From positions 104,417 through 168,416 of the forward strand of contig NZ_AOIN01000056.1 in the NCBI RefSeq assembly GCF_000337135.1: a stretch of 64,000 nucleotides of DNA, in the 5' to 3' direction. Source of the DNA: Natrialba chahannaoensis JCM 10990. GTDB lineage: Archaea; Halobacteriota; Halobacteria; Halobacteriales; Natrialbaceae. Below, one piece after another: positions 1-64,000 of this stretch. Position 1 is the first letter of the stretch. The number at the start of each line of letters is the position of its first letter. Under the pieces are notes generated by a model. That model was not told the origin of the DNA. It was given only the letters and a program-made list of their open reading frames with translations, and made no database searches. The position numbers were made by a program, and so were the translations under genes.

Positions 1-89
1 CACGTTCGCGGTTCTCGCTCAGTTCACTCGCTCCGAACCGCGCTGCCGTCGTGCGATCAGGTGCGCAGTGACTTGCAGTGGCTACTATA
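1..89. repeat. Palindromic MITE-like repeat, copy A (cut by window edge)
   Basis: These bases are almost identical to 52316-52404, differing at only a few positions. The full copy there is a 124-base element whose two ends are inverted copies of each other, starting tatagta and ending tactata. Here only the inner hairpin (gcggttc...gaaccgc) and the right arm are visible. It encodes no protein. A third, shorter relative lies at 55511-55570. I read it as a non-autonomous, MITE-like repeat. Its left end lies outside the window. Confidence 0.75.
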
Positions 90-90
90 T

Positions 91-183
91 TTCCCGTCGC
101 ATACGCCGCTGTTCTACCTGATTGGCGGGATCGTTGCAGGGTTCATCCTGCTGTACTTCGCCATTGGCATCCATCATATCTAG
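91..183 (+). pseudogene. C-terminal tail of a membrane protein
   Basis: Directly after the repeat, one frame reads through a strongly hydrophobic stretch (PLFYLIGGIVAGFILLYFAI) and ends at TAG 181-183. It looks like the last transmembrane helix and tail of a membrane protein. There is no start codon. The same frame continues open back into the repeat and off the window, so the repeat may have been inserted into, or just before, the end of the original gene. The perfect palindrome gtgcggccgcac follows at 184-195. The remaining bases up to the IS6 element (196-314) hold nothing recognisable. Confidence 0.4.
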
Positions 184-314
184 GTGCGGCCGCACAAATC
201 TCAGTAGACGCACGAACACAGACTATGCTAGTGGGTCATCCGTGTTTGCTCCTGGTTCGAACTCGATAGTCACTGAGAAGAGAGACGACAGCAAAATAGG
301 AGAATGGCTCTGCT

Positions 315-1060
315 GGCACCGTCTAGTTAGCGTGGTTTGAGAAGTGAGCAGGTCGTAGAGTTGGTTTGATCATGCAGCTCGCAGACCTGCTCAGTGAGTC
401 ATACACGGCGGAATTTGATGAAGCTTGGGAGCGTGAGTGGACGGCGACACCCGCTAGGGTGTTCGCCGTCCGTCTTCACGCGACTGGATGTTCGCTTCGT
501 GAGACAACAACTATTCTCGCTGAATTAGGTGTTGAACGCTCTCATGGAGTAGTTTGGAATTGGGTACATCGGCTGGCTGACAGCGTTCCCGACCCGCCGA
601 GGGCGAAGCCCTCGCGGGTCGCGGTTGACGAGACTGCTGTCAAAATAAACGGCGAATGGTCTTGGCTGTACGCTGCAATAGACCTCGACGCAAAGTTGAT
701 TCTCGATGCTCAATTGTTCGGTCGCCACGGCACCGATCCAGCGGCTGCATTTCTGCATAGACTCCGCGAGAAACATGATCTCTCCGAGGCGGTGTTTCTC
801 GTCGATCAATTTGGTTATCGGACTGCCCTTGCTCGGTTAGGATTGAACGGTCGGGTTGACTATATCGACCGAAACCTCATCGAAAAATGGTTTCACACCT
901 TCAAAATGCGCGTTGACCGTTTCCATAATTCATGGGTGGGCAGTCGGCGAAGCGCCCGTAGATGGATTGAACAATTTGTGCATTACAACAACCGACAGAG
1001 ACCGCACCAATCGCTCGATGGACGAACGCCATCTGAGGAGGTGCTAAACTAGACAGTGCC
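315..1060 (+). mobile_element. IS6-family insertion sequence, complete
   Basis: The element is bounded by imperfect terminal inverted repeats: ggcaccgtctagttagc at 315-331 and its near complement gctaaactagacagtgcc at 1043-1060. They enclose one full-length transposase gene. At 746 bases it has the usual size for haloarchaeal IS6 elements. The eight bases outside each end (gctctgct and ctttgaga) do not match, so no target duplication is visible. This suggests an old insertion, a deletion next to the element, or recombination between two copies. Confidence 0.85.
372..1052 (+). CDS. IS6-family transposase
   Basis: A 226-residue DDE transposase that cuts and joins the ends of the surrounding element. 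An N-terminal helix-turn-helix (about residues 35-70, SLRETTTILAELGVERSHGV) is followed by the catalytic core. The triad is visible as D86 (VAVDET), D145 (FLVDQFG) and E171 (NLIEKWF). The C-terminus has the family motif YNNRQRPHQSLDGRTP. The length is normal and no frameshift is seen, so it should be functional. I take ATG 372; an in-frame TTG lies two codons upstream. Confidence 0.93.
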   Translation: MQLADLLSESYTAEFDEAWEREWTATPARVFAVRLHATGCSLRETTTILAELGVERSHGVVWNWVHRLADSVPDPPRAKPSRVAVDETAVKINGEWSWLYAAIDLDAKLILDAQLFGRHGTDPAAAFLHRLREKHDLSEAVFLVDQFGYRTALARLGLNGRVDYIDRNLIEKWFHTFKMRVDRFHNSWVGSRRSARRWIEQFVHYNNRQRPHQSLDGRTPSEEVLN

Positions 1061-1070
1061 CTTTGAGAAG

Positions 1071-1286
1071 TCAGGTGTTGTTAGAAGAATGTACCACCGG
1101 CCGAAGGAACCCGTGTACGAAAGCGACGACACCGATAGTGACCCCTATCAGATATCCGGGATTTGACGCTGCATCGGCACTACCGGCGGGTGAGTCGATC
1201 GCTGCGATGATAGCTAGTCCGATGAGATAGCCGATTGGAAGTAAAATCACCATCAAAAACCAGCTATTATTTCTAAGATTGGCCAT
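1071..1286 (-). CDS. Small two-helix membrane protein, unknown
   Basis: Seventy-one residues from ATG 1286, with two hydrophobic segments (about residues 9-29, WFLMVILLPIGYLIGLAIIA, and 45-61) joined by a short acidic loop. The open frame continues upstream, but that part reads as decayed transposase in a shifted frame, so the true start is probably here (or ATG 1295). It stops ten bases from the IS6 end. I do not recognise the family; it may be an intact orphan or the tail of a larger protein. Confidence 0.4.
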   Translation of the reverse strand: MANLRNNSWFLMVILLPIGYLIGLAIIAAIDSPAGSADAASNPGYLIGVTIGVVAFVHGFLRPVVHSSNNT

Positions 1287-1324
1287 TGTACACATTTTAG
1301 TCGGCAAACCTGTAAATTGTGCGC

Positions 1325-1665
1325 TTCGTGGGACCGCTTGTGTTCCTGTATCGACGAGGACGGTTGTTTTGGGGGATTTGGACATGGAAATTCGTTCGGT
1401 GGCAGTAGTGTTTGCTCGCGTTTTTGAGGTCGAAAAATGTCGCGTCCACGCTGCATGATCAGATGGCTCGTGCAGCTGCGCCCACAGCCGCAACAGCACT
1501 CGCTACACCGACATCGTGATCCTGTCAAACACCTTTACTAGCGTCGAGTGATCAGGGAGATCGGTCTTCAGAAGGCCGACCTCCGCCAGTATCTGTGGCA
1601 TTTCGCTCAAGGGGTCGAGCGCTTCGCGGTAGGATTTCTCCAGTGAAATGTGCCAGATCCAGTTG
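1325..1665 (-). pseudogene. Frameshifted IS5-family transposase remnant
   Basis: Read on the minus strand, three frames in turn give stretches typical of haloarchaeal IS5-type transposases: SLEKSYREALDPLSEMPQI and LPDHSTLVKVFDRI, then LLRLWAQLHEPSDHAA, then ATFFDLKNASKHYCHRTNF, and finally TTVLVDTGTQAV. At least three frame changes are needed to join them. The N-terminus and the whole C-terminal half, including the later catalytic residues, are missing. It cannot make a working transposase. Confidence 0.8.
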
Positions 1666-1793
1666 ACACCGTCTAGCGGATCATCAGAGCCTTTCGAACC
1701 GGACCTCGGTGACGAAAACGAGTATCCTGCCCTCCAGATGTATCACACACCGGAGACGCCTCACCAGACGACGATCACTCGGTGTTCGAATCG

Positions 1794-2110
1794 TTGATTC
1801 CTCGCTCGAGCGGAGAAGTTCATCACGGACGTCGCCGATGAAGTCGAAGCCTGCTGCCGCCGACACACCCACCACGTCGAAATGCACGAACTGTGGAGCG
1901 AGGACGATGACGTGAATCCCGGCGAGTCCGAGGAGGAACTCGACCCAGATGGACTCACGAAACAGCAGATCCGCCGGCTCGTGAACGAGTTGATGCGTCA
2001 TGTCTGTCCGAATATCAGCTTCCAGCGCGGGAAGAGCAAGGGAATCCGTAAAAACCTCTTTCTCGAGGGTGACGCTACCTCTGCCGACCTTATTCTGCAT
2101 GCGACACGGA
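1794..2110 (+). pseudogene. Decayed ORF, probably transposase-related
   Basis: After an in-frame stop near 1793 the plus frame reads FITDVADEVEACCRRHTHHV, then an acidic linker and LTKQQIRRLVNELMRHVCPN, then runs out of sense near 2100. The conserved look, basic/aromatic mix and missing start suggest the N-terminal part of a mobile-element protein. I cannot name the family. Other frames here are no better. The following 2110-2382 contains no gene I can support, only the repeated phrase acattcgcgctctgtat near 2128, which recurs near 3368. Confidence 0.35.
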
Positions 2111-2382
2111 GACGAAAACCTGTGCCACATTCGCGCTCTGTATCTCGCACACTTCGCTCAACCTATCCAGCAGCTGGTAGAAGAAGCGTGTAACATCCAG
2201 AGGCTGCAGTCAGCAGACGAGTTCATGGTTCGACTACCACTCTGTCTGATTCGCTTACGTCGCTGTTACTTTCGAGGAACCATTCAGAGCCTTGAGCGAC
2301 GCACCTTCACTGAACAATCATAAATGCCTTGTCATCCGAAGAATGTCCGTTAGTTAATTATCACTCTTGTTGAAGTAGCATT

Positions 2383-3321
2383 GTGAATAGGAGTTTCGTT
2401 TCTGGCACAACGATACGGACGGGTGACGTGAGCGGGCGACTCTATCTCGGCCTCGGGGAAGGTCCGCATCCAGGTGTACTCGTCCTTCATGGAGGCGGTG
2501 GCGCGCGCGGATACGAACAGACATACGCCGCGTTACTCGCCGAGCATGGTTACACGGTGTTGTGCGTTGAGTACTTCGGCGCATCTGGTATTCGAGACAC
2601 GCTTCTGGAGGTGCCACTGGAGGAGTTCGGGAATGCCGCTGATTGGCTCCTCCAACACCCCGAAGTCGTGGGCGATCAAGTAGGCGTCATTGGCTTCTCT
2701 CGAGGTGGTGAGGCATCGCTATTGACCGGTTCTCATTTCGACACAGTTGGTGCCGTAATCGCATACGTACCGAGTTGCTACGTCTGGCCTGCGCCGTCCT
2801 GGATGGACGGAGTTGGTGAAGACCAGCCCACGTGGACGCTCAAAGGGAACCCGCTCACACATCTACCGATTGATTCGTACGTCTACGAGGAGGATGGCAT
2901 CGATGAACCTCTCGGGGTCAAGGAACCGAACGCTCCCACGCTGGCGTTAGAGCGCTCAACGGAGACCGAGAAAGAACAGGCGGCGATTCCCGTCGAAGAG
3001 ATCGACGGTCCGGTGTTACTCATTTCTGGAGGGAATGACACCGTGTGGCCGTCGGCACTATTGGCAAACCGCGCAGCCGACCGACTTGATGCTCACGACC
3101 ATCCGTGGCGGTTCGAACACCTCTCGTTTTCCGAGGCAGGTCACGCTATCCGGGTCCCGTATCGATTCGACGAGACAGATGATCCGACTACTCACCATCA
3201 GTTTGGGGGGACCAATAAGGCGAACGCCCAGGCATCAGCAGCAGCCTGGTGGAAGGCTCTCGAATTCTTAGGCCGTGGACATACGGCCCGGGACAGAGAA
3301 CGGAATAGACAATCACACTGA
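2383..3321 (+). CDS. Alpha/beta hydrolase, BAAT/dienelactone hydrolase-like
   Basis: A 312-residue cytoplasmic alpha/beta hydrolase resembling the C-terminal domain of bile-acid-CoA/acyl-CoA thioesterases. The oxyanion region is LHGGGGARG (about residue 35). The nucleophile elbow is GFSRGG (Ser about 106). The acid is in SGGNDTVWPS and the histidine in EAGHAIRVPY, so the triad is complete. The substrate is not deducible; acyl-CoA or other ester cleavage is likely. It starts at GTG 2383 and stands alone. The phrase acattcgcgctctgtat occurs on both sides of it, hinting at past mobile-element activity. Confidence 0.75.
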   Translation: MNRSFVSGTTIRTGDVSGRLYLGLGEGPHPGVLVLHGGGGARGYEQTYAALLAEHGYTVLCVEYFGASGIRDTLLEVPLEEFGNAADWLLQHPEVVGDQVGVIGFSRGGEASLLTGSHFDTVGAVIAYVPSCYVWPAPSWMDGVGEDQPTWTLKGNPLTHLPIDSYVYEEDGIDEPLGVKEPNAPTLALERSTETEKEQAAIPVEEIDGPVLLISGGNDTVWPSALLANRAADRLDAHDHPWRFEHLSFSEAGHAIRVPYRFDETDDPTTHHQFGGTNKANAQASAAAWWKALEFLGRGHTARDRERNRQSH

Positions 3322-3474
3322 ATTGGACGATTCTAGTGGAAGTGCTTTTTCGCTGCTCCCCTGCGACATTCGCGCTCTGTATTCAGTACGCAGTTCGTAT
3401 CAGCGCTGAAGGATTTCAACAGAGCCGAGAGAATCTAACGAGACAAATGCATCGTACCGACTCGTCCCAACCGC

Positions 3475-3804
3475 CTATGCTCGGTGGTAGCCGATTAGAA
3501 ACCCGCTCGTGAAGCCGACTGCGATCGTCCCAACCGAGAGCAGCGACTCGAGCCAGTGGACATCCATCCCGGCCTGGTGGGTCTCCGCCGTCACCTCACC
3601 CGTCGACACGAGCCCCGCCGAGAGGCGATCCCAGTCGACGATGAGAATTTCCTGGGACTGGAGATAGCGAAACACCATCAGCTGCACACCAAAGATAATC
3701 GCGAGCACCTTCGCGATTCGTTTGGTCGCAAAGCCAAGCAGTCCACCGAGAATCGCGCCGGCGAGGAACTCGAGTGCGAGCGTCGTAGGGTCGACAGAGA
3801 CCAT
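3475..3804 (-). CDS. FUN14 family membrane protein
   Basis: From ATG 3804 the product has 109 residues and the FUN14 layout: a glycine-rich helix (LEFLAGAILGGLLGFATKRI), a second hydrophobic segment with FGVQLMVFRYLQ, a soluble loop, and a last helix ending GFTSGFLIGYHRA. Two more in-frame ATGs lie upstream (to 3828), but starting at MVSVDPTTLAL fits the family. The role of archaeal FUN14 proteins is unknown; the eukaryotic members sit in the mitochondrial outer membrane. It is monocistronic. Confidence 0.75.
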   Translation of the reverse strand: MVSVDPTTLALEFLAGAILGGLLGFATKRIAKVLAIIFGVQLMVFRYLQSQEILIVDWDRLSAGLVSTGEVTAETHQAGMDVHWLESLLSVGTIAVGFTSGFLIGYHRA

Positions 3805-4411
3805 TACCGCGAGCATTCGTAGCGCCAATAATGACTGTTATGATCGAGTGAGTGTCTCGTTGCGGGGTGATTGGGTGTGGTGGATTGGGCGTGGCGGTGT
3901 GAGTGCGGCAGATTAGGGGATGGTAGTGGTGAGAGTGCGCCAAATTCGGCGGGGTGGGTGGAGCGCGCCGGATTCGGTCTGGTGGACCGGGAACAGCAAG
4001 TGATCGGTGCGGTGACGTGAGGAGTTTGTGGGGGCGAGCACGGGATTCAAGGCGCTTGGAACCGTACGCGCGAGTATGGCTGTGGATCGTCTAACGGAGG
4101 TGGCGGACCGGCACGACGAGCGTGGTTGATCGCATCCCGGCAGCGTTGCGAAGGCGACGGCACGGGGAACCACTACGAGCGCCGCGGCGACACCGTCCGT
4201 TCTCTCCGCAGTCACACGAGACAGTACGCAGACTGCGATGCGCGACCAGTCGCGTCTCTGCAGACCTTCTGCTCGCAGTCACGACGCAACTGTCTGTCTT
4301 CGAATACGAGCCTGCGTCTTCGTCCTCGTCTTCGTCTGCATTTGAACTCGAACCCGAACCCGAACCCGGCCCCGAATCCGACTCCGAAACAAAACCCACA
4401 CCCAAACCCGC
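3805..4411. other. Gene-free, strand-asymmetric leader region before hflX
   Basis: About 600 bases without a convincing gene. 3850-4000 is markedly G-rich on the plus strand, with many gtgg/ggtg runs. 4300-4411 is C-rich and built from imperfect hexamers (cgaaccc, cgaatcc, ctcgtcttcgt) running right up to the hflX start codon. Open frames exist on both strands, but they are low-complexity (Asn-Pro, Glu-Pro or Ser runs) and overlap one another. No ribosome-binding site precedes hflX. Confidence 0.5.
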
Positions 4412-5713
4412 ATGAGAGCAATCATCGCAAAGCGCGTCGACTCCGGAACGCCAGACACGACCGAGATTTCCGACCTCGCAGCCGCAGCAGGGTATACCGT
4501 CGCCGGCGAGGTCACCCAGTCCCGCCGGGCTGATCCTGCACTCCAACTCGGCGAGGGGAAAGCGGAAGAGCTCGCCGAGGTAGTCGAAGCGACCGAGGCC
4601 ACAACCGTCATCTTCGACAATCGCCTCGGACCCTACCAGACGTACAACCTCGGCCAACTGCTTCCCGAGGGCGTCGAGGTCATCGACCGGTTCACGCTAA
4701 TCCTCGAAATCTTCGGCCAGCGCGCCCAGACGCGAAAGGCACAGCTACAGGTCGAACTCGCCGAACTGCGCTACGAACTCCCGCGCGCCGAGGCCAAGAC
4801 CAGCCTCGCAAAGCGCGACGAGCACCCCGGCTTCATGGGCCTGGGTGAGTACGACGAGAGTCGCGAGCAGGACATCAAGAATCAGATCAGCCGGATCAAG
4901 GACGAACTCGAGCGCATCGAGCAGACCGAAGAACACCGCCGGGAGCGCCGGCGCGATTCCGGCTTCGACCTGGTCGCGCTCGCGGGCTACACGAACGCCG
5001 GCAAGTCCACACTCCTGCGGCGGCTCGCGGAGGATCTGGATGTCGAGGAGAACGAGGACCTCCACCGGGATCTCGACGCGACCGCCGAATCCCAGGACAA
5101 ACTGTTCACCACGCTGGGGACGACGACCCGGCGAGCCGCTATCGAACCACGGGACGTACTCGTAACGGACACTGTCGGCTTCATCAGCGACCTCCCCCAC
5201 TGGCTGGTCGAATCGTTCAAGTCGACGCTCGATTCCGTCTACCGTGCCGATCTCGTCCTCCTCGTCGTCGACGTGAGCGAAGACGTGGACGACATCCACG
5301 AAAAACTCGTCACCAGTCACGACACCCTCTACGAGCGCAACGAGGCACCGATCGTCACTGTGCTCAACAAGATCGACGCCGTCGACGAGACGGAACTCGA
5401 GGAGAAGCGCGAGGCACTCTCAGCGCTCGCGCCGAATCCGGTCACTGTCAGCGCGCGGGAGGGGCTGAACATCGACGCGCTACTCGATCGGATCGACGAC
5501 GAACTCCCAGACTGGGAAGAAGAGCGACTCATGCTCCCGATGGCAGACGAGACGATGAGCGTCGTGTCGTGGATTCACGACAATGCTCACGTCGACGACG
5601 TGACCTACGGCGACGAGGACGTACTGGTCTCCTTTGAAGCACGGCCAGCCGTGATCTCTCAGGCACGCTCGCGCGCGAGCGAGTTACAGGCGACCGTGGC
5701 TGATTCGGCGTGA
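4412..5713 (+). CDS. hflX: GTPase HflX
   Basis: A 433-residue GTPase of the Obg-HflX group, which binds the 50S subunit and in bacteria splits stalled ribosomes. The N-terminal HflX domain (residues 1-110, with GEGKAEELAE and FDNRLGPYQTYNL) is followed by a coiled coil (about 110-180). The G domain has G1 GYTNAGKST (192-200), G3 DTVGF, and G4 NKID. An acidic insert of about 30 residues separates G1 from the switch region (FTTLGTTTRR). Length and motif order are normal. ATG 4412 is the only good start. Confidence 0.95.
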   Translation: MRAIIAKRVDSGTPDTTEISDLAAAAGYTVAGEVTQSRRADPALQLGEGKAEELAEVVEATEATTVIFDNRLGPYQTYNLGQLLPEGVEVIDRFTLILEIFGQRAQTRKAQLQVELAELRYELPRAEAKTSLAKRDEHPGFMGLGEYDESREQDIKNQISRIKDELERIEQTEEHRRERRRDSGFDLVALAGYTNAGKSTLLRRLAEDLDVEENEDLHRDLDATAESQDKLFTTLGTTTRRAAIEPRDVLVTDTVGFISDLPHWLVESFKSTLDSVYRADLVLLVVDVSEDVDDIHEKLVTSHDTLYERNEAPIVTVLNKIDAVDETELEEKREALSALAPNPVTVSAREGLNIDALLDRIDDELPDWEEERLMLPMADETMSVVSWIHDNAHVDDVTYGDEDVLVSFEARPAVISQARSRASELQATVADSA

Positions 5714-5830
5714 CGGTGCTGGCACAGCCAACGCCAGTATTGCTTTCATGTACTCACGTCTGGTAACAGACGGTAGCTTGGCGACTCGGTGATCGTGGGA
5801 TCGGCGACTGACAACCGACGGATCCCAATC

Positions 5831-5851
5831 CTATAAAACACAGACCTGTGT
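5831..5851 (+). promoter_or_regulatory. TATA box and inverted repeat before the thiolase-like gene
   Basis: ctataaaa at 5831-5838 lies about 27 bases before ATG 5862, the position expected for a leaderless haloarchaeal transcript. It overlaps the inverted repeat acacag-ac-ctgtgt (5838-5851), which sits between the TATA box and the start codon where a repressor would block transcription. The TATA assignment is firm; the operator role is inferred. Confidence 0.55.
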
Positions 5852-5861
5852 GCAGTAGGAT

Positions 5862-7016
5862 ATGGAACGTGTTGCTGTGATCGGCTCGTCGATGACCCAG
5901 TTCGGGCAACGAGACGGGTGGATTCTGGACCTCCTCGCGGAGGCCGGCCTTGCCTGTCTCGGCGACGCGGGCGTCGACGCGGCCGATGTCGAGCACCTGT
6001 ACGTCTCGAACATGGCAAGCGGCGAGTTCGAAGGTCAGACCGGCATCATGAACGCGCTGGCTCAGGACATCGACGCGACGCCAGCGTACACCCAGCGAAT
6101 CGACCAGACGAGTTCGAGCGGCGGCGCAGGCATCTACGCCGCCTGGCAGTCTGTCGCCAGCGGCGCAAGCGACATGACCCTGCTCGTCGGTGGGGAGAAA
6201 ATGACCCACCGGACGACCGGCGAGTCGACCGACGTGATCGCCTCACTAACCCACCCCGTCGAATACAAACAGGGCGTGACGCTGCCCTCGTTTGCGGGCC
6301 TGACCGCACGCCATTATCTGGAACGCTTCGACGCACCTCGCGAAAGCCTCGGGAAGGTCGCCGTCAAGAATCACGCGAACGGCGTCCACAACCCCCACGC
6401 CCAGTTCCAGAAAGAAGTCGACTTGGAGACGGTACTCGAGTCACCCATCGTCGCTGACCCACTCCGACTGTACGACTTCTGTCCGATTACGGACGGCTCG
6501 GCGGCGCTCATGCTCTGTCCCGAATCGGTGGCACAGGAGTATACGGATGAGTACGCCGTCATCACGGGTATCGACGGCGCGACGGATACCCACGTCGTCC
6601 ACGAACGCGAGGATCCGACGATCATGGGCGGCGTCGTCGAAAGCGGCGAAGGGGCCTACGAGATGAGCGGCCGTGGCCCCGACGACATCGACGTGGCCGA
6701 ACTCCACGACATGTTCACCATACTCGAGTTCCTCCAGATGGAGGGGCTTGGCTTCGCCGAGCACGGCGAGGCCTGGAAGCTGGTCGAAGAAGGAGAGACG
6801 GAACGGGACGGTGAACTACCGATCAACACCTCGGGTGGGCTCAAATCGAAGGGCCATCCGCTCGGTGCGAGTGGCGTTGCACAGGGCGTCGAGATTTACG
6901 AGCAACTCGTCGGCGAGGCGGGCGACCGTCAGGTTGAGGCAGAGGTTGGCCTCTGCTGTAACGTCGGCGGCTTCGGTAACTGTGTGATTACGACCATCAT
7001 GGAGGCAGCACAATGA
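5862..7016 (+). CDS. Thiolase-superfamily protein lacking the usual nucleophilic Cys
   Basis: A 384-residue thiolase-fold protein of the archaeal SCP2/acetyl-CoA acetyltransferase type. The C-terminal active-site loop SKGHPLGASG is present and the end has CCNVGGFGNCV. However, at the position of the acyl-accepting cysteine (normally CASGG) the sequence is DQTSSSGGAG, so the nucleophile is Ser84 or absent. It overlaps the next gene by ATGA, as archaeal thiolases usually do with DUF35 partners. It may bind or transfer acyl-CoA rather than condense it; canonical thiolase activity is doubtful. Confidence 0.8.
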   Translation: MERVAVIGSSMTQFGQRDGWILDLLAEAGLACLGDAGVDAADVEHLYVSNMASGEFEGQTGIMNALAQDIDATPAYTQRIDQTSSSGGAGIYAAWQSVASGASDMTLLVGGEKMTHRTTGESTDVIASLTHPVEYKQGVTLPSFAGLTARHYLERFDAPRESLGKVAVKNHANGVHNPHAQFQKEVDLETVLESPIVADPLRLYDFCPITDGSAALMLCPESVAQEYTDEYAVITGIDGATDTHVVHEREDPTIMGGVVESGEGAYEMSGRGPDDIDVAELHDMFTILEFLQMEGLGFAEHGEAWKLVEEGETERDGELPINTSGGLKSKGHPLGASGVAQGVEIYEQLVGEAGDRQVEAEVGLCCNVGGFGNCVITTIMEAAQ

Positions 7017-7372
7017 CGATGGAAGCGACGCGGTACGAGGACGGTACGATCAGCTACCCCGGTCATCCGCGCGGGCCGGGCGGAACGGAGCCGGTCGAGA
7101 CGGTCGATCTGAGTGAGTACACCGCAGAGGTGATCACCTGGACGACCTCGATGGCGACCCCGCCGGGCGTCCGTGAGCCGAATCATCTCGCGATCGTCGA
7201 GTTCGATATTGATGGGGAAATCGTCCGCGCGCTCGGTCAGCTCACGACCGGTGATGTCGAAACGGGCGACGAGGTCCAGCCCGTTCATGTCGACGAACTG
7301 CGCGAGCCGGGAGCTGGAATCCGAGAGCCGGCGAGTCAGGAGTGGGACGGCTACCGGTTCGAACCGGTCTAA
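7013..7372 (+). CDS. DUF35 OB-fold protein without zinc ribbon
   Basis: A 119-residue partner of the preceding thiolase-like protein, translationally coupled by a 4-base overlap. The OB-fold part is recognisable (AEVITWTTS...NHLAIVEFDIDGEIVRALGQL...GDEVQPV). DUF35 proteins normally begin with a rubredoxin-like zinc ribbon and help channel CoA intermediates between thiolase and HMG-CoA synthase. This protein has no cysteine at all, so the ribbon is lost. Together with the missing thiolase Cys, this looks like a specialised or non-catalytic pair. Confidence 0.75.
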   Translation: MTMEATRYEDGTISYPGHPRGPGGTEPVETVDLSEYTAEVITWTTSMATPPGVREPNHLAIVEFDIDGEIVRALGQLTTGDVETGDEVQPVHVDELREPGAGIREPASQEWDGYRFEPV

Positions 7373-8377
7373 TCAGCGGTCGTTGCCGTTTTGCGAGTCG
7401 TTGTTGTTGCTGTCGTCTGTGCCGTTAGTGTCGTCGCTGCTTTCGCCTGCACCGGTGGTGTTCTCGTTGCTGCTGTGGCTCCGATCTGTGTCAGCGCTGC
7501 CGTCGGTGCTGTCACTGGTGGCGTCCTGTCTGTCCTGTCCGTCCTGTCCGTCCTGTCCGTCCTGTCTATTGTCCGAAGCAGCCTCACCGTCTGCAGACTG
7601 CTCGTCGGCTTTCGGTTCGTCGGTGGACCCGTATCGGTCCCGCAGCGTCTCGAGTTCGGCGTCGACGTCGACGGTCGACTCGGGCTCACTCGGTGAGTTG
7701 ACGTCGACCGTCCCATCGTCGTTACTGCCGTCAGTCTCTGTCTCTGGCGGCGATTCGTCGTCCGTAATATCGATCCGGACCGCATCCTGTTTGTCGCTGT
7801 CGACTGTGTCGGCCGCGTTAGTGTCGCTCCCAGAACCCGAACGTCCGCTTGTCGCATCGCGCAAACGGGTATCGACCTCGTCTCGAAGCTCGCGCGCCTC
7901 AGTGAGCAGGTCACGAGCGTCCTCGTCTGCCGGAAGCGCACCGGAGGAAGCCGCACGTTGAAGCTGTGAGAGGACCGTGTCGAGCTGTGAGAGCGTCGTC
8001 CGACGGAGGTCGGTCGCGCGCTCGGTCGTTGCTTCTGCGGCCTCGCTCGTTCGGTCGCTGACCTCGCGTTCCGTTCGAACAAGTTTGAGTCCGCGCTGGA
8101 ACGTCTCGAGTGCACGCACGCTGGACTCGAGGACAGTGATCGCAGCGGGGATCGCGACCTTGTCAGTAAAGGAAAGCACTTCGCCGGGTGTCGGCGGTCG
8201 GAGACGTGATGTGGGTCGTGGAGGTGTTCTCAGTCGCGTGTCGTTTCCGTTCGCGAGTTCCTCGCGGAGTTCGTCGATCGTCTCCGTGAGTTCGCGGACG
8301 GCATCGGCGAGGTCGTCCGTCGGCTCCGGTCCGCCGGAGCCAGCGTCGGCGTCGGGACCGGTGTCGGGATCGCTCAT
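7373..8377 (-). CDS. Acidic coiled-coil haloarchaeal protein, unknown
   Basis: From ATG 8377 the protein has 334 residues (another ATG lies two codons upstream). Residues about 20-60 form a predicted helix (DDLADAVRELTETIDELREEL). The middle (LSFTDKVAIPAAITVLESSV...LRRTTLSQLDTVLSQLQRAA) is helical and well ordered. The C-terminal half is disordered and Asp/Ser/Thr/Gln-rich, with DGQDGQDGQDRQD encoded by a tandem 9-base repeat near 7528-7566. The open frame extends to 9127, but that part is the shadow of the opposite gene. The family is known only as a conserved haloarchaeal DUF. Confidence 0.7.
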   Translation of the reverse strand: MSDPDTGPDADAGSGGPEPTDDLADAVRELTETIDELREELANGNDTRLRTPPRPTSRLRPPTPGEVLSFTDKVAIPAAITVLESSVRALETFQRGLKLVRTEREVSDRTSEAAEATTERATDLRRTTLSQLDTVLSQLQRAASSGALPADEDARDLLTEARELRDEVDTRLRDATSGRSGSGSDTNAADTVDSDKQDAVRIDITDDESPPETETDGSNDDGTVDVNSPSEPESTVDVDAELETLRDRYGSTDEPKADEQSADGEAASDNRQDGQDGQDGQDRQDATSDSTDGSADTDRSHSSNENTTGAGESSDDTNGTDDSNNNDSQNGNDR

Positions 8378-8518
8378 ACGCATCCTACGGGGTCCCGGTA
8401 TGAAAATCCGGGCATCATGTTGGCGGTCGAAGAGGACCTCTACCTGCCGAGCGAGGCACGCGCTGCAGCCCCCAGACAGATCCAAGCGCTTTTCCTTCCA
8501 CCGGTCCCCTCCACTGGT

Positions 8519-9271
8519 GTGCGAATCGAGAATAGTTTCATCCCGGTCCGTGGCGTCGGCGAGACGACCGAGCGCCGCCTCTGGGAACACGGGATTACCC
8601 ACTGGGACGACTTCGACGGCAGCGTCGTCGGTGACACACTCGCCGATCGAATTGAGGACTTCATCGCGGACGGCCGACAGCACCTCGAGCAAGGAAACCT
8701 CACACCGTTCGCCGAGGCGCTCCCCGCCTCGAGTCGCTGGCGACTCTACGAAAACGTCCGTGAGAAGACGTGCTTTCTGGACATCGAAACCACCGGCCTC
8801 GACGCGACCTCTAACGACGTGACGACGGTCAGCCTTCACCGCGGCGGCGAAACGAAGACGTTCGTCAAGGACCGCGATCTGACGAGCGACCGACTCGCAG
8901 CCGAACTCGAGTCCGCCTCGCTGCTGGTCACCTTCAACGGCCAGCGGTTCGACGTGCCGTTCCTCGAGACCTGCTACAACGTCGACGTGACGACGCCGCA
9001 CGTCGATCTCATGTACCCCTGCAAGAAGGTCGGCCTCGACGGCGGCCTGAAGGCGATTGAACAGGACCTCGGTATCGAGCGTGAGATGCCCGATATTAGC
9101 GGCCGCGACGCGGTTCGACTCTGGCACGAGTACGAACGCGGCGACGAGGGGGCACTCGAGACGCTCGTCGAGTACAATCGGGCCGACACGAAGAATATGG
9201 AGCCACTAATGGACCGCGTTGCGACACGCCTCCACGAGGAAGTCTTCGAGTCCGTTCAACGGACGGCCTGA
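8519..9271 (+). CDS. RNase H-like exonuclease-domain protein
   Basis: 250 residues from GTG 8519, which gives VRIENSFIPVRGVGETTERRL; the longer open frame overlaps the divergent gene's upstream region. A short helix-hairpin-helix-like N-terminus precedes a DEDD-type ribonuclease H fold. Visible motifs are FLDIETTGL (first Asp/Glu pair), TFNGQRFDVPF (second Asp) and YNRADTKNM (last Asp), as in the YprB/RNase_H_2 family. It is probably a 3'-5' exonuclease; the substrate is unknown. It diverges from the acidic coiled-coil protein. Confidence 0.8.
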   Translation: MRIENSFIPVRGVGETTERRLWEHGITHWDDFDGSVVGDTLADRIEDFIADGRQHLEQGNLTPFAEALPASSRWRLYENVREKTCFLDIETTGLDATSNDVTTVSLHRGGETKTFVKDRDLTSDRLAAELESASLLVTFNGQRFDVPFLETCYNVDVTTPHVDLMYPCKKVGLDGGLKAIEQDLGIEREMPDISGRDAVRLWHEYERGDEGALETLVEYNRADTKNMEPLMDRVATRLHEEVFESVQRTA

Positions 9272-9358
9272 GAGCCGTAGCGGAACGCAACAACTGAGTG
9301 TCCGAAAACGCAGCCTGAACCAGCAACGCTACAGTGGTTGACTTCGTCAGCCGGTACC

Positions 9359-9796
9359 GTGACTCCAGATAGCGACAACCGAGAGGCGAACGAGTCGTTC
9401 GACGCCGACTACGAAGTCGAAGTCGAGGTTCGACTGCGGGATGTCGATTTCATGGGCCACGTCAATAACGCGACGTACGCCACATATCTCGAACAGGCTC
9501 GCGAAGCGTTCTTCACGGATGTCTTTGGAACATCACTCGTCGATCTCGATACCGTTCTTGCCAACGTCGAACTCAACTACGAACGGCCGATCGAGGCCGA
9601 CGCGACCGTCATCATCGCGCTGGCTATCGGTGAACTCGGGACGGCCAGTCTGCCAATGCGCTACGAGATCCGTGCCGATGGAGTTTGCGCCGCCACCGCC
9701 AGCACGGTCCAGGTATTTATCGACCGCGAGAGCGAACAGTCTCGGCCAATCCCGGACGCGTGGCGTACCCAACTCGAGCAGTACCAGCTCGAGTAA
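9359..9796 (+). CDS. Acyl-CoA thioesterase, 4HBT (YbgC/FadM) type
   Basis: About 145 residues from GTG 9359 (a TTG at 9338 is also possible). A single hot-dog domain with the active-site motif VRLRDVDFMGHVNNATYATYLEQA: the Asp and the HVNN segment are those of 4-hydroxybenzoyl-CoA thioesterase relatives. The rest (ELNYERPIEADATVIIALAI...MRYEIRADG) fits the beta sheet. It should hydrolyse an acyl-CoA in the cytoplasm. It lies in line with the RNase H-like gene 87 bases upstream. Confidence 0.8.
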   Translation: MTPDSDNREANESFDADYEVEVEVRLRDVDFMGHVNNATYATYLEQAREAFFTDVFGTSLVDLDTVLANVELNYERPIEADATVIIALAIGELGTASLPMRYEIRADGVCAATASTVQVFIDRESEQSRPIPDAWRTQLEQYQLE

Positions 9797-9835
9797 CGCT
9801 CGGGCGGGAGCGATCGACCGAGTAACAATCACTGT

Positions 9836-10144
9836 TCAGACAGAAGCGTCCCGTACAATAACGTCCCCCTTACCTTCGACGACGATCTGATAGCCGTTGA
9901 AAACGAACTCGACTCGGCCTGGCAGTCGATCGGAGCCGTCCTGTCGCGGTGCGAACAGCGAGTCCAGCGCTTCTGGATTGACGACATCATATAATGCCTG
10001 GTACTCTGGTGGTTCGATATCGGTTGGGTCGACACCCTCACGTTCGGCGACTGCGGCGATCACTTCGAAACTCGGCGACTGCGAATCGGTTGCCTCCGAA
10101 CGATCGACTGAGAGTAGCATTGCCCGGACTCTTTCCTCGCCCAT
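9836..10144 (-). CDS. HalOD1 output-domain protein
   Basis: 102 residues from ATG 10144; the frame is open for 13 more residues upstream. The domain fills the protein: SPSFEVIAAVAEREGVDPTDI, then PPEYQALYDVVNPEALDSLF, then the beta-rich end VEFVFNGYQIVVEGKGDVIV. HalOD1 is a haloarchaeal domain often fused to bacterio-opsin-activator-like or response-regulator proteins and thought to be a signalling output module. Stand-alone copies like this are common. 10184-10375 between it and the next gene holds no gene. Confidence 0.75.
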   Translation of the reverse strand: MGEERVRAMLLSVDRSEATDSQSPSFEVIAAVAEREGVDPTDIEPPEYQALYDVVNPEALDSLFAPRQDGSDRLPGRVEFVFNGYQIVVEGKGDVIVRDASV

Positions 10145-10375
10145 ATATAAATCCACTGGCCTCAATGCAATCTTGCTAACCACATGAGGTCACCAAACAC
10201 CAGTTCTGAGCACTAGTGTATTTATCCCGCCCAATTTCTATCCAAATATAATCGCATTCAGCTGAATTGGACCTCTTCAAGCGTGGATATATCCGTTGCA
10301 GGGACCGATTGTGACCGTAATCACCGATCCGTATGCGAGCTGGGATCGAGGCGGGTTTCCCAATTACAATTACAA

Positions 10376-11389
10376 TTACGACGACGGTGCCGGTGACGGG
10401 GCGAGGTCATCAACGAGGTACTCGAGTGTCTGGTCGATGCTCTCGACCTGATTCGTCTGCTGGTGGATCTCGCTTGCAATCTCTTCAGTCTGCTCGGCGA
10501 TGTTTTCGGCGCTCGCGACGGTCTGGTCCACCATGCTTGCGACTTCTTCGGTACTCGAGGCTTGTTGGTCGGTTGCTTCGGCTACTTCGGCGATCCCGTC
10601 CGAAACCTCGTCGACGGTGTCGTGAATCTCTTCGAGAATGTCGATTGCCTGATTGACCGATTCGATTCCTCGTTCGATTCGGTCGTTGTTCTCTTCGAGG
10701 CTCTCGGCGGCAGTCGCCGTGTTCTCCTCGACATCGTTGATCATGCGTTCGATTTCGGTGGCCCGCTCCTGAGAATCTTCTGCGAGTGTTTTGACTTCGC
10801 TCGCGACGACGGCGAAGCCGTCACCGGCCTTGTCCGCGTGGGCGGCCTCAATCGAGGCATTCAGTGCGAGCAGGTTCGTCTGATCAGCGATGTTGTTGAT
10901 CACTTCGACAACCTTGTCGATCTCAGCAACGCTTCGCTGAATCGTCGCTACGTCGGTTGATACGTCGTTCGCTGCGTCCTGAATCTCGCTCATTGCCGTC
11001 CCGATTTCGGATGCGGATTCCTGTCCGTCTTTGGCCAGATCGCGAGCGGATTCACCGGCAGCAGAAACTTCCTCAGCCGAGGAGGCGATCTCCTCGACGG
11101 ACGCTGACAGATTCGACGTCTCGTCTGCGACCTGCATGATCGCCTGATGTTGTTCGTTGGCTTCGGTGTGAATCGTCTCGAGACGTTCTCCAATTTCGAC
11201 GGTACTCTCGCCGAGCGTCGCAAGCGATTCCTGCATCTCGCTTGCAGCGTCGCTGTCGTACTCGATTTCAGTATCGACGCTCCCCTTTGCTGCGGCGTCG
11301 AGATCGTCACTGAGTTCTTGATCTGCGAAAGAATCCTGTCTCACATTCGATTTCGAAACAGTCCGCCGTATTAGACGTTCTGCCCACAT
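10376..11389 (-). CDS. Soluble methyl-accepting chemotaxis-like protein
   Basis: 337 residues made almost wholly of the long four-helix signalling domain of chemoreceptors. The conserved tip that binds CheA/CheW is at about 169-195 (DQTNLLALNASIEAAHADKAG). Repeated Glu/Gln/Ala pairs in the flanking helices are the usual methylation positions. There is no transmembrane helix, no HAMP and no recognisable sensor domain: only about 45 residues precede the coiled coil. It may be cytoplasmic with an unseen partner, or the truncated end of a transducer. The palindrome ctcatatatgag (11429-11440) sits just upstream. Confidence 0.8.
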   Translation of the reverse strand: MWAERLIRRTVSKSNVRQDSFADQELSDDLDAAAKGSVDTEIEYDSDAASEMQESLATLGESTVEIGERLETIHTEANEQHQAIMQVADETSNLSASVEEIASSAEEVSAAGESARDLAKDGQESASEIGTAMSEIQDAANDVSTDVATIQRSVAEIDKVVEVINNIADQTNLLALNASIEAAHADKAGDGFAVVASEVKTLAEDSQERATEIERMINDVEENTATAAESLEENNDRIERGIESVNQAIDILEEIHDTVDEVSDGIAEVAEATDQQASSTEEVASMVDQTVASAENIAEQTEEIASEIHQQTNQVESIDQTLEYLVDDLAPSPAPSS

Positions 11390-11840
11390 ATGTTGATATG
11401 GAAGGTAGAATTGGTTGAATGCTCACAACTCATATATGAGCTTGTTACTATTACTTGGATCTAGAAATTAATTACGTCGACACCCAGAAATCGAGTAATA
11501 CTCACCGTAATCATACTGAAATAGATGCGTAGAATATGGTTGCCAGCAGGATAGTGGTGAACTGCTGGCAGGCCAAACTGACAAGGAAGTTGTACCGTCA
11601 GTATTGTTGGTGTAGTGTTGGCAACAACGAGTAACGGTGCCTTCCTTGTCACTGCACTAATTAGCCCACACATCTATCAATGTACTGGTTTGTTTGAACA
11701 ATAGCCATGAGATAGCACTATTGGATAATCTACTGTCGAGAATGTGGCTTGATATTGAACTGCCTTCGATCCCTGGTCAGCCTTCCGTTTTCAGAGCCAC
11801 ACAGATGCACGACTGTAGGAGAGACAGACAAGACGCGTCG
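11390..11840. other. Low-G+C intergenic stretch without a convincing gene
   Basis: About 450 bases, visibly richer in A+T than the neighbours. It holds the 12-base palindrome ctcatatatgag at 11429-11440, probably the TATA region of the chemoreceptor-like gene. A 70-codon minus-strand frame (11461-11673) has mixed hydrophobic content but no family resemblance, so I do not call it. Confidence 0.4.
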
Positions 11841-12235
11841 CTACTCCACAGACATACATAACTCAGCAGTCAGTTGCTTACAGCGAACGGAGACCGAATT
11901 GTCAGGGAACAACGAAAACTCGAATCCATCTTTGCTGAGAATCTGTTCAATCAATTCGACATCATCGGTTTGGTTCGAAGCAATCACTGTGGAGTATGAG
12001 TGATGCTCGAACACCTTTTCTGTCCGACGGTCGCCTTGGCCGCCTCGAGATAGCTGGGATCGACGGTGGCTAGCCAGGGTAGTTGCTTGGGGCTGGCGTT
12101 CGGGTTGTTCTCGTGAGCAAATCAAGGCCGAACAACGATGTCTTCGGCTTGCTTCTCGGGCTTGGGCTTGGGGCGCTCGGTGATGTACTGGAGGGTACCG
12201 TCGTGTGGAGATCCCTCGCAGGAACGCCCACTCAT
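11841..12235 (-). pseudogene. Broken small gene, one stop and one frameshift
   Basis: From ATG 12235 the minus strand reads DGTLQYITERPKPKPEKQAE, hits TGA at 12122-12124, and continues in frame with NPNASPKQLPWLATVDPSYL. A frame change near 12020 then leads to VELIEQILSKDGFEFSLFPD and ends at 11841. Joined, this is one protein of about 130 residues. All three pieces look like real coding sequence, so this is a recently inactivated gene. I do not recognise the family. The bases from 12236 to the tRNA hold nothing else. Confidence 0.5.
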
Positions 12236-12362
12236 GCCACAACGCCCTGTTAGCCGTCGCTATCGAAACATGTGAATTTCAGGTGGCTCTATCGGGTGTG
12301 TCGAAAATCCCAAACAACCCGGTAATACCGGGCGTTTGCTTAGGCTCGTTCAAAAATCTGAG

Positions 12363-12438
12363 AGAGCCAGGGCGGGGATTTGAACCCCGGAAGTCTCGAT
12401 TACAAGTCGAGTGCATGAACCGCCCATGCTCCCCTGGC
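12363..12438 (-). tRNA. tRNA-Thr (UGU)
   Basis: Minus-strand cloverleaf: acceptor GCCAGGG paired with CCCTGGC, D stem GCATG/CATGC, anticodon stem CTCGA/TCGAG with loop CTTGTAA (anticodon TGT, reading ACA), variable loop ACTTC, and T arm CGGGG-TTCAAAT-CCCCG. No intron is visible and CCA is not encoded. Confidence 0.93.
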
Positions 12439-12535
12439 GCTGTCCGTTGGTTAGGGGTCCTCCTTTGAGTGTGTATCGTTTTCGGTTTCCGTTGGTGGCA
12501 TCCCCCCGTGTGGATAGTTAGCACTCGATTCGAGT

Positions 12536-13117
12536 TCAGGAAGTCTCCTGACTGTCGTGTTCGTCGTAATCTCCCGTGAGTGAGCGTTGCATCCCAATAC
12601 GGTACGGCTCGAATCCATGTGAGCGGTAGAATCGCCGTGCAGCATCGTTTTTGGCCATCACCTCGAGCAACAGCACGTCCGCACCCTGGTTCTGGAGTTC
12701 ACTCGCCGCAGCGGCGAGGAGTTTCGAACCAATTCCTTGGCCGCGATAGGCTGGCACGACGTAGAGGTTCGAGAGTAGGCCGCGGGTTCGGTCGAGTTCG
12801 AGGCTGCCGCGCTCGAGTGAGAACGAGGCAAAGCCAACGATGGTTTTGGTGGGACTGGTTGTGGATGTGTTACGGTTACGGTTACTGCTACTGTCACTGC
12901 CCTGCTCACCACCATTGTCGTCTACAGCGAGCCGTGCAACGAGCAGCCCATCAGAAACACGGTGTGCAGCGAGCGTCTCGCGCATCATCTCGCGGTTGGC
13001 TTCGGCACGGACGGCAGCATCGTGTTCGCGCTGTCCGTGGGCTAACTGAACCCAGAGGTCGGTGACCGCGTCGATGTCGTCTGTCGTGGCGTGCTCAATC
13101 GTTAGCTCGGGGGCCAT
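12536..13117 (-). CDS. GNAT-family N-acetyltransferase
   Basis: 193 residues. The acetyl-CoA binding core is clear: LYVVPAYRGQGIGSKLLAAA (motif A, the RGQGIG loop), followed by the beta strand VLLLEVMAKNDAARRFYRSHGFEPYRIG (motif B). A Ser/Asn/Thr-rich insert (about residues 72-92) interrupts the N-terminal half. It acetylates an unknown amine. It overlaps the end of pgk by 23 bases on the same strand, so it is probably co-transcribed after pgk. Confidence 0.85.
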   Translation of the reverse strand: MAPELTIEHATTDDIDAVTDLWVQLAHGQREHDAAVRAEANREMMRETLAAHRVSDGLLVARLAVDDNGGEQGSDSSSNRNRNTSTTSPTKTIVGFASFSLERGSLELDRTRGLLSNLYVVPAYRGQGIGSKLLAAAASELQNQGADVLLLEVMAKNDAARRFYRSHGFEPYRIGMQRSLTGDYDEHDSQETS

Positions 13118-14306
13118 TCTCGAGTGCGGTCACGGCAGGCAGTGGTTCGGCAGTGAGCATCCGAAGCGCGGCACCGCCGCCGGTGCTGACGTGTGAGAAG
13201 CCCTCGACACCGAGTTGGCGCAGTGCCGAGGCGGTGTCCCCACCGCCGACGATACTCATCGGCACCGACGTGGCTGCGCCGTAGAGTTCCTTCGTCCCCG
13301 TTTCGAACGTCTCATCTTCGAAGACACCGGCAGGACCGTTGAGGATCACTGTCCCGGCGTCCTCGAGTATCCGTTCGTAGTAGGCGAGCGTCGAGTGACC
13401 GATGTCCATCGCAGCCTCACCGTCTCGTGGCGGAAGCGCGTTGACAGCGATCTCGTGGCGGTCACCATCGCGCTCGACAGCCACGTCGCGTGGGAGCGCG
13501 ATACGGTCGCCGTAGGCGTCGAGCAGGTCCTGTGCGCGGTCGATTTCGTCCCAGTAGCCCTGATTGTAGATAAAATCCGAACTCGAATCACCGAGGTCGA
13601 CCTCGTCGGCGATGAGGAAGACGTTGCCGACGACGCCGGCCGTGAGCACGTGATCTGCAAGGCCCTTCTCGAGTACGCTCCAGGCGACATCGATCGAGTC
13701 GGGGACCTTCGCGCCGCCGATGACGTAGACTCGCGGCTCGGGTGTCGCCTCAATCGATCCGAGGACATCGAGTTCGGACTCCATGACACGACCCGCATAG
13801 CCCGGGAGCACGGTTGGAAAGCCGACCAGTGAGGGCTGTGAACGGTGTGCTGCGGCGAAGGCGTCGTTAACGTAGGCGTCAAGGACGGGTGCAAGCCCTT
13901 CGACGAGATGCGTACGAGCGGCGCGTTCGGGGTCGAACTCCATGTACTCCTCGCTGTAGAAGCGAGTGTTCTCGAGGACGACGCACTCGCCGTTGTCGAG
14001 CGAGCGGACGGCCTCGCGTGCGGCATCGGTGAAGGTGGCATCGACGTACTCGACGGGGCGATCGAGCAGGACAGACAGTCGATCGGCGTGTGGCGCGAGC
14101 GAGACGAAATCGTTGCCGCCGGGACGGCCCTGGTGGGCGAGGACGGCGACCCGACCGCCACGCTCTAGGAGTTCCGAGAGCGTATCGACGTGTGCGCGGA
14201 GTCGGGCATCGTCGGCGAGCGACTCGTCGTCGATCGGACTGTTGACGTCGACGCGAACGCCGACGGTTGTCCCTTCGACGTCGAGGTCGTCGAGGGTATC
14301 GATCAT
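13095..14306 (-). CDS. pgk: Phosphoglycerate kinase
   Basis: 403 residues from ATG 14306 (another ATG five codons upstream at 14321). It catalyses 1,3-bisphosphoglycerate + ADP to 3-phosphoglycerate + ATP in glycolysis and gluconeogenesis. The substrate Asp-Asn pair is in GVRVDVNSPI, then HQGRPGG and NTRFYSEE. The hinge-side nucleotide site has GGAKVPDSI, NGPAGVFEDE and GGGDTASAL. The length is normal for archaeal Pgk. It is first in a two-gene unit with the GNAT. Confidence 0.95.
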   Translation of the reverse strand: MIDTLDDLDVEGTTVGVRVDVNSPIDDESLADDARLRAHVDTLSELLERGGRVAVLAHQGRPGGNDFVSLAPHADRLSVLLDRPVEYVDATFTDAAREAVRSLDNGECVVLENTRFYSEEYMEFDPERAARTHLVEGLAPVLDAYVNDAFAAAHRSQPSLVGFPTVLPGYAGRVMESELDVLGSIEATPEPRVYVIGGAKVPDSIDVAWSVLEKGLADHVLTAGVVGNVFLIADEVDLGDSSSDFIYNQGYWDEIDRAQDLLDAYGDRIALPRDVAVERDGDRHEIAVNALPPRDGEAAMDIGHSTLAYYERILEDAGTVILNGPAGVFEDETFETGTKELYGAATSVPMSIVGGGDTASALRQLGVEGFSHVSTGGGAALRMLTAEPLPAVTALENGPRAND

Positions 14307-14507
14307 TGTCGACCAGTCCACCGCGGCACCCGAAAGGTCTTTCTATCGGAGAGATAGTCTCCGTCTGCTGATTCATCAACACGAACGTGAACATGAATGC
14401 GAGTGCGAGTGTGTGAAGGAGAGTGTGAGTGTAAGTGCGAACAAAATGGAGGCGGCGAACTGTCGGACCTGCCAGAAATCGCAACCAGGTGCCGAATCCA
14501 TCTCTCG

Positions 14508-15146
14508 CTATACGCTCCGACAGTCCGAACAGACGAGTTGGCCGTTCGAATCCCAGAGTTCGTCCGCGAGCGAGCCGCAGGTCTCACAGACCCCCTGCGT
14601 CGAGTACTCGTCGCCGCCGTTTGGCTGAATCTGGTCCTGTGGCTCGCGATCGGTCCCAGTGAGCGGCATGGCTGCAAGCCGCTCGTCGGCGGGCTCCTGT
14701 TCGGAGAGCCCGCTGGCCGCTGTGTTGTCCGACTGAGTACGGGTCCGAGACTGCGTCGTCGGCTGGAACGAGCCCGCAGCAGCGATGATATCGCGCTGGG
14801 TGACGAGCCCCAGCACCTCGTCATTGCTGTCGACGACGAGATTCCGGATGCTCTCGCGAGCCATGATCGTCGCCGCGTCCGGCACCGACTGCGTCGGTTC
14901 GACTGTAATCACCGGTGCGGTCATGATTTCGCCGACAGTCGTCTCCGCCGGGTCACCTCCGTTCTCGACGAGGCCGAGCACGTCCCATTCGGTCATGATT
15001 CCGACCGGATCGGAGCCACGGACGACGAGCACACAGCCCGTCTGTTCTGCACGCATTAGTGAAACTGCACCTTGAACAGTGTCCGACTCGCTCACACCGA
15101 CGTATTCGCTCGTCAAGACGTCCCTGACCGACAGTTCTGATTCCAT
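14508..15146 (-). CDS. Twin-CBS protein with C-terminal zinc ribbon
   Basis: 212 residues. Two CBS motifs form one adenosine-nucleotide-binding Bateman module: residues about 6-60 (VLTSEYVGVSESDTVQGAV...DPVGIMTEWDVL) and 70-125 (IMTAPVITVEPTQSVPDAAT...LGLVTQRDII). A disordered Ser/Thr/Gln linker leads to a zinc ribbon at the end (CETCGSLADELW...CSDC). It is likely a cytoplasmic energy-sensing regulator of an unknown target. It is transcribed toward pgk, which starts about 200 bases further on. Confidence 0.85.
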   Translation of the reverse strand: MESELSVRDVLTSEYVGVSESDTVQGAVSLMRAEQTGCVLVVRGSDPVGIMTEWDVLGLVENGGDPAETTVGEIMTAPVITVEPTQSVPDAATIMARESIRNLVVDSNDEVLGLVTQRDIIAAAGSFQPTTQSRTRTQSDNTAASGLSEQEPADERLAAMPLTGTDREPQDQIQPNGGDEYSTQGVCETCGSLADELWDSNGQLVCSDCRSV

Positions 15147-15285
15147 ATGTGAATGAACCGCGTGGTCGGGCTAAAAACTACCTCCACTACACTTAAGCAG
15201 CCAGCCGGCGAAGTTCTGTGCTTGCGGGACAGACCAACCGACTACTGTCGTTCACAATAGCCGCTACTCTCGCTTTGACCTGTTC

Positions 15286-16050
15286 TTACTCCCACTCGAG
15301 TTCAACACGCGTCCCGTCAGCCCGACACGTCTCGAGTGCGTGCTTTGCGTCGAAGCCAGCGTCGTGGGCGTTCTCGCCGCGGCCGACGCCGACCTGGAGT
15401 TCGACGTCAACGGCCTCTTCGACGTGGTAGATGGCGTCCTCGTAGTCACCCTCGGTGAGGTCGGGACAGGCGACGATAATATTGTCGCCGCCGACGAAGA
15501 AGGAGAGACTGTTGTGGGCGCGACGCATGTGGCGCATGAGTTCGGCATAGCCCTGTTCGATCTCGATGAACGTGTCGAACGCGTTGAGCTCGTCGGTGTA
15601 GTTGCCGGTCGCGTCGATGACGTCGAAGTGAGCGATCTGGACGTCGTCGGTGGTTCGGTGGCCGTCGTCGATCGTCCGGCCGTCGAGACACTCTCGGCGG
15701 CTTTTGTCCTGTGCACTGCCGGCTTCCTGGACCAGCGCGGTTGCATCGGCGAGCGCCTGCACGGGAGTGGTTCCCGTCGCGACGCCGAGACTGAGCGTCA
15801 CGGGATACCGGTTGCCGACGGACTCCTGGAGGAGTTCGTGGTCGTCCATCGACAGCCCGTTGGTCACCGCGATGATGTTGTCGAAGCGAGTGAAGAAGGT
15901 GTAGCCGCCGCGGTTGCCGACGAACTGAGAGATGTCGGCATAGAGGCGAGATTGCAACGTCTGGAGGTCGGCCTCGCGTCGCGGCTCCGGCGTCACGGTC
16001 CACGGTCCGTAGTTGTCGATCTGAACGAGCGTTACCTGCGTGTTAGTCAC
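15286..16050 (-). CDS. gch3: GTP cyclohydrolase III
   Basis: 254 residues, the normal size. The archaeal enzyme converts GTP to 2-amino-5-formylamino-6-ribosylaminopyrimidinone phosphate and belongs to flavin/F420 precursor synthesis. It is made of two nucleotidyl-cyclase-like domains. Visible features are MTNTQVTLVQIDNYGPWT at the start, FTRFDNIIAVTNG, and in the second half SLSFFVGGDNIIVACPDL and GVGRGENAHDAGFDAKHALE. It diverges from nothing close; the next gene upstream, at 16196, is on the same strand. Confidence 0.93.
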   Translation of the reverse strand: MTNTQVTLVQIDNYGPWTVTPEPRREADLQTLQSRLYADISQFVGNRGGYTFFTRFDNIIAVTNGLSMDDHELLQESVGNRYPVTLSLGVATGTTPVQALADATALVQEAGSAQDKSRRECLDGRTIDDGHRTTDDVQIAHFDVIDATGNYTDELNAFDTFIEIEQGYAELMRHMRRAHNSLSFFVGGDNIIVACPDLTEGDYEDAIYHVEEAVDVELQVGVGRGENAHDAGFDAKHALETCRADGTRVELEWE

Positions 16051-16195
16051 GGTGCCCGAAGATTTCGGCCACCGTCGTATAAGTGATACGTAATCCAGAT
16101 TCGTGATGTGCCCTATGGTATCATGGGGCTGTCAATCAGCGCAGGAAGCTGGCTGCTGAACGCAAACAGGAACAGAGACAGAACAGAGACCGCAC

Positions 16196-16522
16196 TCAGG
16201 CGCGCTTCTTCTCCGGGTTGGCTCCCTTCGGGTGGTACTCCCAGAAGTCACCCTCGCGCATCGCCGCACCGACTGCCTTGTGCATGTCCGTAATCGTCTC
16301 GAACTCCGACTGATCGACGTACTCGAAGATGTCGCTGAGTGAAACGACTCGCTGGTAGTTGACCCGAATTGGGTCGTCGCCGTACTCCGCGACGAACTCG
16401 TCTCGCTCGAGTGGGAAGTCCTCCTCCTCGTCGACCTTCTTGGCGATGATCGCCATGTCGTACTTGCGCATCCCCTCGCTGCCTTCCTCCCCGTCAGGGT
16501 CGTGTGGCCAGTCCGAACTCAT
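16196..16522 (-). CDS. DUF5785 family protein
   Basis: 108 residues from ATG 16522 (MSSDWPHDPDGEEGSEGMRK). The longer open frame upstream to 16675 is rejected because this start matches the conserved family N-terminus. It is an acidic cytoplasmic protein with conserved YDMAIIAKKVDEEEDFPL and FWEYHPKGANPEK. The family is widespread in haloarchaea and its function is not known. It faces away from the GNAT gene at 16687. Confidence 0.8.
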   Translation of the reverse strand: MSSDWPHDPDGEEGSEGMRKYDMAIIAKKVDEEEDFPLERDEFVAEYGDDPIRVNYQRVVSLSDIFEYVDQSEFETITDMHKAVGAAMREGDFWEYHPKGANPEKKRA

Positions 16523-16686
16523 ACTCGGACGTGTGTGTGGGTCCCGCAAAAGGGTTACCTTATTCGCGGCGCTTGCCGCTCGCCTCCCCAACGGCAAGGA
16601 GCAGTACACACGTGGAAGACACAGAGCATTGTGAACCCGAACCATACCGTCCACACGTTCAAGAACGAACGCCACCCACTCGGCGT

Positions 16687-17160
16687 ATGACTACAGAACT
16701 TGTCGAAGCCAACGCAGAGGACCTCGACGACCTCGTTACACGCTGGTACGCACTCGCAACGGCGATGGAACCCTACGATGAACTGAATGAACTCGAGTAC
16801 ACCGCCCTCGATGACGTTCCTGACGACGGCTTTCGGGCGCATCTCGACGACGAGTCGATCACCGACTATCTGATCGTCCACGAAGACACCACTATCGGCT
16901 TCGTCACGCTTCGTGAGGGCTCTCACCCGTCGCGGCGCTACTCGAAGTATCTCCGTATCGTGAACCTCGCGATTGACGAGACACATCGGAATCAGGGCCA
17001 CGGCTCGCGGGTTATCGAGCGCGTGCGAGCGCTGGCCCGCGATCGCGGCTGTGACCATCTGAAGGAGTCCTGTGAGTGGCACAACGAGGATGCGCGTCGC
17101 TTCTACCGTGAGGTGGGCTTCCGACAGAAGCAGGTCGATTACGCGGAGCCACTGGAGTGA
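16687..17160 (+). CDS. GNAT-family N-acetyltransferase
   Basis: 157 residues from ATG 16687; an open frame reaches back to 16504 but overlaps the divergent gene. The acetyl-CoA loop is IDETHRNQGHGSRVIERVRA (pattern NQGHGS in place of the commoner RGxG). It is followed by CEWHNEDARRFYREVGFRQK, the usual motif B. The N-terminal half is the substrate side. Target unknown. Confidence 0.85.
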   Translation: MTTELVEANAEDLDDLVTRWYALATAMEPYDELNELEYTALDDVPDDGFRAHLDDESITDYLIVHEDTTIGFVTLREGSHPSRRYSKYLRIVNLAIDETHRNQGHGSRVIERVRALARDRGCDHLKESCEWHNEDARRFYREVGFRQKQVDYAEPLE

Positions 17161-17223
17161 CGCGGTTTCTTCCCGTAGCGTAGACGGTCTGACGCCGATG
17201 AGGATGCGTCTCAATCGGCTCAA

Positions 17224-18018
17224 CTACTCGGCTCGCGAAACGGATTGTGCTGCGGACGGCTGAACAGCAACGACACGAAGCCGACGGTAGTCCGCGATCC
17301 ACGTCCCACCGACGAAGTACTCGTCGCGAAGTCGGTACTCGACCACCGCAATCATATGCGTTCGCCTTCTGGCACCGTCGCGAGTAGCCTATCACCAAAC
17401 ATCGCAAGCCACGAGGCCAACCCGTCCGCTCTGCCGTCGAGTTCCGTCGACCTCGAACAGCGTCGCATACCGGACCTCGAAGCCGTTGGACTCGAGTACG
17501 GTCGCGTACTCGCCGACGCTTGGAAAGTACCACGGGGAGTCGACCTCGTAGCCGTGTTCGCTAGCGGCCGCGCGTACCGCGTCAACGATTGACTGCACGT
17601 TGCCGACGCCACCGAGTTCGGCGACGAACCGGCCGCCCGGTCGCAGCGACGCCGCGACGGAGTCGAGAACAGCGTCCTGTTCGGGAATCCAGTGCAGTGC
17701 TGCGTTCGAGAAGACAGCGTCGAAGTCAGTCTCGAAGGCGAACTCGCGCGCGTCTGCGCGGACGAACTCGCGGTCGGGATAGCGCTCGCGGGCCTCGGCG
17801 AGCATCTCTGCGGAGGCGTCGAGTCCGACGATGTCAGCGCCGCTTCGGGCGATCTGGTTGGTCAGGTGGCCGGTCCCACAGCCGAGGTCGAGGATTCGTT
17901 CGTCCGGCGCTGGCTCCAGCAGGTCGACGATGTCCTCACCGTATTCGAAGACGAACGAGTGGTCTCCGTCGTAGGAGGTGCTGTCCCACTCAGTGTCCGT
18001 GCAGTCGCGTGGTGACAT
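17224..18018 (-). pseudogene. SAM-dependent methyltransferase, broken by two frameshifts
   Basis: From ATG 18018 the frame gives a class I methyltransferase: motif I LDLGCGTGHLTNQIA, motif II-like VGLDASAEMLAEA, and FSNAALHWIPEQDAVL. Near 17446 the frame must shift to continue with LASWLAMFGDRLLATVPEG, which then stops at 17348. A second shift near 17350 leads to EYRLRDEYFVGGTWIADYRR and VVAVQPS, ending at 17224. The joined product of about 260 residues matches the usual size of trans-aconitate methyltransferase-like haloarchaeal proteins. The unshifted frame would end in an unrelated tail. Sequencing error is an alternative. Confidence 0.75.
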
Positions 18019-18122
18019 ATCCGGAGCAAGGGCGCGCCTTACGTATCAGTAGTCATGTGTGTCAACATGGAACAGAATCAAACCAGGAAACTGAAAACCG
18101 GGCATCAGGCCCAAGCTGTGGC

Positions 18123-18182
18123 CGTTGCCAGTCTGTTGTCGTTTCCAGTCTGTCGTCGTTGCCAGTCTGTTACCGTTGTCAG
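18123..18182. repeat. 17-base tandem repeat after the CoA-transferase gene
   Basis: Three and a half copies of a 17-base unit (cgttgccagtctgttgt and variants), starting at 18123, 18140, 18157 and 18174. They abut the stop codon of the minus-strand CoA-transferase gene at 18183, so they form the start of its 3' untranslated region. Confidence 0.8.
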
Positions 18183-19370
18183 CTAGTCGTCGGCCGCCTG
18201 CTCGGCATCCGTCGTCGTCTCATCCGAGCCGAGCACTTCCTCGCGGTGCTCGTCGAGCAACGGCGCGCGGCCGCGCGGCTGCGGCGGCGTCTCGGTCATT
18301 TTAATTGGCGAGCCCGCAATCTCCACTTCTTCGTCCGTTCCCGGCTGTTCCACCGGCACGAGCATCTCTCGCGTTTCGACGTGTGGATCCTCGAAAATCT
18401 CCTCAGTGGTCTGGACTGGCGCGACAGGGACCCGGCCCTCGAGTGCACCCACGAGTTCGTCGTTGGTCAGTCCGCTGGCCCAGTCGGCGATTTCCTCGCG
18501 CAGCGACACCCGATTTTCGAGGCGCTCTGCGGCGGTGGAGTACGTCTCGGCAAGGTCCTCGCGGCCCATCGTGTCGCAGACTTCGTTCCAGTGGTTGGTT
18601 CCGAAGGCGGCGATGACGGCGTGGCCGTCCGCGGTTTCGAACGCGTCGTAAGGGAACAGCGTCGGGTGGGAGTTTCCCCGTCTGGAGGGAGCCTCACCGG
18701 TGTAGGACTGCTGGTAGATGGCGCGCTCGGTCAGGCTGAGCATGGAGTCGTACATGCCGGTGTCGACGTACTGGCCCTCGCCAGTCTGTTCGCGGTGATT
18801 GACCGCGGCGAGGATGCCGATACAGTTCAGCGTGGCCGTGAAAAGGTCGCCGATGCCGGGACCGACCTTCGTCGGCGGCCCGTCCTCCTGGCCGGTGATC
18901 TCCATGACGCCGCCGAGCGCCTGCGCGATGAGGTCGAAGGAAGGCTGGCCCTGTCGGTCCGTCTCGCCCGTGCGCGGATCGCCGAAGCCACGGATCGAGG
19001 AGTAGATCAGTTGCGGGTTGTACTCGGTGAGCGTTTCGTAACCCAGATCGTACTTCTCCATCGTACCCGCGCGATAGTTCTCGACGACGATGTCGGCTTC
19101 CTCGACCAGCGAGAGGAAGTCCGCGCGGTCCTCGTCGTCGTTGAAATCGAGTTCGATGCTGCGCTTGCCGCGGTTGACGCTCTGGAAGTAACCGCCGTAG
19201 GCCTCTTCCCCAGGGTCGTCGACGAACGGCGGGTTCGAGCGGATGAGGTCGCCACCGGGTCGTTCGATCTTGACCACGTCGGCACCCATGTCCGCGAGTA
19301 ACATCGTACAGTACGGGCCCGCGAGGACCTGCGTCAGATCCAGCACGCGCAGATTCGAGAGTGCGCCCAT
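18183..19370 (-). CDS. mct: Mesaconyl-CoA C1-C4 CoA transferase
   Basis: 395 residues, family III (CaiB/BaiF) CoA transferase. In the methylaspartate cycle it moves CoA within mesaconyl-CoA from C1 to C4. The N-terminus LRVLDLTQVLAGPYCTMLLA is the CoA-binding segment. The catalytic aspartate is in GEGQYVDTGMYDSML, and GPGIGDLFTATLNCIGI is also typical. Its place, divergent from glutamate mutase and next to the rest of the pathway, decides the assignment over other family members. A T/A-rich element (tttagatatc) lies about 28 bases before ATG 19370. Confidence 0.85.
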   Translation of the reverse strand: MGALSNLRVLDLTQVLAGPYCTMLLADMGADVVKIERPGGDLIRSNPPFVDDPGEEAYGGYFQSVNRGKRSIELDFNDDEDRADFLSLVEEADIVVENYRAGTMEKYDLGYETLTEYNPQLIYSSIRGFGDPRTGETDRQGQPSFDLIAQALGGVMEITGQEDGPPTKVGPGIGDLFTATLNCIGILAAVNHREQTGEGQYVDTGMYDSMLSLTERAIYQQSYTGEAPSRRGNSHPTLFPYDAFETADGHAVIAAFGTNHWNEVCDTMGREDLAETYSTAAERLENRVSLREEIADWASGLTNDELVGALEGRVPVAPVQTTEEIFEDPHVETREMLVPVEQPGTDEEVEIAGSPIKMTETPPQPRGRAPLLDEHREEVLGSDETTTDAEQAADD

Positions 19371-19488
19371 GGTGGTGTCGTTGCGATACCGATATCTAAA
19401 CCTTTACCATTGATCATGTAGGTGTGGACTTGTGACATTGAGGGGCTGTTAAGGTGTTTAAGGAATATTATCATGGAAGATCATTAAC

Positions 19489-19494
19489 TTTATA
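19489..19494 (+). promoter_or_regulatory. TATA box of the glutamate-mutase operon
   Basis: tttata at 19489-19494 is about 30 bases before ATG 19522 but only 15 before the alternative ATG 19507. For a leaderless haloarchaeal transcript this favours 19522 as the true start of the mutase S subunit. The 151-base gap to the CoA-transferase start serves both divergent units. Confidence 0.55.
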
Positions 19495-19521
19495 CCGAAG
19501 TCCATCATGGTTCTGCATACG

Positions 19522-19962
19522 ATGTCCCAAACGGTCGTCCTCGGCGTGATCGGCTCTGACGCCCACGTCGTCGGCATTACGATCCTCGAGCAGGCATTCA
19601 GTGCAGCTGGCTTCGACGTCATCAACCTCGGCGTCCAGACCTCCCAGGAGGACTTCGCCGAGGCCGCAGTAGCACACGATGCTGAGGCCGTACTGGTCTC
19701 CTCGCTCTACGGACACGCCGAGCAGGACTGCCAGGGATTCCACGACGTGCTCGACGACCAGGGTGTCGATGCACTCACCTATATCGGCGGCAACCTTGCT
19801 GTCGGGCAGGACGACTTCGAGCAGACGCGGGAAACGTTCGAAAACCTCGGCTTCGACCGGGTCTTCGACTCCGAAACTGATCCCGAAGAGGCGATCGCTG
19901 CGCTCAGACAGGACCTCCAGATCACGACAACGGAGGCCGAGCGCGCGACCATCAGCTCATAG
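19522..19962 (+). CDS. mamA: Glutamate (methylaspartate) mutase subunit S
   Basis: 146 residues, the cobalamin-binding small subunit that with the E subunit interconverts glutamate and 3-methylaspartate. The B12 motif DxHxxG is present as DAHVVG (residues 13-18), followed by SSLYGH and the GG of YIGGNLAVGQ, which clasp the nucleotide tail. The start at ATG 19522 is chosen from the TATA spacing; ATG 19507 would add five residues. It ends 7 bases before the E subunit gene. Confidence 0.93.
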   Translation: MSQTVVLGVIGSDAHVVGITILEQAFSAAGFDVINLGVQTSQEDFAEAAVAHDAEAVLVSSLYGHAEQDCQGFHDVLDDQGVDALTYIGGNLAVGQDDFEQTRETFENLGFDRVFDSETDPEEAIAALRQDLQITTTEAERATISS

Positions 19963-19969
19963 AGGCCCG

Positions 19970-21409
19970 ATGATACGAGACGAACGCATTCCAGCCGACG
20001 AGCTACGGCGTATCGACGACGAAATCCGGTCCGACTGGCCGACGGGGGACGCAGTCGACTTCGAGGAAGCCATCGCCTACCACGAGTCACTGCCCGCCCA
20101 CAAACACTTCGCTGACGTCCTCGAGACCGCGGACAAGCCGCTCTTGCAGCCACGAGCCGGCGTCCCGCGACTCGACGACCAGATCGAGCTACTCGAGTAC
20201 CTCCACGAATCGGGACAGGCGGACCTCCTGCCAACCACGATCGACTCGTACACGCGCGATAACGAGTACGGAAAGGCACAGGAGGGACTCGAGAAGGCCC
20301 GCGAGACCGGCGAGGACACCCTCAACGGGTTTCCGGCGGTCAACCACGGCGTGGAGGGCTGTCGGGATCTGATCGAGGCGATCGACGCCCCGATCGAGGT
20401 TCGCCACGGCACGCCCGACGCGCGCTTGCTGGCGGCGATCACCTTCGCTGGCGGCTTCCAGAGCTTCGAGGGCGGGCCGATCTCCTACAACATTCCGTAT
20501 ACGAAACGCCACGGACTCGAGGAGACCATCGAGAAGTGGCAGTTCGTCGACCGGCTCGCAGGTGCCTACACGGAGCGCGGAGTGCGGATCAACCGCGAGC
20601 CGTTCGGCCCCCTGACCGGCACGCTGGTTCCGCCATCGATCGCGATCGCGATCATGATCGTCGAGGGCCAGCTCGCTGCGACGCAGGGCGTGCGCTCGAT
20701 CACCCTCGGCTACGGACAGGTCGGCAACGTCGTGCAGGACGTTGCGGCCCTGAACGCACTCCAGAAGCTTGGCGACGAGTACCTGCCCGACGAGGTCGTC
20801 GTCACGACCGTTTTCCACGAGTGGATGGGTGGCTTCCCGCCGGACGAGGCCCGCGCCAACGGCGTGATCAGCCTCGGCGGAATGACGGCCGCGATTGCAC
20901 AGCCAGACAAGGTCATCACGAAGTCGCCCCAGGAGTTCCAGGGTGTGCCGACGAAGGAAGCGAACGCCTCAGGCCTGCGCACGACGCGCCAGGTCATCGA
21001 TATGGCGATCGAACAGGAGATCGCCATTGACGGCATCGCGGAGGAACAAGATCTGATCGAGCGCGAGACCCGGTGTCTGATGGACACCATCTTCGAGCAC
21101 GGCGACGGCGATGTCGTCCAGGGAACCATCAAGGCGTTCGACTCCGGGGCGCTCGACGTGCCGTTCGCACCGAGTGACAGCGCGCGAGGAGCGGTCCTCC
21201 CGGCTCGCGACGACGACGGTCGCGTCCGCATCTTCGAGTGGGCCGACCTCGCGATGGACGACGACATCAAGGAGATCCACAAGGCCAGACTCTCGCGGCG
21301 CGCGGACACCGAGGGCCGCGATCAGTCGTTCCGCATGGTCGCAGACGACGTCGACGCGATCAGCGACGGCAAACTCATCGGTCGCCCGCAAAACGCGGGG
21401 GACGTCTAA
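19970..21409 (+). CDS. mamB: Glutamate (methylaspartate) mutase subunit E
   Basis: 479 residues, the normal size for the catalytic TIM-barrel subunit. It holds glutamate and the radical during the B12-dependent carbon-skeleton rearrangement. Recognisable stretches are EVRHGTPDARLLAA, GGPISYNIPYTKRH, REPFGPLTGTLVPPSIA and VFHEWMGGFPPDEARANGVI. It is the second gene of the operon, with ATG 19970 close behind subunit S. Reaction: L-glutamate to L-threo-3-methylaspartate. Confidence 0.95.
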   Translation: MIRDERIPADELRRIDDEIRSDWPTGDAVDFEEAIAYHESLPAHKHFADVLETADKPLLQPRAGVPRLDDQIELLEYLHESGQADLLPTTIDSYTRDNEYGKAQEGLEKARETGEDTLNGFPAVNHGVEGCRDLIEAIDAPIEVRHGTPDARLLAAITFAGGFQSFEGGPISYNIPYTKRHGLEETIEKWQFVDRLAGAYTERGVRINREPFGPLTGTLVPPSIAIAIMIVEGQLAATQGVRSITLGYGQVGNVVQDVAALNALQKLGDEYLPDEVVVTTVFHEWMGGFPPDEARANGVISLGGMTAAIAQPDKVITKSPQEFQGVPTKEANASGLRTTRQVIDMAIEQEIAIDGIAEEQDLIERETRCLMDTIFEHGDGDVVQGTIKAFDSGALDVPFAPSDSARGAVLPARDDDGRVRIFEWADLAMDDDIKEIHKARLSRRADTEGRDQSFRMVADDVDAISDGKLIGRPQNAGDV

Positions 21410-21439
21410 GAACACGACTACGACGCACATACATCGAAA

Positions 21440-22720
21440 ATGCAGATTACAGACATCCACGCGACGCCCGGTTACTCCGGGTTCTTCTTCGACGACCAAC
21501 GCGCGATCAAACAGGGTGCCGAACAGGACGGGTTCACCTACGACGGCGAGCCCATCACCGACGGCTTCGAGGAAATCCGCCAGGCTGGCGAGACACTCAT
21601 CGTCGACATCGAACTCGCCGACGGAACCACTCACCGCGGCGACTGCGCCGCAGTCCAGTACTCCGGCACGGGCGGACGCGATCCACTCTTTCAGGCTGCG
21701 GAGTACGCCCCCGTCGTCGAGGGCCCTGTCGCCGAGGCGCTTGCCGGACGCAACGCGACCGAGTTCCTCGCGAACGCGGACTTACTTGAGGACCTCGAGA
21801 TCGGCGACGATCGACTCCACACCGCGATCCGCTACGGCGTCTCCCAGGCGCTGCTCGCCGCCGCGGCCACAGCCCAGGGAACGAGCCAGACCGATGTCCT
21901 CGCCGACGCGCTCGGCACGGAACCTGCGAGCGAACCGGTGCCCGTCTTCGGCCAGTCCGGCGACAACCGCTACGCCAACACCGAGAAGATGTTTATCAAA
22001 GGCGTCCCCGTCCTCCCGCACGCGCTGATCAACAGCGTCGAGAAGATTGGGGAAGACGGAGAGACGCTACTCGAGTACGTCGAGTGGCTCACCGAACGCT
22101 CGCAGGAACTCGGCCCCGATGGTTACGAGCCGCGATTCCACATCGACGTCTACGGCATGATCGGCGAGGTGTTCGGCGCACCCTACGACCGCGACGAGGT
22201 GATTGACTACTTCGCGGCCCTCGAGACGGCCGCCGCGCCGTATCCGATTCAGATCGAGGGGCCGATGGACGCGGGGAGTCGCGAGGCACAGATCGAGGCG
22301 ATGGTCGAACTCCGCACAGGACTGCAAGAAGCCGGCGTCGGCGTCGACATCGTCGCCGACGAGTGGTGTAACACCTTCGAGGACGTGCAGGCGTTCGTCG
22401 ACGCCGGCGCGGCCGACGTCGTACAGATCAAGACGCCCGACCTCGGTGGGATCCACCGCAGCGGACAGGCCGTTCGGTACTGTGAGGGCACCGAGACCCG
22501 CGCCTATCTCGGCGGGACCTGCAACGAAACGGAAACGTCCGCACGCGCCTGCGCACACGTCGCGATCGCGACGGATGCCGCACAGGTGCTCGCAAAGCCC
22601 GGCATGGGGTTCGACGAGGGCTACATGATCGTCGAAAACGAGATGCGACGGACCATCGCCCGCCGGAACCGTGAGCAGACCACAGAGACAGAGACTGACG
22701 AAATCACTGCAGATGACTAG
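21440..22720 (+). CDS. mal: Methylaspartate ammonia-lyase
   Basis: 426 residues, enolase-superfamily enzyme that removes ammonia from 3-methylaspartate to give mesaconate. The N-terminal capping domain begins MQITDIHATPGYSGFFFDDQ. In the barrel, metal ligands are expected in FHIDVYGMIG, IQIEGPMD and VADEWCNT, and the catalytic lysine in VQIKTPDLGG. All are visible. The length fits the clostridial enzyme. It starts 30 bases after the mutase E stop and overlaps the next gene by 8 bases. Confidence 0.95.
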   Translation: MQITDIHATPGYSGFFFDDQRAIKQGAEQDGFTYDGEPITDGFEEIRQAGETLIVDIELADGTTHRGDCAAVQYSGTGGRDPLFQAAEYAPVVEGPVAEALAGRNATEFLANADLLEDLEIGDDRLHTAIRYGVSQALLAAAATAQGTSQTDVLADALGTEPASEPVPVFGQSGDNRYANTEKMFIKGVPVLPHALINSVEKIGEDGETLLEYVEWLTERSQELGPDGYEPRFHIDVYGMIGEVFGAPYDRDEVIDYFAALETAAAPYPIQIEGPMDAGSREAQIEAMVELRTGLQEAGVGVDIVADEWCNTFEDVQAFVDAGAADVVQIKTPDLGGIHRSGQAVRYCEGTETRAYLGGTCNETETSARACAHVAIATDAAQVLAKPGMGFDEGYMIVENEMRRTIARRNREQTTETETDEITADD

Positions 22721-23852
22721 GGAATCACAACGGGAGTCCGACACCGACACCGATACCGGGAGCAGAGAGCAACCCGAACCGCGACCGATTGACTGGACCG
22801 ATCCCGACACGTTCGCACAGGCACTCGAGCAGGTCGAGACGAAGGAGAAGGGGAACTACTTCGAGGATTTCGCGGAAGGCGACCTCCTCGAGCACGACCC
22901 CGGACTCACGCTCACCCGCTGGGGCAACGAGTCGTGGCTGAGCCAGACGCTCAATCACGATCCGGCCTACTGGCGCACGGACGCCGCCGCGGAGCGCGGC
23001 TTCGACGAACCGCCGATCCACCCGGACTATCTCACCGCTGCCACACTCGGCATCACCGTCGAAGACCTGAGCGAGAAGGGGGGCTACTTCCTCGGCCGGA
23101 CAGACGTCCGGTTCCCCGGCACGCCGGTCTACGCGGGCACCGAACTCCACGTCGAAAGCGAGGTCGTCTCGACGGCGACCTCGGGTTCCCGGCCCGAATT
23201 CGGGATCGTGACGTGGCGCACACGCGGCACGGACGCCCAGACGGGTGACGTGCTCTGCTCGTACGAACGGACGAACATGATTCCGCGGCGAGAGCCGGTT
23301 GCGACGGACGGCGGCGCTGCCACGGCGGAATCAGACGAGGAAGACGACGAACCGACGCTCCCCGAAACGTTCGTCACCCCCGACGGCGGCTACTTCGAGG
23401 ATTTCGTCGAGGCACTCGAGACGGTCGACGACGAGAACGCCGCAGTTGCCTATCGCCACGAGCGCGGGCGCACACAGGACGACGTAACCGTCGCCTCCCT
23501 GCCGCTCGCGACGCTGAATACGGCCAAGCAACACCACAATATCGACGTGATGGCAGACTCGCCGTCGGGTGATATCGTCACCTACGGCGATGTGACCCGC
23601 TCGACCGCGCTCGGCCACGCGCGCTCGGACGAACAGACCTGGCGCGAGGTCGGCTTCGACGACGAGCAGTTCCACACGTTCGTCGCGGCCGGCGACACCG
23701 TCTACGCGTTCACGCGCGTCCTTGCCGCTGAAGACGATGCGTCCACCGACGCAGCGGGTACGGTCCGGTTCGAACACATCGCGTTCAACCAGGACGACGA
23801 ACCCGTCTACTCGGGGACCAGAACAGCGGAAATCCAGAAGCGAACAGCCTAA
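22713..23852 (+). CDS. mch: Mesaconyl-CoA hydratase
   Basis: 379 residues from ATG 22713, inside the end of mal (8-base overlap, different frame). Two MaoC/hot-dog halves are present: YFEDFAEGDLLEHDPGLTLT...NHDPAYWRTD and GGYFEDFVEALETVDDEN...TYGDVTRSTALGHARS. A low-complexity acidic bridge (about 200-220) separates them. In the methylaspartate cycle it hydrates mesaconyl-C1-CoA to beta-methylmalyl-CoA. The genetic linkage supports this over other double-MaoC hydratases. Confidence 0.9.
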   Translation: MTRESQRESDTDTDTGSREQPEPRPIDWTDPDTFAQALEQVETKEKGNYFEDFAEGDLLEHDPGLTLTRWGNESWLSQTLNHDPAYWRTDAAAERGFDEPPIHPDYLTAATLGITVEDLSEKGGYFLGRTDVRFPGTPVYAGTELHVESEVVSTATSGSRPEFGIVTWRTRGTDAQTGDVLCSYERTNMIPRREPVATDGGAATAESDEEDDEPTLPETFVTPDGGYFEDFVEALETVDDENAAVAYRHERGRTQDDVTVASLPLATLNTAKQHHNIDVMADSPSGDIVTYGDVTRSTALGHARSDEQTWREVGFDDEQFHTFVAAGDTVYAFTRVLAAEDDASTDAAGTVRFEHIAFNQDDEPVYSGTRTAEIQKRTA

Positions 23853-23921
23853 CGAGTCCGTGCGACCACGCTTCCAACAGACGACACGCAACCACACCAG
23901 ACGACACACCTCAAACCAAAC

Positions 23922-24965
23922 ATGACCGACGACATCCGACTCTGCCGAACCTTCCAGACCGCACCGGCCGCCGTTCCCAAAGACGACTCGGCGAAGTACC
24001 TCGTCTCCGGCCTCGCAGCCGAGGGCTTCCAAGCACCCGACTGGCTCGTCCCCGACTTAGAGGACGGCACCGCACCCGATATGAAAGCCGAAGGCCTGGA
24101 GAACACCATCGACCGCGTGCCCGAGTACGACTTCCCCGGCGAAATCTGGCCCCGCGTCGAGTGGAGCTACGAGGATGAAGTGTATCGTGAGAAAGGGCGG
24201 AACCAGATCGACCAGCTCGTCGCCGAACTCGGCGACGAAATCGAGGGCGTCGTCGTCCCCAAGGTCGGCCGACTCGAGGACGTGAAACGCGCCGCCGAGG
24301 TTGTCGCCGAGGCCGAATCCGAACACGGCTATCCCGACGGTTCGATCGGTCTTTCGATCATCATCGAGACGGGACGCGCGAAGTCCGATCTCCGGAAGAT
24401 CGCAAAATTCGGCGAGGACTCCCGACTCACTGCGCTCGTTTTCGGTCCCGTCGACTACACCGCCGAACTCGGCGGCCGCGACCTCGGTGACGGTCGCCCG
24501 CGCTGGGACGGCCTTCTCGAGGAGCTCTCGAACGAAGCCAGCGCCGGCGACTTACTCTCGATCGGCGGCCCGTTCGACGACCTGTTCAAAGAACGCGCCG
24601 GGCTGACCTACTACAACGCCGACGCCTACGCGGATCAGGTCGAACACGAAGCGCACCTCGGTCTCGACGGCTCCTGGTCGCTCTATCCCAAGCAGACCAT
24701 CCAGGCCAACACGATACACATGCCGACATCCGAGGAACTCGAGCGCGACGTGAGCAAGATCGAACGATTCAACGAGGCCAAACGCGAGGGCACCGGTGCC
24801 GTGACGCTCGACGGCCAGATGGTCGACGAAGCCACGTTCAAGGTCTTCCGTAACACGATCCAGCAGGTCCGCGCCATCGACGAGACGCGGCCCGCCCAGA
24901 CGGAGGAACACTACGACGACGCACTGCTGGAGCGCGCGCGGGAACTCGAGTTGTCCTACCGGTAG
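23922..24965 (+). CDS. citE: CitE-family malyl-CoA/beta-methylmalyl-CoA lyase
   Basis: 347 residues of the HpcH/HpaI (CitE) TIM-barrel family. It should cleave beta-methylmalyl-CoA to glyoxylate and propionyl-CoA and may also act on malyl-CoA. Metal and CoA sites are visible in WLVPDLEDGTAPDMK, VVPKVGRLEDVKRA and LSIIIETGRAKSDL (the Glu ligand), with the conserved YNADAYADQVEHEAHLGLDG tail. It is last in the methylaspartate-cycle operon, 69 bases after mch. Confidence 0.9.
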   Translation: MTDDIRLCRTFQTAPAAVPKDDSAKYLVSGLAAEGFQAPDWLVPDLEDGTAPDMKAEGLENTIDRVPEYDFPGEIWPRVEWSYEDEVYREKGRNQIDQLVAELGDEIEGVVVPKVGRLEDVKRAAEVVAEAESEHGYPDGSIGLSIIIETGRAKSDLRKIAKFGEDSRLTALVFGPVDYTAELGGRDLGDGRPRWDGLLEELSNEASAGDLLSIGGPFDDLFKERAGLTYYNADAYADQVEHEAHLGLDGSWSLYPKQTIQANTIHMPTSEELERDVSKIERFNEAKREGTGAVTLDGQMVDEATFKVFRNTIQQVRAIDETRPAQTEEHYDDALLERARELELSYR

Positions 24966-25449
24966 CACACTTCTCGCGCCTCCGGTCGCGGTGTATAGCG
25001 TCGACAGAACGACCGTTCTTCGGGAGTTCGTTTTTCTACGCGCTGGTGTTGGGGCTGGTAACGTTGATTTCGTACCACGCTAGCAACGTACAGCCGAGGA
25101 GCACGGCGAGGCCGGCTAATCCTGCAACGAGAACGATCTGGACAGCACGATCGTGCCCAAAGCGCGAAGCGAAAACACTTCAGGTGATCGATGGCTCCGA
25201 CCGAATCTGGTATGGTCATTGTAACTGGAAAACCTCTACACTCGTGAGACACCGTTCTACAATTCGGAACTCGCTCGAACTCGCTCCGGCGAGTTCCTCG
25301 TCGCATTCATCCTGTTCACCGTTATATTGCTTAGCATCAATCAGATCGGTTGTGTATTTCCGACTGTCGGGTATAGAATTTCAATCTATACCATACCCAA
25401 AATCACATCCAATAGTATTAAATACCAATACAATAAATGGTTGCTTGAA
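24966..25449. other. Intergenic; left boundary of the A+T-rich insert
   Basis: No gene with a start codon. A minus-strand frame between stops, 25036-25179, encodes a transmembrane-like stretch (IVLVAGLAGLAVLLG...LLAWYEINV) but lacks any start, so it is at most a remnant. From about 25320 the base composition drops to A+T-rich, with many ata/tat/aat triplets. This marks the left edge of the foreign insert and contains the promoter of the next gene. Confidence 0.45.
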
Positions 25450-26649
25450 ATGCCGAAGAAGACAAGAGACAAATTGGGTATGAAGCGTTCAGGTGTTAGT
25501 CGACGGTCACTACTTGCGTCATCGTCAGCATTAGTGACTTACGGTCTTATTTCAGGATCTGCGGTTGCAAATAATGGCTTGGAAACAACAGTGCGACTGC
25601 GAGGTTCAAAACAAACCCCTCTATCAAAAAAGGAGATTGAAAAAGGACGTGCAAACGCGATTGAAAAATATCTCAATGATGGTGAATTAAGTGAATACGG
25701 TCTCAAACGCCTTGATAATCTCTCTGGCAATGTTGATTTGGTGGGGTATAATTTGGTAATTGGTGAACACGGGCATGTTTCTGAGAATTATGTGGAGTCT
25801 ATCTCGTCAACTGTTTTATCAAATGATGAAGATGCGAAAGAAGACGTTGGATTGAATGAGAAACGCGCTGCTGATATCGCTGATGAGATGTTATCTGAGA
25901 CGCTTGATAAACAAAGCCGTATGAAGCAGTCTCAGGTAACATCTAGCAATACTAATGATTTCGATTATGATTGGGATGATCTACGACACTTGCCAGGTAA
26001 CGGTGTCGATGTTTCTCTTTGGTCGGAACAACCTCATTATGGAAACATCAAGCGAATGCATGAGGTCCGTGGGATTCCTGACGAAAGTGATCAATATGCA
26101 GTTCGTGCAGAGGTGAAGATGAATTCTGGCTATAACCTTTGTAATAACAGGGACGACAGTGATTACTGCCGTACTGCAAGTGCAGAATACCGGAATAGGA
26201 ATTGCGAGATTGAAGTAGACTGGGGAAGTGGGAGTAATATTGGTGCGGGTGATGTTGCCCCTCAAAACGAAATCGATGATGGTACACAAGTCACATTCGG
26301 TGGGTCTATCACTGATAGTTCTATTGGAGCTAATTATTCTATTAGTGAAAGCGCAAACACTCTTGAAGAGACCTCTGACACAAGCACAGGGGTCGCTGCG
26401 CATTATGTGAGTCTTCGCCCAACCACATCAGCCGGTCGAACTATCGCACAGTTCCAATCCTATAGCACAGGTGAAGTAGAAGGCGATTGTACCTGTGGGA
26501 AAGACATAGTTGATGTTACAGTGAGTCCGAGATGGGATAAGCCTCTTAGGCCATATCGTTCACCGCCGTATTGGAACCGCAACCCCGATGAGGCGGACGA
26601 TGTCACGGATACGCTTGCTACATATTGTGGTTGCTATCCGGGAGGATAA
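25450..26649 (+). CDS. Tat-exported protein of unknown function
   Basis: 399 residues from ATG 25450 (ATG 25480 is also reasonable). The signal reads SRRSLLASSSALVTYGLISG and is followed by SAVA, a twin-arginine export signal. After it come a lysine-rich helical region (residues about 45-150), a Trp/Tyr/Asp-rich middle, and a C-terminal half with seven cysteines, two pairs of them close together (DCTCG and YCGCYPGG at the end). A proline/tyrosine-rich tail precedes the last Cys pair. Codon choice (AGA, ATA, TTA, AAT) is unlike the neighbours, so it was probably acquired. I know no family; a halocin-like or surface protein is possible. Confidence 0.7.
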   Translation: MPKKTRDKLGMKRSGVSRRSLLASSSALVTYGLISGSAVANNGLETTVRLRGSKQTPLSKKEIEKGRANAIEKYLNDGELSEYGLKRLDNLSGNVDLVGYNLVIGEHGHVSENYVESISSTVLSNDEDAKEDVGLNEKRAADIADEMLSETLDKQSRMKQSQVTSSNTNDFDYDWDDLRHLPGNGVDVSLWSEQPHYGNIKRMHEVRGIPDESDQYAVRAEVKMNSGYNLCNNRDDSDYCRTASAEYRNRNCEIEVDWGSGSNIGAGDVAPQNEIDDGTQVTFGGSITDSSIGANYSISESANTLEETSDTSTGVAAHYVSLRPTTSAGRTIAQFQSYSTGEVEGDCTCGKDIVDVTVSPRWDKPLRPYRSPPYWNRNPDEADDVTDTLATYCGCYPGG

Positions 26650-26746
26650 GTACGCCAGAGATATGGAAGGAAAACTTCGGATACGCTTGCTGCATACTAG
26701 GCCACCTCAAATAATCAAATTACAAAAACAGTACTTTTAACATAAT

Positions 26747-26917
26747 ATGAAAGGATTGAAGTTAGTGATATTTGGGCTTCAGATGTCTCTTATAGGGGCT
26801 CTTTTCCCAAATGAGATACATTGGGGGTTTGTATATTTCGGGATGATAATTTCTATTATTGGGATCGTTATCAATGATCGCAATGGGGAATCACATGATA
26901 AATCAGGAGATGATTAG
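26747..26917 (+). CDS. 56-residue two-helix membrane protein
   Basis: MKGLKLVIFGLQMSLIGAL begins a short protein with two hydrophobic helices (about 4-20 and 26-43) joined by PNEIHW, and an acidic polar tail ending KSGDD. A T/A-rich element (cttttaacataat) lies just upstream. It has the same A+T-rich composition as the exported protein 97 bases before it and the same direction. In layout it resembles immunity or membrane-partner proteins of secreted toxins, but nothing in the sequence proves that. Confidence 0.6.
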   Translation: MKGLKLVIFGLQMSLIGALFPNEIHWGFVYFGMIISIIGIVINDRNGESHDKSGDD

Positions 26918-26925
26918 CTATAGGG

Positions 26926-26944
26926 GTCTGGCGAATCGCCAGAC
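26926..26944. other. Perfect inverted repeat after the small membrane gene
   Basis: gtctggcga-a-tcgccagac, nine bases on each side of a single central base, nine bases after the stop of the 56-residue gene. With no loop it is more like a protein-binding site than a terminator hairpin. It could also be the end of a mobile element. Confidence 0.4.
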
Positions 26945-27351
26945 TGTGCGGACTTTGGCCGTCAAATCTAGGAAGGTAAAGCGGGAAACGGCGGATGCTC
27001 TATTCCAAAATTTCCCCGTTTCACTAGAGAATAATGACGATGGCTAAAAGTGCTGTTGGTGGTTGAGGCGAATCCACCGCCACCTTCCAGGACGGGGTTT
27101 CGTCTCCATAACCGGTAACAACCCGAGGAATCGGCACAATCCCACCAGTGAAGCGGAAGATTTGTGTCGTAGGCAACCGATCTTCTCATTTCAACTCCTT
27201 TGATTTAGCGACCTATCCGACGGCGTCTAGTGATTCAACAGAACTCCTGAGACGTCGTTGTATGAATTCATCACGTTGGGTCAATCATTTGGGTAAGAGT
27301 AATTCGAAGATCACCAAGCAGGTATCTGGGAGCCCTATAATCGCGAGAAAG
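26945..27351. other. Gene-free right part of the insert
   Basis: About 400 bases in which I see no convincing gene. A plus frame (26859-27047) and a minus frame (26968-27189) are open but have no conserved look. Composition returns from A+T-rich to mixed around 27060. The stretch ends at the first partial copy of the tRNA-Ser 3' end. Confidence 0.4.
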
Positions 27352-27580
27352 CGGTGGGGATGGGATTTGAACCACGGTCGGAGCAAAGCTCCTCCCTGAT
27401 TCAAATCCCAACGTATCCGCTTTGCTCCTCACGTATTGTTCGTCGCAAAAGCGGTGGGGATGGGATTTGAACCACCTGAACTTCGGTCGCAGTGCTCCCT
27501 CGTTCCGTAATTCAAATCCCAACGTGACGTGTTCCGCTCACAGACTCCTCGCTTCGCTCGTCGTTGTTGTTCGCGGAAAA
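27352..27580. repeat. Two partial copies of the tRNA-Ser 3' end (att-like)
   Basis: The 22 bases at 27581-27602 (acceptor and T arm of tRNA-Ser, cggtggggatgggatttgaa and two more) recur exactly at 27352-27373 and 27452-27473. Each copy carries tgggatttgaa, later followed by the perfect inverse ttcaaatccca (27361-27371/27400-27410 and 27461-27471/27511-27521), so each can fold as a hairpin. Repeated tRNA 3' ends on the 3' side of a tRNA gene are the usual footprint of site-specific integration by viruses, plasmids or islands. Confidence 0.8.
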
Positions 27581-27664
27581 CGGTGGGGATGGGATTTGAA
27601 CCCATGAGGCTTGACAGCCACCTGCTCTCAAGGCAGGCGCGTTGGGCCGCTCTGCCACCCCACC
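27581..27664 (-). tRNA. tRNA-Ser (UGA)
   Basis: Minus-strand class II tRNA: acceptor GGTGGGG paired with CCCCACC, discriminator G, anticodon stem CTGC/GCAG region with loop CTTGAGA (anticodon TGA, reading TCA), long variable arm with GGCT/AGCC stem, and T arm ATGGG-TTCAAAT-CCCAT. CCA is not encoded. Its 3' end faces the A+T-rich insert. Confidence 0.93.
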
Positions 27665-27704
27665 TCACATGCGTCTTCCTCGTGCGTTCAAAAAGGGTTA
27701 TCGG

Positions 27705-28481
27705 TTACGACCGCTCGAGTTGCTCGTCATCGCCAACCGAAAGTCCCAGGTCAGACACGACCGCTGCTGTCGCCTCTGCATTCAATCGCCCGGCCTGTTC
27801 GCGGGCTTCGAGCATCGCGAGCGTCGCGCACAACCCCGTCTCGGTCCCGATCGTCGGGAGCATCGGTGCAAATCCGATTCTGTGGTCTGCAGCGGCTGCC
27901 TGCGTCGCAAGCGTCGATACCGAGGGCGTCTCGTAGGCGTCGGTGAAATCGATCGGGTCGCTGAAGCCCGCGAAGTACGCCCGGCCGTTCGATGACGGAC
28001 CGATCACGGTGTCGTGGCGGCGCAGCGACATCGCCGCCCCGTCGATTTCGGTCCGGGCGACCAGCGGCACCGTCGGCTCGAGTACCCCCACGGCGTCAGC
28101 CCCCTCGCGCTCGAGAAGGTGGGTGACGGTGTTGCCGATGCGCGCTGCGTGTGTGGAGCCGACCTGGCGTTCGAATCGGACGGGGGTAGTGTCGTCGTCT
28201 GCACTGTCGGCAGCGGCGACCGACTCGAGTGCATCCGCAGCGAGCGTTCGGACTGCGGCTTCGGTGTCGGCGTCTTCGTCGACGAACTCGGCGGGAAGTG
28301 TGTCCTCGTCGCGGTAGTTGAGCAGTACCTCGCCGCCGCTTTGCTCGGCAGCGCGGAGTGTATCGGTGACGGCGGCTTCGTAGAGCGCGACGGCGTCGGA
28401 GTCGGTGAATGGTGTCGATTCAACGAGCGACGACAGCACGAGTCCCGGGCGCGGCGGGTCGACGGGAACGACGACGATCAT
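27705..28481 (-). CDS. DUF2064 glycosyltransferase-like protein
   Basis: 258 residues with a nucleotide-sugar-transferase (GT-A) fold of the DUF2064 type: MIVVVPVDPPRPGLVLSSLV at the start, then a linker, then VGVLEPTVPLVARTEIDGA and HDTVIGPSSNGRAYFAGFSD, where the bacterial relatives have a DTP/GP motif. The metal-binding DxD is not obvious (LEPTVP replaces it), so catalysis is uncertain. It stands alone next to tRNA-Ser. Confidence 0.65.
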   Translation of the reverse strand: MIVVVPVDPPRPGLVLSSLVESTPFTDSDAVALYEAAVTDTLRAAEQSGGEVLLNYRDEDTLPAEFVDEDADTEAAVRTLAADALESVAAADSADDDTTPVRFERQVGSTHAARIGNTVTHLLEREGADAVGVLEPTVPLVARTEIDGAAMSLRRHDTVIGPSSNGRAYFAGFSDPIDFTDAYETPSVSTLATQAAAADHRIGFAPMLPTIGTETGLCATLAMLEAREQAGRLNAEATAAVVSDLGLSVGDDEQLERS

Positions 28482-28649
28482 GTGCGGTGGTCGGAGCCGT
28501 GAACTCTTGAACGCGGCGTTTTGCTGGGCGCTCTGTCAGCGATATATCCTGCCAGAGTAATCTGGAACAGGACATATCGAACGGACTCATAACACGACAG
28601 CACCGCAAAACTCGGACGTATTATAATCGTGGAGTCTGTGCACTCGCAT

Positions 28650-28874
28650 ATGGCTACTCGATCACTTATGATTCCGGGACTGCTCGGCGCGCTGTCCGTC
28701 GGCGTGCTGGCCGTCCTCGGCGTCTACGGATTCGTCACTGGCTACCTACTCGAGTCCCCCGGTGCGTTGTTTGTGCCGACGATTGCGACGCTCGGGCTCA
28801 CGGTGGTTGTCGTGGGAGTGTTGGTTGTTGTCGGCGCGCGCTCGAAGCGCTGGCGGCAGAATCCGTACTGGTAG
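28650..28874 (+). CDS. Small two-helix membrane protein, unknown
   Basis: 74 residues from ATG 28650; a TATA-like tattataat at about 28618-28626 lies the right distance upstream for a leaderless start and argues against the upstream GTG-side frame. Two transmembrane helices (about 6-30 and 40-62) are followed by a basic tail SKRWRQNPYW. Function unknown; the shape is common among haloarchaeal small membrane proteins. It converges on the UDG-like gene. Confidence 0.6.
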   Translation: MATRSLMIPGLLGALSVGVLAVLGVYGFVTGYLLESPGALFVPTIATLGLTVVVVGVLVVVGARSKRWRQNPYW

Positions 28875-28896
28875 TATAGCGCCTTCTCGCCCGTTC

Positions 28897-29547
28897 TTAC
28901 CGTTCCTGCCGACCCTTCGTCTGGCGATAATCCGACGCCATCAGCGACGCGAAGTGCTCGACCCACGCCTGCGTCTGGTCCTGTGACTGCTCGCGCGGAT
29001 CGATCATCGGAACCAGTTCGAAGCCACGGCCGCGGATCGTCGTCGCGTGTGCATCGGGCAGCGTCAACTCGTTCGCAGGCGTCGTGGTGTACTCGGTCCC
29101 GAGTTCGGCCAGCGCGCGCTCGCCAATCGGGATCAGAATCTCGGGGTTGATCATCCGAATCTCGGCGTTGAGGTAGGGCTCGCAGGTGTCAATCTCCTCG
29201 TCGGTCGGCGACCGCTCCGGATCGCGACAGCGCGTGAGATTCGTCAAGTACACGTTCTCGAGTGCGGGCCGATCTGCGGGCGAGGTCGCATCGCAGAGCG
29301 CGAGACGTTCGAGGATGCGACGGAGATCTGTCTCGGAGTCTGTGTCTCCATCCGACGATCGGGTCACCAGCGGAATCCCCGTCTCGTCGGCCGCCGCGGT
29401 CGGCCGCTCGCCGACAAACAGGAAGTCCGCGCCGACATCGCCGTAGCCGTGGACGACCTGCGTGCGTGTCTCGCAGAGTGACGGACAGTTCCGACACTCC
29501 TCGTCCATGCTAAACGGATTCGCCCACGTTTGCTGATTCGCGTCCAC
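28897..29547 (-). CDS. Uracil-DNA glycosylase superfamily protein
   Basis: 216 residues. It has the cysteine pattern of iron-sulfur family 4-type uracil-DNA glycosylases (CRNCPSLC near the N-terminus, then LTRCRDPERS and DTCEPYLNAE) and the strand/loop LFVGERPT in place of GEAPG. The later PEILIPIGERALAEL matches the family. The usual His of the C-terminal HPS motif is not clear (here VPMIDPRE), so activity may differ. It likely removes damaged bases, in the cytoplasm. Confidence 0.75.
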   Translation of the reverse strand: MDANQQTWANPFSMDEECRNCPSLCETRTQVVHGYGDVGADFLFVGERPTAAADETGIPLVTRSSDGDTDSETDLRRILERLALCDATSPADRPALENVYLTNLTRCRDPERSPTDEEIDTCEPYLNAEIRMINPEILIPIGERALAELGTEYTTTPANELTLPDAHATTIRGRGFELVPMIDPREQSQDQTQAWVEHFASLMASDYRQTKGRQER

Positions 29548-29600
29548 AGCGGGTACTCGAGTGGCGAGACTAAAAACGCCGCGACTGCCACTGTAGTGGG

Positions 29601-29870
29601 TCAGCGACCCAGACCGCCGCGCTCGTTGACCTCGAGAATGAACTTGACGTTGCGGATGATTTCCTCCGGAGACGTGTCTTCGGCCTCGTCGTAGAGGTCG
29701 CTAGTTCGGTAGAGGATGTTCGCGAGTTGCTTGCTCTCACTCGAGTCGCCGCGGACGTCGTCGGCGACGGCGCGGATGCGTTCGACGCGCTCTGGGTCTG
29801 GGGCAAACTCGCCCTCATCGGCGCTTTCGCCGCCGTCCGTCAGTACCGCTGTGTCTTCAGTCCCCGTCAT
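29601..29870 (-). CDS. Small acidic haloarchaeal protein, unknown
   Basis: 89 residues; acidic and helical (RVERIRAVADDVRGDSSESK, then ILYRTSDLYDEAEDTSPEEI). It overlaps the end of the Mrp-family gene by 4 bases (ATGA-type), so the two are translationally coupled. No cofactor motif is seen. The coupling suggests a role near Mrp, which handles iron-sulfur clusters. Confidence 0.7.
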   Translation of the reverse strand: MTGTEDTAVLTDGGESADEGEFAPDPERVERIRAVADDVRGDSSESKQLANILYRTSDLYDEAEDTSPEEIIRNVKFILEVNERGGLGR

Positions 29871-30943
29871 TGATCCAGCGACGGCGTGTCGTGCTGTCGG
29901 CTCTGGGAGACGCCCTGCCGGTGGACGATTCCCGTGTTGTTCGCCACGTTCTGGGTGAGCGTTCGGAGTGCATCGCCCGTCTCGCTGTCGTCGTCGAGCA
30001 CTGTCGGCTGGCCGCCGTCACCGCCCTCCCGAACCGCAGGATCGAGCGGGATCGAGCCCAGAAACGGCATCTCGTGGGTTTCGGCGAACTCCTTGCCGCC
30101 GCCGGAGCCGAAGATATCGTGCTCGCCGCCGCAGTCGGGACAGGCGAACGTCGACATGTTCTCGGCGATGCCCAATACGACGGTGTCGTGTTTGGCGAAC
30201 ATTTCGAGTCCCTTCCGGGCGTCGTCGAGCGCCACGTCCTGCGGAGTCGTGACGATGACCGCGCCCGTCACGGGCATGGTCTGGAGCATCGTTAGCTGCG
30301 TGTCGCCGGTCCCCGGCGGGAGGTCGACGACGAGGTAGTCGAGGTGGCCCCACTCGACGTCCTCCGTCAGCTGCGTGATGACCTTGTGGACCATCGGGCC
30401 GCGCCAGATGACCGGATCGTCCTTCCCGGTGAGGAATGCCATGCTCATCAGCTTCACGCCGTACTTCTCCGGCGGGACGAGTGTCTCGTCCTCGGTCGCC
30501 ATCGGCGGCTCGTCGGCGTCGACCATCCGCGGCACGTTCGGCCCGTAGATGTCGGCGTCGAAGAGGCCGACGCGCGCGCCGAGTTGGGAGAGGCCGGCCG
30601 CGAGGTTGACCGCGACGGTCGACTTGCCGACGCCGCCCTTCCCGGAGGCGACGGCGATGATGTTCTTGACGTTCGGCAGCACCTGTTCGTCGGTTTCGAA
30701 GTCGTCTCGGTCGGGGATGCTCGCGGAGAGGTCCGGTTCGAGACCCTTACCCTCGAGTAGGCGGCGAATCTCGGCGGCGATATCGGATTCGGTTGGCGAG
30801 TAGGGTGCACCAAGTGCGAGATCGATGTCGACTGTGTCGCCTTCGACGGTAATCTCGTTGATCAGTCCGAGGGAGACGATGTCGTCGCCGAGTTCGGGAT
30901 CCTCGACCGATCGGAGACGGTCGCGAACGGCGGCTTCGTCCAT
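29867..30943 (-). CDS. Mrp/ApbC family iron-sulfur carrier ATPase
   Basis: 358 residues. An N-terminal MIP18/DUF59 domain (1-75, EDPELGDDIVSLGLINEITV) precedes the P-loop ATPase, with deviant Walker A SGKGGVGKST (100-109), FDADIYGPNVPRM, and DLPPGTGDTQLT. The bridging cluster-binding motif is CPDCGG. Such proteins bind and pass on [4Fe-4S] clusters. It is the first gene of the coupled pair. The C-terminal 45 residues are a polar extension. Confidence 0.93.
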   Translation of the reverse strand: MDEAAVRDRLRSVEDPELGDDIVSLGLINEITVEGDTVDIDLALGAPYSPTESDIAAEIRRLLEGKGLEPDLSASIPDRDDFETDEQVLPNVKNIIAVASGKGGVGKSTVAVNLAAGLSQLGARVGLFDADIYGPNVPRMVDADEPPMATEDETLVPPEKYGVKLMSMAFLTGKDDPVIWRGPMVHKVITQLTEDVEWGHLDYLVVDLPPGTGDTQLTMLQTMPVTGAVIVTTPQDVALDDARKGLEMFAKHDTVVLGIAENMSTFACPDCGGEHDIFGSGGGKEFAETHEMPFLGSIPLDPAVREGGDGGQPTVLDDDSETGDALRTLTQNVANNTGIVHRQGVSQSRQHDTPSLDQ

Positions 30944-31008
30944 GTGCGAAGGTACTTCCGGGCGTCGAAAAGGGTTGTGTTCACCGGCGCAACCGCCGTC
31001 CTGCTTTG

Positions 31009-31350
31009 CTACGGGCTGAAATCGAACCGCGGACCGCCGTACGTCGGCGGATCCGGATCGAGTTCGACGCCTTGCTCGAAGCGCACGAAGTTGAGGTAGA
31101 ACGGCCGACTACAGCCCTCGATCGGCTCTTCCATGAGATTGGTGACAGGGACCTCCTCGCCGCAGATGAACGCGATACCGTCGGCGGCCTCGCGGGTTTC
31201 GAAATCGTCGTCCGGAGTAGCGTACTCCCAGCCCGGCTGTGAGTGTTTCGTGACCGAGCGATCCGCGAGGTCGGGACCGCGCTCGATGCTGTGGACGGCG
31301 TCGCAGTAGGGACAGGTGTACCGGACGGTGATCGAAGGTGGAGCCGTCAT
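31009..31350 (-). CDS. Zinc-ribbon haloarchaeal protein, unknown
   Basis: 113 residues from ATG 31350 (MTAPPSITVRYTCPYCDAVH); the open frame upstream is rejected because this start puts the conserved part at the N-terminus. CPYC at about 13-16 and two later cysteines (FICGEE and EGCSRPF) could form one zinc site. The rest is a small beta-rich fold. Function unknown. Confidence 0.65.
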   Translation of the reverse strand: MTAPPSITVRYTCPYCDAVHSIERGPDLADRSVTKHSQPGWEYATPDDDFETREAADGIAFICGEEVPVTNLMEEPIEGCSRPFYLNFVRFEQGVELDPDPPTYGGPRFDFSP

Positions 31351-31455
31351 TAGCGGTTCTAGGGCACCAGGAACCGTAAGCGTGCGGTCGCCGTTGTCGT
31401 TGTGCAACGATAGCGGAGCCGAATCGTTTACCGGCTGGCGCTCTCAGGACTGTCT

Positions 31456-31833
31456 ATGACTGAGCGCGAGGACGAAATCGGAACAGACTCCGAAACCGGG
31501 ATCGAAACCGAGTTCGATCCCGAAAAGTTCGAAGAGAAGTACGTCTACTACTTCGAGGAACTCGAGACGGCCTACTCGAACGCCTACCAGCAACTGCACG
31601 GCCGGGTCGACTCCGAGGTGCTGCGCGCGATCGACCGACAGGTGTTGAGCGAGAGCGAGCCGATCTACGAGGGAGACGGCGAATTCAGCATCAATCTCCC
31701 CGAGAATCCGAGAGAACGGGCCGGTTCCGTCGGCGCTGATGACGAGCAGTTCGAGGCCGTCCTCTCCAAGTTCACCGATCGGATCGACGGTGAGTTGCGG
31801 CGGATATTCGGGTTCGAACGCAGTGAGCGGTGA
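31456..31833 (+). CDS. DUF5783 family protein
   Basis: 125 residues, acidic. The conserved family body is FDPEKFEEKYVYYFEELETA, DRQVLSESEPIYEGDGEF and the end IDGELRRIFGFE. The N-terminal 20 residues are a disordered Glu/Thr-rich leader. The family is restricted to haloarchaea and uncharacterised. It diverges from the zinc-ribbon gene. Confidence 0.8.
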   Translation: MTEREDEIGTDSETGIETEFDPEKFEEKYVYYFEELETAYSNAYQQLHGRVDSEVLRAIDRQVLSESEPIYEGDGEFSINLPENPRERAGSVGADDEQFEAVLSKFTDRIDGELRRIFGFERSER

Positions 31834-31922
31834 GGGGGGTCCGTTTTAACTCGCACGAAAATAGGACGGTGTCTTGTAGTACAATTGGTCATACTTAACA
31901 GCCAGAAGAATTATCAGTCAGG

Positions 31923-33590
31923 ATGATGCGCGTCTCCTACCAGAATGCGAATCCAAAACAGGGGAACGAATCGACGCTTCTTCGGTTCACTGATGGTGAG
32001 ACGCATGCCTGTATACTCATCGACTCGGGCGGCGGAGTCGACCTAGATCGGCTGCTCGGTCCCGACGAGTATCTTAACGCGATTCTCCTCACGCACGCAC
32101 ACATAGACCATTACCGAACTCTCGGCAAGAACGTTCGCCACAGCGCACCCATCTACACGTCACCCGCAACCGCGGCGGTTCTCGAGCAGTCGCTACCCGA
32201 AGCGCAGAAGGACAACGATCTTGGGAACGTTACTGCCGCCCTCGAGGCGGTCGAACCGATCGACGGCTGGGTATCCCTTCTCGACAGCCTCGATGTCCGA
32301 CCTGTTCCCGCCGGGCACACTCCTGGCGGGGCAGGATTTTTGCTTCGATTTCGGGACGGATCTGGATCAGGCGCAACCGACAGTACGTTGCAGCCGACGG
32401 ACCAGCACATCCTCGTGACGGGCGATTTCACGACGCAGCCCTGTGCCGGATACCCGCCACTGGCTCGCTCGTATCCGTTCGATATCGACGCTGTCTTTCT
32501 CAACGTTCCGACGAGTGACGACACCGTCGAGACACGAAATAAAGCGGTCCGGACGATTCTCGAGCGGGCATACGGCGGGTCACGCGTTGTTCTCGCCACG
32601 AGTTCGTTGACTGGCGTTCAGTACGCCGTCTTGCTCGCGCAGATCGCGACGGATCTCGACCGCCAACTGCCGATAACACTCGTCGGGCAAACGGCACGAG
32701 TCTACGACGCACTGGCGCTCGACATTCCTGGCATCGAGACGCGTGAAGTGTTCGATCAGGCGTCGACTGTCCTCGACCACGGAGCGATTACCATTGGTGG
32801 TCCAGACGATCCGACGACGGGGAGCGCGAAACGACTATTGATCGAAATCCACGACGAGCCGGCCGACGTGTTCGTCCAACTCACGGCAGGGAGCGCCGAT
32901 GCAGTGTCGAACGCGAACTGTACGACACACTATTTCGAAGTGAGTAACCATCCGTCGGTGGACGTGATCGACGACCTCGTTCGTGGATTGGCTCCGAAGC
33001 AAGTTATCGTCAAACACGCGAACCGGTATGGACTCAGAACGTTTCAGCGACGATACGATCGCTGCTTTACATGGGGTGTCGACGACCGAAATGAACACGT
33101 TCTCTACGAAGACAACGAGTGGAACGCCCCGGAATGGATCGGCGAGGTGACGGCGAGGAGAATCCGACAGAAGCAGTGGAACGCCCAGCAGACCCACTCG
33201 TTCTCAACACCGGCAAATGAACTCTCTATCGGTCGCACGCGTGTCGACCTCCAGGCCGAGGGCATCGATGTCGAGGCGATCGAATCGATGTTTGCGTTCC
33301 CGATTTCGAACCCGTACGACGAGGGTGCAACCGGGTCTGCCTCCCAAACTGAGCACGAACCCAACGCCGGTGAACCGGCTGCCGGCACTCGAGAGCACGA
33401 TACATCGAGTGGCGACGAAGCGACGAAGGCGATCCCCGCCCGCGTTCTCGGTGATGGTGACGGCGAAACCGTACTCCACCTCCTCGAGCAAACGGAGCTC
33501 CGCCCTGGACAAGTGATCGACATCTCGATTCCGGATCAGAGGATTGAGGGTGAATCACAGACAGCCGGGTGTCAGTCACCGCCGCGATGA
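31923..33590 (+). CDS. Metallo-beta-lactamase (beta-CASP-like) hydrolase
   Basis: 555 residues. The metal-binding motif is LTHAHIDHYRTLG (HxHxDH), with further ligands in PAGHTPGGAGF and TGDFTTQP. A middle domain with alternating strand/helix (GSRVVLATSSLTGVQYAVLL...ITLVGQTARVYDALAL) resembles the beta-CASP insert of nucleic-acid-processing enzymes. VKHANRYGL carries a late His. A disordered Glu/Ser/Gly linker (about 455-500) precedes a small C-terminal domain. The N-terminus begins NANPKQGNES rather than the Lys/Gly pattern of CPSF homologues. RNA or DNA cleavage is the best guess. Confidence 0.7.
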   Translation: MMRVSYQNANPKQGNESTLLRFTDGETHACILIDSGGGVDLDRLLGPDEYLNAILLTHAHIDHYRTLGKNVRHSAPIYTSPATAAVLEQSLPEAQKDNDLGNVTAALEAVEPIDGWVSLLDSLDVRPVPAGHTPGGAGFLLRFRDGSGSGATDSTLQPTDQHILVTGDFTTQPCAGYPPLARSYPFDIDAVFLNVPTSDDTVETRNKAVRTILERAYGGSRVVLATSSLTGVQYAVLLAQIATDLDRQLPITLVGQTARVYDALALDIPGIETREVFDQASTVLDHGAITIGGPDDPTTGSAKRLLIEIHDEPADVFVQLTAGSADAVSNANCTTHYFEVSNHPSVDVIDDLVRGLAPKQVIVKHANRYGLRTFQRRYDRCFTWGVDDRNEHVLYEDNEWNAPEWIGEVTARRIRQKQWNAQQTHSFSTPANELSIGRTRVDLQAEGIDVEAIESMFAFPISNPYDEGATGSASQTEHEPNAGEPAAGTREHDTSSGDEATKAIPARVLGDGDGETVLHLLEQTELRPGQVIDISIPDQRIEGESQTAGCQSPPR

Positions 33591-33635
33591 ACACCACCCG
33601 GAACACCTTTTGCGCTTACGAGAATCCTTGCAGGT

Positions 33636-34487
33636 ATGATCGACGAGACGGTCGAGGAGATTCAGGACATGCAGACGCACAGCTCCTCGGTAGTCGCGGT
33701 AAACGCGACGCGCGCACTCGAGGACCTGCTCGATCGCGAGTTCGCAACTGCCGAGGAGTACGTCCGCGCACTCGAGCGCAACGGCTCGGTGCTCCGGCGG
33801 GCGAACCCATCGCACGCCTCGCTCCAGAACGCGGTCCGAGAGGTCGTCACGAACGTCACCGACGCCGACCCCGAGACCGTCGAGGAGGCCAAGGAACTGA
33901 CCCAAGAGCAGATCGATACTGTCGTCTCGCGGGTCGAGTCCGCCAAGGATCGCGCCGCGGAGAACGCAGTTGAGCACCTCGCTGACGGCGCGACGCTGCT
34001 GACGCACGATTACTCCTCGACCGTTCTCGAGGCGTTAGAGCAGGCGACGGCCGCGGGCAAGACCTTCGAGGTCTACGTCACCGAGGCCCGGCCCCGCTAC
34101 ATCGGTCGCAAGACGGTCCGCCAACTCGCGGATCTCGACGGCGTCGAACCGACACTGATCACGGACAGCGCGAACGGCTACTATTTAAAAGAGTGTGACC
34201 GCGTGATCGTCGGGATGGACTGTATCGTCGAGGATACGCTCTACAACCGCGTCGGCACGTTTCCGATCGCGACGACGGCGAACGAACTCGATGTGCCGGT
34301 GACGGTGCTCGGCTCGGCCTCGAAGCTGATTACGGAGGGCTTTGTCTTCGAAAACGAGTTCCGCTCGGCCAGCGAGGTCATGCCCGAACCCGCCGAAGGA
34401 TTCGACGTACGGAATCCGGCCTACGACGCGACGCCAGTGTCGCTACTCGAGAGCGTGATTACGGACGAGGGGCGACAGACGTTCTGA
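33636..34487 (+). CDS. eIF2B-like / ribose-1,5-bisphosphate isomerase family protein
   Basis: 283 residues of the eIF2B alpha/beta/delta superfamily. A helical N-terminus (IDETVEEIQDMQTHSSSVVA) leads into the Rossmann-like half with LLTHDYSSTVLEALEQA, VTEARPRYIGRKTV, DSANGYYLKECDRVIVGMD and PIATTANELDVPV. The archaeal ribose-1,5-bisphosphate isomerase of the AMP pathway is the closest named relative, but it is about 40 residues longer. A different small-molecule role is possible. Confidence 0.75.
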   Translation: MIDETVEEIQDMQTHSSSVVAVNATRALEDLLDREFATAEEYVRALERNGSVLRRANPSHASLQNAVREVVTNVTDADPETVEEAKELTQEQIDTVVSRVESAKDRAAENAVEHLADGATLLTHDYSSTVLEALEQATAAGKTFEVYVTEARPRYIGRKTVRQLADLDGVEPTLITDSANGYYLKECDRVIVGMDCIVEDTLYNRVGTFPIATTANELDVPVTVLGSASKLITEGFVFENEFRSASEVMPEPAEGFDVRNPAYDATPVSLLESVITDEGRQTF

Positions 34488-34637
34488 TTGACTGGGCCTT
34501 GGTTCCACTCGTTTTGATGGACCACCGGTTCCATTCTCCCATCTATCCAACCGTTCTGCTCTGTCACACCCTTCTCTGGGGCTGACAGTCACGATCTCGT
34601 GACGACAGCCTATGTCACTGTCCGTCTTACTGGTAGT

Positions 34638-35924
34638 ATGCGTCTCGTCCAAGTATTTGTCCCAGAGGGGGAGTTAGATCTCGTACTCGAGACAGCCGAC
34701 GCGGCTGGGTTCGATTATGCCGTGTCGGCGGAGACGAGTCACGACGAGTTCGAGGCACTCGTCTCGATTCCGGTACCGCCGGCCGGTGTGGAACCGCTCG
34801 TTGCCGAGTTTAGAGATGCAGGGTTAGCTGACGCCTCCTATACTGTCGTGACGGCTGCAGAGACCGTTGTTTCGGAACGTACTGACGATCTTCATGGCCG
34901 ATTCACCGGTACCCGAATCTCTCGTGAGGAGTTACAGGCACAGGCGGTTGGCCTCGCCCCCGCGACCTCTACCTACTACGTCCTGTTGATCGTCAGCACA
35001 ATTATCGCGACGGCCGGCCTGCTGCTTGACTCCGCAGCGACGATCATCGGTGCGATGGTCGTCGCCCCGTTGATGGGACCCGCGCTCGCAGCGAGTGTCG
35101 GCGTAGTCGTCGACGACGATGACCTCGCACAGCGAGGAGTCATCTTGCAGGTCGTCGGCCTGCTCGCTGCCGTCGCGACTGCCGCAATACTCGGCTGGCT
35201 ACTCCGGGGGACGGTGTTGCTCCCGCCGGGATTCGATATCACGACCGTCCCGCAGATTCAAGAGCGGATCACGCCGAACGTACTTGCCCTCTTTCTCGCA
35301 CTCGGTTCCGGTATCGCGGGCGTCATCAGTCTCATCCGAGACGTCGGCTCGGTGTTGGTCGGCGTCGCGATTGCAGTTGCACTCATCCCGCCTGCTGCGA
35401 CGGCAGGACTTGGAATCGCCTGGGGACATCCTGAAGTCGTCGTTACCGCCGGCACCCTCGTTCTGATTAACCTGCTCTCGATCAACCTCACTGCCTTGCT
35501 GTTGCTCTGGTTTTCCGGCTACCGGCCACAGCGCACCGGCAGTCTCGACCGCGTCTACGGTCGGCTGCGCGCGCGTGTCACCGTGCTCGTTGTCGTAATC
35601 GCCGTCCTTTCGCTCGTCCTCGGCGGCGTCACCTATGGCACCTACCAGACCGCGTCCGTCGAGCACGATGTTCAGACCGAACTCGCGGACATGAGTGACG
35701 ACCCCGAATTCGGTGACCTTGTCTTTCAGGAGGTCACCGTCCAGTACGAACTGATCGACGTCTACACCGGTGACCAGCCCGCAGTCACCGTGCTCGTCGA
35801 GCGCCCGCCCGGCGAGACGGAGTCACCCGACTTTGCCGAGGTCGTGCGCGAGCGACTCGAGTCGGCGACGGGAACCCAACTCGAGGTCGCGACTGAACTG
35901 GTGGATACGCAGCGAAGCGGCTGA
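34638..35924 (+). CDS. TIGR00341/DUF389 multi-pass membrane protein
   Basis: 428 residues from ATG 34638 (MRLVQVFVPEGELDLVLE). A soluble ferredoxin-like N-terminal domain (1-90) is followed by the DUF389 core of six or more helices, including TIIGAMVVAPLMGPALAASV and VLVGVAIAVALIPPAATAGL. The C-terminal 95 residues are soluble again. Substrate and function are unknown; the family is widespread in archaea and bacteria. Confidence 0.85.
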   Translation: MRLVQVFVPEGELDLVLETADAAGFDYAVSAETSHDEFEALVSIPVPPAGVEPLVAEFRDAGLADASYTVVTAAETVVSERTDDLHGRFTGTRISREELQAQAVGLAPATSTYYVLLIVSTIIATAGLLLDSAATIIGAMVVAPLMGPALAASVGVVVDDDDLAQRGVILQVVGLLAAVATAAILGWLLRGTVLLPPGFDITTVPQIQERITPNVLALFLALGSGIAGVISLIRDVGSVLVGVAIAVALIPPAATAGLGIAWGHPEVVVTAGTLVLINLLSINLTALLLLWFSGYRPQRTGSLDRVYGRLRARVTVLVVVIAVLSLVLGGVTYGTYQTASVEHDVQTELADMSDDPEFGDLVFQEVTVQYELIDVYTGDQPAVTVLVERPPGETESPDFAEVVRERLESATGTQLEVATELVDTQRSG

Positions 35925-35948
35925 CCGGCCGTACTCAATTCGCCCCAC

Positions 35949-36659
35949 CTATGCCCGCTCGCCGAACGACCGCGGTGCTCCTTCGCGCGGACTCACCCAC
36001 TCGACGGCGTTTCGCAGGACCTGCTGAATCTCCTTGTTCTCGTAGATTGGATACGTCTCGTGTCCCGGCCGGAAATAGAAGATGCGGCCACTGCCACGGC
36101 GGTAACAACAGCCGCTTCGGAACACCTCGCCGCCCTCAAACCAGCTCGTCAAGACCAGTTTGTCCGGTTCGGGCACGTCGAAGGGTTCGCCGTACATCTC
36201 CGTCTCCGGCAACTCGATACACTCCTCAAGCCCGTCCGTGATCGGATGCCCGGGGTCGACCACCCACAGTCGCTCAGTCGCGCCGTCCTCGCGCCACTGA
36301 AGGCTGCAGGTCGTTCCCATGAGTCGCTTGAATATCTTCGAGTAGTGTGCCGAGTGTAGGGCGAGTAATCCCATGCCCTCGAGTACCCGCTCTTGAACGC
36401 GGTCGACGATTTCGGCTGCGACCTCATCGTGAGCTTCGTGGCCCCACCAGAGCAGGATATCTGTCCCATCGAGAACCTCCTCGGTGAGTCCGTGCTCAGG
36501 TTCGTCAAGCGTCGCCGTCTGGACCTCGTACTCGGCGGCTGTCTCCTCACTTCGGAATATTTCGGCAAGCGCCTCGTGAATTCCATCTGGATAGATGGCC
36601 GCGGCCTCGTCGTCCTCGCGCTCGTGTCGGAACTCGTTCCAGATCGTAATCGTTCGCAT
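35949..36659 (-). CDS. ThuA-like trehalose-utilization family protein
   Basis: 236 residues from ATG 36659 ([17 protein letters not shown]). Class I glutamine-amidotransferase-like fold of the ThuA family: [50 protein letters not shown] and [20 protein letters not shown]. ThuA relatives act with oxidoreductases on 3-keto sugars, for example from trehalose. It diverges from a Gfo/Idh/MocA oxidoreductase and sugar ABC transporter, which supports such a role. Confidence 0.85.
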
Positions 36660-37013
36660 GAGACAACCGACCACTGCCGGTCCCTTAGCTCGCGTGGTCC
36701 CCAGAAGACCCCGTCTGGTTGGTTGTTTTCAGAGGGTATGGAGCGAGTACAAGGAACCACGTCGCTGTCATCGCATTTACGTCACGACAGCCTGGTACTC
36801 TATATCACATAAAACCTATCACGCGCATGGACTCACAGCGTAATCCGGGAGATTAATCGGTCACAACTCTTATTTTGATTGCTGACTGCGTCTCTCTATG
36901 GACTGGGACAGGCTTCGAATACCATCGTTTGCGACGGCTTCTGGCTGGACGCTCTCACCATCCTGCTCACATCGCCGGTGTTGGATGTACCAGAACCGGC
37001 GAGGTGATCGTCG
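36660..37013. other. Divergent promoter region of the sugar locus
   Basis: About 350 bases between the divergent ThuA-like gene and the oxidoreductase. A short plus frame from ATG 36897 has no family look. A T-rich tract (cttattttgattg, about 36868-36880) is the likeliest core promoter on the plus side, which would leave a leader of over 100 bases. No clear operator repeats are visible. Confidence 0.4.
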
Positions 37014-38171
37014 GTGATCGGCACCGATGTCGGTGTCGGCATCGTCGGTCTCGGTGGCATGGGCAACCACCACGCACGAAACGTCACAGAACTCGGTGCG
37101 ACAGTCGTCGCGGGTGCCGATCTGGTTCCCGAGCAACGGGAGCACTTCGCCGCCGAATTCGGCGCGGAAACCTACGAAACCCATGAAGAACTTGTCGTCG
37201 ACGACGCGGTCGACGCCGTGATCGTCACAACGCCAAACCGCTTTCACGAACCGATCACCATCGACGCACTCGAGGCGGGCTGTGACGTGCTCGTCGAGAA
37301 ACCGCTGGCACACACACTCGATAGTGCAGAGCGAATTGCCGAGGCCGAAGCCAAGGCAGACGGCTTCTGCATGGTTGGCTTCCACAACCGCCACGCGGCC
37401 TCGATGACGATGTTCGAGGAACACCACTCGCGCGGGCGCTTCGGTGAATTGACTCACATCGAGGCCAACTACGTTCGCCGACGCGGCGTCCCCGGACCCG
37501 GCTCGTGGTTCACTAACGAGGATCTCTCCGGCGGCGGTGCGCTGCTCGACATCGGCGTCCACGCGCTGGACCTCGCCCTCTACGCGCTCGACTTCCCCGA
37601 AATCACTGAGGTCTCCGGCGTCGCACGGACGACCTTCGGCGCACAGGAGGAGTACGCCGATCCCGAAGGCTTCGGTGACAACTGGGACGCAAGCGCAGAG
37701 ACGTACGAGGTCGACGATTCCGTCAGCGCCTTCATCCGGTGTGCCGACGGACAGACAATCTCGCTCGAAGCTGCTTGGGCGACTAACCGCGAAGAGAGCA
37801 TGGACTTTCGCATCCGCGGCACCGAAGCCGGTGCCCAGTTCGATATCGGTGACACCAACATGCAACTCCTCGGTGCAAGTTCGGCCGGTGGCGACCACTA
37901 CACCGACACCCAGTTCACCGGCGATACAACCCTAACCGGCTACAAAGAACAAGACGAGCGGTTCCTCACCACCGTCGCAAGGGCCTCCGAACCGACGACG
38001 AACACCATCGACGAAGCGCTCGTCGTCCAGCGCGTCATCGATGCCATCTACCGCTCGAGCGAAAGCGGTCGCTCTGAGCCGGTCGAGTCTGTCGCTGGTG
38101 CCCACTCGAGTACCGGCGAGAAACACGAGCAGGAAAGTGAACTCGAGGCAGAGGTTGGAGCGGACGACTGA
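37014..38171 (+). CDS. Gfo/Idh/MocA family oxidoreductase
   Basis: 385 residues from GTG 37014. The NAD(P)-binding Rossmann motif is GIVGLGGMGNHHARN near the N-terminus. The family motif is VLVEKPLAHTLDSAER (EKP). The catalytic region LDIGVHALDLALYALD carries the usual D-x3-H. It should oxidise or reduce a sugar or polyol. It heads the sugar-transporter cluster and faces thuA, so a disaccharide or sugar acid taken up by the transporter is the probable substrate. Confidence 0.9.
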   Translation: MIGTDVGVGIVGLGGMGNHHARNVTELGATVVAGADLVPEQREHFAAEFGAETYETHEELVVDDAVDAVIVTTPNRFHEPITIDALEAGCDVLVEKPLAHTLDSAERIAEAEAKADGFCMVGFHNRHAASMTMFEEHHSRGRFGELTHIEANYVRRRGVPGPGSWFTNEDLSGGGALLDIGVHALDLALYALDFPEITEVSGVARTTFGAQEEYADPEGFGDNWDASAETYEVDDSVSAFIRCADGQTISLEAAWATNREESMDFRIRGTEAGAQFDIGDTNMQLLGASSAGGDHYTDTQFTGDTTLTGYKEQDERFLTTVARASEPTTNTIDEALVVQRVIDAIYRSSESGRSEPVESVAGAHSSTGEKHEQESELEAEVGADD

Positions 38172-38418
38172 CAGACGCTGACATTGGTGCTGATTTTCCG
38201 CCACGCATCGTACAGGCTGGTGAGCAACTGAGACTGTTGAACAGTATGAGAGAGTCATCTTCGCCGTGATGTTACGAACGGTCGTCGATTCGCGCGCGAC
38301 GGTTGCAGGGGAGTGACGCTGCTCTCCAGAGTAACTCTACACTGAGTTACTGTTGTGAATCTCCACCAAAGGTCTTATTACCACACATACGAGTCACCCA
38401 CTGTGAGAAGAATTGACT

Positions 38419-39747
38419 ATGATTCGAAAGAATTCTAACAAAACTGGCCGATCACGGCGGACGGTACTACAGGCAACCGGTGCGGTCGGTCTGGCCGCTA
38501 TCGCGGGCTGTCTCAGTGGGGGAGACGACGCGGAGCCGCTGGAAAACCTCCTTGAGGAGGACCCCGAGGAGTATCAGGCGGTCGAGGTCGGCCACTGGTG
38601 GACAGCTGGGGGAGAAGAAGACGCCTTTGAGGCACTCGTCGAGGGCTTCGAAGCGGAGTATCCTGACATCGAGATCGATTCTTCGCCCTCGCCTGGTGGT
38701 GCAGGCAGCGCACTTGAGGCGGACATCCGTAATCGCGTCGTCGACCAGAACCCGCCGAGCACGTTCCAAGTGTGGCCCGGACAGGCACTCACCGACTACA
38801 CCGAGGAAGATCTGCTCTACGATATCGACGGCAACGTCTGGGACGACGAGATGCGCGAGGCCTACCATGACGGACCAGTCGATGTTTCCCGTCCCGACGG
38901 CGAGTTCGTCGCCGTGCCGATCAACATCCACCGACTGAACAACCTCTTCTACAACGTCGACGTCGTCGAGGACAGCGGCGTCGACCCCGAGTCGATCGAC
39001 AGCCCGAGTGAACTGCTCGAGGCGATGGAGGCCGTCAACGACGCTGGCTACGTCGGCATGGCCCAGCAGACAGCCTCCGCGTGGTCGACGCTCCAACTGT
39101 GGGCGCAGGTGCTCCTCGGCGAGTACGGCGTCGACGTCTACGAGTCGTTCATCGACGGCAACGTCGAGGAGAACGAGGACGAAATTCGCGACTCACTCAC
39201 CCTCGTCGTCGACTACAGCGAGTACTTCAACGAGGACGCGAGTTCCATGAACGACTGGGACGACGCGAGCAACTACATCAACAGCGGCGAGGCCGCTTTC
39301 TTCCACCAGGGCGACTGGGCCGCCGGCGAGTACGAAGCTGACGACGATCTCGAGTACGGCGCGAACTGGGACCACGTTGCCTTCCCAGGGACCGAGGAGA
39401 TGTACGCGCTGAACATGGACTCGTTCGTCTTCCCGAAGCACAACCCGTCGCCGAACGCGACCCTGCGCTTCCTCCAGTATGCGGCCACGCCGGAGGCACA
39501 GGAACGGTTCAACCAGCACAAAGGATCGATCCCGCCGCGAACAGATGTCTCGGACGAGGCGTTCACGCCGTTCCTGCAGGATCAGATGGCTGACTTCCAG
39601 GAGTCGACCGACCAGCCGCCGTCGATCGCACACGGGCTCGCAGTGGCCCCGGCCACGCAGACCGACATCGAGGGCGCGTTCGCGAACTTCATCGACAACT
39701 GGGACGTCGACGAGACCTACGACGATCTCGTCAACAGCTTCCAGTAG
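38419..39747 (+). CDS. Sugar ABC transporter, substrate-binding lipoprotein
   Basis: 442 residues from ATG 38419 (a TTG two codons earlier is less likely). A Tat lipoprotein signal (SRRTVLQATGAVGLAAIAGC) would anchor it outside the membrane by a lipidated Cys. The body is a family-1 extracellular binding protein: VEVGHWWTAGGEEDAFEALV, VFAVPIN-like FVAVPINIHRLNNLFYN, FFHQGDWAAGEYE and FVFPKHNPSPNATLRFLQYA. It is first of the four transporter genes. Confidence 0.93.
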   Translation: MIRKNSNKTGRSRRTVLQATGAVGLAAIAGCLSGGDDAEPLENLLEEDPEEYQAVEVGHWWTAGGEEDAFEALVEGFEAEYPDIEIDSSPSPGGAGSALEADIRNRVVDQNPPSTFQVWPGQALTDYTEEDLLYDIDGNVWDDEMREAYHDGPVDVSRPDGEFVAVPINIHRLNNLFYNVDVVEDSGVDPESIDSPSELLEAMEAVNDAGYVGMAQQTASAWSTLQLWAQVLLGEYGVDVYESFIDGNVEENEDEIRDSLTLVVDYSEYFNEDASSMNDWDDASNYINSGEAAFFHQGDWAAGEYEADDDLEYGANWDHVAFPGTEEMYALNMDSFVFPKHNPSPNATLRFLQYAATPEAQERFNQHKGSIPPRTDVSDEAFTPFLQDQMADFQESTDQPPSIAHGLAVAPATQTDIEGAFANFIDNWDVDETYDDLVNSFQ

Positions 39748-39763
39748 GATTGTCCACTAGGCT

Positions 39764-40768
39764 ATGGATTCGTTACGTAACTCTCTTCGACGGCTCAACC
39801 CGCTCTCGACGGCGACAGCCGACGCTGAAACCGGAACTGGGGTTGGAGTCGAGGCCGATGCTGACGAACGCGGTGGCCTCGTCGACCGACTCCGGCGAAG
39901 CGACTTCGTCGAGTCGATGCCGTTCTGGCTGCCGCCGACGGCGCTCGTTTTGCTGTTCGTCTACGGCGCGATCGCCTGGAACGTCGTCATCTCGTTCACC
40001 GGCTGGTCCGGACTCGGCCAACCCGACTACACGAACTTCACACTCGAGATGTACCGCCAGATGCCGGCGGATCAAGACTTCATCGCGTCGCTGCGGAACA
40101 CGGTCGCCTTGCTGATCGCGTTCACCAGCGCCTCGCTGGTGGTCGGACTGGGACTCGCGCTGCTCGTCGATCGGAAGATCCGCTTCGAGAGCACGTTCCG
40201 GACGATCTACCTGCTGCCGATGGCGCTGTCGTTCGTCGTGACGGCGATCTTCTGGTCGTGGATGTACGCTGATCCGGACGGACTGATCAATACGGCACTC
40301 CACGGTATCGGCCTGGAGGCACTTGCTTACGACTGGCTCGGCGATCCGCGGTTCAGACTCGCCGCGGTTATCGTCGCGCTCATCTGGCAGTTCAGCGGCT
40401 ACTGTATGATCGTCTACCTCGCAGGGCTCCGGTCGATTCCTGACGACCACTACGAGGCCGCACGGATCGACGGCGCATCGACGCTGAAGCTGTACTGGCG
40501 CGTGATCATCCCACAGCTTCGGTCGTCGACTGTCGGCGCGACGGTCGTCCTGATGGTGTTCGCACTCAAGGCGTTCGACTTCATCTACGTGATGTTCGGG
40601 ACGAACCCCGGCCGGTCGGTTGACATCCTTGCGGTGACGATGTACCGCGAGGCGTTCTCGGCCAGCGAGTGGGCCTACGGTGCAGCGATCGCCGTTGTGC
40701 TGTTCGCACTCGCACTGACGATCATCGGCCCGTACGCGTACACGCAGTACAAGCGAGGTGCACTCTGA
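39764..40768 (+). CDS. Sugar ABC transporter, permease (MalF type)
   Basis: 334 residues. A 45-residue cytoplasmic N-terminus is followed by six helices typical of MalF/UgpA permeases. The cytoplasmic coupling loop is YEAARIDGASTLKLYWRVII (EAA motif). TFRTIYLLPMALSFVVTAIF is the family's signature third region. It starts 16 bases after the binding-protein gene and shares one base with the next gene. Confidence 0.93.
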   Translation: MDSLRNSLRRLNPLSTATADAETGTGVGVEADADERGGLVDRLRRSDFVESMPFWLPPTALVLLFVYGAIAWNVVISFTGWSGLGQPDYTNFTLEMYRQMPADQDFIASLRNTVALLIAFTSASLVVGLGLALLVDRKIRFESTFRTIYLLPMALSFVVTAIFWSWMYADPDGLINTALHGIGLEALAYDWLGDPRFRLAAVIVALIWQFSGYCMIVYLAGLRSIPDDHYEAARIDGASTLKLYWRVIIPQLRSSTVGATVVLMVFALKAFDFIYVMFGTNPGRSVDILAVTMYREAFSASEWAYGAAIAVVLFALALTIIGPYAYTQYKRGAL

Positions 40769-41679
40769 TGACAGCAGATACCACAACGGAACCCGAACCC
40801 GAAGACGATGTCAACGGTGACGGTGACGACAACGACGAAACCCAGGGGCACCTTGCACGACTCTCACCCGGCAGGATCGCCCTCTACGGTGGACTACTGG
40901 CACTCGTTGCGGCATACCTCTCACCGCTGTACAGCGGCCTGACAACTGCGTTCAAGTCCCAGGATGCCTACCGTGAGACATCGCCGCTTCAGCCACCGAT
41001 CGACGGCTTCACCGTCGACCCCTGGCTCACGGCCGCCAGCGAACTCGCGTTCGCGATGCTCAACAGCTTCGCACTGACGATCCCGGCCGCCGTCCTCTCC
41101 GCACTGTTCGGCAGCCTCGCTGCCTACGGCCTGACGAAGGTCGACTGGCGTGGGCAGGCGCTCGTGCTCGTCCTGTTCCTCGCTGCGGTCTTCATCCCGT
41201 ATCAGGCAGTGCTCGTGCCGCTGCGACAGTTCTGGTCGATGGTCGGACTCTCACAGATCCACCCGCGCGGCGAACTGGTCGAACTACTGATCACGCACGT
41301 CGCCTACGGGATCCCGATCTGTACAATCCTGTTCCGGTCGTACTACCAGACCCTCGACGGCGAACTCATCGAGGCCGCCCGCCTCGACGGGGCGAGTCTC
41401 GCACGAATCTACCGCAAGATCGTGTTGCCGCTCTCGATCCCGATGTTCGCCGTCACACTGATCTACCAGTTCACCCAGATCTGGAACGACTTCCTGTTCG
41501 CCCTCGTCCTGCTCAGCAACCGGGCGAACTACGTCGTCACACTCGAGTTGAACGCGCTCGCAGGGTCGATGGCGACTGACTACAGCGTCCAGATGGCTGG
41601 TGCGTTCATCGCGGCGTTGCCGACAATTCTGGTGTATATCCTCTTCGGAGAACAGTTCGCGAAAGGACAGACGATGTGA
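40768..41679 (+). CDS. Sugar ABC transporter, permease (MalG type)
   Basis: 303 residues from ATG 40768, whose A is the last base of the preceding stop codon (TGATG). A disordered acidic N-terminus (1-30) precedes six helices. The EAA loop reads IEAARLDGASLARIYRKIVL. TQIWNDFLFALVLLSNRANY near the end is typical of MalG proteins. It forms the membrane channel with the MalF-type permease. Confidence 0.93.
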   Translation: MTADTTTEPEPEDDVNGDGDDNDETQGHLARLSPGRIALYGGLLALVAAYLSPLYSGLTTAFKSQDAYRETSPLQPPIDGFTVDPWLTAASELAFAMLNSFALTIPAAVLSALFGSLAAYGLTKVDWRGQALVLVLFLAAVFIPYQAVLVPLRQFWSMVGLSQIHPRGELVELLITHVAYGIPICTILFRSYYQTLDGELIEAARLDGASLARIYRKIVLPLSIPMFAVTLIYQFTQIWNDFLFALVLLSNRANYVVTLELNALAGSMATDYSVQMAGAFIAALPTILVYILFGEQFAKGQTM

Positions 41680-41685
41680 TCACAG

Positions 41686-42828
41686 ATGGCAGACTTACAA
41701 CTCGACGACGTAACCAAGGTGTTCACCGAACGCGACGGCAACGAAATCACCGCCGTCGACGACGTATCGCTCACGATCGAGGACGGAGAGTTTCTCGTCC
41801 TCGTTGGACCCTCCGGCTGTGGGAAATCGACGACCCTGCGCATGGTCGCCGGTCTAGAATCGATTAGTTCCGGCCAGATTCGACTCGGTGACACGGTCGT
41901 CAACGAAATGAAACCGAAAGAACGGGACATCGCTATGGTGTTCCAGTCCTACGCGCTGTACCCGCACATGACCGTCCGCGAGAACATGTCGTTCGGACTC
42001 GAGGAGTCGACCGACATGCCAGCCACGCAAATCACGGAGACGGTCGAATCCGCGGCGGAGATGCTCGGCATCGGCGACCTCCTCGAGCGAAAGCCCGACG
42101 ATCTCTCCGGCGGACAACAACAGCGAGTCGCACTCGGACGCGCAATCGTCCGCGATCCGGAAGTCTTCCTGCTCGATGAACCGCTCTCGAATCTGGACGC
42201 AAAGCTTCGCGCGCAAATGCGAACCGAACTCCAGCGCCTGCAGGAGGACCTCGATGTCGCAACCATCTACGTCACACACGATCAGACGGAAGCAATGACG
42301 ATGGCCGACAAGATCGCCATCCTGAACGACGGTGAGCTTCAGCAGGTCGGGACACCGCTTGAGTGCTACCACGAGCCTGCGAACTTGTTCGTCGCGAGTT
42401 TCATCGGCGAACCGTCGATGAACTTCTTCGACGCGCGTCGCGACGGCACGCAACTCGTCACCGACCAGTTCAGATACGACCTGGCCGACGAGACGGTGGC
42501 CGCGCTCGGCGAGCACGACGACCTCGTGCTCGGCGTTCGTCCTGAAGACATCGAGCTTCGCTCAACTGGAAGCGACGAACACAGCTACGAGACGACCGTC
42601 GACGTCGTCGAACCGATGGGTAACGAGAACAACGTCTACCTGACCTTCGGGGACAAGCACGCCGAGTCGTTCGTCGCCACGATTGACGGGATGAACCGCG
42701 TCGAGGCCGGACAGTCGGTCGTCGCACACATTCCAGAGGAGGCAATCCACCTCTTCGATCGTTCGAGCGGGCGCGCGCTTCGCAATCGAACACTCGAGCC
42801 CACGGCGGTTGCCGAGGCGCAGTTCTGA
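41686..42828 (+). CDS. Sugar ABC transporter, ATP-binding protein (UgpC/MsmX type)
   Basis: 380 residues. Walker A is GPSGCGKST (41-49), the Q-loop VFQSYALYPHMTV, the signature LSGGQQQRVALGRAI and Walker B VFLLDEPLSNLDAKLR. The C-terminal 130 residues are the TOBE/OB regulatory domain (LVLGVRPEDIELR). It drives import through the two permeases. It is the last gene of the operon, 7 bases after the MalG-type gene. Confidence 0.95.
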   Translation: MADLQLDDVTKVFTERDGNEITAVDDVSLTIEDGEFLVLVGPSGCGKSTTLRMVAGLESISSGQIRLGDTVVNEMKPKERDIAMVFQSYALYPHMTVRENMSFGLEESTDMPATQITETVESAAEMLGIGDLLERKPDDLSGGQQQRVALGRAIVRDPEVFLLDEPLSNLDAKLRAQMRTELQRLQEDLDVATIYVTHDQTEAMTMADKIAILNDGELQQVGTPLECYHEPANLFVASFIGEPSMNFFDARRDGTQLVTDQFRYDLADETVAALGEHDDLVLGVRPEDIELRSTGSDEHSYETTVDVVEPMGNENNVYLTFGDKHAESFVATIDGMNRVEAGQSVVAHIPEEAIHLFDRSSGRALRNRTLEPTAVAEAQF

Positions 42829-42986
42829 ACGGCAACTCCGACTCGGGCTAACGAATCGTCGTCGCGACTGGAATCGTTTTGTGCCGTCGCAGGTTTCTCA
42901 GACGGGGCACAAGGAATAGCGTTGTTAGTGACTCGTGCTCGGCGTGTTACTGCTACCCGTCACGCACTATCGCTACACACTACCCG

Positions 42987-43733
42987 CTACTCGAGTGCCC
43001 GACGATAGCCGTCGGCCGCAAGTCGCGTCGCCACGACGTGTGCGTAGAACGCGACGAAAACCGCAACGACGCCGAGCGCAGTCGCACTCGAGAGGGCTAT
43101 GATGAGGAACGCCCAGCCGGGGACAACGACGAGGGCCGCGAACAGCCAGGAGACCCAGTAGCCGCCGTGAGCGAGGATTGTGCGATAGCTGTGTGTTTCG
43201 CCGTCGTCGAGTGGCAGCGATGAGTGAGCCGAGGCATCGGTTGCGAGCCTCCCGATGACAATTGGGACAGTGTAACCGACGAGGAGGACGGCAACGAGTG
43301 CGACTGTCGAGAGGCCAAAGAACAGCAGCAATCCGCCGAAGTCGATGGAGTCCGGTGTGATCGGCAGCCGTGTGAGGAGGGTAATCGTCGTGCCGACGAG
43401 TGCGGCGACGAGGGTGAGGTACCCCAGTGTGATCACGAGGAGCCGACAGCCAGTGTCGAACAACGGACGCAGCGGGCGAAACGACGGTGGCGTGTCGTCG
43501 GCTGCGACCGTCGTTGCGAAGACGCGCCCGAGGTAGCCAAGCAGCGCGATCATTGTCGTCGTCGCGACTGCCACGAACGGGAGTGCAAGAAGTGGATTCG
43601 ACGCGCCGAGTGCGACGGCGAGTTGGACAGCGATTGCTGTCAGCAGTCCGAACAGGCCACCGACCGCGAACAGGTCAAGGGTGTGGTCGCCCCGAAAGGG
43701 GAACGTAAGACCGTCGTGCAGTCGGCTCGCCAT
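42987..43733 (-). CDS. DUF4013 multi-pass membrane protein
   Basis: 248 residues from ATG 43733 (MASRLHDGLTFPFRGDHTLD); another ATG lies three codons upstream. Six hydrophobic helices alternate with short loops, including GGLFGLLTAIAVQLAVALGA and SWLFAALVVVPGWAFLIIAL. The end returns to the cytoplasm with RLAADGYRRALE. The DUF4013 family is widespread in haloarchaea and of unknown function. It lies downstream of psmB on the same strand, 225 bases away. Confidence 0.75.
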   Translation of the reverse strand: MASRLHDGLTFPFRGDHTLDLFAVGGLFGLLTAIAVQLAVALGASNPLLALPFVAVATTTMIALLGYLGRVFATTVAADDTPPSFRPLRPLFDTGCRLLVITLGYLTLVAALVGTTITLLTRLPITPDSIDFGGLLLFFGLSTVALVAVLLVGYTVPIVIGRLATDASAHSSLPLDDGETHSYRTILAHGGYWVSWLFAALVVVPGWAFLIIALSSATALGVVAVFVAFYAHVVATRLAADGYRRALE

Positions 43734-43958
43734 TACGTTCATCTGTGCACTCGGACCGTATAACGATTGTAACTCCCGTCGCTGACAGTGTCGATCTGCC
43801 TCGTAAGAAAGGGAGAGGTGAGGGTATCCCGGACGGGTGTGACACCACGAGTGTGGTGACCGCTGAAAGGACACGATACACATGGGTCAGCACCGAGTAA
43901 CGGCTGCGAGAAAGGGTGTTTGCTGAAAGTCGATCAACCCGAACAGATGGGGAACGGC

Positions 43959-44690
43959 TTAGACGACTTCGTCGAAGTCGTGGTGGCCGTGAATGTCGAC
44001 GCCTTCGTCGGTGATCTCACAGAGGAAGACACCGTTACCGGAGCCGGTGTCACGCTCTGCGGCCGACTTGATCGCACGCGCGGCGATCGTCGTCGCCTCG
44101 TCGTTCGAGAGGTCCTCTTCGAACTCCTGCTCGAGCAGACCGTAGGCGAGTTGCATCCCGGAGCCGGTGACGGTGTAGTCGTCTTCCATGACACCGCCGG
44201 CTGGGTCGATGCTGTAGACGTGACTGCCTTCCTCGTCGACGCCGCCCAGAATCGGATGGATTGCAAAGAACGGACCGCCGCGGGCGAAGTTGCCGGCGAG
44301 GGTCGCGAGTGCGTCCATGCTGATCGGCTCGCCGCGGCGGGCTTCATAGAGGTTGACCTCGGCACGAAGGCTGCCGATGAACGACTGCGCACCGCCGACG
44401 CTACCGACCATCGTCAGCGCGCCGGTCGGGTGAATCTGTTCGACCTTCTGGACGTTCTTGTTCGAGACGAAGCGCCCGCCGAGGCTTGCGCGCATGTCCG
44501 TCGCGATGACGACGCCGTCCGCAGTCGAGATGCCGATCGTCGTCGTCCCCGTCTTGTTCACGTTGTCGAGATCTGCGCGCGAAAACTCGCTCTGGGGCAT
44601 CGCGCCGACCTCCGGCTCGTAGGGGTTCGGGTCGTCGGCCAGCTGATCGACCGTCCGGGAGAAGTCCGAATTATGCTGTGGTGCTCGCAT
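43959..44690 (-). CDS. psmB: Proteasome beta subunit
   Basis: 243 residues. The propeptide (about 1-48) ends at the autocleavage site NKTG-TTTIGI, leaving Thr as the catalytic N-terminus. Further active-site elements are DMRASLGGRFVSNKN (Asp/Lys) and GSGMQLAYGLLE and AIKSAAERDTGSGNG. It assembles with alpha rings into the 20S core that degrades proteins in the cytoplasm. A TATA-like tttatatt lies about 25-32 bases before ATG 44690 on the minus strand. Confidence 0.95.
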   Translation of the reverse strand: MRAPQHNSDFSRTVDQLADDPNPYEPEVGAMPQSEFSRADLDNVNKTGTTTIGISTADGVVIATDMRASLGGRFVSNKNVQKVEQIHPTGALTMVGSVGGAQSFIGSLRAEVNLYEARRGEPISMDALATLAGNFARGGPFFAIHPILGGVDEEGSHVYSIDPAGGVMEDDYTVTGSGMQLAYGLLEQEFEEDLSNDEATTIAARAIKSAAERDTGSGNGVFLCEITDEGVDIHGHHDFDEVV

Positions 44691-44897
44691 TGACGAACGT
44701 TACGACCGGCACAATATAAAACATCGGCGGTCATCATCCTTGTTTCCGGTTTGTGTGCCGGCCTGTTTGCCACCGTGTTCGCCGTCGACTGCGAGGGACA
44801 AGGCTCACACCACCGTGTGGTTCAGCACTCAAACCAGCCACACCGCTCCAGATTGAGTTGCATGCGGCCGCAAAACGAGTGCAGTGTTAGTACCCGA

Positions 44898-45068
44898 TCA
44901 GTGCTGTGCGCCCTCGTAGGCGTTCTCGACGGTGTCGATGAGGCGGTGGACCGGGAGCGTAATTCCGGCCTGGCGGGCGGCGATGGCGAGTGGCATGGCA
45001 ACGATGCCAACCATGATGCACAGTTGGTACAGCGCGAACAGCGTTGCGTGGTACACGCGGGAGATCAT
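44898..45068 (-). CDS. 56-residue small protein with one membrane helix
   Basis: MISRVYHATLFALYQLCIMV begins a short protein with a hydrophobic helix (about 8-30) and an amphipathic end (VHRLIDTVENAYEGAQH). A clean TATA (atatataaa, 45099-45107) stands about 30-35 bases before ATG 45068 on the minus strand, supporting expression as a leaderless transcript. Function unknown. Confidence 0.6.
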   Translation of the reverse strand: MISRVYHATLFALYQLCIMVGIVAMPLAIAARQAGITLPVHRLIDTVENAYEGAQH

Positions 45069-45450
45069 CAGCGTTCAGCCGTGGCTCAGACGGGGGCAAT
45101 ATATAAAGGTTCGTTATTTCTAACTTTCATAATGATTGTGTATGTTGAATCGGGTCGACGCAGTCATGCGATTCAAGGAAGGTTGTGCTCGGCCAAACTC
45201 AGGGTGTACTCGAGTCGAAATCTGGCTATGCAGACAGCAATCGATACGCTGAATTTGCATAACTTATGGAGGCCATTTCGTTGCCGTGCGCGCTCGTCGG
45301 CGCGCCTTTCCCATGTTTGTCTTTGCCATGTGTTATTGAACCATGTCTGTAGGTTGCATGCGAGTGTGCGTGACGATTCACGCCAGGATCGCCACCGCAG
45401 AGGCGCGGACGAACCGCAAGACAAGAAACCCCCCGGACCGACCACGATGT
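45069..45450. other. Divergent intergenic region
   Basis: About 380 bases between the 56-residue gene and the DUF555 gene. The left end holds the TATA box of the former. Plus and minus frames across 45130-45520 are open but read as random basic, cysteine-rich sequence, so I reject them. Confidence 0.4.
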
Positions 45451-45804
45451 ATGGGCAACTATCTCGTCGCGATGGAAGCAGCGTGGCTCGTTCGTGACGT
45501 CGATTCGATTGACGACGCAATCGGTGTCGCAGTGAGCGAAGCCGGAAAGCGACTCAACAGCGAGAATATGGACTACGTCGAGGTCGAAGTCGGCGCGACG
45601 GGCTGTCCGGCCTGCAACGAACCGTTCGACTCCGCGTTCGTCGCGGCCCAGACCGCACTCGTCGGCCTGGCACTCGAGATGGAAGTGTTCAACGCCGACA
45701 GCGAAGAACACGCCTCACGTATCGCAAAGAGCGAAATCGGCGGCGCACTGCGCGACGTGCCGTTGTCGGTCGTCGAAATCATCGAAACGCCGGACGACGA
45801 GTAA
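45451..45804 (+). CDS. DUF555 (UPF0212) family protein
   Basis: 117 residues from ATG 45451 (MGNYLVAMEAAWLVRDVDSI); the open frame upstream is non-coding. Conserved body: AIGVAVSEAGKRLN, VEVGATGCPACNEPFDSAFV (CxxC) and SEEHASRIAKSEIGGALRDV. The family is found across Euryarchaeota, is cytoplasmic and has no known function; the CxxC could bind zinc. Confidence 0.85.
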   Translation: MGNYLVAMEAAWLVRDVDSIDDAIGVAVSEAGKRLNSENMDYVEVEVGATGCPACNEPFDSAFVAAQTALVGLALEMEVFNADSEEHASRIAKSEIGGALRDVPLSVVEIIETPDDE

Positions 45805-45923
45805 CGGACGCGGTCACAGCCGTCGTATCTCCCGTCAGAGCGAATTGCAGAAGACTGGGTGACGAGAGATGGCGGTCGACACTCGTCGGCCGGGAAGAAC
45901 CACACTCACCCAAAGCTCTTTCT

Positions 45924-45938
45924 ATAACCCCTGGTTAT
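45924..45938. promoter_or_regulatory. Inverted repeat at the start of the HTH-CBS gene
   Basis: ataacc-cct-ggttat overlaps the TATA region (ctataa, 45922-45927) and lies 8 bases before ATG 45947. A protein bound here would block transcription initiation. As the gene codes for a DNA-binding regulator, autoregulation is the natural reading. Confidence 0.45.
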
Positions 45939-45946
45939 TGGCTGCT

Positions 45947-46486
45947 ATGGAGCTACCAACCCCTGCAGATCTGCGCCAGCGACGGACCGACCTCGGGTTG
46001 ACCCAGAGCGAACTCGCCGAGACGGCAGACGTATCTCAGCCGCTGATCGCCCGTATCGAGGGCGGCGACGTCGATCCGCGCCTCTCGACGCTGCGTCGAA
46101 TCGTCAACGCACTCGAGAAGGCAGAGAGCGACGTGGTTCGCGCGGACGACCTGATGAACGAAGCCGTCGTGAACGTGACGCCGGATGATCCAGTCAAGGA
46201 AGCGGCGCGAAAGATGGAAGAGGAGGCCTATTCCCAGCTTGCCGTCATCCAGGACGGCATTCCAGTTGGCTCGATCAGCCAGAGCGATCTGGTTCATCTC
46301 GACTCGGCGGCCCGCGACGAGCCAATCGCAGACCACATGAGCGAGAGTTTCCCGACGGTGTCGAAGGATGCGACGCTCGACGAGATCAGCAACCTGCTGG
46401 AACATTACAAGGCCGTGATGATCACAGAAGCGGGCGAAACGGTTGGGATCATCACTGAGGCAGACGTTGCGTCGCGGTTCTCCTGA
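45947..46486 (+). CDS. XRE-type HTH regulator with CBS pair
   Basis: 179 residues from ATG 45947. An N-terminal XRE/Cro-type helix-turn-helix (about 5-60, LRQRRTDLGLTQSELAETAD, then VSQPLIARIEGGDVDPRL) is fused to two CBS motifs (about 66-120 and 125-178, DLMNEAVVNVTPDDPVKEAA and SESFPTVSKDATLDEISNLL). The CBS pair should sense adenine nucleotides and the HTH bind DNA. An inverted repeat overlaps its own promoter. Confidence 0.88.
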   Translation: MELPTPADLRQRRTDLGLTQSELAETADVSQPLIARIEGGDVDPRLSTLRRIVNALEKAESDVVRADDLMNEAVVNVTPDDPVKEAARKMEEEAYSQLAVIQDGIPVGSISQSDLVHLDSAARDEPIADHMSESFPTVSKDATLDEISNLLEHYKAVMITEAGETVGIITEADVASRFS

Positions 46487-46529
46487 GTTCTATGATTCTG
46501 CGGTTCTAAGGCCCGGAACTTGAACGCTT

Positions 46530-46644
46530 GGGCTCGTGGGCTCGTGGGCTCGTGGGCTCGTGGGCTCGTGGGCTCGTGGGCTCGTGGGCTCGTGGGCTCG
46601 TGGGCTCGTGGGCTCGTGGGCTCGTGGGCTCGTGGGCTCGTGGG
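46530..46644. repeat. 8-base tandem repeat, about 14 copies
   Basis: An uninterrupted run of gggctcgt, 115 bases, about 14.4 copies with no sequence variation. It lies between the ends of two convergent genes (stop codons at 46486 and 46665). The regular repeat gives long artificial frames (RGLVGSWA in tandem), which I do not treat as genes. Perfect identity implies recent slippage, so the copy number is likely to vary among strains. Confidence 0.95.
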
Positions 46645-46664
46645 ACCACCCGGACGGCTACTGT

Positions 46665-47078
46665 CTACTCGAGTGCAGGTCGCGGCGCGTTTTCGTAGCG
46701 GATCATTTTCTCCGGTTTGTCGGAGATGGTCTCGTACAGTTGCTGGAGGGTTTCCTCTGCGGCGAGGACGTTGTGCTCGTCGAGGAACTGTCGGCCGTCG
46801 TCGGTGAGTGCGTAGAACTTCCAGGGGTAGCCCTGTTGGCGCTCGTCTTCGGGGAGGGTGACCTCGCGAACGACGCCGACATCGATCAGTTTCTGGACGT
46901 GTTTGTAGACGGTTGCCTCACTCACGCTCGGGTTCAACTGCTCGAGTTCGTACATCGAGGGCAGTTGTTCTGGGTGTTGAACGATGTTCGTGAGCAGTGC
47001 AAACCGGGTCTGTTGGGTGACGAAGTGGAGGAGTTCGCGCGCGTTCGACCCCTCGGCGGTCCCAAGCCGGGTACTCAT
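46665..47078 (-). CDS. Winged-helix transcriptional regulator
   Basis: 137 residues from ATG 47078; an open frame continues upstream but through the promoter. The winged helix is at about 25-90: TRFALLTNIVQHPEQLPSMY, ELEQLNPSVSEATVYKHVQK, LIDVGVVREVTLPEDERQQG, with the recognition helix around SEATVYKHVQKL. The C-terminal helix may dimerise. It resembles PadR/ArsR-like haloarchaeal regulators. Three 15-base repeats stand just upstream and diverge toward the next gene. Confidence 0.85.
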   Translation of the reverse strand: MSTRLGTAEGSNARELLHFVTQQTRFALLTNIVQHPEQLPSMYELEQLNPSVSEATVYKHVQKLIDVGVVREVTLPEDERQQGYPWKFYALTDDGRQFLDEHNVLAAEETLQQLYETISDKPEKMIRYENAPRPALE

Positions 47079-47111
47079 ACAACGGCCTACGGACTGTATC
47101 ACCAAGTAGTT

Positions 47112-47156
47112 TACCCTGGAGTGAACTACTCTGGAGTAACTTACCTTAGAGTCAAC
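47112..47156. promoter_or_regulatory. Three operator-like direct repeats
   Basis: taccctggagtgaac (47112-47126), tactctggagtaac (47127-47140) and taccttagagtcaac (47142-47156) are spaced 15 bases apart, about one and a half helix turns. Each contains an approximate actc-tg-gagt inverted repeat. They lie 34-78 bases upstream of the winged-helix regulator's start and about 150 before the divergent gene, so they probably bind that regulator. Confidence 0.6.
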
Positions 47157-47304
47157 CACCCCCGAAGAGTCGTTGCAAAAGAATCGGAAAGGGGGTTTTC
47201 TGCCGATATGCGCTGTTTCAGGGTCTGTACCCAGTATCGGAAGAATCGGAAGAATCGGAAACGGCCCGGAAACGACTATAACGGCGTGCCGATACGCATT
47301 GGAT

Positions 47305-47859
47305 ATGACCAACACCGAGCCACCCGTCCCCGTATCGGTCCTGACGAGCGCTCGCGAGCGCTTAGAGCAGGAAGAACTCACTCTCGCCGACAACGAGGCC
47401 ATCCTCCACTCACTGAGCGAGCTCACGCCAGTCTACGAGAACGAACGATCCTACTTCGTCCTCGGAAGCTACGACCGCGAGCCGATCCGCCGGCTCAACC
47501 TCGTCGTCGACCGGCTCAACCGCCGCCCCGACACCTACGCCTTCCGCATGGTCGATGTCCGCGGCGAGTGGGAAAATGGTATCCAGAAGTTCTGTCTCAT
47601 CGCGGACCTCGTCACCCACGTTGTCGGCGTCGCCGAGAAGGAGCCAAGCGACTTCCTCGTCGAACAGGGCCTACTCGCGGGCACCACCGAATTCTTCGAG
47701 AAGAGCTACGTCCTGAAGCGCGAGTATCCGGACACCGAGGAGAACCATCCCTTCGGCTGGATGCAGGACGGCGTCTTCGAGCTACTCGAGTCCGAGGGGC
47801 GACTTCACCGCTGGGAAACGAAGGCGGAGCTTGCCGAGGCGGCGGAAGCGCTTCCCTGA
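47305..47859 (+). CDS. Haloarchaeal protein of unknown function, divergent from the regulator
   Basis: 184 residues from ATG 47305; a TATA-like actataac at 47275-47282 lies 30 bases upstream and fixes this start. The protein is mixed alpha/beta and acidic: SARERLEQEELTLADNEAIL, then SYFVLGSYDREPIRRLNLVV, then AFRMVDVRGEWENGIQKFCL and the C-terminal WMQDGVFELLESEGRLHRWE. No motif I recognise. The leader contains tcggaagaa three times in tandem (47237-47262). Confidence 0.75.
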   Translation: MTNTEPPVPVSVLTSARERLEQEELTLADNEAILHSLSELTPVYENERSYFVLGSYDREPIRRLNLVVDRLNRRPDTYAFRMVDVRGEWENGIQKFCLIADLVTHVVGVAEKEPSDFLVEQGLLAGTTEFFEKSYVLKREYPDTEENHPFGWMQDGVFELLESEGRLHRWETKAELAEAAEALP

Positions 47860-47904
47860 CGGAGAGCGGTCCCCAAACTATCCGCGTGCGACCCGGCGAC
47901 TGGC

Positions 47905-48885
47905 TCAGGTGTGCCCAGACACCGGAACCGGCTCGTAGGGCTCTTCGAGATACGCCATATCCGACGCGGACAGCGAGATGTCGAGCGCCTCGACGGCCTG
48001 CTCTAGGTGCTCGACGCTCGTCGTCCCGATGATCGGCGCGTCGACCCAGTCTTTGTGCAAGAGCCAGGCAAGGGCGATTTGAGCCATCGTGACGCCCTTC
48101 TCTGCTGCGAGTTCGGCGACACGTTCGTTGATCTCTCTGCCGCCGCCCTGGCGATAGGGGTGGTTGTACATGTGCTCTTCCGCTTCCCCGCGGGTCGTCG
48201 CGTCGATGTCTTCGTGCGGACGCGTGAGATAGCCGCGAGCCAGGGGCGACCAGGGGAGAACACCAATGCCCTCTTTCGCACAGAGCGGCAGCATCTCGCG
48301 TTCCTCCTCGCGGTAGACGAGGTTGTAGTGGTTCTGCATCGTGACGAACCGGTCCAGCCCACGGTTGTCGCTCGTGTGCAGCGCCTCGGCGAACTGGTGG
48401 GTCCACATCGAGGAGGCCCCGACATACCGCACGTGACCCCGACGAACGGCGTCGTCGAGGGCTCGCATGGTCTGCTCGATCGGCGTCTCGTCATCCCAGC
48501 GGTGGATCTGGTAGAGGTCGATGGTGTCGACACCGAGGCGCTCGCGGCTGGCCGCAAGCTCTTGCTCGATCGTCTTCCGGGAGAGCCCCTGCGAGTTCGG
48601 ATCGTCGTCTCGCATCTGGTGGTAGACCTTGGTCGCGACGACGGCCTCTTGCTGGTAATCGAACTCCGCCAGGGCATCGCCGAGAATGCGCTCGGACTGG
48701 CCTCGCGAGTACATATTCGCCGTATCGAAGAAGTTGATCCCGAGATCGATTGCACGCTCGATGATCTCCTTGCTTTCCTCGTCTTCGAGCACCCACTCGC
48801 GCCAGTCCGAAGATCCAAAGCTCATGCAGCCGAGACAGAGGCGGCTGACCTCCATGCCAGTGGTACCGAGTGTCGTGTACTCCAT
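47905..48885 (-). CDS. Aldo/keto reductase
   Basis: 326 residues from ATG 48885 (MEYTTLGTTGMEVSRLCLGC). TIM barrel of the AKR family with the catalytic tetrad in GINFFDTANMYSRGQSE (Asp, Tyr), VVATKVYH (Lys) and LYQIHRWDDE (His). The NADPH-binding end is PIIGTTSVEHLEQAVEALDI. Substrate unknown; yeast Aad/YajO-like relatives reduce aldehydes. Longer upstream frames cross the neighbouring small gene and are rejected. Confidence 0.92.
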   Translation of the reverse strand: MEYTTLGTTGMEVSRLCLGCMSFGSSDWREWVLEDEESKEIIERAIDLGINFFDTANMYSRGQSERILGDALAEFDYQQEAVVATKVYHQMRDDDPNSQGLSRKTIEQELAASRERLGVDTIDLYQIHRWDDETPIEQTMRALDDAVRRGHVRYVGASSMWTHQFAEALHTSDNRGLDRFVTMQNHYNLVYREEEREMLPLCAKEGIGVLPWSPLARGYLTRPHEDIDATTRGEAEEHMYNHPYRQGGGREINERVAELAAEKGVTMAQIALAWLLHKDWVDAPIIGTTSVEHLEQAVEALDISLSASDMAYLEEPYEPVPVSGHT

Positions 48886-48999
48886 ACGCGTGCGTCGACG
48901 AGCGGGGTGAAAACAGTACTGTCCGCCGACGAACGGTATCGGAGAGCCCTTCTTCCTCCACCAAATTTTAGTGTCGGATGGCCATACAGTCGCGTGCAT

Positions 49000-49092
49000 A
49001 TGACGGACGAGCACTCCGACCGAGAGACCCAGCGCACCGACGAGGATAGTGGCATCGTCTCGCGCATCAAGAACATGTTCGACCGCGACTAG
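49000..49092 (+). CDS. 30-residue acidic small protein
   Basis: MTDEHSDRETQRTDEDSGIV then SRIKNMFDRD, from ATG 49000. A TATA-like aatttta at 48964-48970 lies about 30 bases upstream, and the composition (acidic, ending in an amphipathic helix) fits real haloarchaeal small proteins. It is divergent from the aldo/keto reductase gene. No family is known to me. Confidence 0.5.
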   Translation: MTDEHSDRETQRTDEDSGIVSRIKNMFDRD

Positions 49093-49183
49093 CGGCACAG
49101 ACGCGGACACGACAGCACAGTCGATCGGCCGTTCTTCCGTCATCCCCGCTTTCTTGGGCCACACCAAACCCTGACAGCCTCAG

Positions 49184-49732
49184 CTACACGATTCCGCGTA
49201 GCAGCGACCCGAACACCGGCAACCCGATCGCCGCCCCGACGGTGAGGTAGACGATCGGTGCCATCTCGAGTACCTGCGCTGTCGCCCCACCCAGGCTGAT
49301 CACGAACAGACCGAGGACGACGATGCCGAAGCCGGCCGCGGTGACCAGCGCTCGCCGGAACGTCGTCGAGACGAGTCCAACGAGCGCACCGCCGACGACG
49401 AGGCCGATCCAGTGGTGCCACGCGAATACGACGCCGAGTCCGGCGGCGAGGACGAGCGCGGAAGCTCGACGGCGCGGCGTCGTTCGAATGGACGCGAGTT
49501 CCTGTTCCACGCTGGCGGGGATGCCGTCGCCGCCGAGTGTGCTGGTCGGTGGCTCCAGTTCTGGGTCCGATTCCGGGTCTGGTTCTGGTCCCGATTTTCG
49601 GTCCGGTTCCGATCCCAAACTGTGTCTCGGCTCTGCGTCTGCGTCCACATCTCCGTTCCCGTTCACCACCGCGTTACCGTCTCGGTCCGCGTTCTGTCCT
49701 CCACTGTCGCCGTCATCCGATGTCGGCGTCAT
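49184..49732 (-). CDS. Membrane protein coupled to penicillin acylase, unknown
   Basis: 182 residues from ATG 49732. An acidic, low-complexity N-terminal third (repeated DP/EP, encoded by gt-rich repeats) leads to a soluble segment (VEQELASIRTTPRRRASALV) and about four hydrophobic helices to the end (VLAAGLGVVFAWHHWIGLVV, LVTAAGFGIVVLGLFVI, VYLTVGAAIGLPVFGSLL). It overlaps the penicillin-acylase stop by four bases, so it is translated with it. Confidence 0.65.
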   Translation of the reverse strand: MTPTSDDGDSGGQNADRDGNAVVNGNGDVDADAEPRHSLGSEPDRKSGPEPDPESDPELEPPTSTLGGDGIPASVEQELASIRTTPRRRASALVLAAGLGVVFAWHHWIGLVVGGALVGLVSTTFRRALVTAAGFGIVVLGLFVISLGGATAQVLEMAPIVYLTVGAAIGLPVFGSLLRGIV

Positions 49733-52230
49733 TGATCTCCCTCCGCGACAAACGAGACATCTGGCTCGCCATCGTCGACCGTACGATTCATCGGCTTCTG
49801 CTCGCCGTTTCGCCACTGATCGAACTGGTCGTCGTAGTGCGGCGAGAAGTAGTCACCCGAGTTCCCGCCGGGCAGGACTGCCGTCGCGTCACCGCCGGGT
49901 TCGACGACCATCCGCCAGCTTGCGCCGACTGCGGACTCGACGCGGTAGTTCTTGACCGTCGCCCGCGAGCCGTCCGTCGGTGCCGTCTCGTAGTCCAGAA
50001 ACGGCGCTTCGACGGCGAAGGGGTGCTCGATCGTCCGCGTCGAGTTCCAGTCGCCGTAGCTCTCCCAGCCCTCGGCGTCGATTTCCGAACGGGCGTCCTC
50101 GAGTGCCGCGAGCATCGTCTCCGACTTCGAACGGTTGTCGAAGAACTCGCTGTCCGCCGAAAGCGTGGCGACGATCCAGTCGTTCGGATAGTACGACTCG
50201 TCGAGCCCCGCATCCTCGAACTCGTCCTCGAAGAGCTGGCGGTGGTAGTGGTCGAACCAGCGGGCGAACACGAGCGCGCCACGGGAGTCGCGGTCCATGC
50301 GCAAGTCCCAGTCTGCAAGCGTGTCCGCTGTGTCGTCGAACTCGTCCGTCTCGCTCGCTGCGAGTGCGTCGAGCAGCTCCGGTACCAACTGTTCAGCACG
50401 CCCGTCGTACGTATCGTTCTGCAGTTCGCGATGGAAGTCGAGGTCCGTCGGCTCGCCGCCCTCGAGTTGCTCGTCGAGGCGGTCGTAAATCCGCTCGCCC
50501 CGGTAGGGTGCCGCGTAGGCGACGCCGACGTAGTGTTCGGGGTCGTCAGCCACGCGCTGGTTCGCCGTCGCGAGCACGTCCGGATCGATCGCGTGCGGCT
50601 TCTCCTCGAAGGGGACGAAGCCGTCCCAGGAGGATTCGCCGAACGGCGTAAAGCCCTCCCACTCGCCCTCGCCCGCGGAGCCGTCGAAGATCTGATTACC
50701 GGATACCGGCTCGCCGTCCACCTCCCGAATCGGGAGTTTGCCCGTTGCGTAGTACATCGACCGCCCATCCGCGTCCGCGTAGACGAGATTCTGCGTGGGC
50801 AGGTCGAACTTTCGGGTGGACTCGAGTACCTCGTCCAGTCCGTCACTACGCTCGAACTCGTAGATCGCGTCGGTCGTCCGCGTGGCTGTGTGGCCGGTCC
50901 AGGCGACGCCGACGGTCTGGCCCTCGCGCTCGAGGACGGGGCCGTGAACGGTTTTCCGAATCGTCAGCGTCCGGTTCTCACCGCCCGCAACGGCGATTTC
51001 ACGCTCTTCGGTGTCGAACTCGCGCCACTCGTCCTGATAGCGGTAGCGCTCGCCGTCCTCGTCGATGTCGTACTCGTAGCAGTCGAGGACGTCCGCGCCG
51101 ACGTTGGTGAACGACCAGGTGCCGCTGTCGTTCGCGCCGGTGATGACGAACGGGACGCCGGGGAAGGTTGCCCCACGGACCGAGGTGTTGGGTGTCTCGA
51201 CGTGCTGTTCGTACCACAGCGGCGGCGTCATCAGTGTGAGATGGGGGTCGTAGGCGACGATCGGGAGCCCACTCTCGGTGTGGTCGCCGGAAACGACCCA
51301 GCTGTTCGAGCCGACGCCGGGCGGTGATTCGAACTGCGAAAGCCAGCCGGTTAGTGCTGGACCGATGCTGGCGGTGGTGGTCGTGTCGGTTTCGCTGTCC
51401 TCGGGTGAGGAATTGCTAGCAGAACCGGCGGAACCAGACACCGGCGCAGTTGCCGTCGACACAGAACCGATCCCAGCAGATCCGCTGTCGCCAGTGTCTC
51501 CCCCACCGTTCTCGTCCAGCCGATCCGCGTCGATCTCCTCCCGGAGAATCGGCACATCGTGATCCAGCCGATCCGGATACAGTGCAGCCGCAACGTCGTC
51601 ACCGAGCCGTTCCGCAATCATCGCCTCGCGGAGTTCGCCGAAATTGCCCGTCAGATCCCACGAAATCTGCTTCTCCATCAGCATCGAATCCACCGGCGTC
51701 CACGGCTCAGGTTCGGCTCCGAGCAGTTCGAACTCGAGTGGCAACTGCTCGTCCTCGATCACTGCGTTGACGCCATCGGCGTAGGCCTCGACCAGCGGGC
51801 TGGCTGGCGTGTCGGCCACGTGCTCCCAGGTTGCTTCGGCTGCGCCCGCAAAGTCCATGGCGACGTGGAACTCATCGTCTGCGAGCATCGCTTCGCCGAC
51901 GAGTTCGGACACCTGCCCGCGCATAACTCGTCGCTGCAGGTCGAGCTGGAAGAGCCGGTCGAACGCCTGTGCGTAGCCGACGGCGAAGTAGGCCGCTTCC
52001 TCCTCGTCGGCGCTAATCGTCGGCACGCCGAACTCGTCGTAGTGGATGCTGGCCTCGCCGTGGGGGCTCTCGACGGTTTCTGGGAGTGTACGGTCGGCCG
52101 CGTCCCAGGCATCACCCGACAGGGGGGCAAACTGGTCGAGGAGGTCGTGGGCGTCGGTCAGCGCCAGCCCCCCGACACCGGCGGCGAGCACTCCGGCGAG
52201 AACGGTTCGCCGTGTGGTATCGTTCGTCAC
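49729..52230 (-). CDS. Penicillin acylase family protein, Tat-exported
   Basis: 833 residues. A twin-arginine signal (TTRRTVLAGVLAAGVGGLAL) exports the folded precursor. The alpha chain starts about 45. A Ser/Thr/Gly/Glu-rich spacer (about 238-290) precedes the beta chain, which would begin at Ser308 in PPGVGSNSWVVSG: autoprocessing exposes this Ser as N-terminal nucleophile. PLWYEQHVE, FTNVGADVLDCYEYD and TANQRVADDPEHYVG are family features. It hydrolyses amides such as acyl-homoserine lactones or beta-lactam side chains; the real substrate is unknown. Confidence 0.9.
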   Translation of the reverse strand: MTNDTTRRTVLAGVLAAGVGGLALTDAHDLLDQFAPLSGDAWDAADRTLPETVESPHGEASIHYDEFGVPTISADEEEAAYFAVGYAQAFDRLFQLDLQRRVMRGQVSELVGEAMLADDEFHVAMDFAGAAEATWEHVADTPASPLVEAYADGVNAVIEDEQLPLEFELLGAEPEPWTPVDSMLMEKQISWDLTGNFGELREAMIAERLGDDVAAALYPDRLDHDVPILREEIDADRLDENGGGDTGDSGSAGIGSVSTATAPVSGSAGSASNSSPEDSETDTTTTASIGPALTGWLSQFESPPGVGSNSWVVSGDHTESGLPIVAYDPHLTLMTPPLWYEQHVETPNTSVRGATFPGVPFVITGANDSGTWSFTNVGADVLDCYEYDIDEDGERYRYQDEWREFDTEEREIAVAGGENRTLTIRKTVHGPVLEREGQTVGVAWTGHTATRTTDAIYEFERSDGLDEVLESTRKFDLPTQNLVYADADGRSMYYATGKLPIREVDGEPVSGNQIFDGSAGEGEWEGFTPFGESSWDGFVPFEEKPHAIDPDVLATANQRVADDPEHYVGVAYAAPYRGERIYDRLDEQLEGGEPTDLDFHRELQNDTYDGRAEQLVPELLDALAASETDEFDDTADTLADWDLRMDRDSRGALVFARWFDHYHRQLFEDEFEDAGLDESYYPNDWIVATLSADSEFFDNRSKSETMLAALEDARSEIDAEGWESYGDWNSTRTIEHPFAVEAPFLDYETAPTDGSRATVKNYRVESAVGASWRMVVEPGGDATAVLPGGNSGDYFSPHYDDQFDQWRNGEQKPMNRTVDDGEPDVSFVAEGDQ

Positions 52231-52280
52231 TACTCACTGCCTGTTTCCCGGGTTACATAAACACCCTGTGTTCCTCGAAC

Positions 52281-52404
52281 TATAGTACCAACTGCAACTA
52301 GTTACACACTGATCGCACGTTCGCGGTTCTCGCTCAGTTCACTCGCTCCGAACCGCGCTGCCGCCGTGCGATCAGGTGTGCAGTGACTTGCAGTGGCTAC
52401 TATA
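52281..52404. repeat. Palindromic MITE-like repeat, copy B (complete)
   Basis: The element starts tatagtaccaactgcaact and ends with the imperfect complement (ttgcagtggctactata), giving arms of about 38 bases with shared tgatcgcac at their inner ends. Inside is a second stem gcggttc/gaaccgc. No coding capacity. Copy A lies at the window start, a shorter relative at 55511. No target duplication is obvious next to it. Confidence 0.8.
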
Positions 52405-53005
52405 GACCAACGTACAAGATGAGACAACACTCTATCACGGAGGCATCGGACGGCGGTATTATGGATGATACGGAGGGGGTTCTTGCGTAATCAACGCAAC
52501 AGTAGCGACACTATCACCGCAATCACAGAGCTGTCAATCGACTACGTTCACATAACTGATGGTGAAATAAGCAACTAGATTTGTACTAGGACAATCTAGG
52601 ATTAGTTTTATTACTGACATCGTCGGCTCAGTATATGTGGTGATTGATAATGATGAACTCTAGGCTGATGCTGTCGTGCTGTCGTAAACCCACCACCAAA
52701 ATACACATGACTCGTACCACCGAGACGATAGAAACCGACGGTTCACACCGTTCTCAATCGGATTCCCCGGGCAGGCCACTCGCAACGTGGAGTGGCACCA
52801 ATGGAATCGAAGATGCGGGCGCGCCACTCGTTCCAGTGAGCACGATGAGCGACACGGCTACATCCTGCCCGCAAGTCACCGGGAGCATCTCGCTGAGGCG
52901 ATCCCGAACCATCGTGCTAGAAGCCGAGTGTGACGCCCCACTCGTTCCGGATCTGCGGCCACTCGAACAGAACCGACGATCAAACACAAGCGACTATACC
53001 AGACA
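52405..53005. other. Upstream region of the glyoxylate-bypass genes
   Basis: Six hundred bases, moderately A+T-rich at first. One plus frame (52644-53009) ends inside the aceA start codon (ATGA); it is Ser/Thr/Arg-rich with no recognisable fold and I do not call it a gene, though a leader ORF cannot be excluded. The T/A-rich tract tagttttattactg near 52603 is a possible promoter, which would give a long leader. ccactcg occurs several times between 52770 and 52970. Confidence 0.4.
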
Positions 53006-54043
53006 ATGAACCCTTCAGAACTCGACGACGACGTTTATGCACGACGTATTGATAATCCCGCCGGCAGACAGTTTCGTGATCTGCTCGAATCACAATCGTA
53101 CACGTTCGCCCCGGGCATTTACCACGCACTCGATGCCCGCCTGGCTGAAATGGCAGGGATCGATGCTGCATACATGAGCGGCTATTCGACTGTTCTCGGC
53201 CAGTTCGGCTTCCCCGATCTGGAGATGGTCACGATGACGGAGATGGTCGAAAACGCCAAACGAATGGTCGAGGCAACGAACCTGCCCGTAATCGCCGACT
53301 GTGATACCGGCTACGGCGGCATACACAACGTTCGCCGTGCCGTTCGTGAATACGAGAAAGCGGGTGTTGCTGCCGTCCATATCGAAGACCAGACTTCCCC
53401 AAAGCGCTGCGGTCACATCGCTGGGAAGCAGATTGTCGGCCGCGAGGAAGCCAGATCACGATTCGAAGCCGCGGTCGATGCGAAACAGAGTAAGGACACG
53501 GTCATCATCGCTCGAACCGACGCGTACGGGTCGGCCAACGGCGACTGGGAGGAACATCTCGAGCGAGGTCGTATCTACGCCGACGCCGGCGTCGACCTCG
53601 TCTGGCCCGAGATGCCGGATCCGTCTCGCGAGGATGCGATCAACTATGCCGAGACAATTCACGAGACACATCCTGACCTGGATCTTGCGTTTAATTATTC
53701 ATCGTCGTTCGCGTGGAGCGAAGAGGACGATCCACTGACGTTTGCGGAACTTGGTTCGCTCGGCTATCGCTACATATTCATCACCCTCTATGGGCTTCAC
53801 TCCGGGGCGCATGCCGTCTATGAGGACCTGATGAACATCGCCGAAAACGATGAAGCAGCACAGTTCGACCTCGAGAACCGATACCTCGGTCACGAGACCG
53901 AAAGCCACCACGAACTCTCGTTCGTCCCACGATACCAGGACATCGAGTCCGAGTTCGACCCAGATGCACGTGAGCGGATGGCGGAATCCGCGGGATTCAG
54001 CGAGGAGCACTCCGAGCCGCTCACGTCAGACACCAGCGACTAA
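53006..54043 (+). CDS. aceA: Isocitrate lyase (glyoxylate bypass)
   Basis: 345 residues of the isocitrate lyase/PEP mutase superfamily, shorter than the bacterial enzyme but normal for haloarchaea. The catalytic loop KRCGHIAGK carries the active-site Cys. Metal and substrate contacts are in [33 protein letters not shown] and VWPEMPD. It cleaves isocitrate to glyoxylate and succinate. It is followed 20 bases later by malate synthase. Confidence 0.93.
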
Positions 54044-54063
54044 AACAGTACCACTGCTCCCCT

Positions 54064-55389
54064 ATGTCAATCCAGACTACCACTATGCGGTCTGACGGAC
54101 AACACGATCGATCGTTCGTGCGAACGTTCTTCACCTCCCCAGCGGCGGTGGAGGGCGAGGCTGATTCCGCAAAGATGCTCCGGCGTGCGGTCCAGCTTCG
54201 CGGAATGCGCGCACCAGATGTGTGGGTTCCGGACAACGAGGACGCGACAGCCCCCTCGATGCGCGATGACGGTATCGAGAACATCGTCGACGTCGTCGCA
54301 GAGCACGGCGAATCGTTCCCCGGCGAGATCCATCCTCGAATCGTCTGGCACAGAGACCGACCCGACACCAGATACCAGGGACTCCAACAGATGCTGTACA
54401 TCGCCGACCCCGAGAGGGGAGCCATCGAGTACATCGACGGCTTCGTCGTCCCGGAAGTTGGCGACATCGATGACTGGAAAAAAGCCGACGAGTGTCTCAC
54501 CATCATCGAAAGCGAGTACGGCTTAGACGAAGGGAGACTGTCCATGTCCGTAATCGTTGAAAGTGGACAGGCAGAACTAGCGCTTGCAGACCTCCGCGAC
54601 GAGATCGGAAAACCCACGAACAATCTCGAGCGCCTGTCTCTCCTCGTCGATGGCGAAGTCGACTACACGAAGGACATGCGAGCAATCACACCCACTGGAG
54701 AGTTACCTGCATGGCCGGAGCTACGGCACAACACCTCACGGAGTGCAAGTGCCAACGGGTTGATTGCAATCGACGGACCCTACGATGATATCCGGGATAT
54801 CGACGGCTATCACGAGCGCATGACTGCCAACCAGGCGAAAGGAATGCTCGGCATCTGGGCGTTGACGCCTGAACAGGTGATCGAAGCGAATGCAGCTCCG
54901 CTTCCACCGAAAACCGGGACCTGGCTAATCGACGTGAACGGCCATGCAGTCGAACTCAACGCGGAAGACGATGTTCAGGTCTACGATGGCGAGCAACTGT
55001 CACTCGAGAAGATCGAGTCAGATCGCTACAGGCTCGGAGTCGGCTCTAACGAGCGAACGGTGTGCGATGATGAACTGCACGAAGAGCTTCTGCAGCTGAC
55101 CGACTACGTCCCGAGTCTCAACGACATCGTGGATTCGATGGAAACCTTCGAAGAAGCCACCGAAGCCGGCACGGGTGCAATTGCGATGGATAACTCGACG
55201 ACGCTCAGCATCGATGGGATCGAAGTGACGATCTCTGACGAGCGGATGTGGGATGAGGCAACGTACCAGGCATCCCAGACGCCGATCAGCCTGTTCCAGG
55301 ATGTCTACGAGAATCGTCCAGATCAACGCGAGGAACTGCGGGAGATGTACGGCGAACACGTCGTGAAACGGGCGATGAACGTCGGCTAA
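54064..55389 (+). CDS. aceB: Malate synthase, haloarchaeal (CitE-like) type
   Basis: 441 residues. Like the known Haloferax enzyme it is smaller than bacterial malate synthases and built on a CitE-like barrel: WVPDNEDATAPSMRDDGIEN (metal site), VVPEVGDIDDW, LSMSVIVESGQAELAL (the Glu) and KGMLGIWALTPEQVIEANAA. It condenses glyoxylate with acetyl-CoA to malate. It forms an operon with aceA. The C-terminal 120 residues are an extra domain absent from the CitE lyase at 23922. Confidence 0.92.
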   Translation: MSIQTTTMRSDGQHDRSFVRTFFTSPAAVEGEADSAKMLRRAVQLRGMRAPDVWVPDNEDATAPSMRDDGIENIVDVVAEHGESFPGEIHPRIVWHRDRPDTRYQGLQQMLYIADPERGAIEYIDGFVVPEVGDIDDWKKADECLTIIESEYGLDEGRLSMSVIVESGQAELALADLRDEIGKPTNNLERLSLLVDGEVDYTKDMRAITPTGELPAWPELRHNTSRSASANGLIAIDGPYDDIRDIDGYHERMTANQAKGMLGIWALTPEQVIEANAAPLPPKTGTWLIDVNGHAVELNAEDDVQVYDGEQLSLEKIESDRYRLGVGSNERTVCDDELHEELLQLTDYVPSLNDIVDSMETFEEATEAGTGAIAMDNSTTLSIDGIEVTISDERMWDEATYQASQTPISLFQDVYENRPDQREELREMYGEHVVKRAMNVG

Positions 55390-55510
55390 CACCGGTTCGT
55401 GGGTCGGATCCCTGAGCCGTGATCCCCAGGAATAAGTACTCGCAAGCGCGGATCGCTCTGTGAGACAGACGGCACTCGAGACGCTCACGAACAATTTCTA
55501 ACGTACCAGC

Positions 55511-55570
55511 TATAACAATTTACACACTGACAGCACAACAGTTGTGCAGTGACGTGTAGTGGCTCCGATA
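55511..55570. repeat. Short relative of the palindromic repeat, copy C
   Basis: tataac...ttacacactga and gtgcagtgacgtgtagtggc match the two arms of copy B, but the inner hairpin of copies A and B is missing. The arms still pair (cacaa/ttgtg at the centre). It lies about 120 bases after aceB, so the glyoxylate operon is bracketed by two family members. Confidence 0.6.
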
Positions 55571-55655
55571 GGGAACGCGGCCAGTAGCTAACACAATGTT
55601 ATCTGGTTCGAACCCGAACTGCTATGGGGGACCAGTGTATAGGAACAGTTGAACA

Positions 55656-55994
55656 ATGTCATCGCCCCAAACGAAGACCCACAACAAAGACACCAGTGCA
55701 TGCCCTGTTATCCAGTCGCTCGAACAGATTGGCTCGCAGTGGCGACTGGCCGTCCTTCACGAACTGCTGGCCGGCGAACAGCGTTTTAACGAACTCAAGC
55801 GCTCGACCGGCGCAAACGCGCGAACGCTCTCACGCGTCTTAGACGACCTCGGCGAGATGGGGTTCGTCGAGCGCCGCATCGAGGAAGACGCCCCGATCGC
55901 GACCTACTACAGCCTCACCGACAAGGGCGAGTCACTCGAGCCAGTGTTCAACGAGATCGAGTGCTGGGCGGGGAGTTGGCTCGACGAAGACTGA
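55656..55994 (+). CDS. HxlR-family winged-helix regulator
   Basis: 112 residues. HxlR layout: CPVIQSLEQIGSQWRLAVLH near the N-terminus (Cys16 and the IG..W motif), the winged helix LLAGEQRFNELKRSTGANAR / TLSRVLDDLGEMGFVERRI, and the C-terminal dimerisation helix. Members often respond to electrophiles or oxidants through the Cys. It lies after the aceAB operon; regulation of that operon is possible but not shown. 55995-56200 holds no gene. Confidence 0.9.
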   Translation: MSSPQTKTHNKDTSACPVIQSLEQIGSQWRLAVLHELLAGEQRFNELKRSTGANARTLSRVLDDLGEMGFVERRIEEDAPIATYYSLTDKGESLEPVFNEIECWAGSWLDED

Positions 55995-56200
55995 CCCGGG
56001 AGTGAGCAACCGGAAACGGGATCTAGAATCGAGAGTGCGTTTCGACTAAGTCACCGACCACGGGTCAGATGACCCGCAGAATCCTGCCTCAATCGCTGTT
56101 GAAACAGTCAGGAGGCACCGATCATGGTCTGTTGTCGTTCGTTACTAGTGATCACTCAGCGGAGGCGGTGGTCACCGGCAAAACGCGACACTGATCCGTA

Positions 56201-56647
56201 TCAGCCGTCCATATCCAGTTCAACAAGCTGCAACGACCGGTCGAGATGACAGACCTCGTGTGGCGGGTCGCCGAGAATCTCGCTGATCCGGTATTCTTCG
56301 TCGAACGCCACGCTGTCAGGTTCGCAGAACTCGTGGCTCGGACACTCAACGTACGGACACGGCCCCGAGAGGCTCGCCTTGCTCCCTGCGAACGAGCCCT
56401 TGGAGGGAATGTTTGCGCGCACGGACGCGGGCTCGACTTCGACGGCACGGACACCACCGTCGTGCATGGCGCACTCGAGTGTCTGTGCGTTTTCGCGGAC
56501 GGCGGTGACGCGGTATTTGGTGCCGGTATCGAGGTTGAGACACTGGCTCCGGTAGGGACAGCCCGCGCAGCCGTCGGCCTCGCCTTCATAGACGAATTCG
56601 GTTCCCGGATCGGCGAGGCGGGAGCCGATGAGCGTGACGGTGGTCAT
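56201..56647 (-). CDS. UPF0179 family protein
   Basis: 148 residues with the cysteine-rich pattern of this archaeal family: CAGCPYRSQCLNLDTG, then CAMHDGGVRAVEVEPA, then GPCPYVECPSHEFC and HEVCHLDRS. The clustered cysteines probably hold a metal or iron-sulfur centre. Function unknown, cytoplasmic. Confidence 0.88.
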   Translation of the reverse strand: MTTVTLIGSRLADPGTEFVYEGEADGCAGCPYRSQCLNLDTGTKYRVTAVRENAQTLECAMHDGGVRAVEVEPASVRANIPSKGSFAGSKASLSGPCPYVECPSHEFCEPDSVAFDEEYRISEILGDPPHEVCHLDRSLQLVELDMDG

Positions 56648-56699
56648 ACCCTGGAGTATTCACCACTCGCGGTTAAGCCTCACGTCACTGGGGAGACGC

Positions 56700-57122
56700 C
56701 TATTCCGAATCACGTGCCGTAGACGATCCACGGCCCGTAAGCTCGTCCAACCGCTCGAAGTACTGCTCTCGGGGCACCTGATAGCACGCGCGGTAGTCGA
56801 TGTCACCGGCGTCGAACTGTTCGGCGAGATCGACCGCCGCTGTGAGCGCTTCGCTCCGGGTCGGAAAGCTGGTGCCGCCCTCGAGTGTCACCTCGGGTTC
56901 GAGATAGAACGTGACGTACCAGTCGGTCTGGCCCGTCGTATCACTCGGGTTTTGCCCCGGGCGGCGAGTCCGCCTGCCGTGTGTGAGGTACAACGTCGGC
57001 AGACAGGGGGCGGGAAAGTCGTCGCCGTTGAACACGTCGGGCCGGTAAGCGAGGACGAGTCGGCCGTCCGCTCCCTCAGACCAGACGTCCCAGGAATCTG
57101 GCAGGGACTCGAGTGTGGTCAT
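56700..57122 (-). CDS. DUF5820 family protein
   Basis: 140 residues from ATG 57122 (MTTLESLPDSWDVWSEGADG). Conserved features are LAYRPDVFNGDDFPAPCLPT, WYVTFYLEPEV and DAGDIDYRACYQVPREQYFE. The family is haloarchaeal and uncharacterised. It is on the same strand as UPF0179, which follows 52 bases later, so they may form a unit. Confidence 0.8.
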   Translation of the reverse strand: MTTLESLPDSWDVWSEGADGRLVLAYRPDVFNGDDFPAPCLPTLYLTHGRRTRRPGQNPSDTTGQTDWYVTFYLEPEVTLEGGTSFPTRSEALTAAVDLAEQFDAGDIDYRACYQVPREQYFERLDELTGRGSSTARDSE

Positions 57123-57797
57123 GGCTGCGGGTTGGTCAAGCGCCCCTAAAGGTTCGTCGTCACACCACGCAGTCCGATTCTCAGTGAGTGTGACGAGAGC
57201 GGGCACACATAGTGTCTAACGTATCACTGTTCCTAGGAGAGCGCGCGCGAGCAAACCACGGCAATGCAGGCCGAGAATTTACGTCGATAGTCGCGAAATG
57301 AGTGTCGTGGTATCAATCGACAGCGGTGCCTCTCGGCATGAGTTGCCGGTAGTTCACTTCTGACAAATACCTTTTGGGGCCAACGTTAAGTACCTGGATT
57401 ACTCAATCATTAAATACTATCGGTATCCGTTCGACGGACCGATTTACCCACGCCCGATCGTGGAACGCCGTCGTGCGAGACTGAAGATACGGTCGTCTCG
57501 CACTGGTGCGTGGTGGTAGTTCGCACATGACACAACATACCGTCGTCGCCGGCGCTCGTCCGAGCGCGTCCCCACCGAGAAGCCCCGTCTCGGCTTGGAG
57601 GGAAGCCACGAGAGTCACCTGCGGGTCGACTGTGACTGGCAGTCGAGCCGTCGATGGACCACTGATGCAGGACCCACGCTGTTTCGTCGCCTCGTGCGTT
57701 TGCGAGACCGCTCGCGATCGCGATCACGGACCGACACCGACACTGACGACCGACGAACGTGACCAAATCGACGGGGATCCACAACTGGCAAGATATC
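57123..57797. other. Long gene-free leader before prkA
   Basis: About 675 bases with no gene. The A+T-rich core promoter candidate (attaaatac) is at about 57409-57417, which would give a leader near 380 bases, unusual for a haloarchaeon. It contains a hairpin gtgcgaga...tctcgcac (57473-57503, 15-base loop). Open frames here are low-complexity or lack any family resemblance. Confidence 0.45.
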
Positions 57798-59870
57798 ATG
57801 ACTGGTGACATCGAGACGCTCGAGGAACTGAGCGCGGAGTACAAGGAATCGATGCCCGCAGACCTGCGGGAGACCAAATCCTTCGACTGGTACTTAGAGG
57901 AGGTGTACGCAGATCCCAAAGTGACCCGCAACGCCCACCAACGCGTCGCGGACATGTTTGACTACTACGGCACCACCTACGACGAGACAGAGGGTGTCGT
58001 CGAGTATCAGCTAGCGAGTGAAGACCCGCTAAACGACGGTGAGAACACCTTCTACGGAAAGGTGATCCACCAGTCGATTCACGAGTTCGTGAACAAGGTG
58101 AAATCTGGTGCCCGCCGCTTGGGTCCCGAACGGCGTATTAAGCTCCTGCTCGGCCCGGTCGGGTCGGGGAAGTCTCACTTCGACAAGCAGGTCCGGGAGT
58201 ACTTCGAGGACTACACGCTCCACGAGGAGGGTCGAATGTACACCTTCCGCTGGACGAACCTCTGTGACGTCATCAAGGACCAGGACCCTGCCGACGACAC
58301 TGTTCGCTCGCCGATGAATCAGGATCCGCTCGTTCTCCTGCCACGCGAGCAGCGCCAGCGCGTGATCGACGACATCAACGAGCGCCTCGACGCACCCTAT
58401 ACGATCCAGAACGAGCAGTCGCTCGACCCCGAGAGCGAGTTCTACATGGACAGGCTGCTCGCCTACTACGACGACGACCTCCAGCAGGTACTCGAAAACC
58501 ACATCGAGATCATTCGCTTCGTCGCCGACGAGAACAAGCGCCAGGGACTCGAAACGTTCGAGCCCAAGGACAAGAAGAACCAGGACGAGACCGAACTGAC
58601 GGGCGACGTCAACTACTCGAAGATCGCCATCTACGGCGAGTCCGACCCGCGTGCGTTCGATTACTCGGGTGCGTTCTGTAACGCGAACCGCGGTATCTTC
58701 TCCGGTGAGGAACTCCTCAAACTGCAACGCGAGTTCCTCTATGACTTCCTGCACGCCACCCAGGAGCAGACGATCAAGCCGAAGAACAACCCGCGGATCG
58801 ACATCGACCAGGTGATCGTCGGCCGGACGAACATGCCCGAGTACAAGGACAAGAAGGGCGACGAGAAGATGGAGGCGTTCAACGACCGTACGAAGCGGAT
58901 CGACTTCCCGTACGTCCTCTCCTACGAGGACGAGTCGATGATCTACGAGAAGATGCTGAACAACGCCGACGTGCCGGACATCAACGTCGAACCCCACACG
59001 CTCGAGATGGCCGGCCTCTTCGGTGTCCTCACCCGCATCGAGGAACCCGACGCGGAGACGGTCGACCTCCTCTCGAAGGCGAAAGCCTACAACGGTGAAA
59101 TCGATGAGGGTGACGATATCGACGTGAAGAAGCTCCGTGATGAAGCCGAGCAGAAGGCCGAAATCGGCGAAGGCATGGTCGGCGTCTCGCCCCGGTTCAT
59201 CGGTGACGAGATCGCGGAGGCGATCATGGACTCCAAACACCGCTCGCGCGGGTTCCTCTCGCCGCTGACGGTGTTCAACTTCTTCGAGGAGAACCTAGAG
59301 CACCACGGCTCCATCCCCGAGGACAACTTCGAGACGTACTACCGCTACTTGGAGACGGTCCGTGAGGAGTACAAGGAGCGCGCCATCGAGGACGTCCGCC
59401 ACGCGCTCGCCTACGACTTAGACGAGATCCAGCGCCAGGGCGAGAAGTACATGGACCACGTGATGGCCTACATCGACGACGACACGATCGAGGACGAGCT
59501 CACGGGCCGCGAGCAGGAACCCGACGAGACGTTCCTGCGCTCGGTCGAGGAGAAACTCGACATCCCCGAAGACCGCAAGGAGGACTTCCGTCAGGAAGTG
59601 AGCAATTGGGTCAGCCGCCGGGCGCGCGAGGGTGAGGCGTTCAACCCACAGGACAACGAGCGCCTGCGCCGCGCCCTAGAGCGCAAGCTCTGGGAGGACA
59701 AGAAGCACAACATCAACTTCTCGGCACTGGTGTCGGCCAACGAGTTCGACGACGACGAACGCTCCGCCTGGATCGACGCGCTGATGGAACAGGGCTACTC
59801 CGAGGACGGTGCCAAGGAGGTACTCGAGTTCGCCGGCGCGGAGGTCGCCAAGGCAGAGATGGAAGACTAA
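57798..59870 (+). CDS. prkA: PrkA family serine protein kinase (first copy)
   Basis: 690 residues from ATG 57798 (MTGDIETLEELSAEYKESMP); an upstream GTG at 57759 adds 13 residues but lies in non-conserved sequence. The AAA+/P-loop domain has Walker A GPVGSGKS (119-126); RTNMPEYKDKKGDEKMEAFN and FNFFEENLEHHG follow, and the C-terminal half is the PrkA kinase-like region. In bacteria the YeaG homologue acts with YeaH in starvation/stress responses. It heads a four-gene operon and is one base away from its paralogue. Confidence 0.93.
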   Translation: MTGDIETLEELSAEYKESMPADLRETKSFDWYLEEVYADPKVTRNAHQRVADMFDYYGTTYDETEGVVEYQLASEDPLNDGENTFYGKVIHQSIHEFVNKVKSGARRLGPERRIKLLLGPVGSGKSHFDKQVREYFEDYTLHEEGRMYTFRWTNLCDVIKDQDPADDTVRSPMNQDPLVLLPREQRQRVIDDINERLDAPYTIQNEQSLDPESEFYMDRLLAYYDDDLQQVLENHIEIIRFVADENKRQGLETFEPKDKKNQDETELTGDVNYSKIAIYGESDPRAFDYSGAFCNANRGIFSGEELLKLQREFLYDFLHATQEQTIKPKNNPRIDIDQVIVGRTNMPEYKDKKGDEKMEAFNDRTKRIDFPYVLSYEDESMIYEKMLNNADVPDINVEPHTLEMAGLFGVLTRIEEPDAETVDLLSKAKAYNGEIDEGDDIDVKKLRDEAEQKAEIGEGMVGVSPRFIGDEIAEAIMDSKHRSRGFLSPLTVFNFFEENLEHHGSIPEDNFETYYRYLETVREEYKERAIEDVRHALAYDLDEIQRQGEKYMDHVMAYIDDDTIEDELTGREQEPDETFLRSVEEKLDIPEDRKEDFRQEVSNWVSRRAREGEAFNPQDNERLRRALERKLWEDKKHNINFSALVSANEFDDDERSAWIDALMEQGYSEDGAKEVLEFAGAEVAKAEMED

Positions 59871-59871
59871 T

Positions 59872-62157
59872 ATGACCGGGAGCGACTACGTCACCGAGGC
59901 CGACCGCGAACTCGAGGAGACCTACGAGGAGCCGATGGCGCTCGCGGCGTACGTCGACCGGATCTTCGAGAACCCGACGATTGCGTCTCATGCCTCGAAG
60001 TATCTGCTCGAGGCGATCGAAGCGGCCGGTACCCGTACGGTAGTCGAGGAAGGCGAAGAGAAGGAGCGCTACCGCTTCTTCGACGATCCGCACAACAACG
60101 GCGAGCACGCCATCCTGGGCAACACAGAGGTGTTGAACGGGTTCGTTGACGATCTGCGCTCGATCGCCGCCGGCCGGGCGAAAGACGAGAAAATAATCTG
60201 GTTCGAGGGGCCGACAGCGACGGGCAAGTCCGAACTCAAACGCTGTCTCGTCAACGGTCTCAGGGAGTACTCGAAGACGCCAGAGGGTCGCCGGTACACC
60301 ATCGAGTGGAACGTCGCCACAGCCGAGACGAGCGACCGCAGCCTGAGCTACGGCGTCGATCCAACGGCGGGAGACGACCAGAACTGGTACCAGAGCCCCG
60401 TCCAGTCCCACCCGCTGTCGGTCTTTCCGGAGCAGGTCCGCTCGCAGGTGCTCGCCGATCTGAACGAGCAACTCGAGGACCACGTTCCGGTTCGGATCGA
60501 CACTGAGCTCGACCCGTTCTCCCGGGAGGCGTACGATTTCCTGGAGGAGCGCTACCGTCGCGAGGGCAGCGAGGAGCTGTTCTCGGCGATCGCCGACAGC
60601 GAGCACCTGCGGGTGAAGAACTACGTCGTCGATATCGGGCAGGGTGTCGGCGTGCTGCATTCGGAGGACGAGGGCCGGCCAAAAGAGCGTCTCGTCGGCT
60701 CCTGGATGCACGGCATGCTCCAGGAACTGGACTCGCGCGGCCGGAAGAACCCGCAGGCGTTCAGCTACGACGGCGTGCTGTCGCAGGGCAACGGCGTCCT
60801 CACCATCGTTGAGGACGCGGCCCAGCACGCCGACCTGCTGCAGAAGCTGCTGAACGTCCCCGACGAACAGTCCGTCAAACTGGACAAGGGAATCGGGATG
60901 GACGTGGACACCCAGTTGCTCATCATCTCGAACCCCGACCTCGAGGCCCAACTGAACCAGCACGCCGACCGCAACGGCATGGACCCGCTGAAGGCGCTCA
61001 AACGACGGCTCGACAAGCACCGCTTTGGCTACCTGACGAACCTCAGCCTCGAAACCGAACTTATCCGCCGCGAACTGACCAACGAGACCGAGGTCTGGGA
61101 GGCCGACAGCTACGACGAACTCGAGGAGCGCATCCGCGAGCCGGTGCGGGCGACGATCAAAAGCCAGGACGGCGAGACGCGAACGCGCGAGTTCGCCCCG
61201 CACGCTATCGAGGCAGCGGCCCTGTACGCCGTCGTGACCCGCCTCGACGAGGAGGACCTGCCGAACGGGCTCGACCTGGTCGACAAGGCGCTGATCTACG
61301 ATCAGGGCTACCTGCAGGAGGGCGACACCCGCCGCGAGAAAGAGGAGTTCGACTTCGACGACGACGGTCACGACGGCGACCATGGCATCCCGGTCACCTA
61401 CACCCGCGATACCCTCGCCGAGTTGCTCCAGACAGAACGGGACCGCCACCACACCGATCTGTCCGTCGAGGATGTCGTCATGCCCCGCGATGTACTAAAC
61501 GCGATGGCCGAGGGGATGGCGAACGCGCCAGTGTTCTCGACCGGCGAACGCTCGGAGTTCGAGAACCGCGTCGTCCCGGTCAAGAACTACATCTTCGACC
61601 GCCAAGAGTCAGACGTCATCGAGGCAATCATGCACGAGAAGCGGGTCGACGAGGAGACCGTCGGCGAGTACGTCGAACAGGTCTACGCCTGGGAGACCGA
61701 CGAACCGCTGTACAACGACCGTGGCGAACAGGTCGAGCCCGATCCGCTGAAGATGAAGCTGTTCGAAATCGAGCACCTCGGCCGGTTCTCCGAGGACGAG
61801 TACCAGGGGAACCTCCCCCGGGAGAGCGTCCGAAACTTCCGCCGTGAGAAGGTGATCAACTCCCTGAATCGCCACGCCTGGGAGCACCGCGACGAGGACT
61901 TCTCGGTGGCCGACGTGGATCTGACGGCGATCCCCGTGATCAAGTCGGTCCTGGAGAGTCACGACTGGGACGACGTGAGTCGGACCTTCGAGGACTTCGA
62001 CCCGCGCCAGTGGGACGACCCGCCGAGCGGGACCGAGACGGCGTCCGTCAAAGAGAACACGATCCAGACCATGGTGGCGGAGTTCGATTACTCCGAGGCG
62101 TCGGCCGAACTGACCAGCAGACACGTCATGGGACAGGTGAGCTACAGATGGGACTGA
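59872..62157 (+). CDS. PrkA family protein kinase (second, longer copy)
   Basis: 761 residues from ATG 59872, one base after the first copy's stop. Walker A is GPTATGKS (113-120). The same domain order is followed, but with different detail (EWNVATAETSDRSL in place of the first copy's RWTNLCDVI) and an acidic His/Asp-rich insert (DDDGHDGDHG, about residue 505). Haloarchaea usually carry this paralogous pair, which may form hetero-oligomers. It ends 28 bases before the DUF444 gene. Confidence 0.9.
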   Translation: MTGSDYVTEADRELEETYEEPMALAAYVDRIFENPTIASHASKYLLEAIEAAGTRTVVEEGEEKERYRFFDDPHNNGEHAILGNTEVLNGFVDDLRSIAAGRAKDEKIIWFEGPTATGKSELKRCLVNGLREYSKTPEGRRYTIEWNVATAETSDRSLSYGVDPTAGDDQNWYQSPVQSHPLSVFPEQVRSQVLADLNEQLEDHVPVRIDTELDPFSREAYDFLEERYRREGSEELFSAIADSEHLRVKNYVVDIGQGVGVLHSEDEGRPKERLVGSWMHGMLQELDSRGRKNPQAFSYDGVLSQGNGVLTIVEDAAQHADLLQKLLNVPDEQSVKLDKGIGMDVDTQLLIISNPDLEAQLNQHADRNGMDPLKALKRRLDKHRFGYLTNLSLETELIRRELTNETEVWEADSYDELEERIREPVRATIKSQDGETRTREFAPHAIEAAALYAVVTRLDEEDLPNGLDLVDKALIYDQGYLQEGDTRREKEEFDFDDDGHDGDHGIPVTYTRDTLAELLQTERDRHHTDLSVEDVVMPRDVLNAMAEGMANAPVFSTGERSEFENRVVPVKNYIFDRQESDVIEAIMHEKRVDEETVGEYVEQVYAWETDEPLYNDRGEQVEPDPLKMKLFEIEHLGRFSEDEYQGNLPRESVRNFRREKVINSLNRHAWEHRDEDFSVADVDLTAIPVIKSVLESHDWDDVSRTFEDFDPRQWDDPPSGTETASVKENTIQTMVAEFDYSEASAELTSRHVMGQVSYRWD

Positions 62158-62185
62158 GAGGGATGACTAATCAGGAGGTGCAAGC

Positions 62186-63514
62186 ATGGGATTAAGAGAC
62201 GACCTCGAACGATTCCGTGAGGTTGGCGAACAGCGCCGCGAGGATCTGGCCGACTTCATCCAGTACGGTGAACTCGGAAGCGGCCGACCCGACCAGATCA
62301 ACATTCCGGTCAAGATTGTCTCCTTGCCCGAGTTCGAGTACGATCAGCGCGATCAGGGTGGCGTCGGACAGGGTGAAGACGGCACCCCACAGCCCGGCCA
62401 GCCGGTCGGTCAGCCACAGCCCCAGCCGGGCGACGACGACGGTGATGGCGACGAACCCGGCGATGAGGGTGGCGAGCACGAGTACTACGAGATGGACCCC
62501 GAGGAGTTCGCCGAAGAACTCGACGAGGAGCTCGGACTCGACCTTGAGCCGAAGGGGAAACGCGTTATCGAAGAGAAGGAGGGACCGTTCACCGACCTCA
62601 CCCGAACTGGACCGGACAGTACGCTCGACTTCGAGCGGATGTTCAAGGAGGGGCTCAAGCGCAAGCTTGCGATGGACTTCGACGAGGAGTTCCTCAAAGA
62701 ACTCTGCAAGGTCGAGGGCATCACGCCGCGAGACGTCTTCGAGTGGGCCCGCGGCGAGAATATCCCCGTCTCGATGGCCTGGATCGAGGAAGCCTACAGC
62801 GACGTTTCCGAGCCCGAGCGGGGCACGTGGGGTTCAATCTCAGAAGTCGAGGCAAACGTCGAACGCGAGAGCGTCCAACAGCAGATCCGACGCGAAGGGA
62901 TCAGACACGTCCCCTTCCGCCGCGAGGACGAACGCTACCGCTACCCCGAAATCATCGAGGAGAAGGAGAAAAACGTCGTCGTGGTCAACATCCGCGACGT
63001 TTCCGGCTCGATGCGCGAAAAGAAACGCGAACTCGTCGAACGAACCTTCACCCCGCTCGACTGGTACCTCCAGGGCAAGTACGACAACGCCGAGTTCGTC
63101 TACATCGCCCACGACGCCGAGGCCTGGGCGGTCGAACGCGACGACTTCTTTGGCATCCGCTCCGGCGGCGGCACGAAGATCTCGAGTGCGTACGATCTCG
63201 CCGCCGAGTTGCTGGAGGAGTACCCCTGGAGCGACTGGAACCGCTACGTCTTCGCGGCGGGTGACTCCGAGAACTCGAGTAACGACACCGAAGAGCGCGT
63301 GATCCCGATGATGGAACAGATCCCCGCGAACCTCCACGCCTACGTGGAGACTCAGCCAAGCGGGAACGCGATCAACGCCACCCACGCCGAGGAACTCGAG
63401 CGCCACTTCGGCACCGATGCCGACGACGTGGCGATCGCGTACGTCAACGATGCTGACGACGTGACCGACGCGATCTACGAGATTCTCAGCACGGAGAGTG
63501 AATCAGATGAGTAA
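62186..63514 (+). CDS. DUF444 / YeaH family protein
   Basis: 442 residues. A helical N-terminus and a low-complexity Gly/Gln/Pro/Asp stretch (55-100) precede the conserved YeaH body and a von Willebrand A-like domain with the metal-site motif DVSGSM (271-276), then [11 protein letters not shown] and [16 protein letters not shown]. It is the partner of PrkA (YeaG-YeaH in E. coli). It overlaps the SpoVR gene by 8 bases. Confidence 0.92.
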
Positions 63515-64000
63515 GCGCAACACCAACGCCGACAGATTCCGCAAACAGGCGATCGCGACCGAACTCGAGGAGCCGGTCACCGAGGCCCGCAACTTAGCGA
63601 TAAAACTCGGCCTTGAGCCGTATCCGGTCAACTACTGGATCATCGACTACGACGAGATGAACGAACTCATCGCCTACGGCGGATTCCAGTCGCGGTACCC
63701 ACACTGGCGGTGGGGAATGCAGTACGACCGCCAACAAAAGCAGGGCCAGTACGGCGGCGGCAAGGCCTTCGAGATCGTCAACAACGACAACCCGGCCCAC
63801 GCATTCCTCCAGGAGTCGAACACCATCGCCGACCAGAAGGCCGTCATCACCCACGTCGAGGCCCACTCGGACTTCTTCGCGAAGAACGAGTGGTTCGGCC
63901 TCTTCACCAGCGGCCGCGCCGACGAAGAGCAAGTCAACGCCGCAGCCATGCTCGAGCGCCACGCCCGGGCGATCGACGAGTACATGTCCGATCCCGAAAT
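63507..64000 (+). CDS. SpoVR family protein (cut by window end)
   Basis: The first 164 residues are visible, starting at ATG 63507 inside the end of the DUF444 gene. Family features: [42 protein letters not shown]-like [20 protein letters not shown] and [14 protein letters not shown]. SpoVR/YcgB proteins are linked with PrkA and YeaH in bacteria and archaea and needed for spore cortex in Bacillus; the molecular role is unknown. The rest lies beyond the window. Confidence 0.92.

Follow-up and report, generated by a model that had tools for sequence, protein, structure and literature searches.

Layout of the tRNA-Ser(TGA) locus

The window, the whole 64,000-nt stretch of DNA that was analyzed, comes from contig C56 of G000, the 4.3-Mb draft genome of a haloarchaeon. 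It contains a complete tRNA-Ser(TGA) gene on the minus strand, followed in the sense direction of the tRNA by two hairpin-bearing units and then by a variable A+T-rich zone. The features, in tRNA sense order, are as follows.

27581..27664, minus strand: host gene tRNA-Ser(TGA) (ARAGORN; Rfam RF00005)
27600-27581, minus strand: nt 54-73 of tRNA-Ser(TGA)
27526..27580, minus strand: unit 1 spacer hairpin S, with a T-rich start and tandem G.A motifs
27512..27525, minus strand: unit 1 inverted T arm (5' arm of the T-arm hairpin)
27474..27511, minus strand: unit 1 inner hairpin, type TTACGGAACGA..AAGTTCAGGTGG
27452..27471, minus strand: displaced copy 1 of tRNA-Ser nt 54-73 (the 22-nt identity extends to 27473)
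27414..27451, minus strand: unit 2 spacer hairpin S (CTTTTGCGACGAACAATACGTGAGGAGCAAAGCGG)
27400..27413, minus strand: unit 2 inverted T arm
27373..27398, minus strand: unit 2 inner hairpin, type A (CAGGGAGGAGCTTTGCTCCGACCGTG)
27352..27371, minus strand: displaced copy 2 of tRNA-Ser nt 54-73
25049..27340, no strand: A+T-rich variable zone, containing an ORF of about 400 aa (25450-26649, plus strand)

As the original prediction had stated, 22 bases of the tRNA recur exactly: the 22-mer CGGTGGGGATGGGATTTGAACC (tRNA-Ser nt 52-73) is found at 27352, 27452, and 27581, and nowhere else on either strand of the window. The two partial copies have 28 identical bases in common (27348-27375 and 27448-27475). 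The inverse of the T arm, said to accompany each partial copy, was located at about 27400-27413 and 27512-27525. In tRNA sense, the locus folds better than any of its shuffled versions (z = -7.45, 0/100 shuffles as good). An Rfam scan of 26600-27800 returned the tRNA as its sole match, and the hairpins matched no curated family.

What the original prediction missed is that the partial tRNA-Ser copies are parts of a repeating unit, which many other tRNA genes also have behind them. When the locus was used as the query, 60 of 61 relatives gave matches, many of them not at the tRNA-Ser gene but behind tRNA genes of other kinds, and modules of both units have counterparts elsewhere. The unit 1 spacer has a near-identical counterpart in a same-genus genome, and the unit 1 inner hairpin type also lies behind tRNA-Leu(TAA). 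The unit 2 spacer is 97% identical, over 36 aligned nt, to the spacer behind tRNA-Lys(CTT) in G000, and an identical copy of the type A inner 26-mer lies behind the aspartyl-tRNA synthetase gene, aspS, of the same genome (G000:C14:51316-51341).

The content of the A+T-rich zone differs in same-genus genomes. Its ORF has no confident match in Pfam or NCBIfam; it is itself A+T-rich, begins with a twin-arginine-like start (SRRSLLASSSALV), and matches DUF6277 weakly. A second genome of the genus, G003, retains at the same place only a stretch matching the 3' part of the ORF.

Anatomy of the unit

Read in tRNA sense, the unit runs from the gene end (nt 54-73) through a T-rich start and spacer hairpin to the inverted T arm and the inner hairpin, after which comes the next gene end; this layout is constant across units. 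Altogether, 108 distinct units were recovered from 27 tRNA species. They are non-coding and in most cases 76-176 bp long. Identity of the copies starts at nt 52-54 and stops at or just past nt 73, in about half of the units exactly at nt 73. The junctions are mostly G^TTC and not fully uniform: a number of targets read G^TTTTG or are found at other positions, and aspS has a second junction point at ..CTT^GCGAGATC.

The inverted arm is specific to its target. With up to three mismatches of 12 allowed, it matches the T arm of its own tRNA in 92 of 107 units and in none of 107 shuffled bodies, and the own tRNA is a better fit than the average other tRNA in 97 of the 107. For type A, one among several inner-hairpin types and the only one to which the arm-pair statistics apply, 85% of the first ten positions pair across 78 distinct arm pairs; this falls to 69% (maximum 74%) when partners are shuffled and to 25-56% when the arms are slid. 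Among these pairings, G.T pairs outnumber A.C by 101 to 21. Arms match in the same way where the target is not a T arm (TTCCCGCG of aspS, TTTTG, GTCACGCG, and others). Folding predictions favor the sense strand over the antisense strand by a mean of 4.5 kcal/mol (75 units against 15, p = 3e-11). The arms match their own targets and the sense strand is predicted to fold better; therefore, the arms follow the sequence of the target gene, and the folding strand should be the tRNA-sense strand, whether as RNA or as single-stranded DNA.

In most units the inner hairpin contains tandem G.A steps, which recur, together with C-GNA-G triloops of the GCGAAGC type; these features resemble extraordinarily stable DNA minihairpins. 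Several displaced T arms have a single base inserted or altered in the T loop (TTCACAATCC, TTCGTAATCC, TTCAAAATCC; loci L065, L110, L130, and L034), possibly as repair scars at a cut site or through decay.

Distribution and variation

In G000, 18 of the 44 tRNA genes are followed, at distances of up to 1.2 kb, by copies matching their own nt 54-73; on the upstream side this holds for one gene, because of a tandem tRNA-Asp pair. Slightly different criteria give 17/44 tRNA genes in G000 and 25/45 in the same-genus G003, and the copy number differs between the two genomes at 14 of 36 comparable tRNA species. The hairpin pattern is order-wide: 245 of 293 Halobacteriales genomes have it, as do 80 of 87 genera, with no match in the reversed control. 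Outside Halobacteriales there are scattered single matches, which are taken as background, the reversed control itself having matches in two genomes. A scan for exact type A modules in one genome from each of 84,980 species found 56 loci, all of them haloarchaeal.

The modules are common to different genes and genera. Behind different tRNA species, inner modules are near-identical over 38-59 nt and spacers over 28-36 nt; an inner module at different genes reaches as much as 100% identity over 41 nt, and identical inner or spacer modules stand behind unrelated genes both within one genome and across genera.

Sister species differ in which sites are occupied. The proposed comparison of relatives for empty and filled sites bore out the expectation of such variation, with tRNA 3' ends empty in some sister species and filled in others. 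At tRNA-Arg(CCG), G003 has a filled site where that of G000 is empty; at tRNA-Arg(GCG), a unit lies directly behind the gene in G000 and none is there in G003, with flanks that match. At tRNA-Ser(TGA), where a constant set of three copies would have spoken against the original prediction, G000 has two units, genome G004 one, G001 one that is truncated, and G003 a single unit in which the unit 1 spacer is followed by the unit 2 inner hairpin. Because of this variation among genomes, deletion between direct repeats probably also acts at the arrays. Repeat-mediated deletion is on record in haloarchaea and would likewise leave clean empty sites (PMC3119063). These comparisons use one genome per species, so the direction of change (insertion or deletion) is an inference; insertion, not repeat-mediated deletion alone, would seem to lie behind most of the site differences.

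Hairpin scans of halovirus and plasmid records (IMG/VR, INPHARED, and PLSDB) found no free or viral form of the units. Most arrays are without any gene, and no recombinase is tied to the units. These results count against the cassette account given below.

aspS and other protein-gene hosts

About nine in ten hosts of the type A module are tRNA genes. Among the others is aspS, whose product in G000 ends in LFPRDRQRLSP*. The type A 26-nt inner hairpin lies downstream, along with three more in-frame copies of the last codons, each preceded by a hairpin. Across 29 genomes, 35 displaced copies of the C-terminal end (DRQRLSP*) were found in 17, with as many as four copies at one gene. A control run counted 37 copies downstream and none upstream, antisense, or in reversed or shuffled sequence.

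It is plain that the displaced aspS ends still make coding sense, as would be expected if every one of them had formerly served as the working end. Where their codons differ from those of the working end (163 codons), 147 differences are synonymous and 16 nonsynonymous against 23% synonymous expected, an excess inflated by the calling of copies at >=6/8 (at least six of eight) matching residues. G001 has no displaced end at aspS. Over the 24 nt compared, the working 3' end of G001 is identical to the last displaced copy of G004, and the flank that follows this working end is the same as the flank after the last displaced copy in G000. The inverted partner fits the upstream copy better in 28 cases and the next copy in 5 (p = 8e-5), and thus a cassette would consist of a gene end, its inverted partner, and the inner hairpin.

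The type A module is also present at the 3' end of a protein gene (..RFEPV*) adjoining a thiolase gene in Natronorubrum texcoconense and at the 5' ends of two protein genes. The type A hairpins that carry copies of protein-gene 5' ends do so in reverse orientation; one of these genes is a HAD-like gene of Halomarina halobia (L314, L342).

Proposed cassette mechanism

The account that we consider probable is that the tRNA copies are old 3' ends, displaced as one small mobile cassette after another arrived with a new end for the gene. Each cassette would bring a replacement host-gene end (nt 54-73 in a tRNA), a spacer hairpin, an inverted arm complementary to the target, and an inner hairpin, and would enter near G53^T54 (G^TTC). 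The working gene end would then come from the cassette, with the former end left downstream, and repeated entry would build an array of displaced ends. Units would probably be lost by recombination between the 20-nt direct repeats. The mobile form may be a folded single strand of DNA or RNA, and the agent may be a recombinase or nuclease belonging to the host or acting in trans.

This family of gene-less cassettes is apparently undescribed so far. The searchable literature, which mostly leaves out subscription journals, contains partial tRNAs and integrase elements and no description of the unit, its arms, or the aspS ends. With slightly less than even confidence, we suggest that the units are a previously undescribed class of mobile DNA: hairpin cassettes without genes, about 50-180 bp long, which would insert at G^TTC close to where tRNA genes and a few protein genes end, provide that end anew, acquire an inverted arm copied from the target, and form haloarchaea-wide arrays through structure-directed recombination.

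If this account is true, the 3' ends of many haloarchaeal tRNA genes and of aspS are routinely swapped by tiny mobile cassettes, which would be an unrecognized source of variation in tRNA flanks, of partial tRNA annotations, and of gene-end evolution. The displaced aspS ends would be a readable record of earlier working ends. The match between arms and targets, in turn, suggests that recombination or repair proceeds by a mechanism in which the target is copied.

Alternative explanations

A homing-type endonuclease of the PDDEXK_5 family could instead drive the process by cutting the T arm or 3' end of the tRNA, with repair that duplicates the end and inserts or copies the unit, leading to tandem amplification. 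Among the best 30 PDDEXK_5 loci in Halobacteriales, 26 lie directly behind tRNA genes, all of them tRNA-Asp or tRNA-Pro and many between two complete tRNA-Asp copies, and several PDDEXK_5 genes have tRNA copies, either full or of 20 nt, on their flanks. In G003, the tRNA-Asn array includes a 720-bp cassette encoding a 153-aa PDDEXK_5 (PF11645) protein, and the single PDDEXK_5 gene of G000 sits behind its tRNA-Asp array. The sole relative found in the PDB is 2OST, which is I-Ssp6803I, the homing endonuclease of a tRNA-fMet intron. Amplification of tRNA segments by a homing endonuclease is known for SegB of phage T6 (PMC13096335). Against this origin, the gene is present in only 65 of 146 genomes and therefore cannot be the whole story; it is mainly at tRNA-Asp, -Pro, and -Asn, whereas the units are at 27 tRNA species and aspS; and the tRNA sequence is the same after insertion, so that a target inside the tRNA would stay unprotected. 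As a full explanation it is unlikely. As a candidate, PDDEXK_5 in or beside some arrays (tRNA-Asp, -Pro, -Asn) is nonetheless the best enzyme lead.

Two arrangements occur around tRNA-Asp. The G000 array (G000:C8:218400-220000; L097, L188) has two complete tRNA-Asp genes and several displaced ends. In one haloarchaeal family, the PDDEXK_5 gene lies between two complete tRNA-Asp copies (L155 and L159 in G213 and G181; L198-L206), an arrangement that resembles segmental duplication of the SegB type.

Mobility could also be dispensed with altogether. Local template switching together with unequal recombination would make the repeats, and selection for RNA structure, serving transcript ends or processing, would keep the hairpins. 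The forward/inverted/forward order is the expected product of two template switches, the sense strand of the units folds best, a T-rich tract stands at the start of the unit, and some tandem units are identical, for which plain duplication could account. Against such local events stand the identical inner and spacer modules that unrelated genes have behind them, within single genomes as well as between genera, and the displaced aspS ends, which use other synonymous codons and are not copies of the present end. We regard this origin as quite unlikely.

The original prediction read the partial copies as scars of tRNA-targeted integrases, which would make them serial attR footprints of tyrosine-integrase elements once integrated at the tRNA 3' end and since lost. 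In its favor, the 3' ends of tRNA genes are classically used as att sites, the integration of haloarchaeal elements leaves partial tRNAs behind (PMC7921747, PMC3119063, PMC8371274), and G003 has integrase genes near three tRNA genes. At tRNA-Gly(TCC) of G003, a tyrosine integrase lies in an element of about 3 kb (L229, G003:C1:3344774-3347993) with a 42-nt copy (nt 30-71), and a second integrase element, at tRNA-Glu(CTC), likewise has a 42-nt copy. Genuine integrase copies in the genus thus start in the anticodon loop (nt 30-32), in contrast to the 20-22 nt from nt 52-54 that are found in the units. The same small unit stands behind both ends of the Gly element, so the unit either predated the element or came with the tRNA end. 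The units, moreover, have common hairpin modules and target-matched inverted arms, and they are also at the ends of aspS and other protein genes. Most units (76-176 bp) are too small to hold an integrase gene between two copies. At the window locus there is none between the copies, no integrase lies in the window, and the far-side copy looked for near 25.3 kb does not appear there (best match 13/20; null mean 12.7). This argues strongly, though not absolutely, that the 20-22 nt copies differ in origin from integrase copies; integrase families with shorter att sites exist (PMC8371274). Of the repeated integration and loss at one site that had been proposed, repeated insertion and/or loss holds up, and the integrase as its agent does not; integrase footprints are a very improbable source of the arrays, and displacement by small cassettes is the preferred reading.

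Comparison with known systems

The cassettes were compared with several known systems, and for none of these were all the defining features found in them. Tyrosine-integrase elements that target tRNA genes (such as SNJ2-like proviruses and haloarchaeal integrative genomic elements) are alike in their use of the tRNA 3' end and in the partial copy on the far side. In contrast to those elements, the units have copies of 20-22 nt from T54, spaced about 100-150 bp apart without an integrase, and they have hairpin modules, inverted target arms, and protein-gene sites.

Partial tRNAs beside complete ones have been recorded in Haloferax gibbonsii as tRNA remnants (PMC7921747). They are probably, in part, the same phenomenon as the hairpin units; that account, in its available text, mentions neither a hairpin unit nor matching arms nor targets in protein genes.

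Haloarchaeal MITEs, PATEs, and small mobile repeats are similar in being non-coding mobile repeats of 80-500 bp with palindromes (PMC3119063). Element-specific terminal inverted repeats or near-terminal palindromes, with a target duplication that is fixed or absent, characterize those elements, whereas the units have no fixed terminal inverted repeats; both their arms and their direct repeats consist of sequence from the host gene and so vary with it. Casposons, which have a Cas1 transposase and a tRNA target duplication, would fit a 20-nt duplication at tRNA ends but leave the inverted arms unexplained, and the units are too small for a casposase gene. Two further candidates were set aside: insertion of the IS200/IS605 type, since such elements leave no direct repeat, and archaeal tRNA-intron (BHB) splicing, since the internal loops are 2x3 or 1x1 plus 1x2 and not two 3-nt bulges.

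Homing elements at tRNA genes (I-Ssp6803I/PDDEXK_5 and SegB) have in common with the units the tRNA target, segmental amplification, and, in some cassettes, PDDEXK_5 itself. Unlike homing elements, most units have neither an endonuclease nor an intron.

Integrons recombine through an imperfect folded hairpin that has an asymmetric internal loop, a preferred strand, and a G^TT junction. Integron cassettes and CALIN arrays with attC sites are like the units in their tandem small modules and in imperfect hairpins with an asymmetric internal loop. The predicted folding preference of the units for the sense strand, as DNA or RNA, and their mostly G^TTC junctions may also be comparable; some targets differ. 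The main text of the account of archaeal integrons does not mention Halobacteria (PMC9668308). The fixed R (RYYYAAC/GTTRRRY) and L boxes of attC are absent from the units, in which the outer stem instead follows the target (GTTCAAATC, TTCCCGCG, TTTTG, GTCACGCG). In contrast to integron cassettes, the units have their junction inside the host gene, replace its end, and usually carry no cassette gene.
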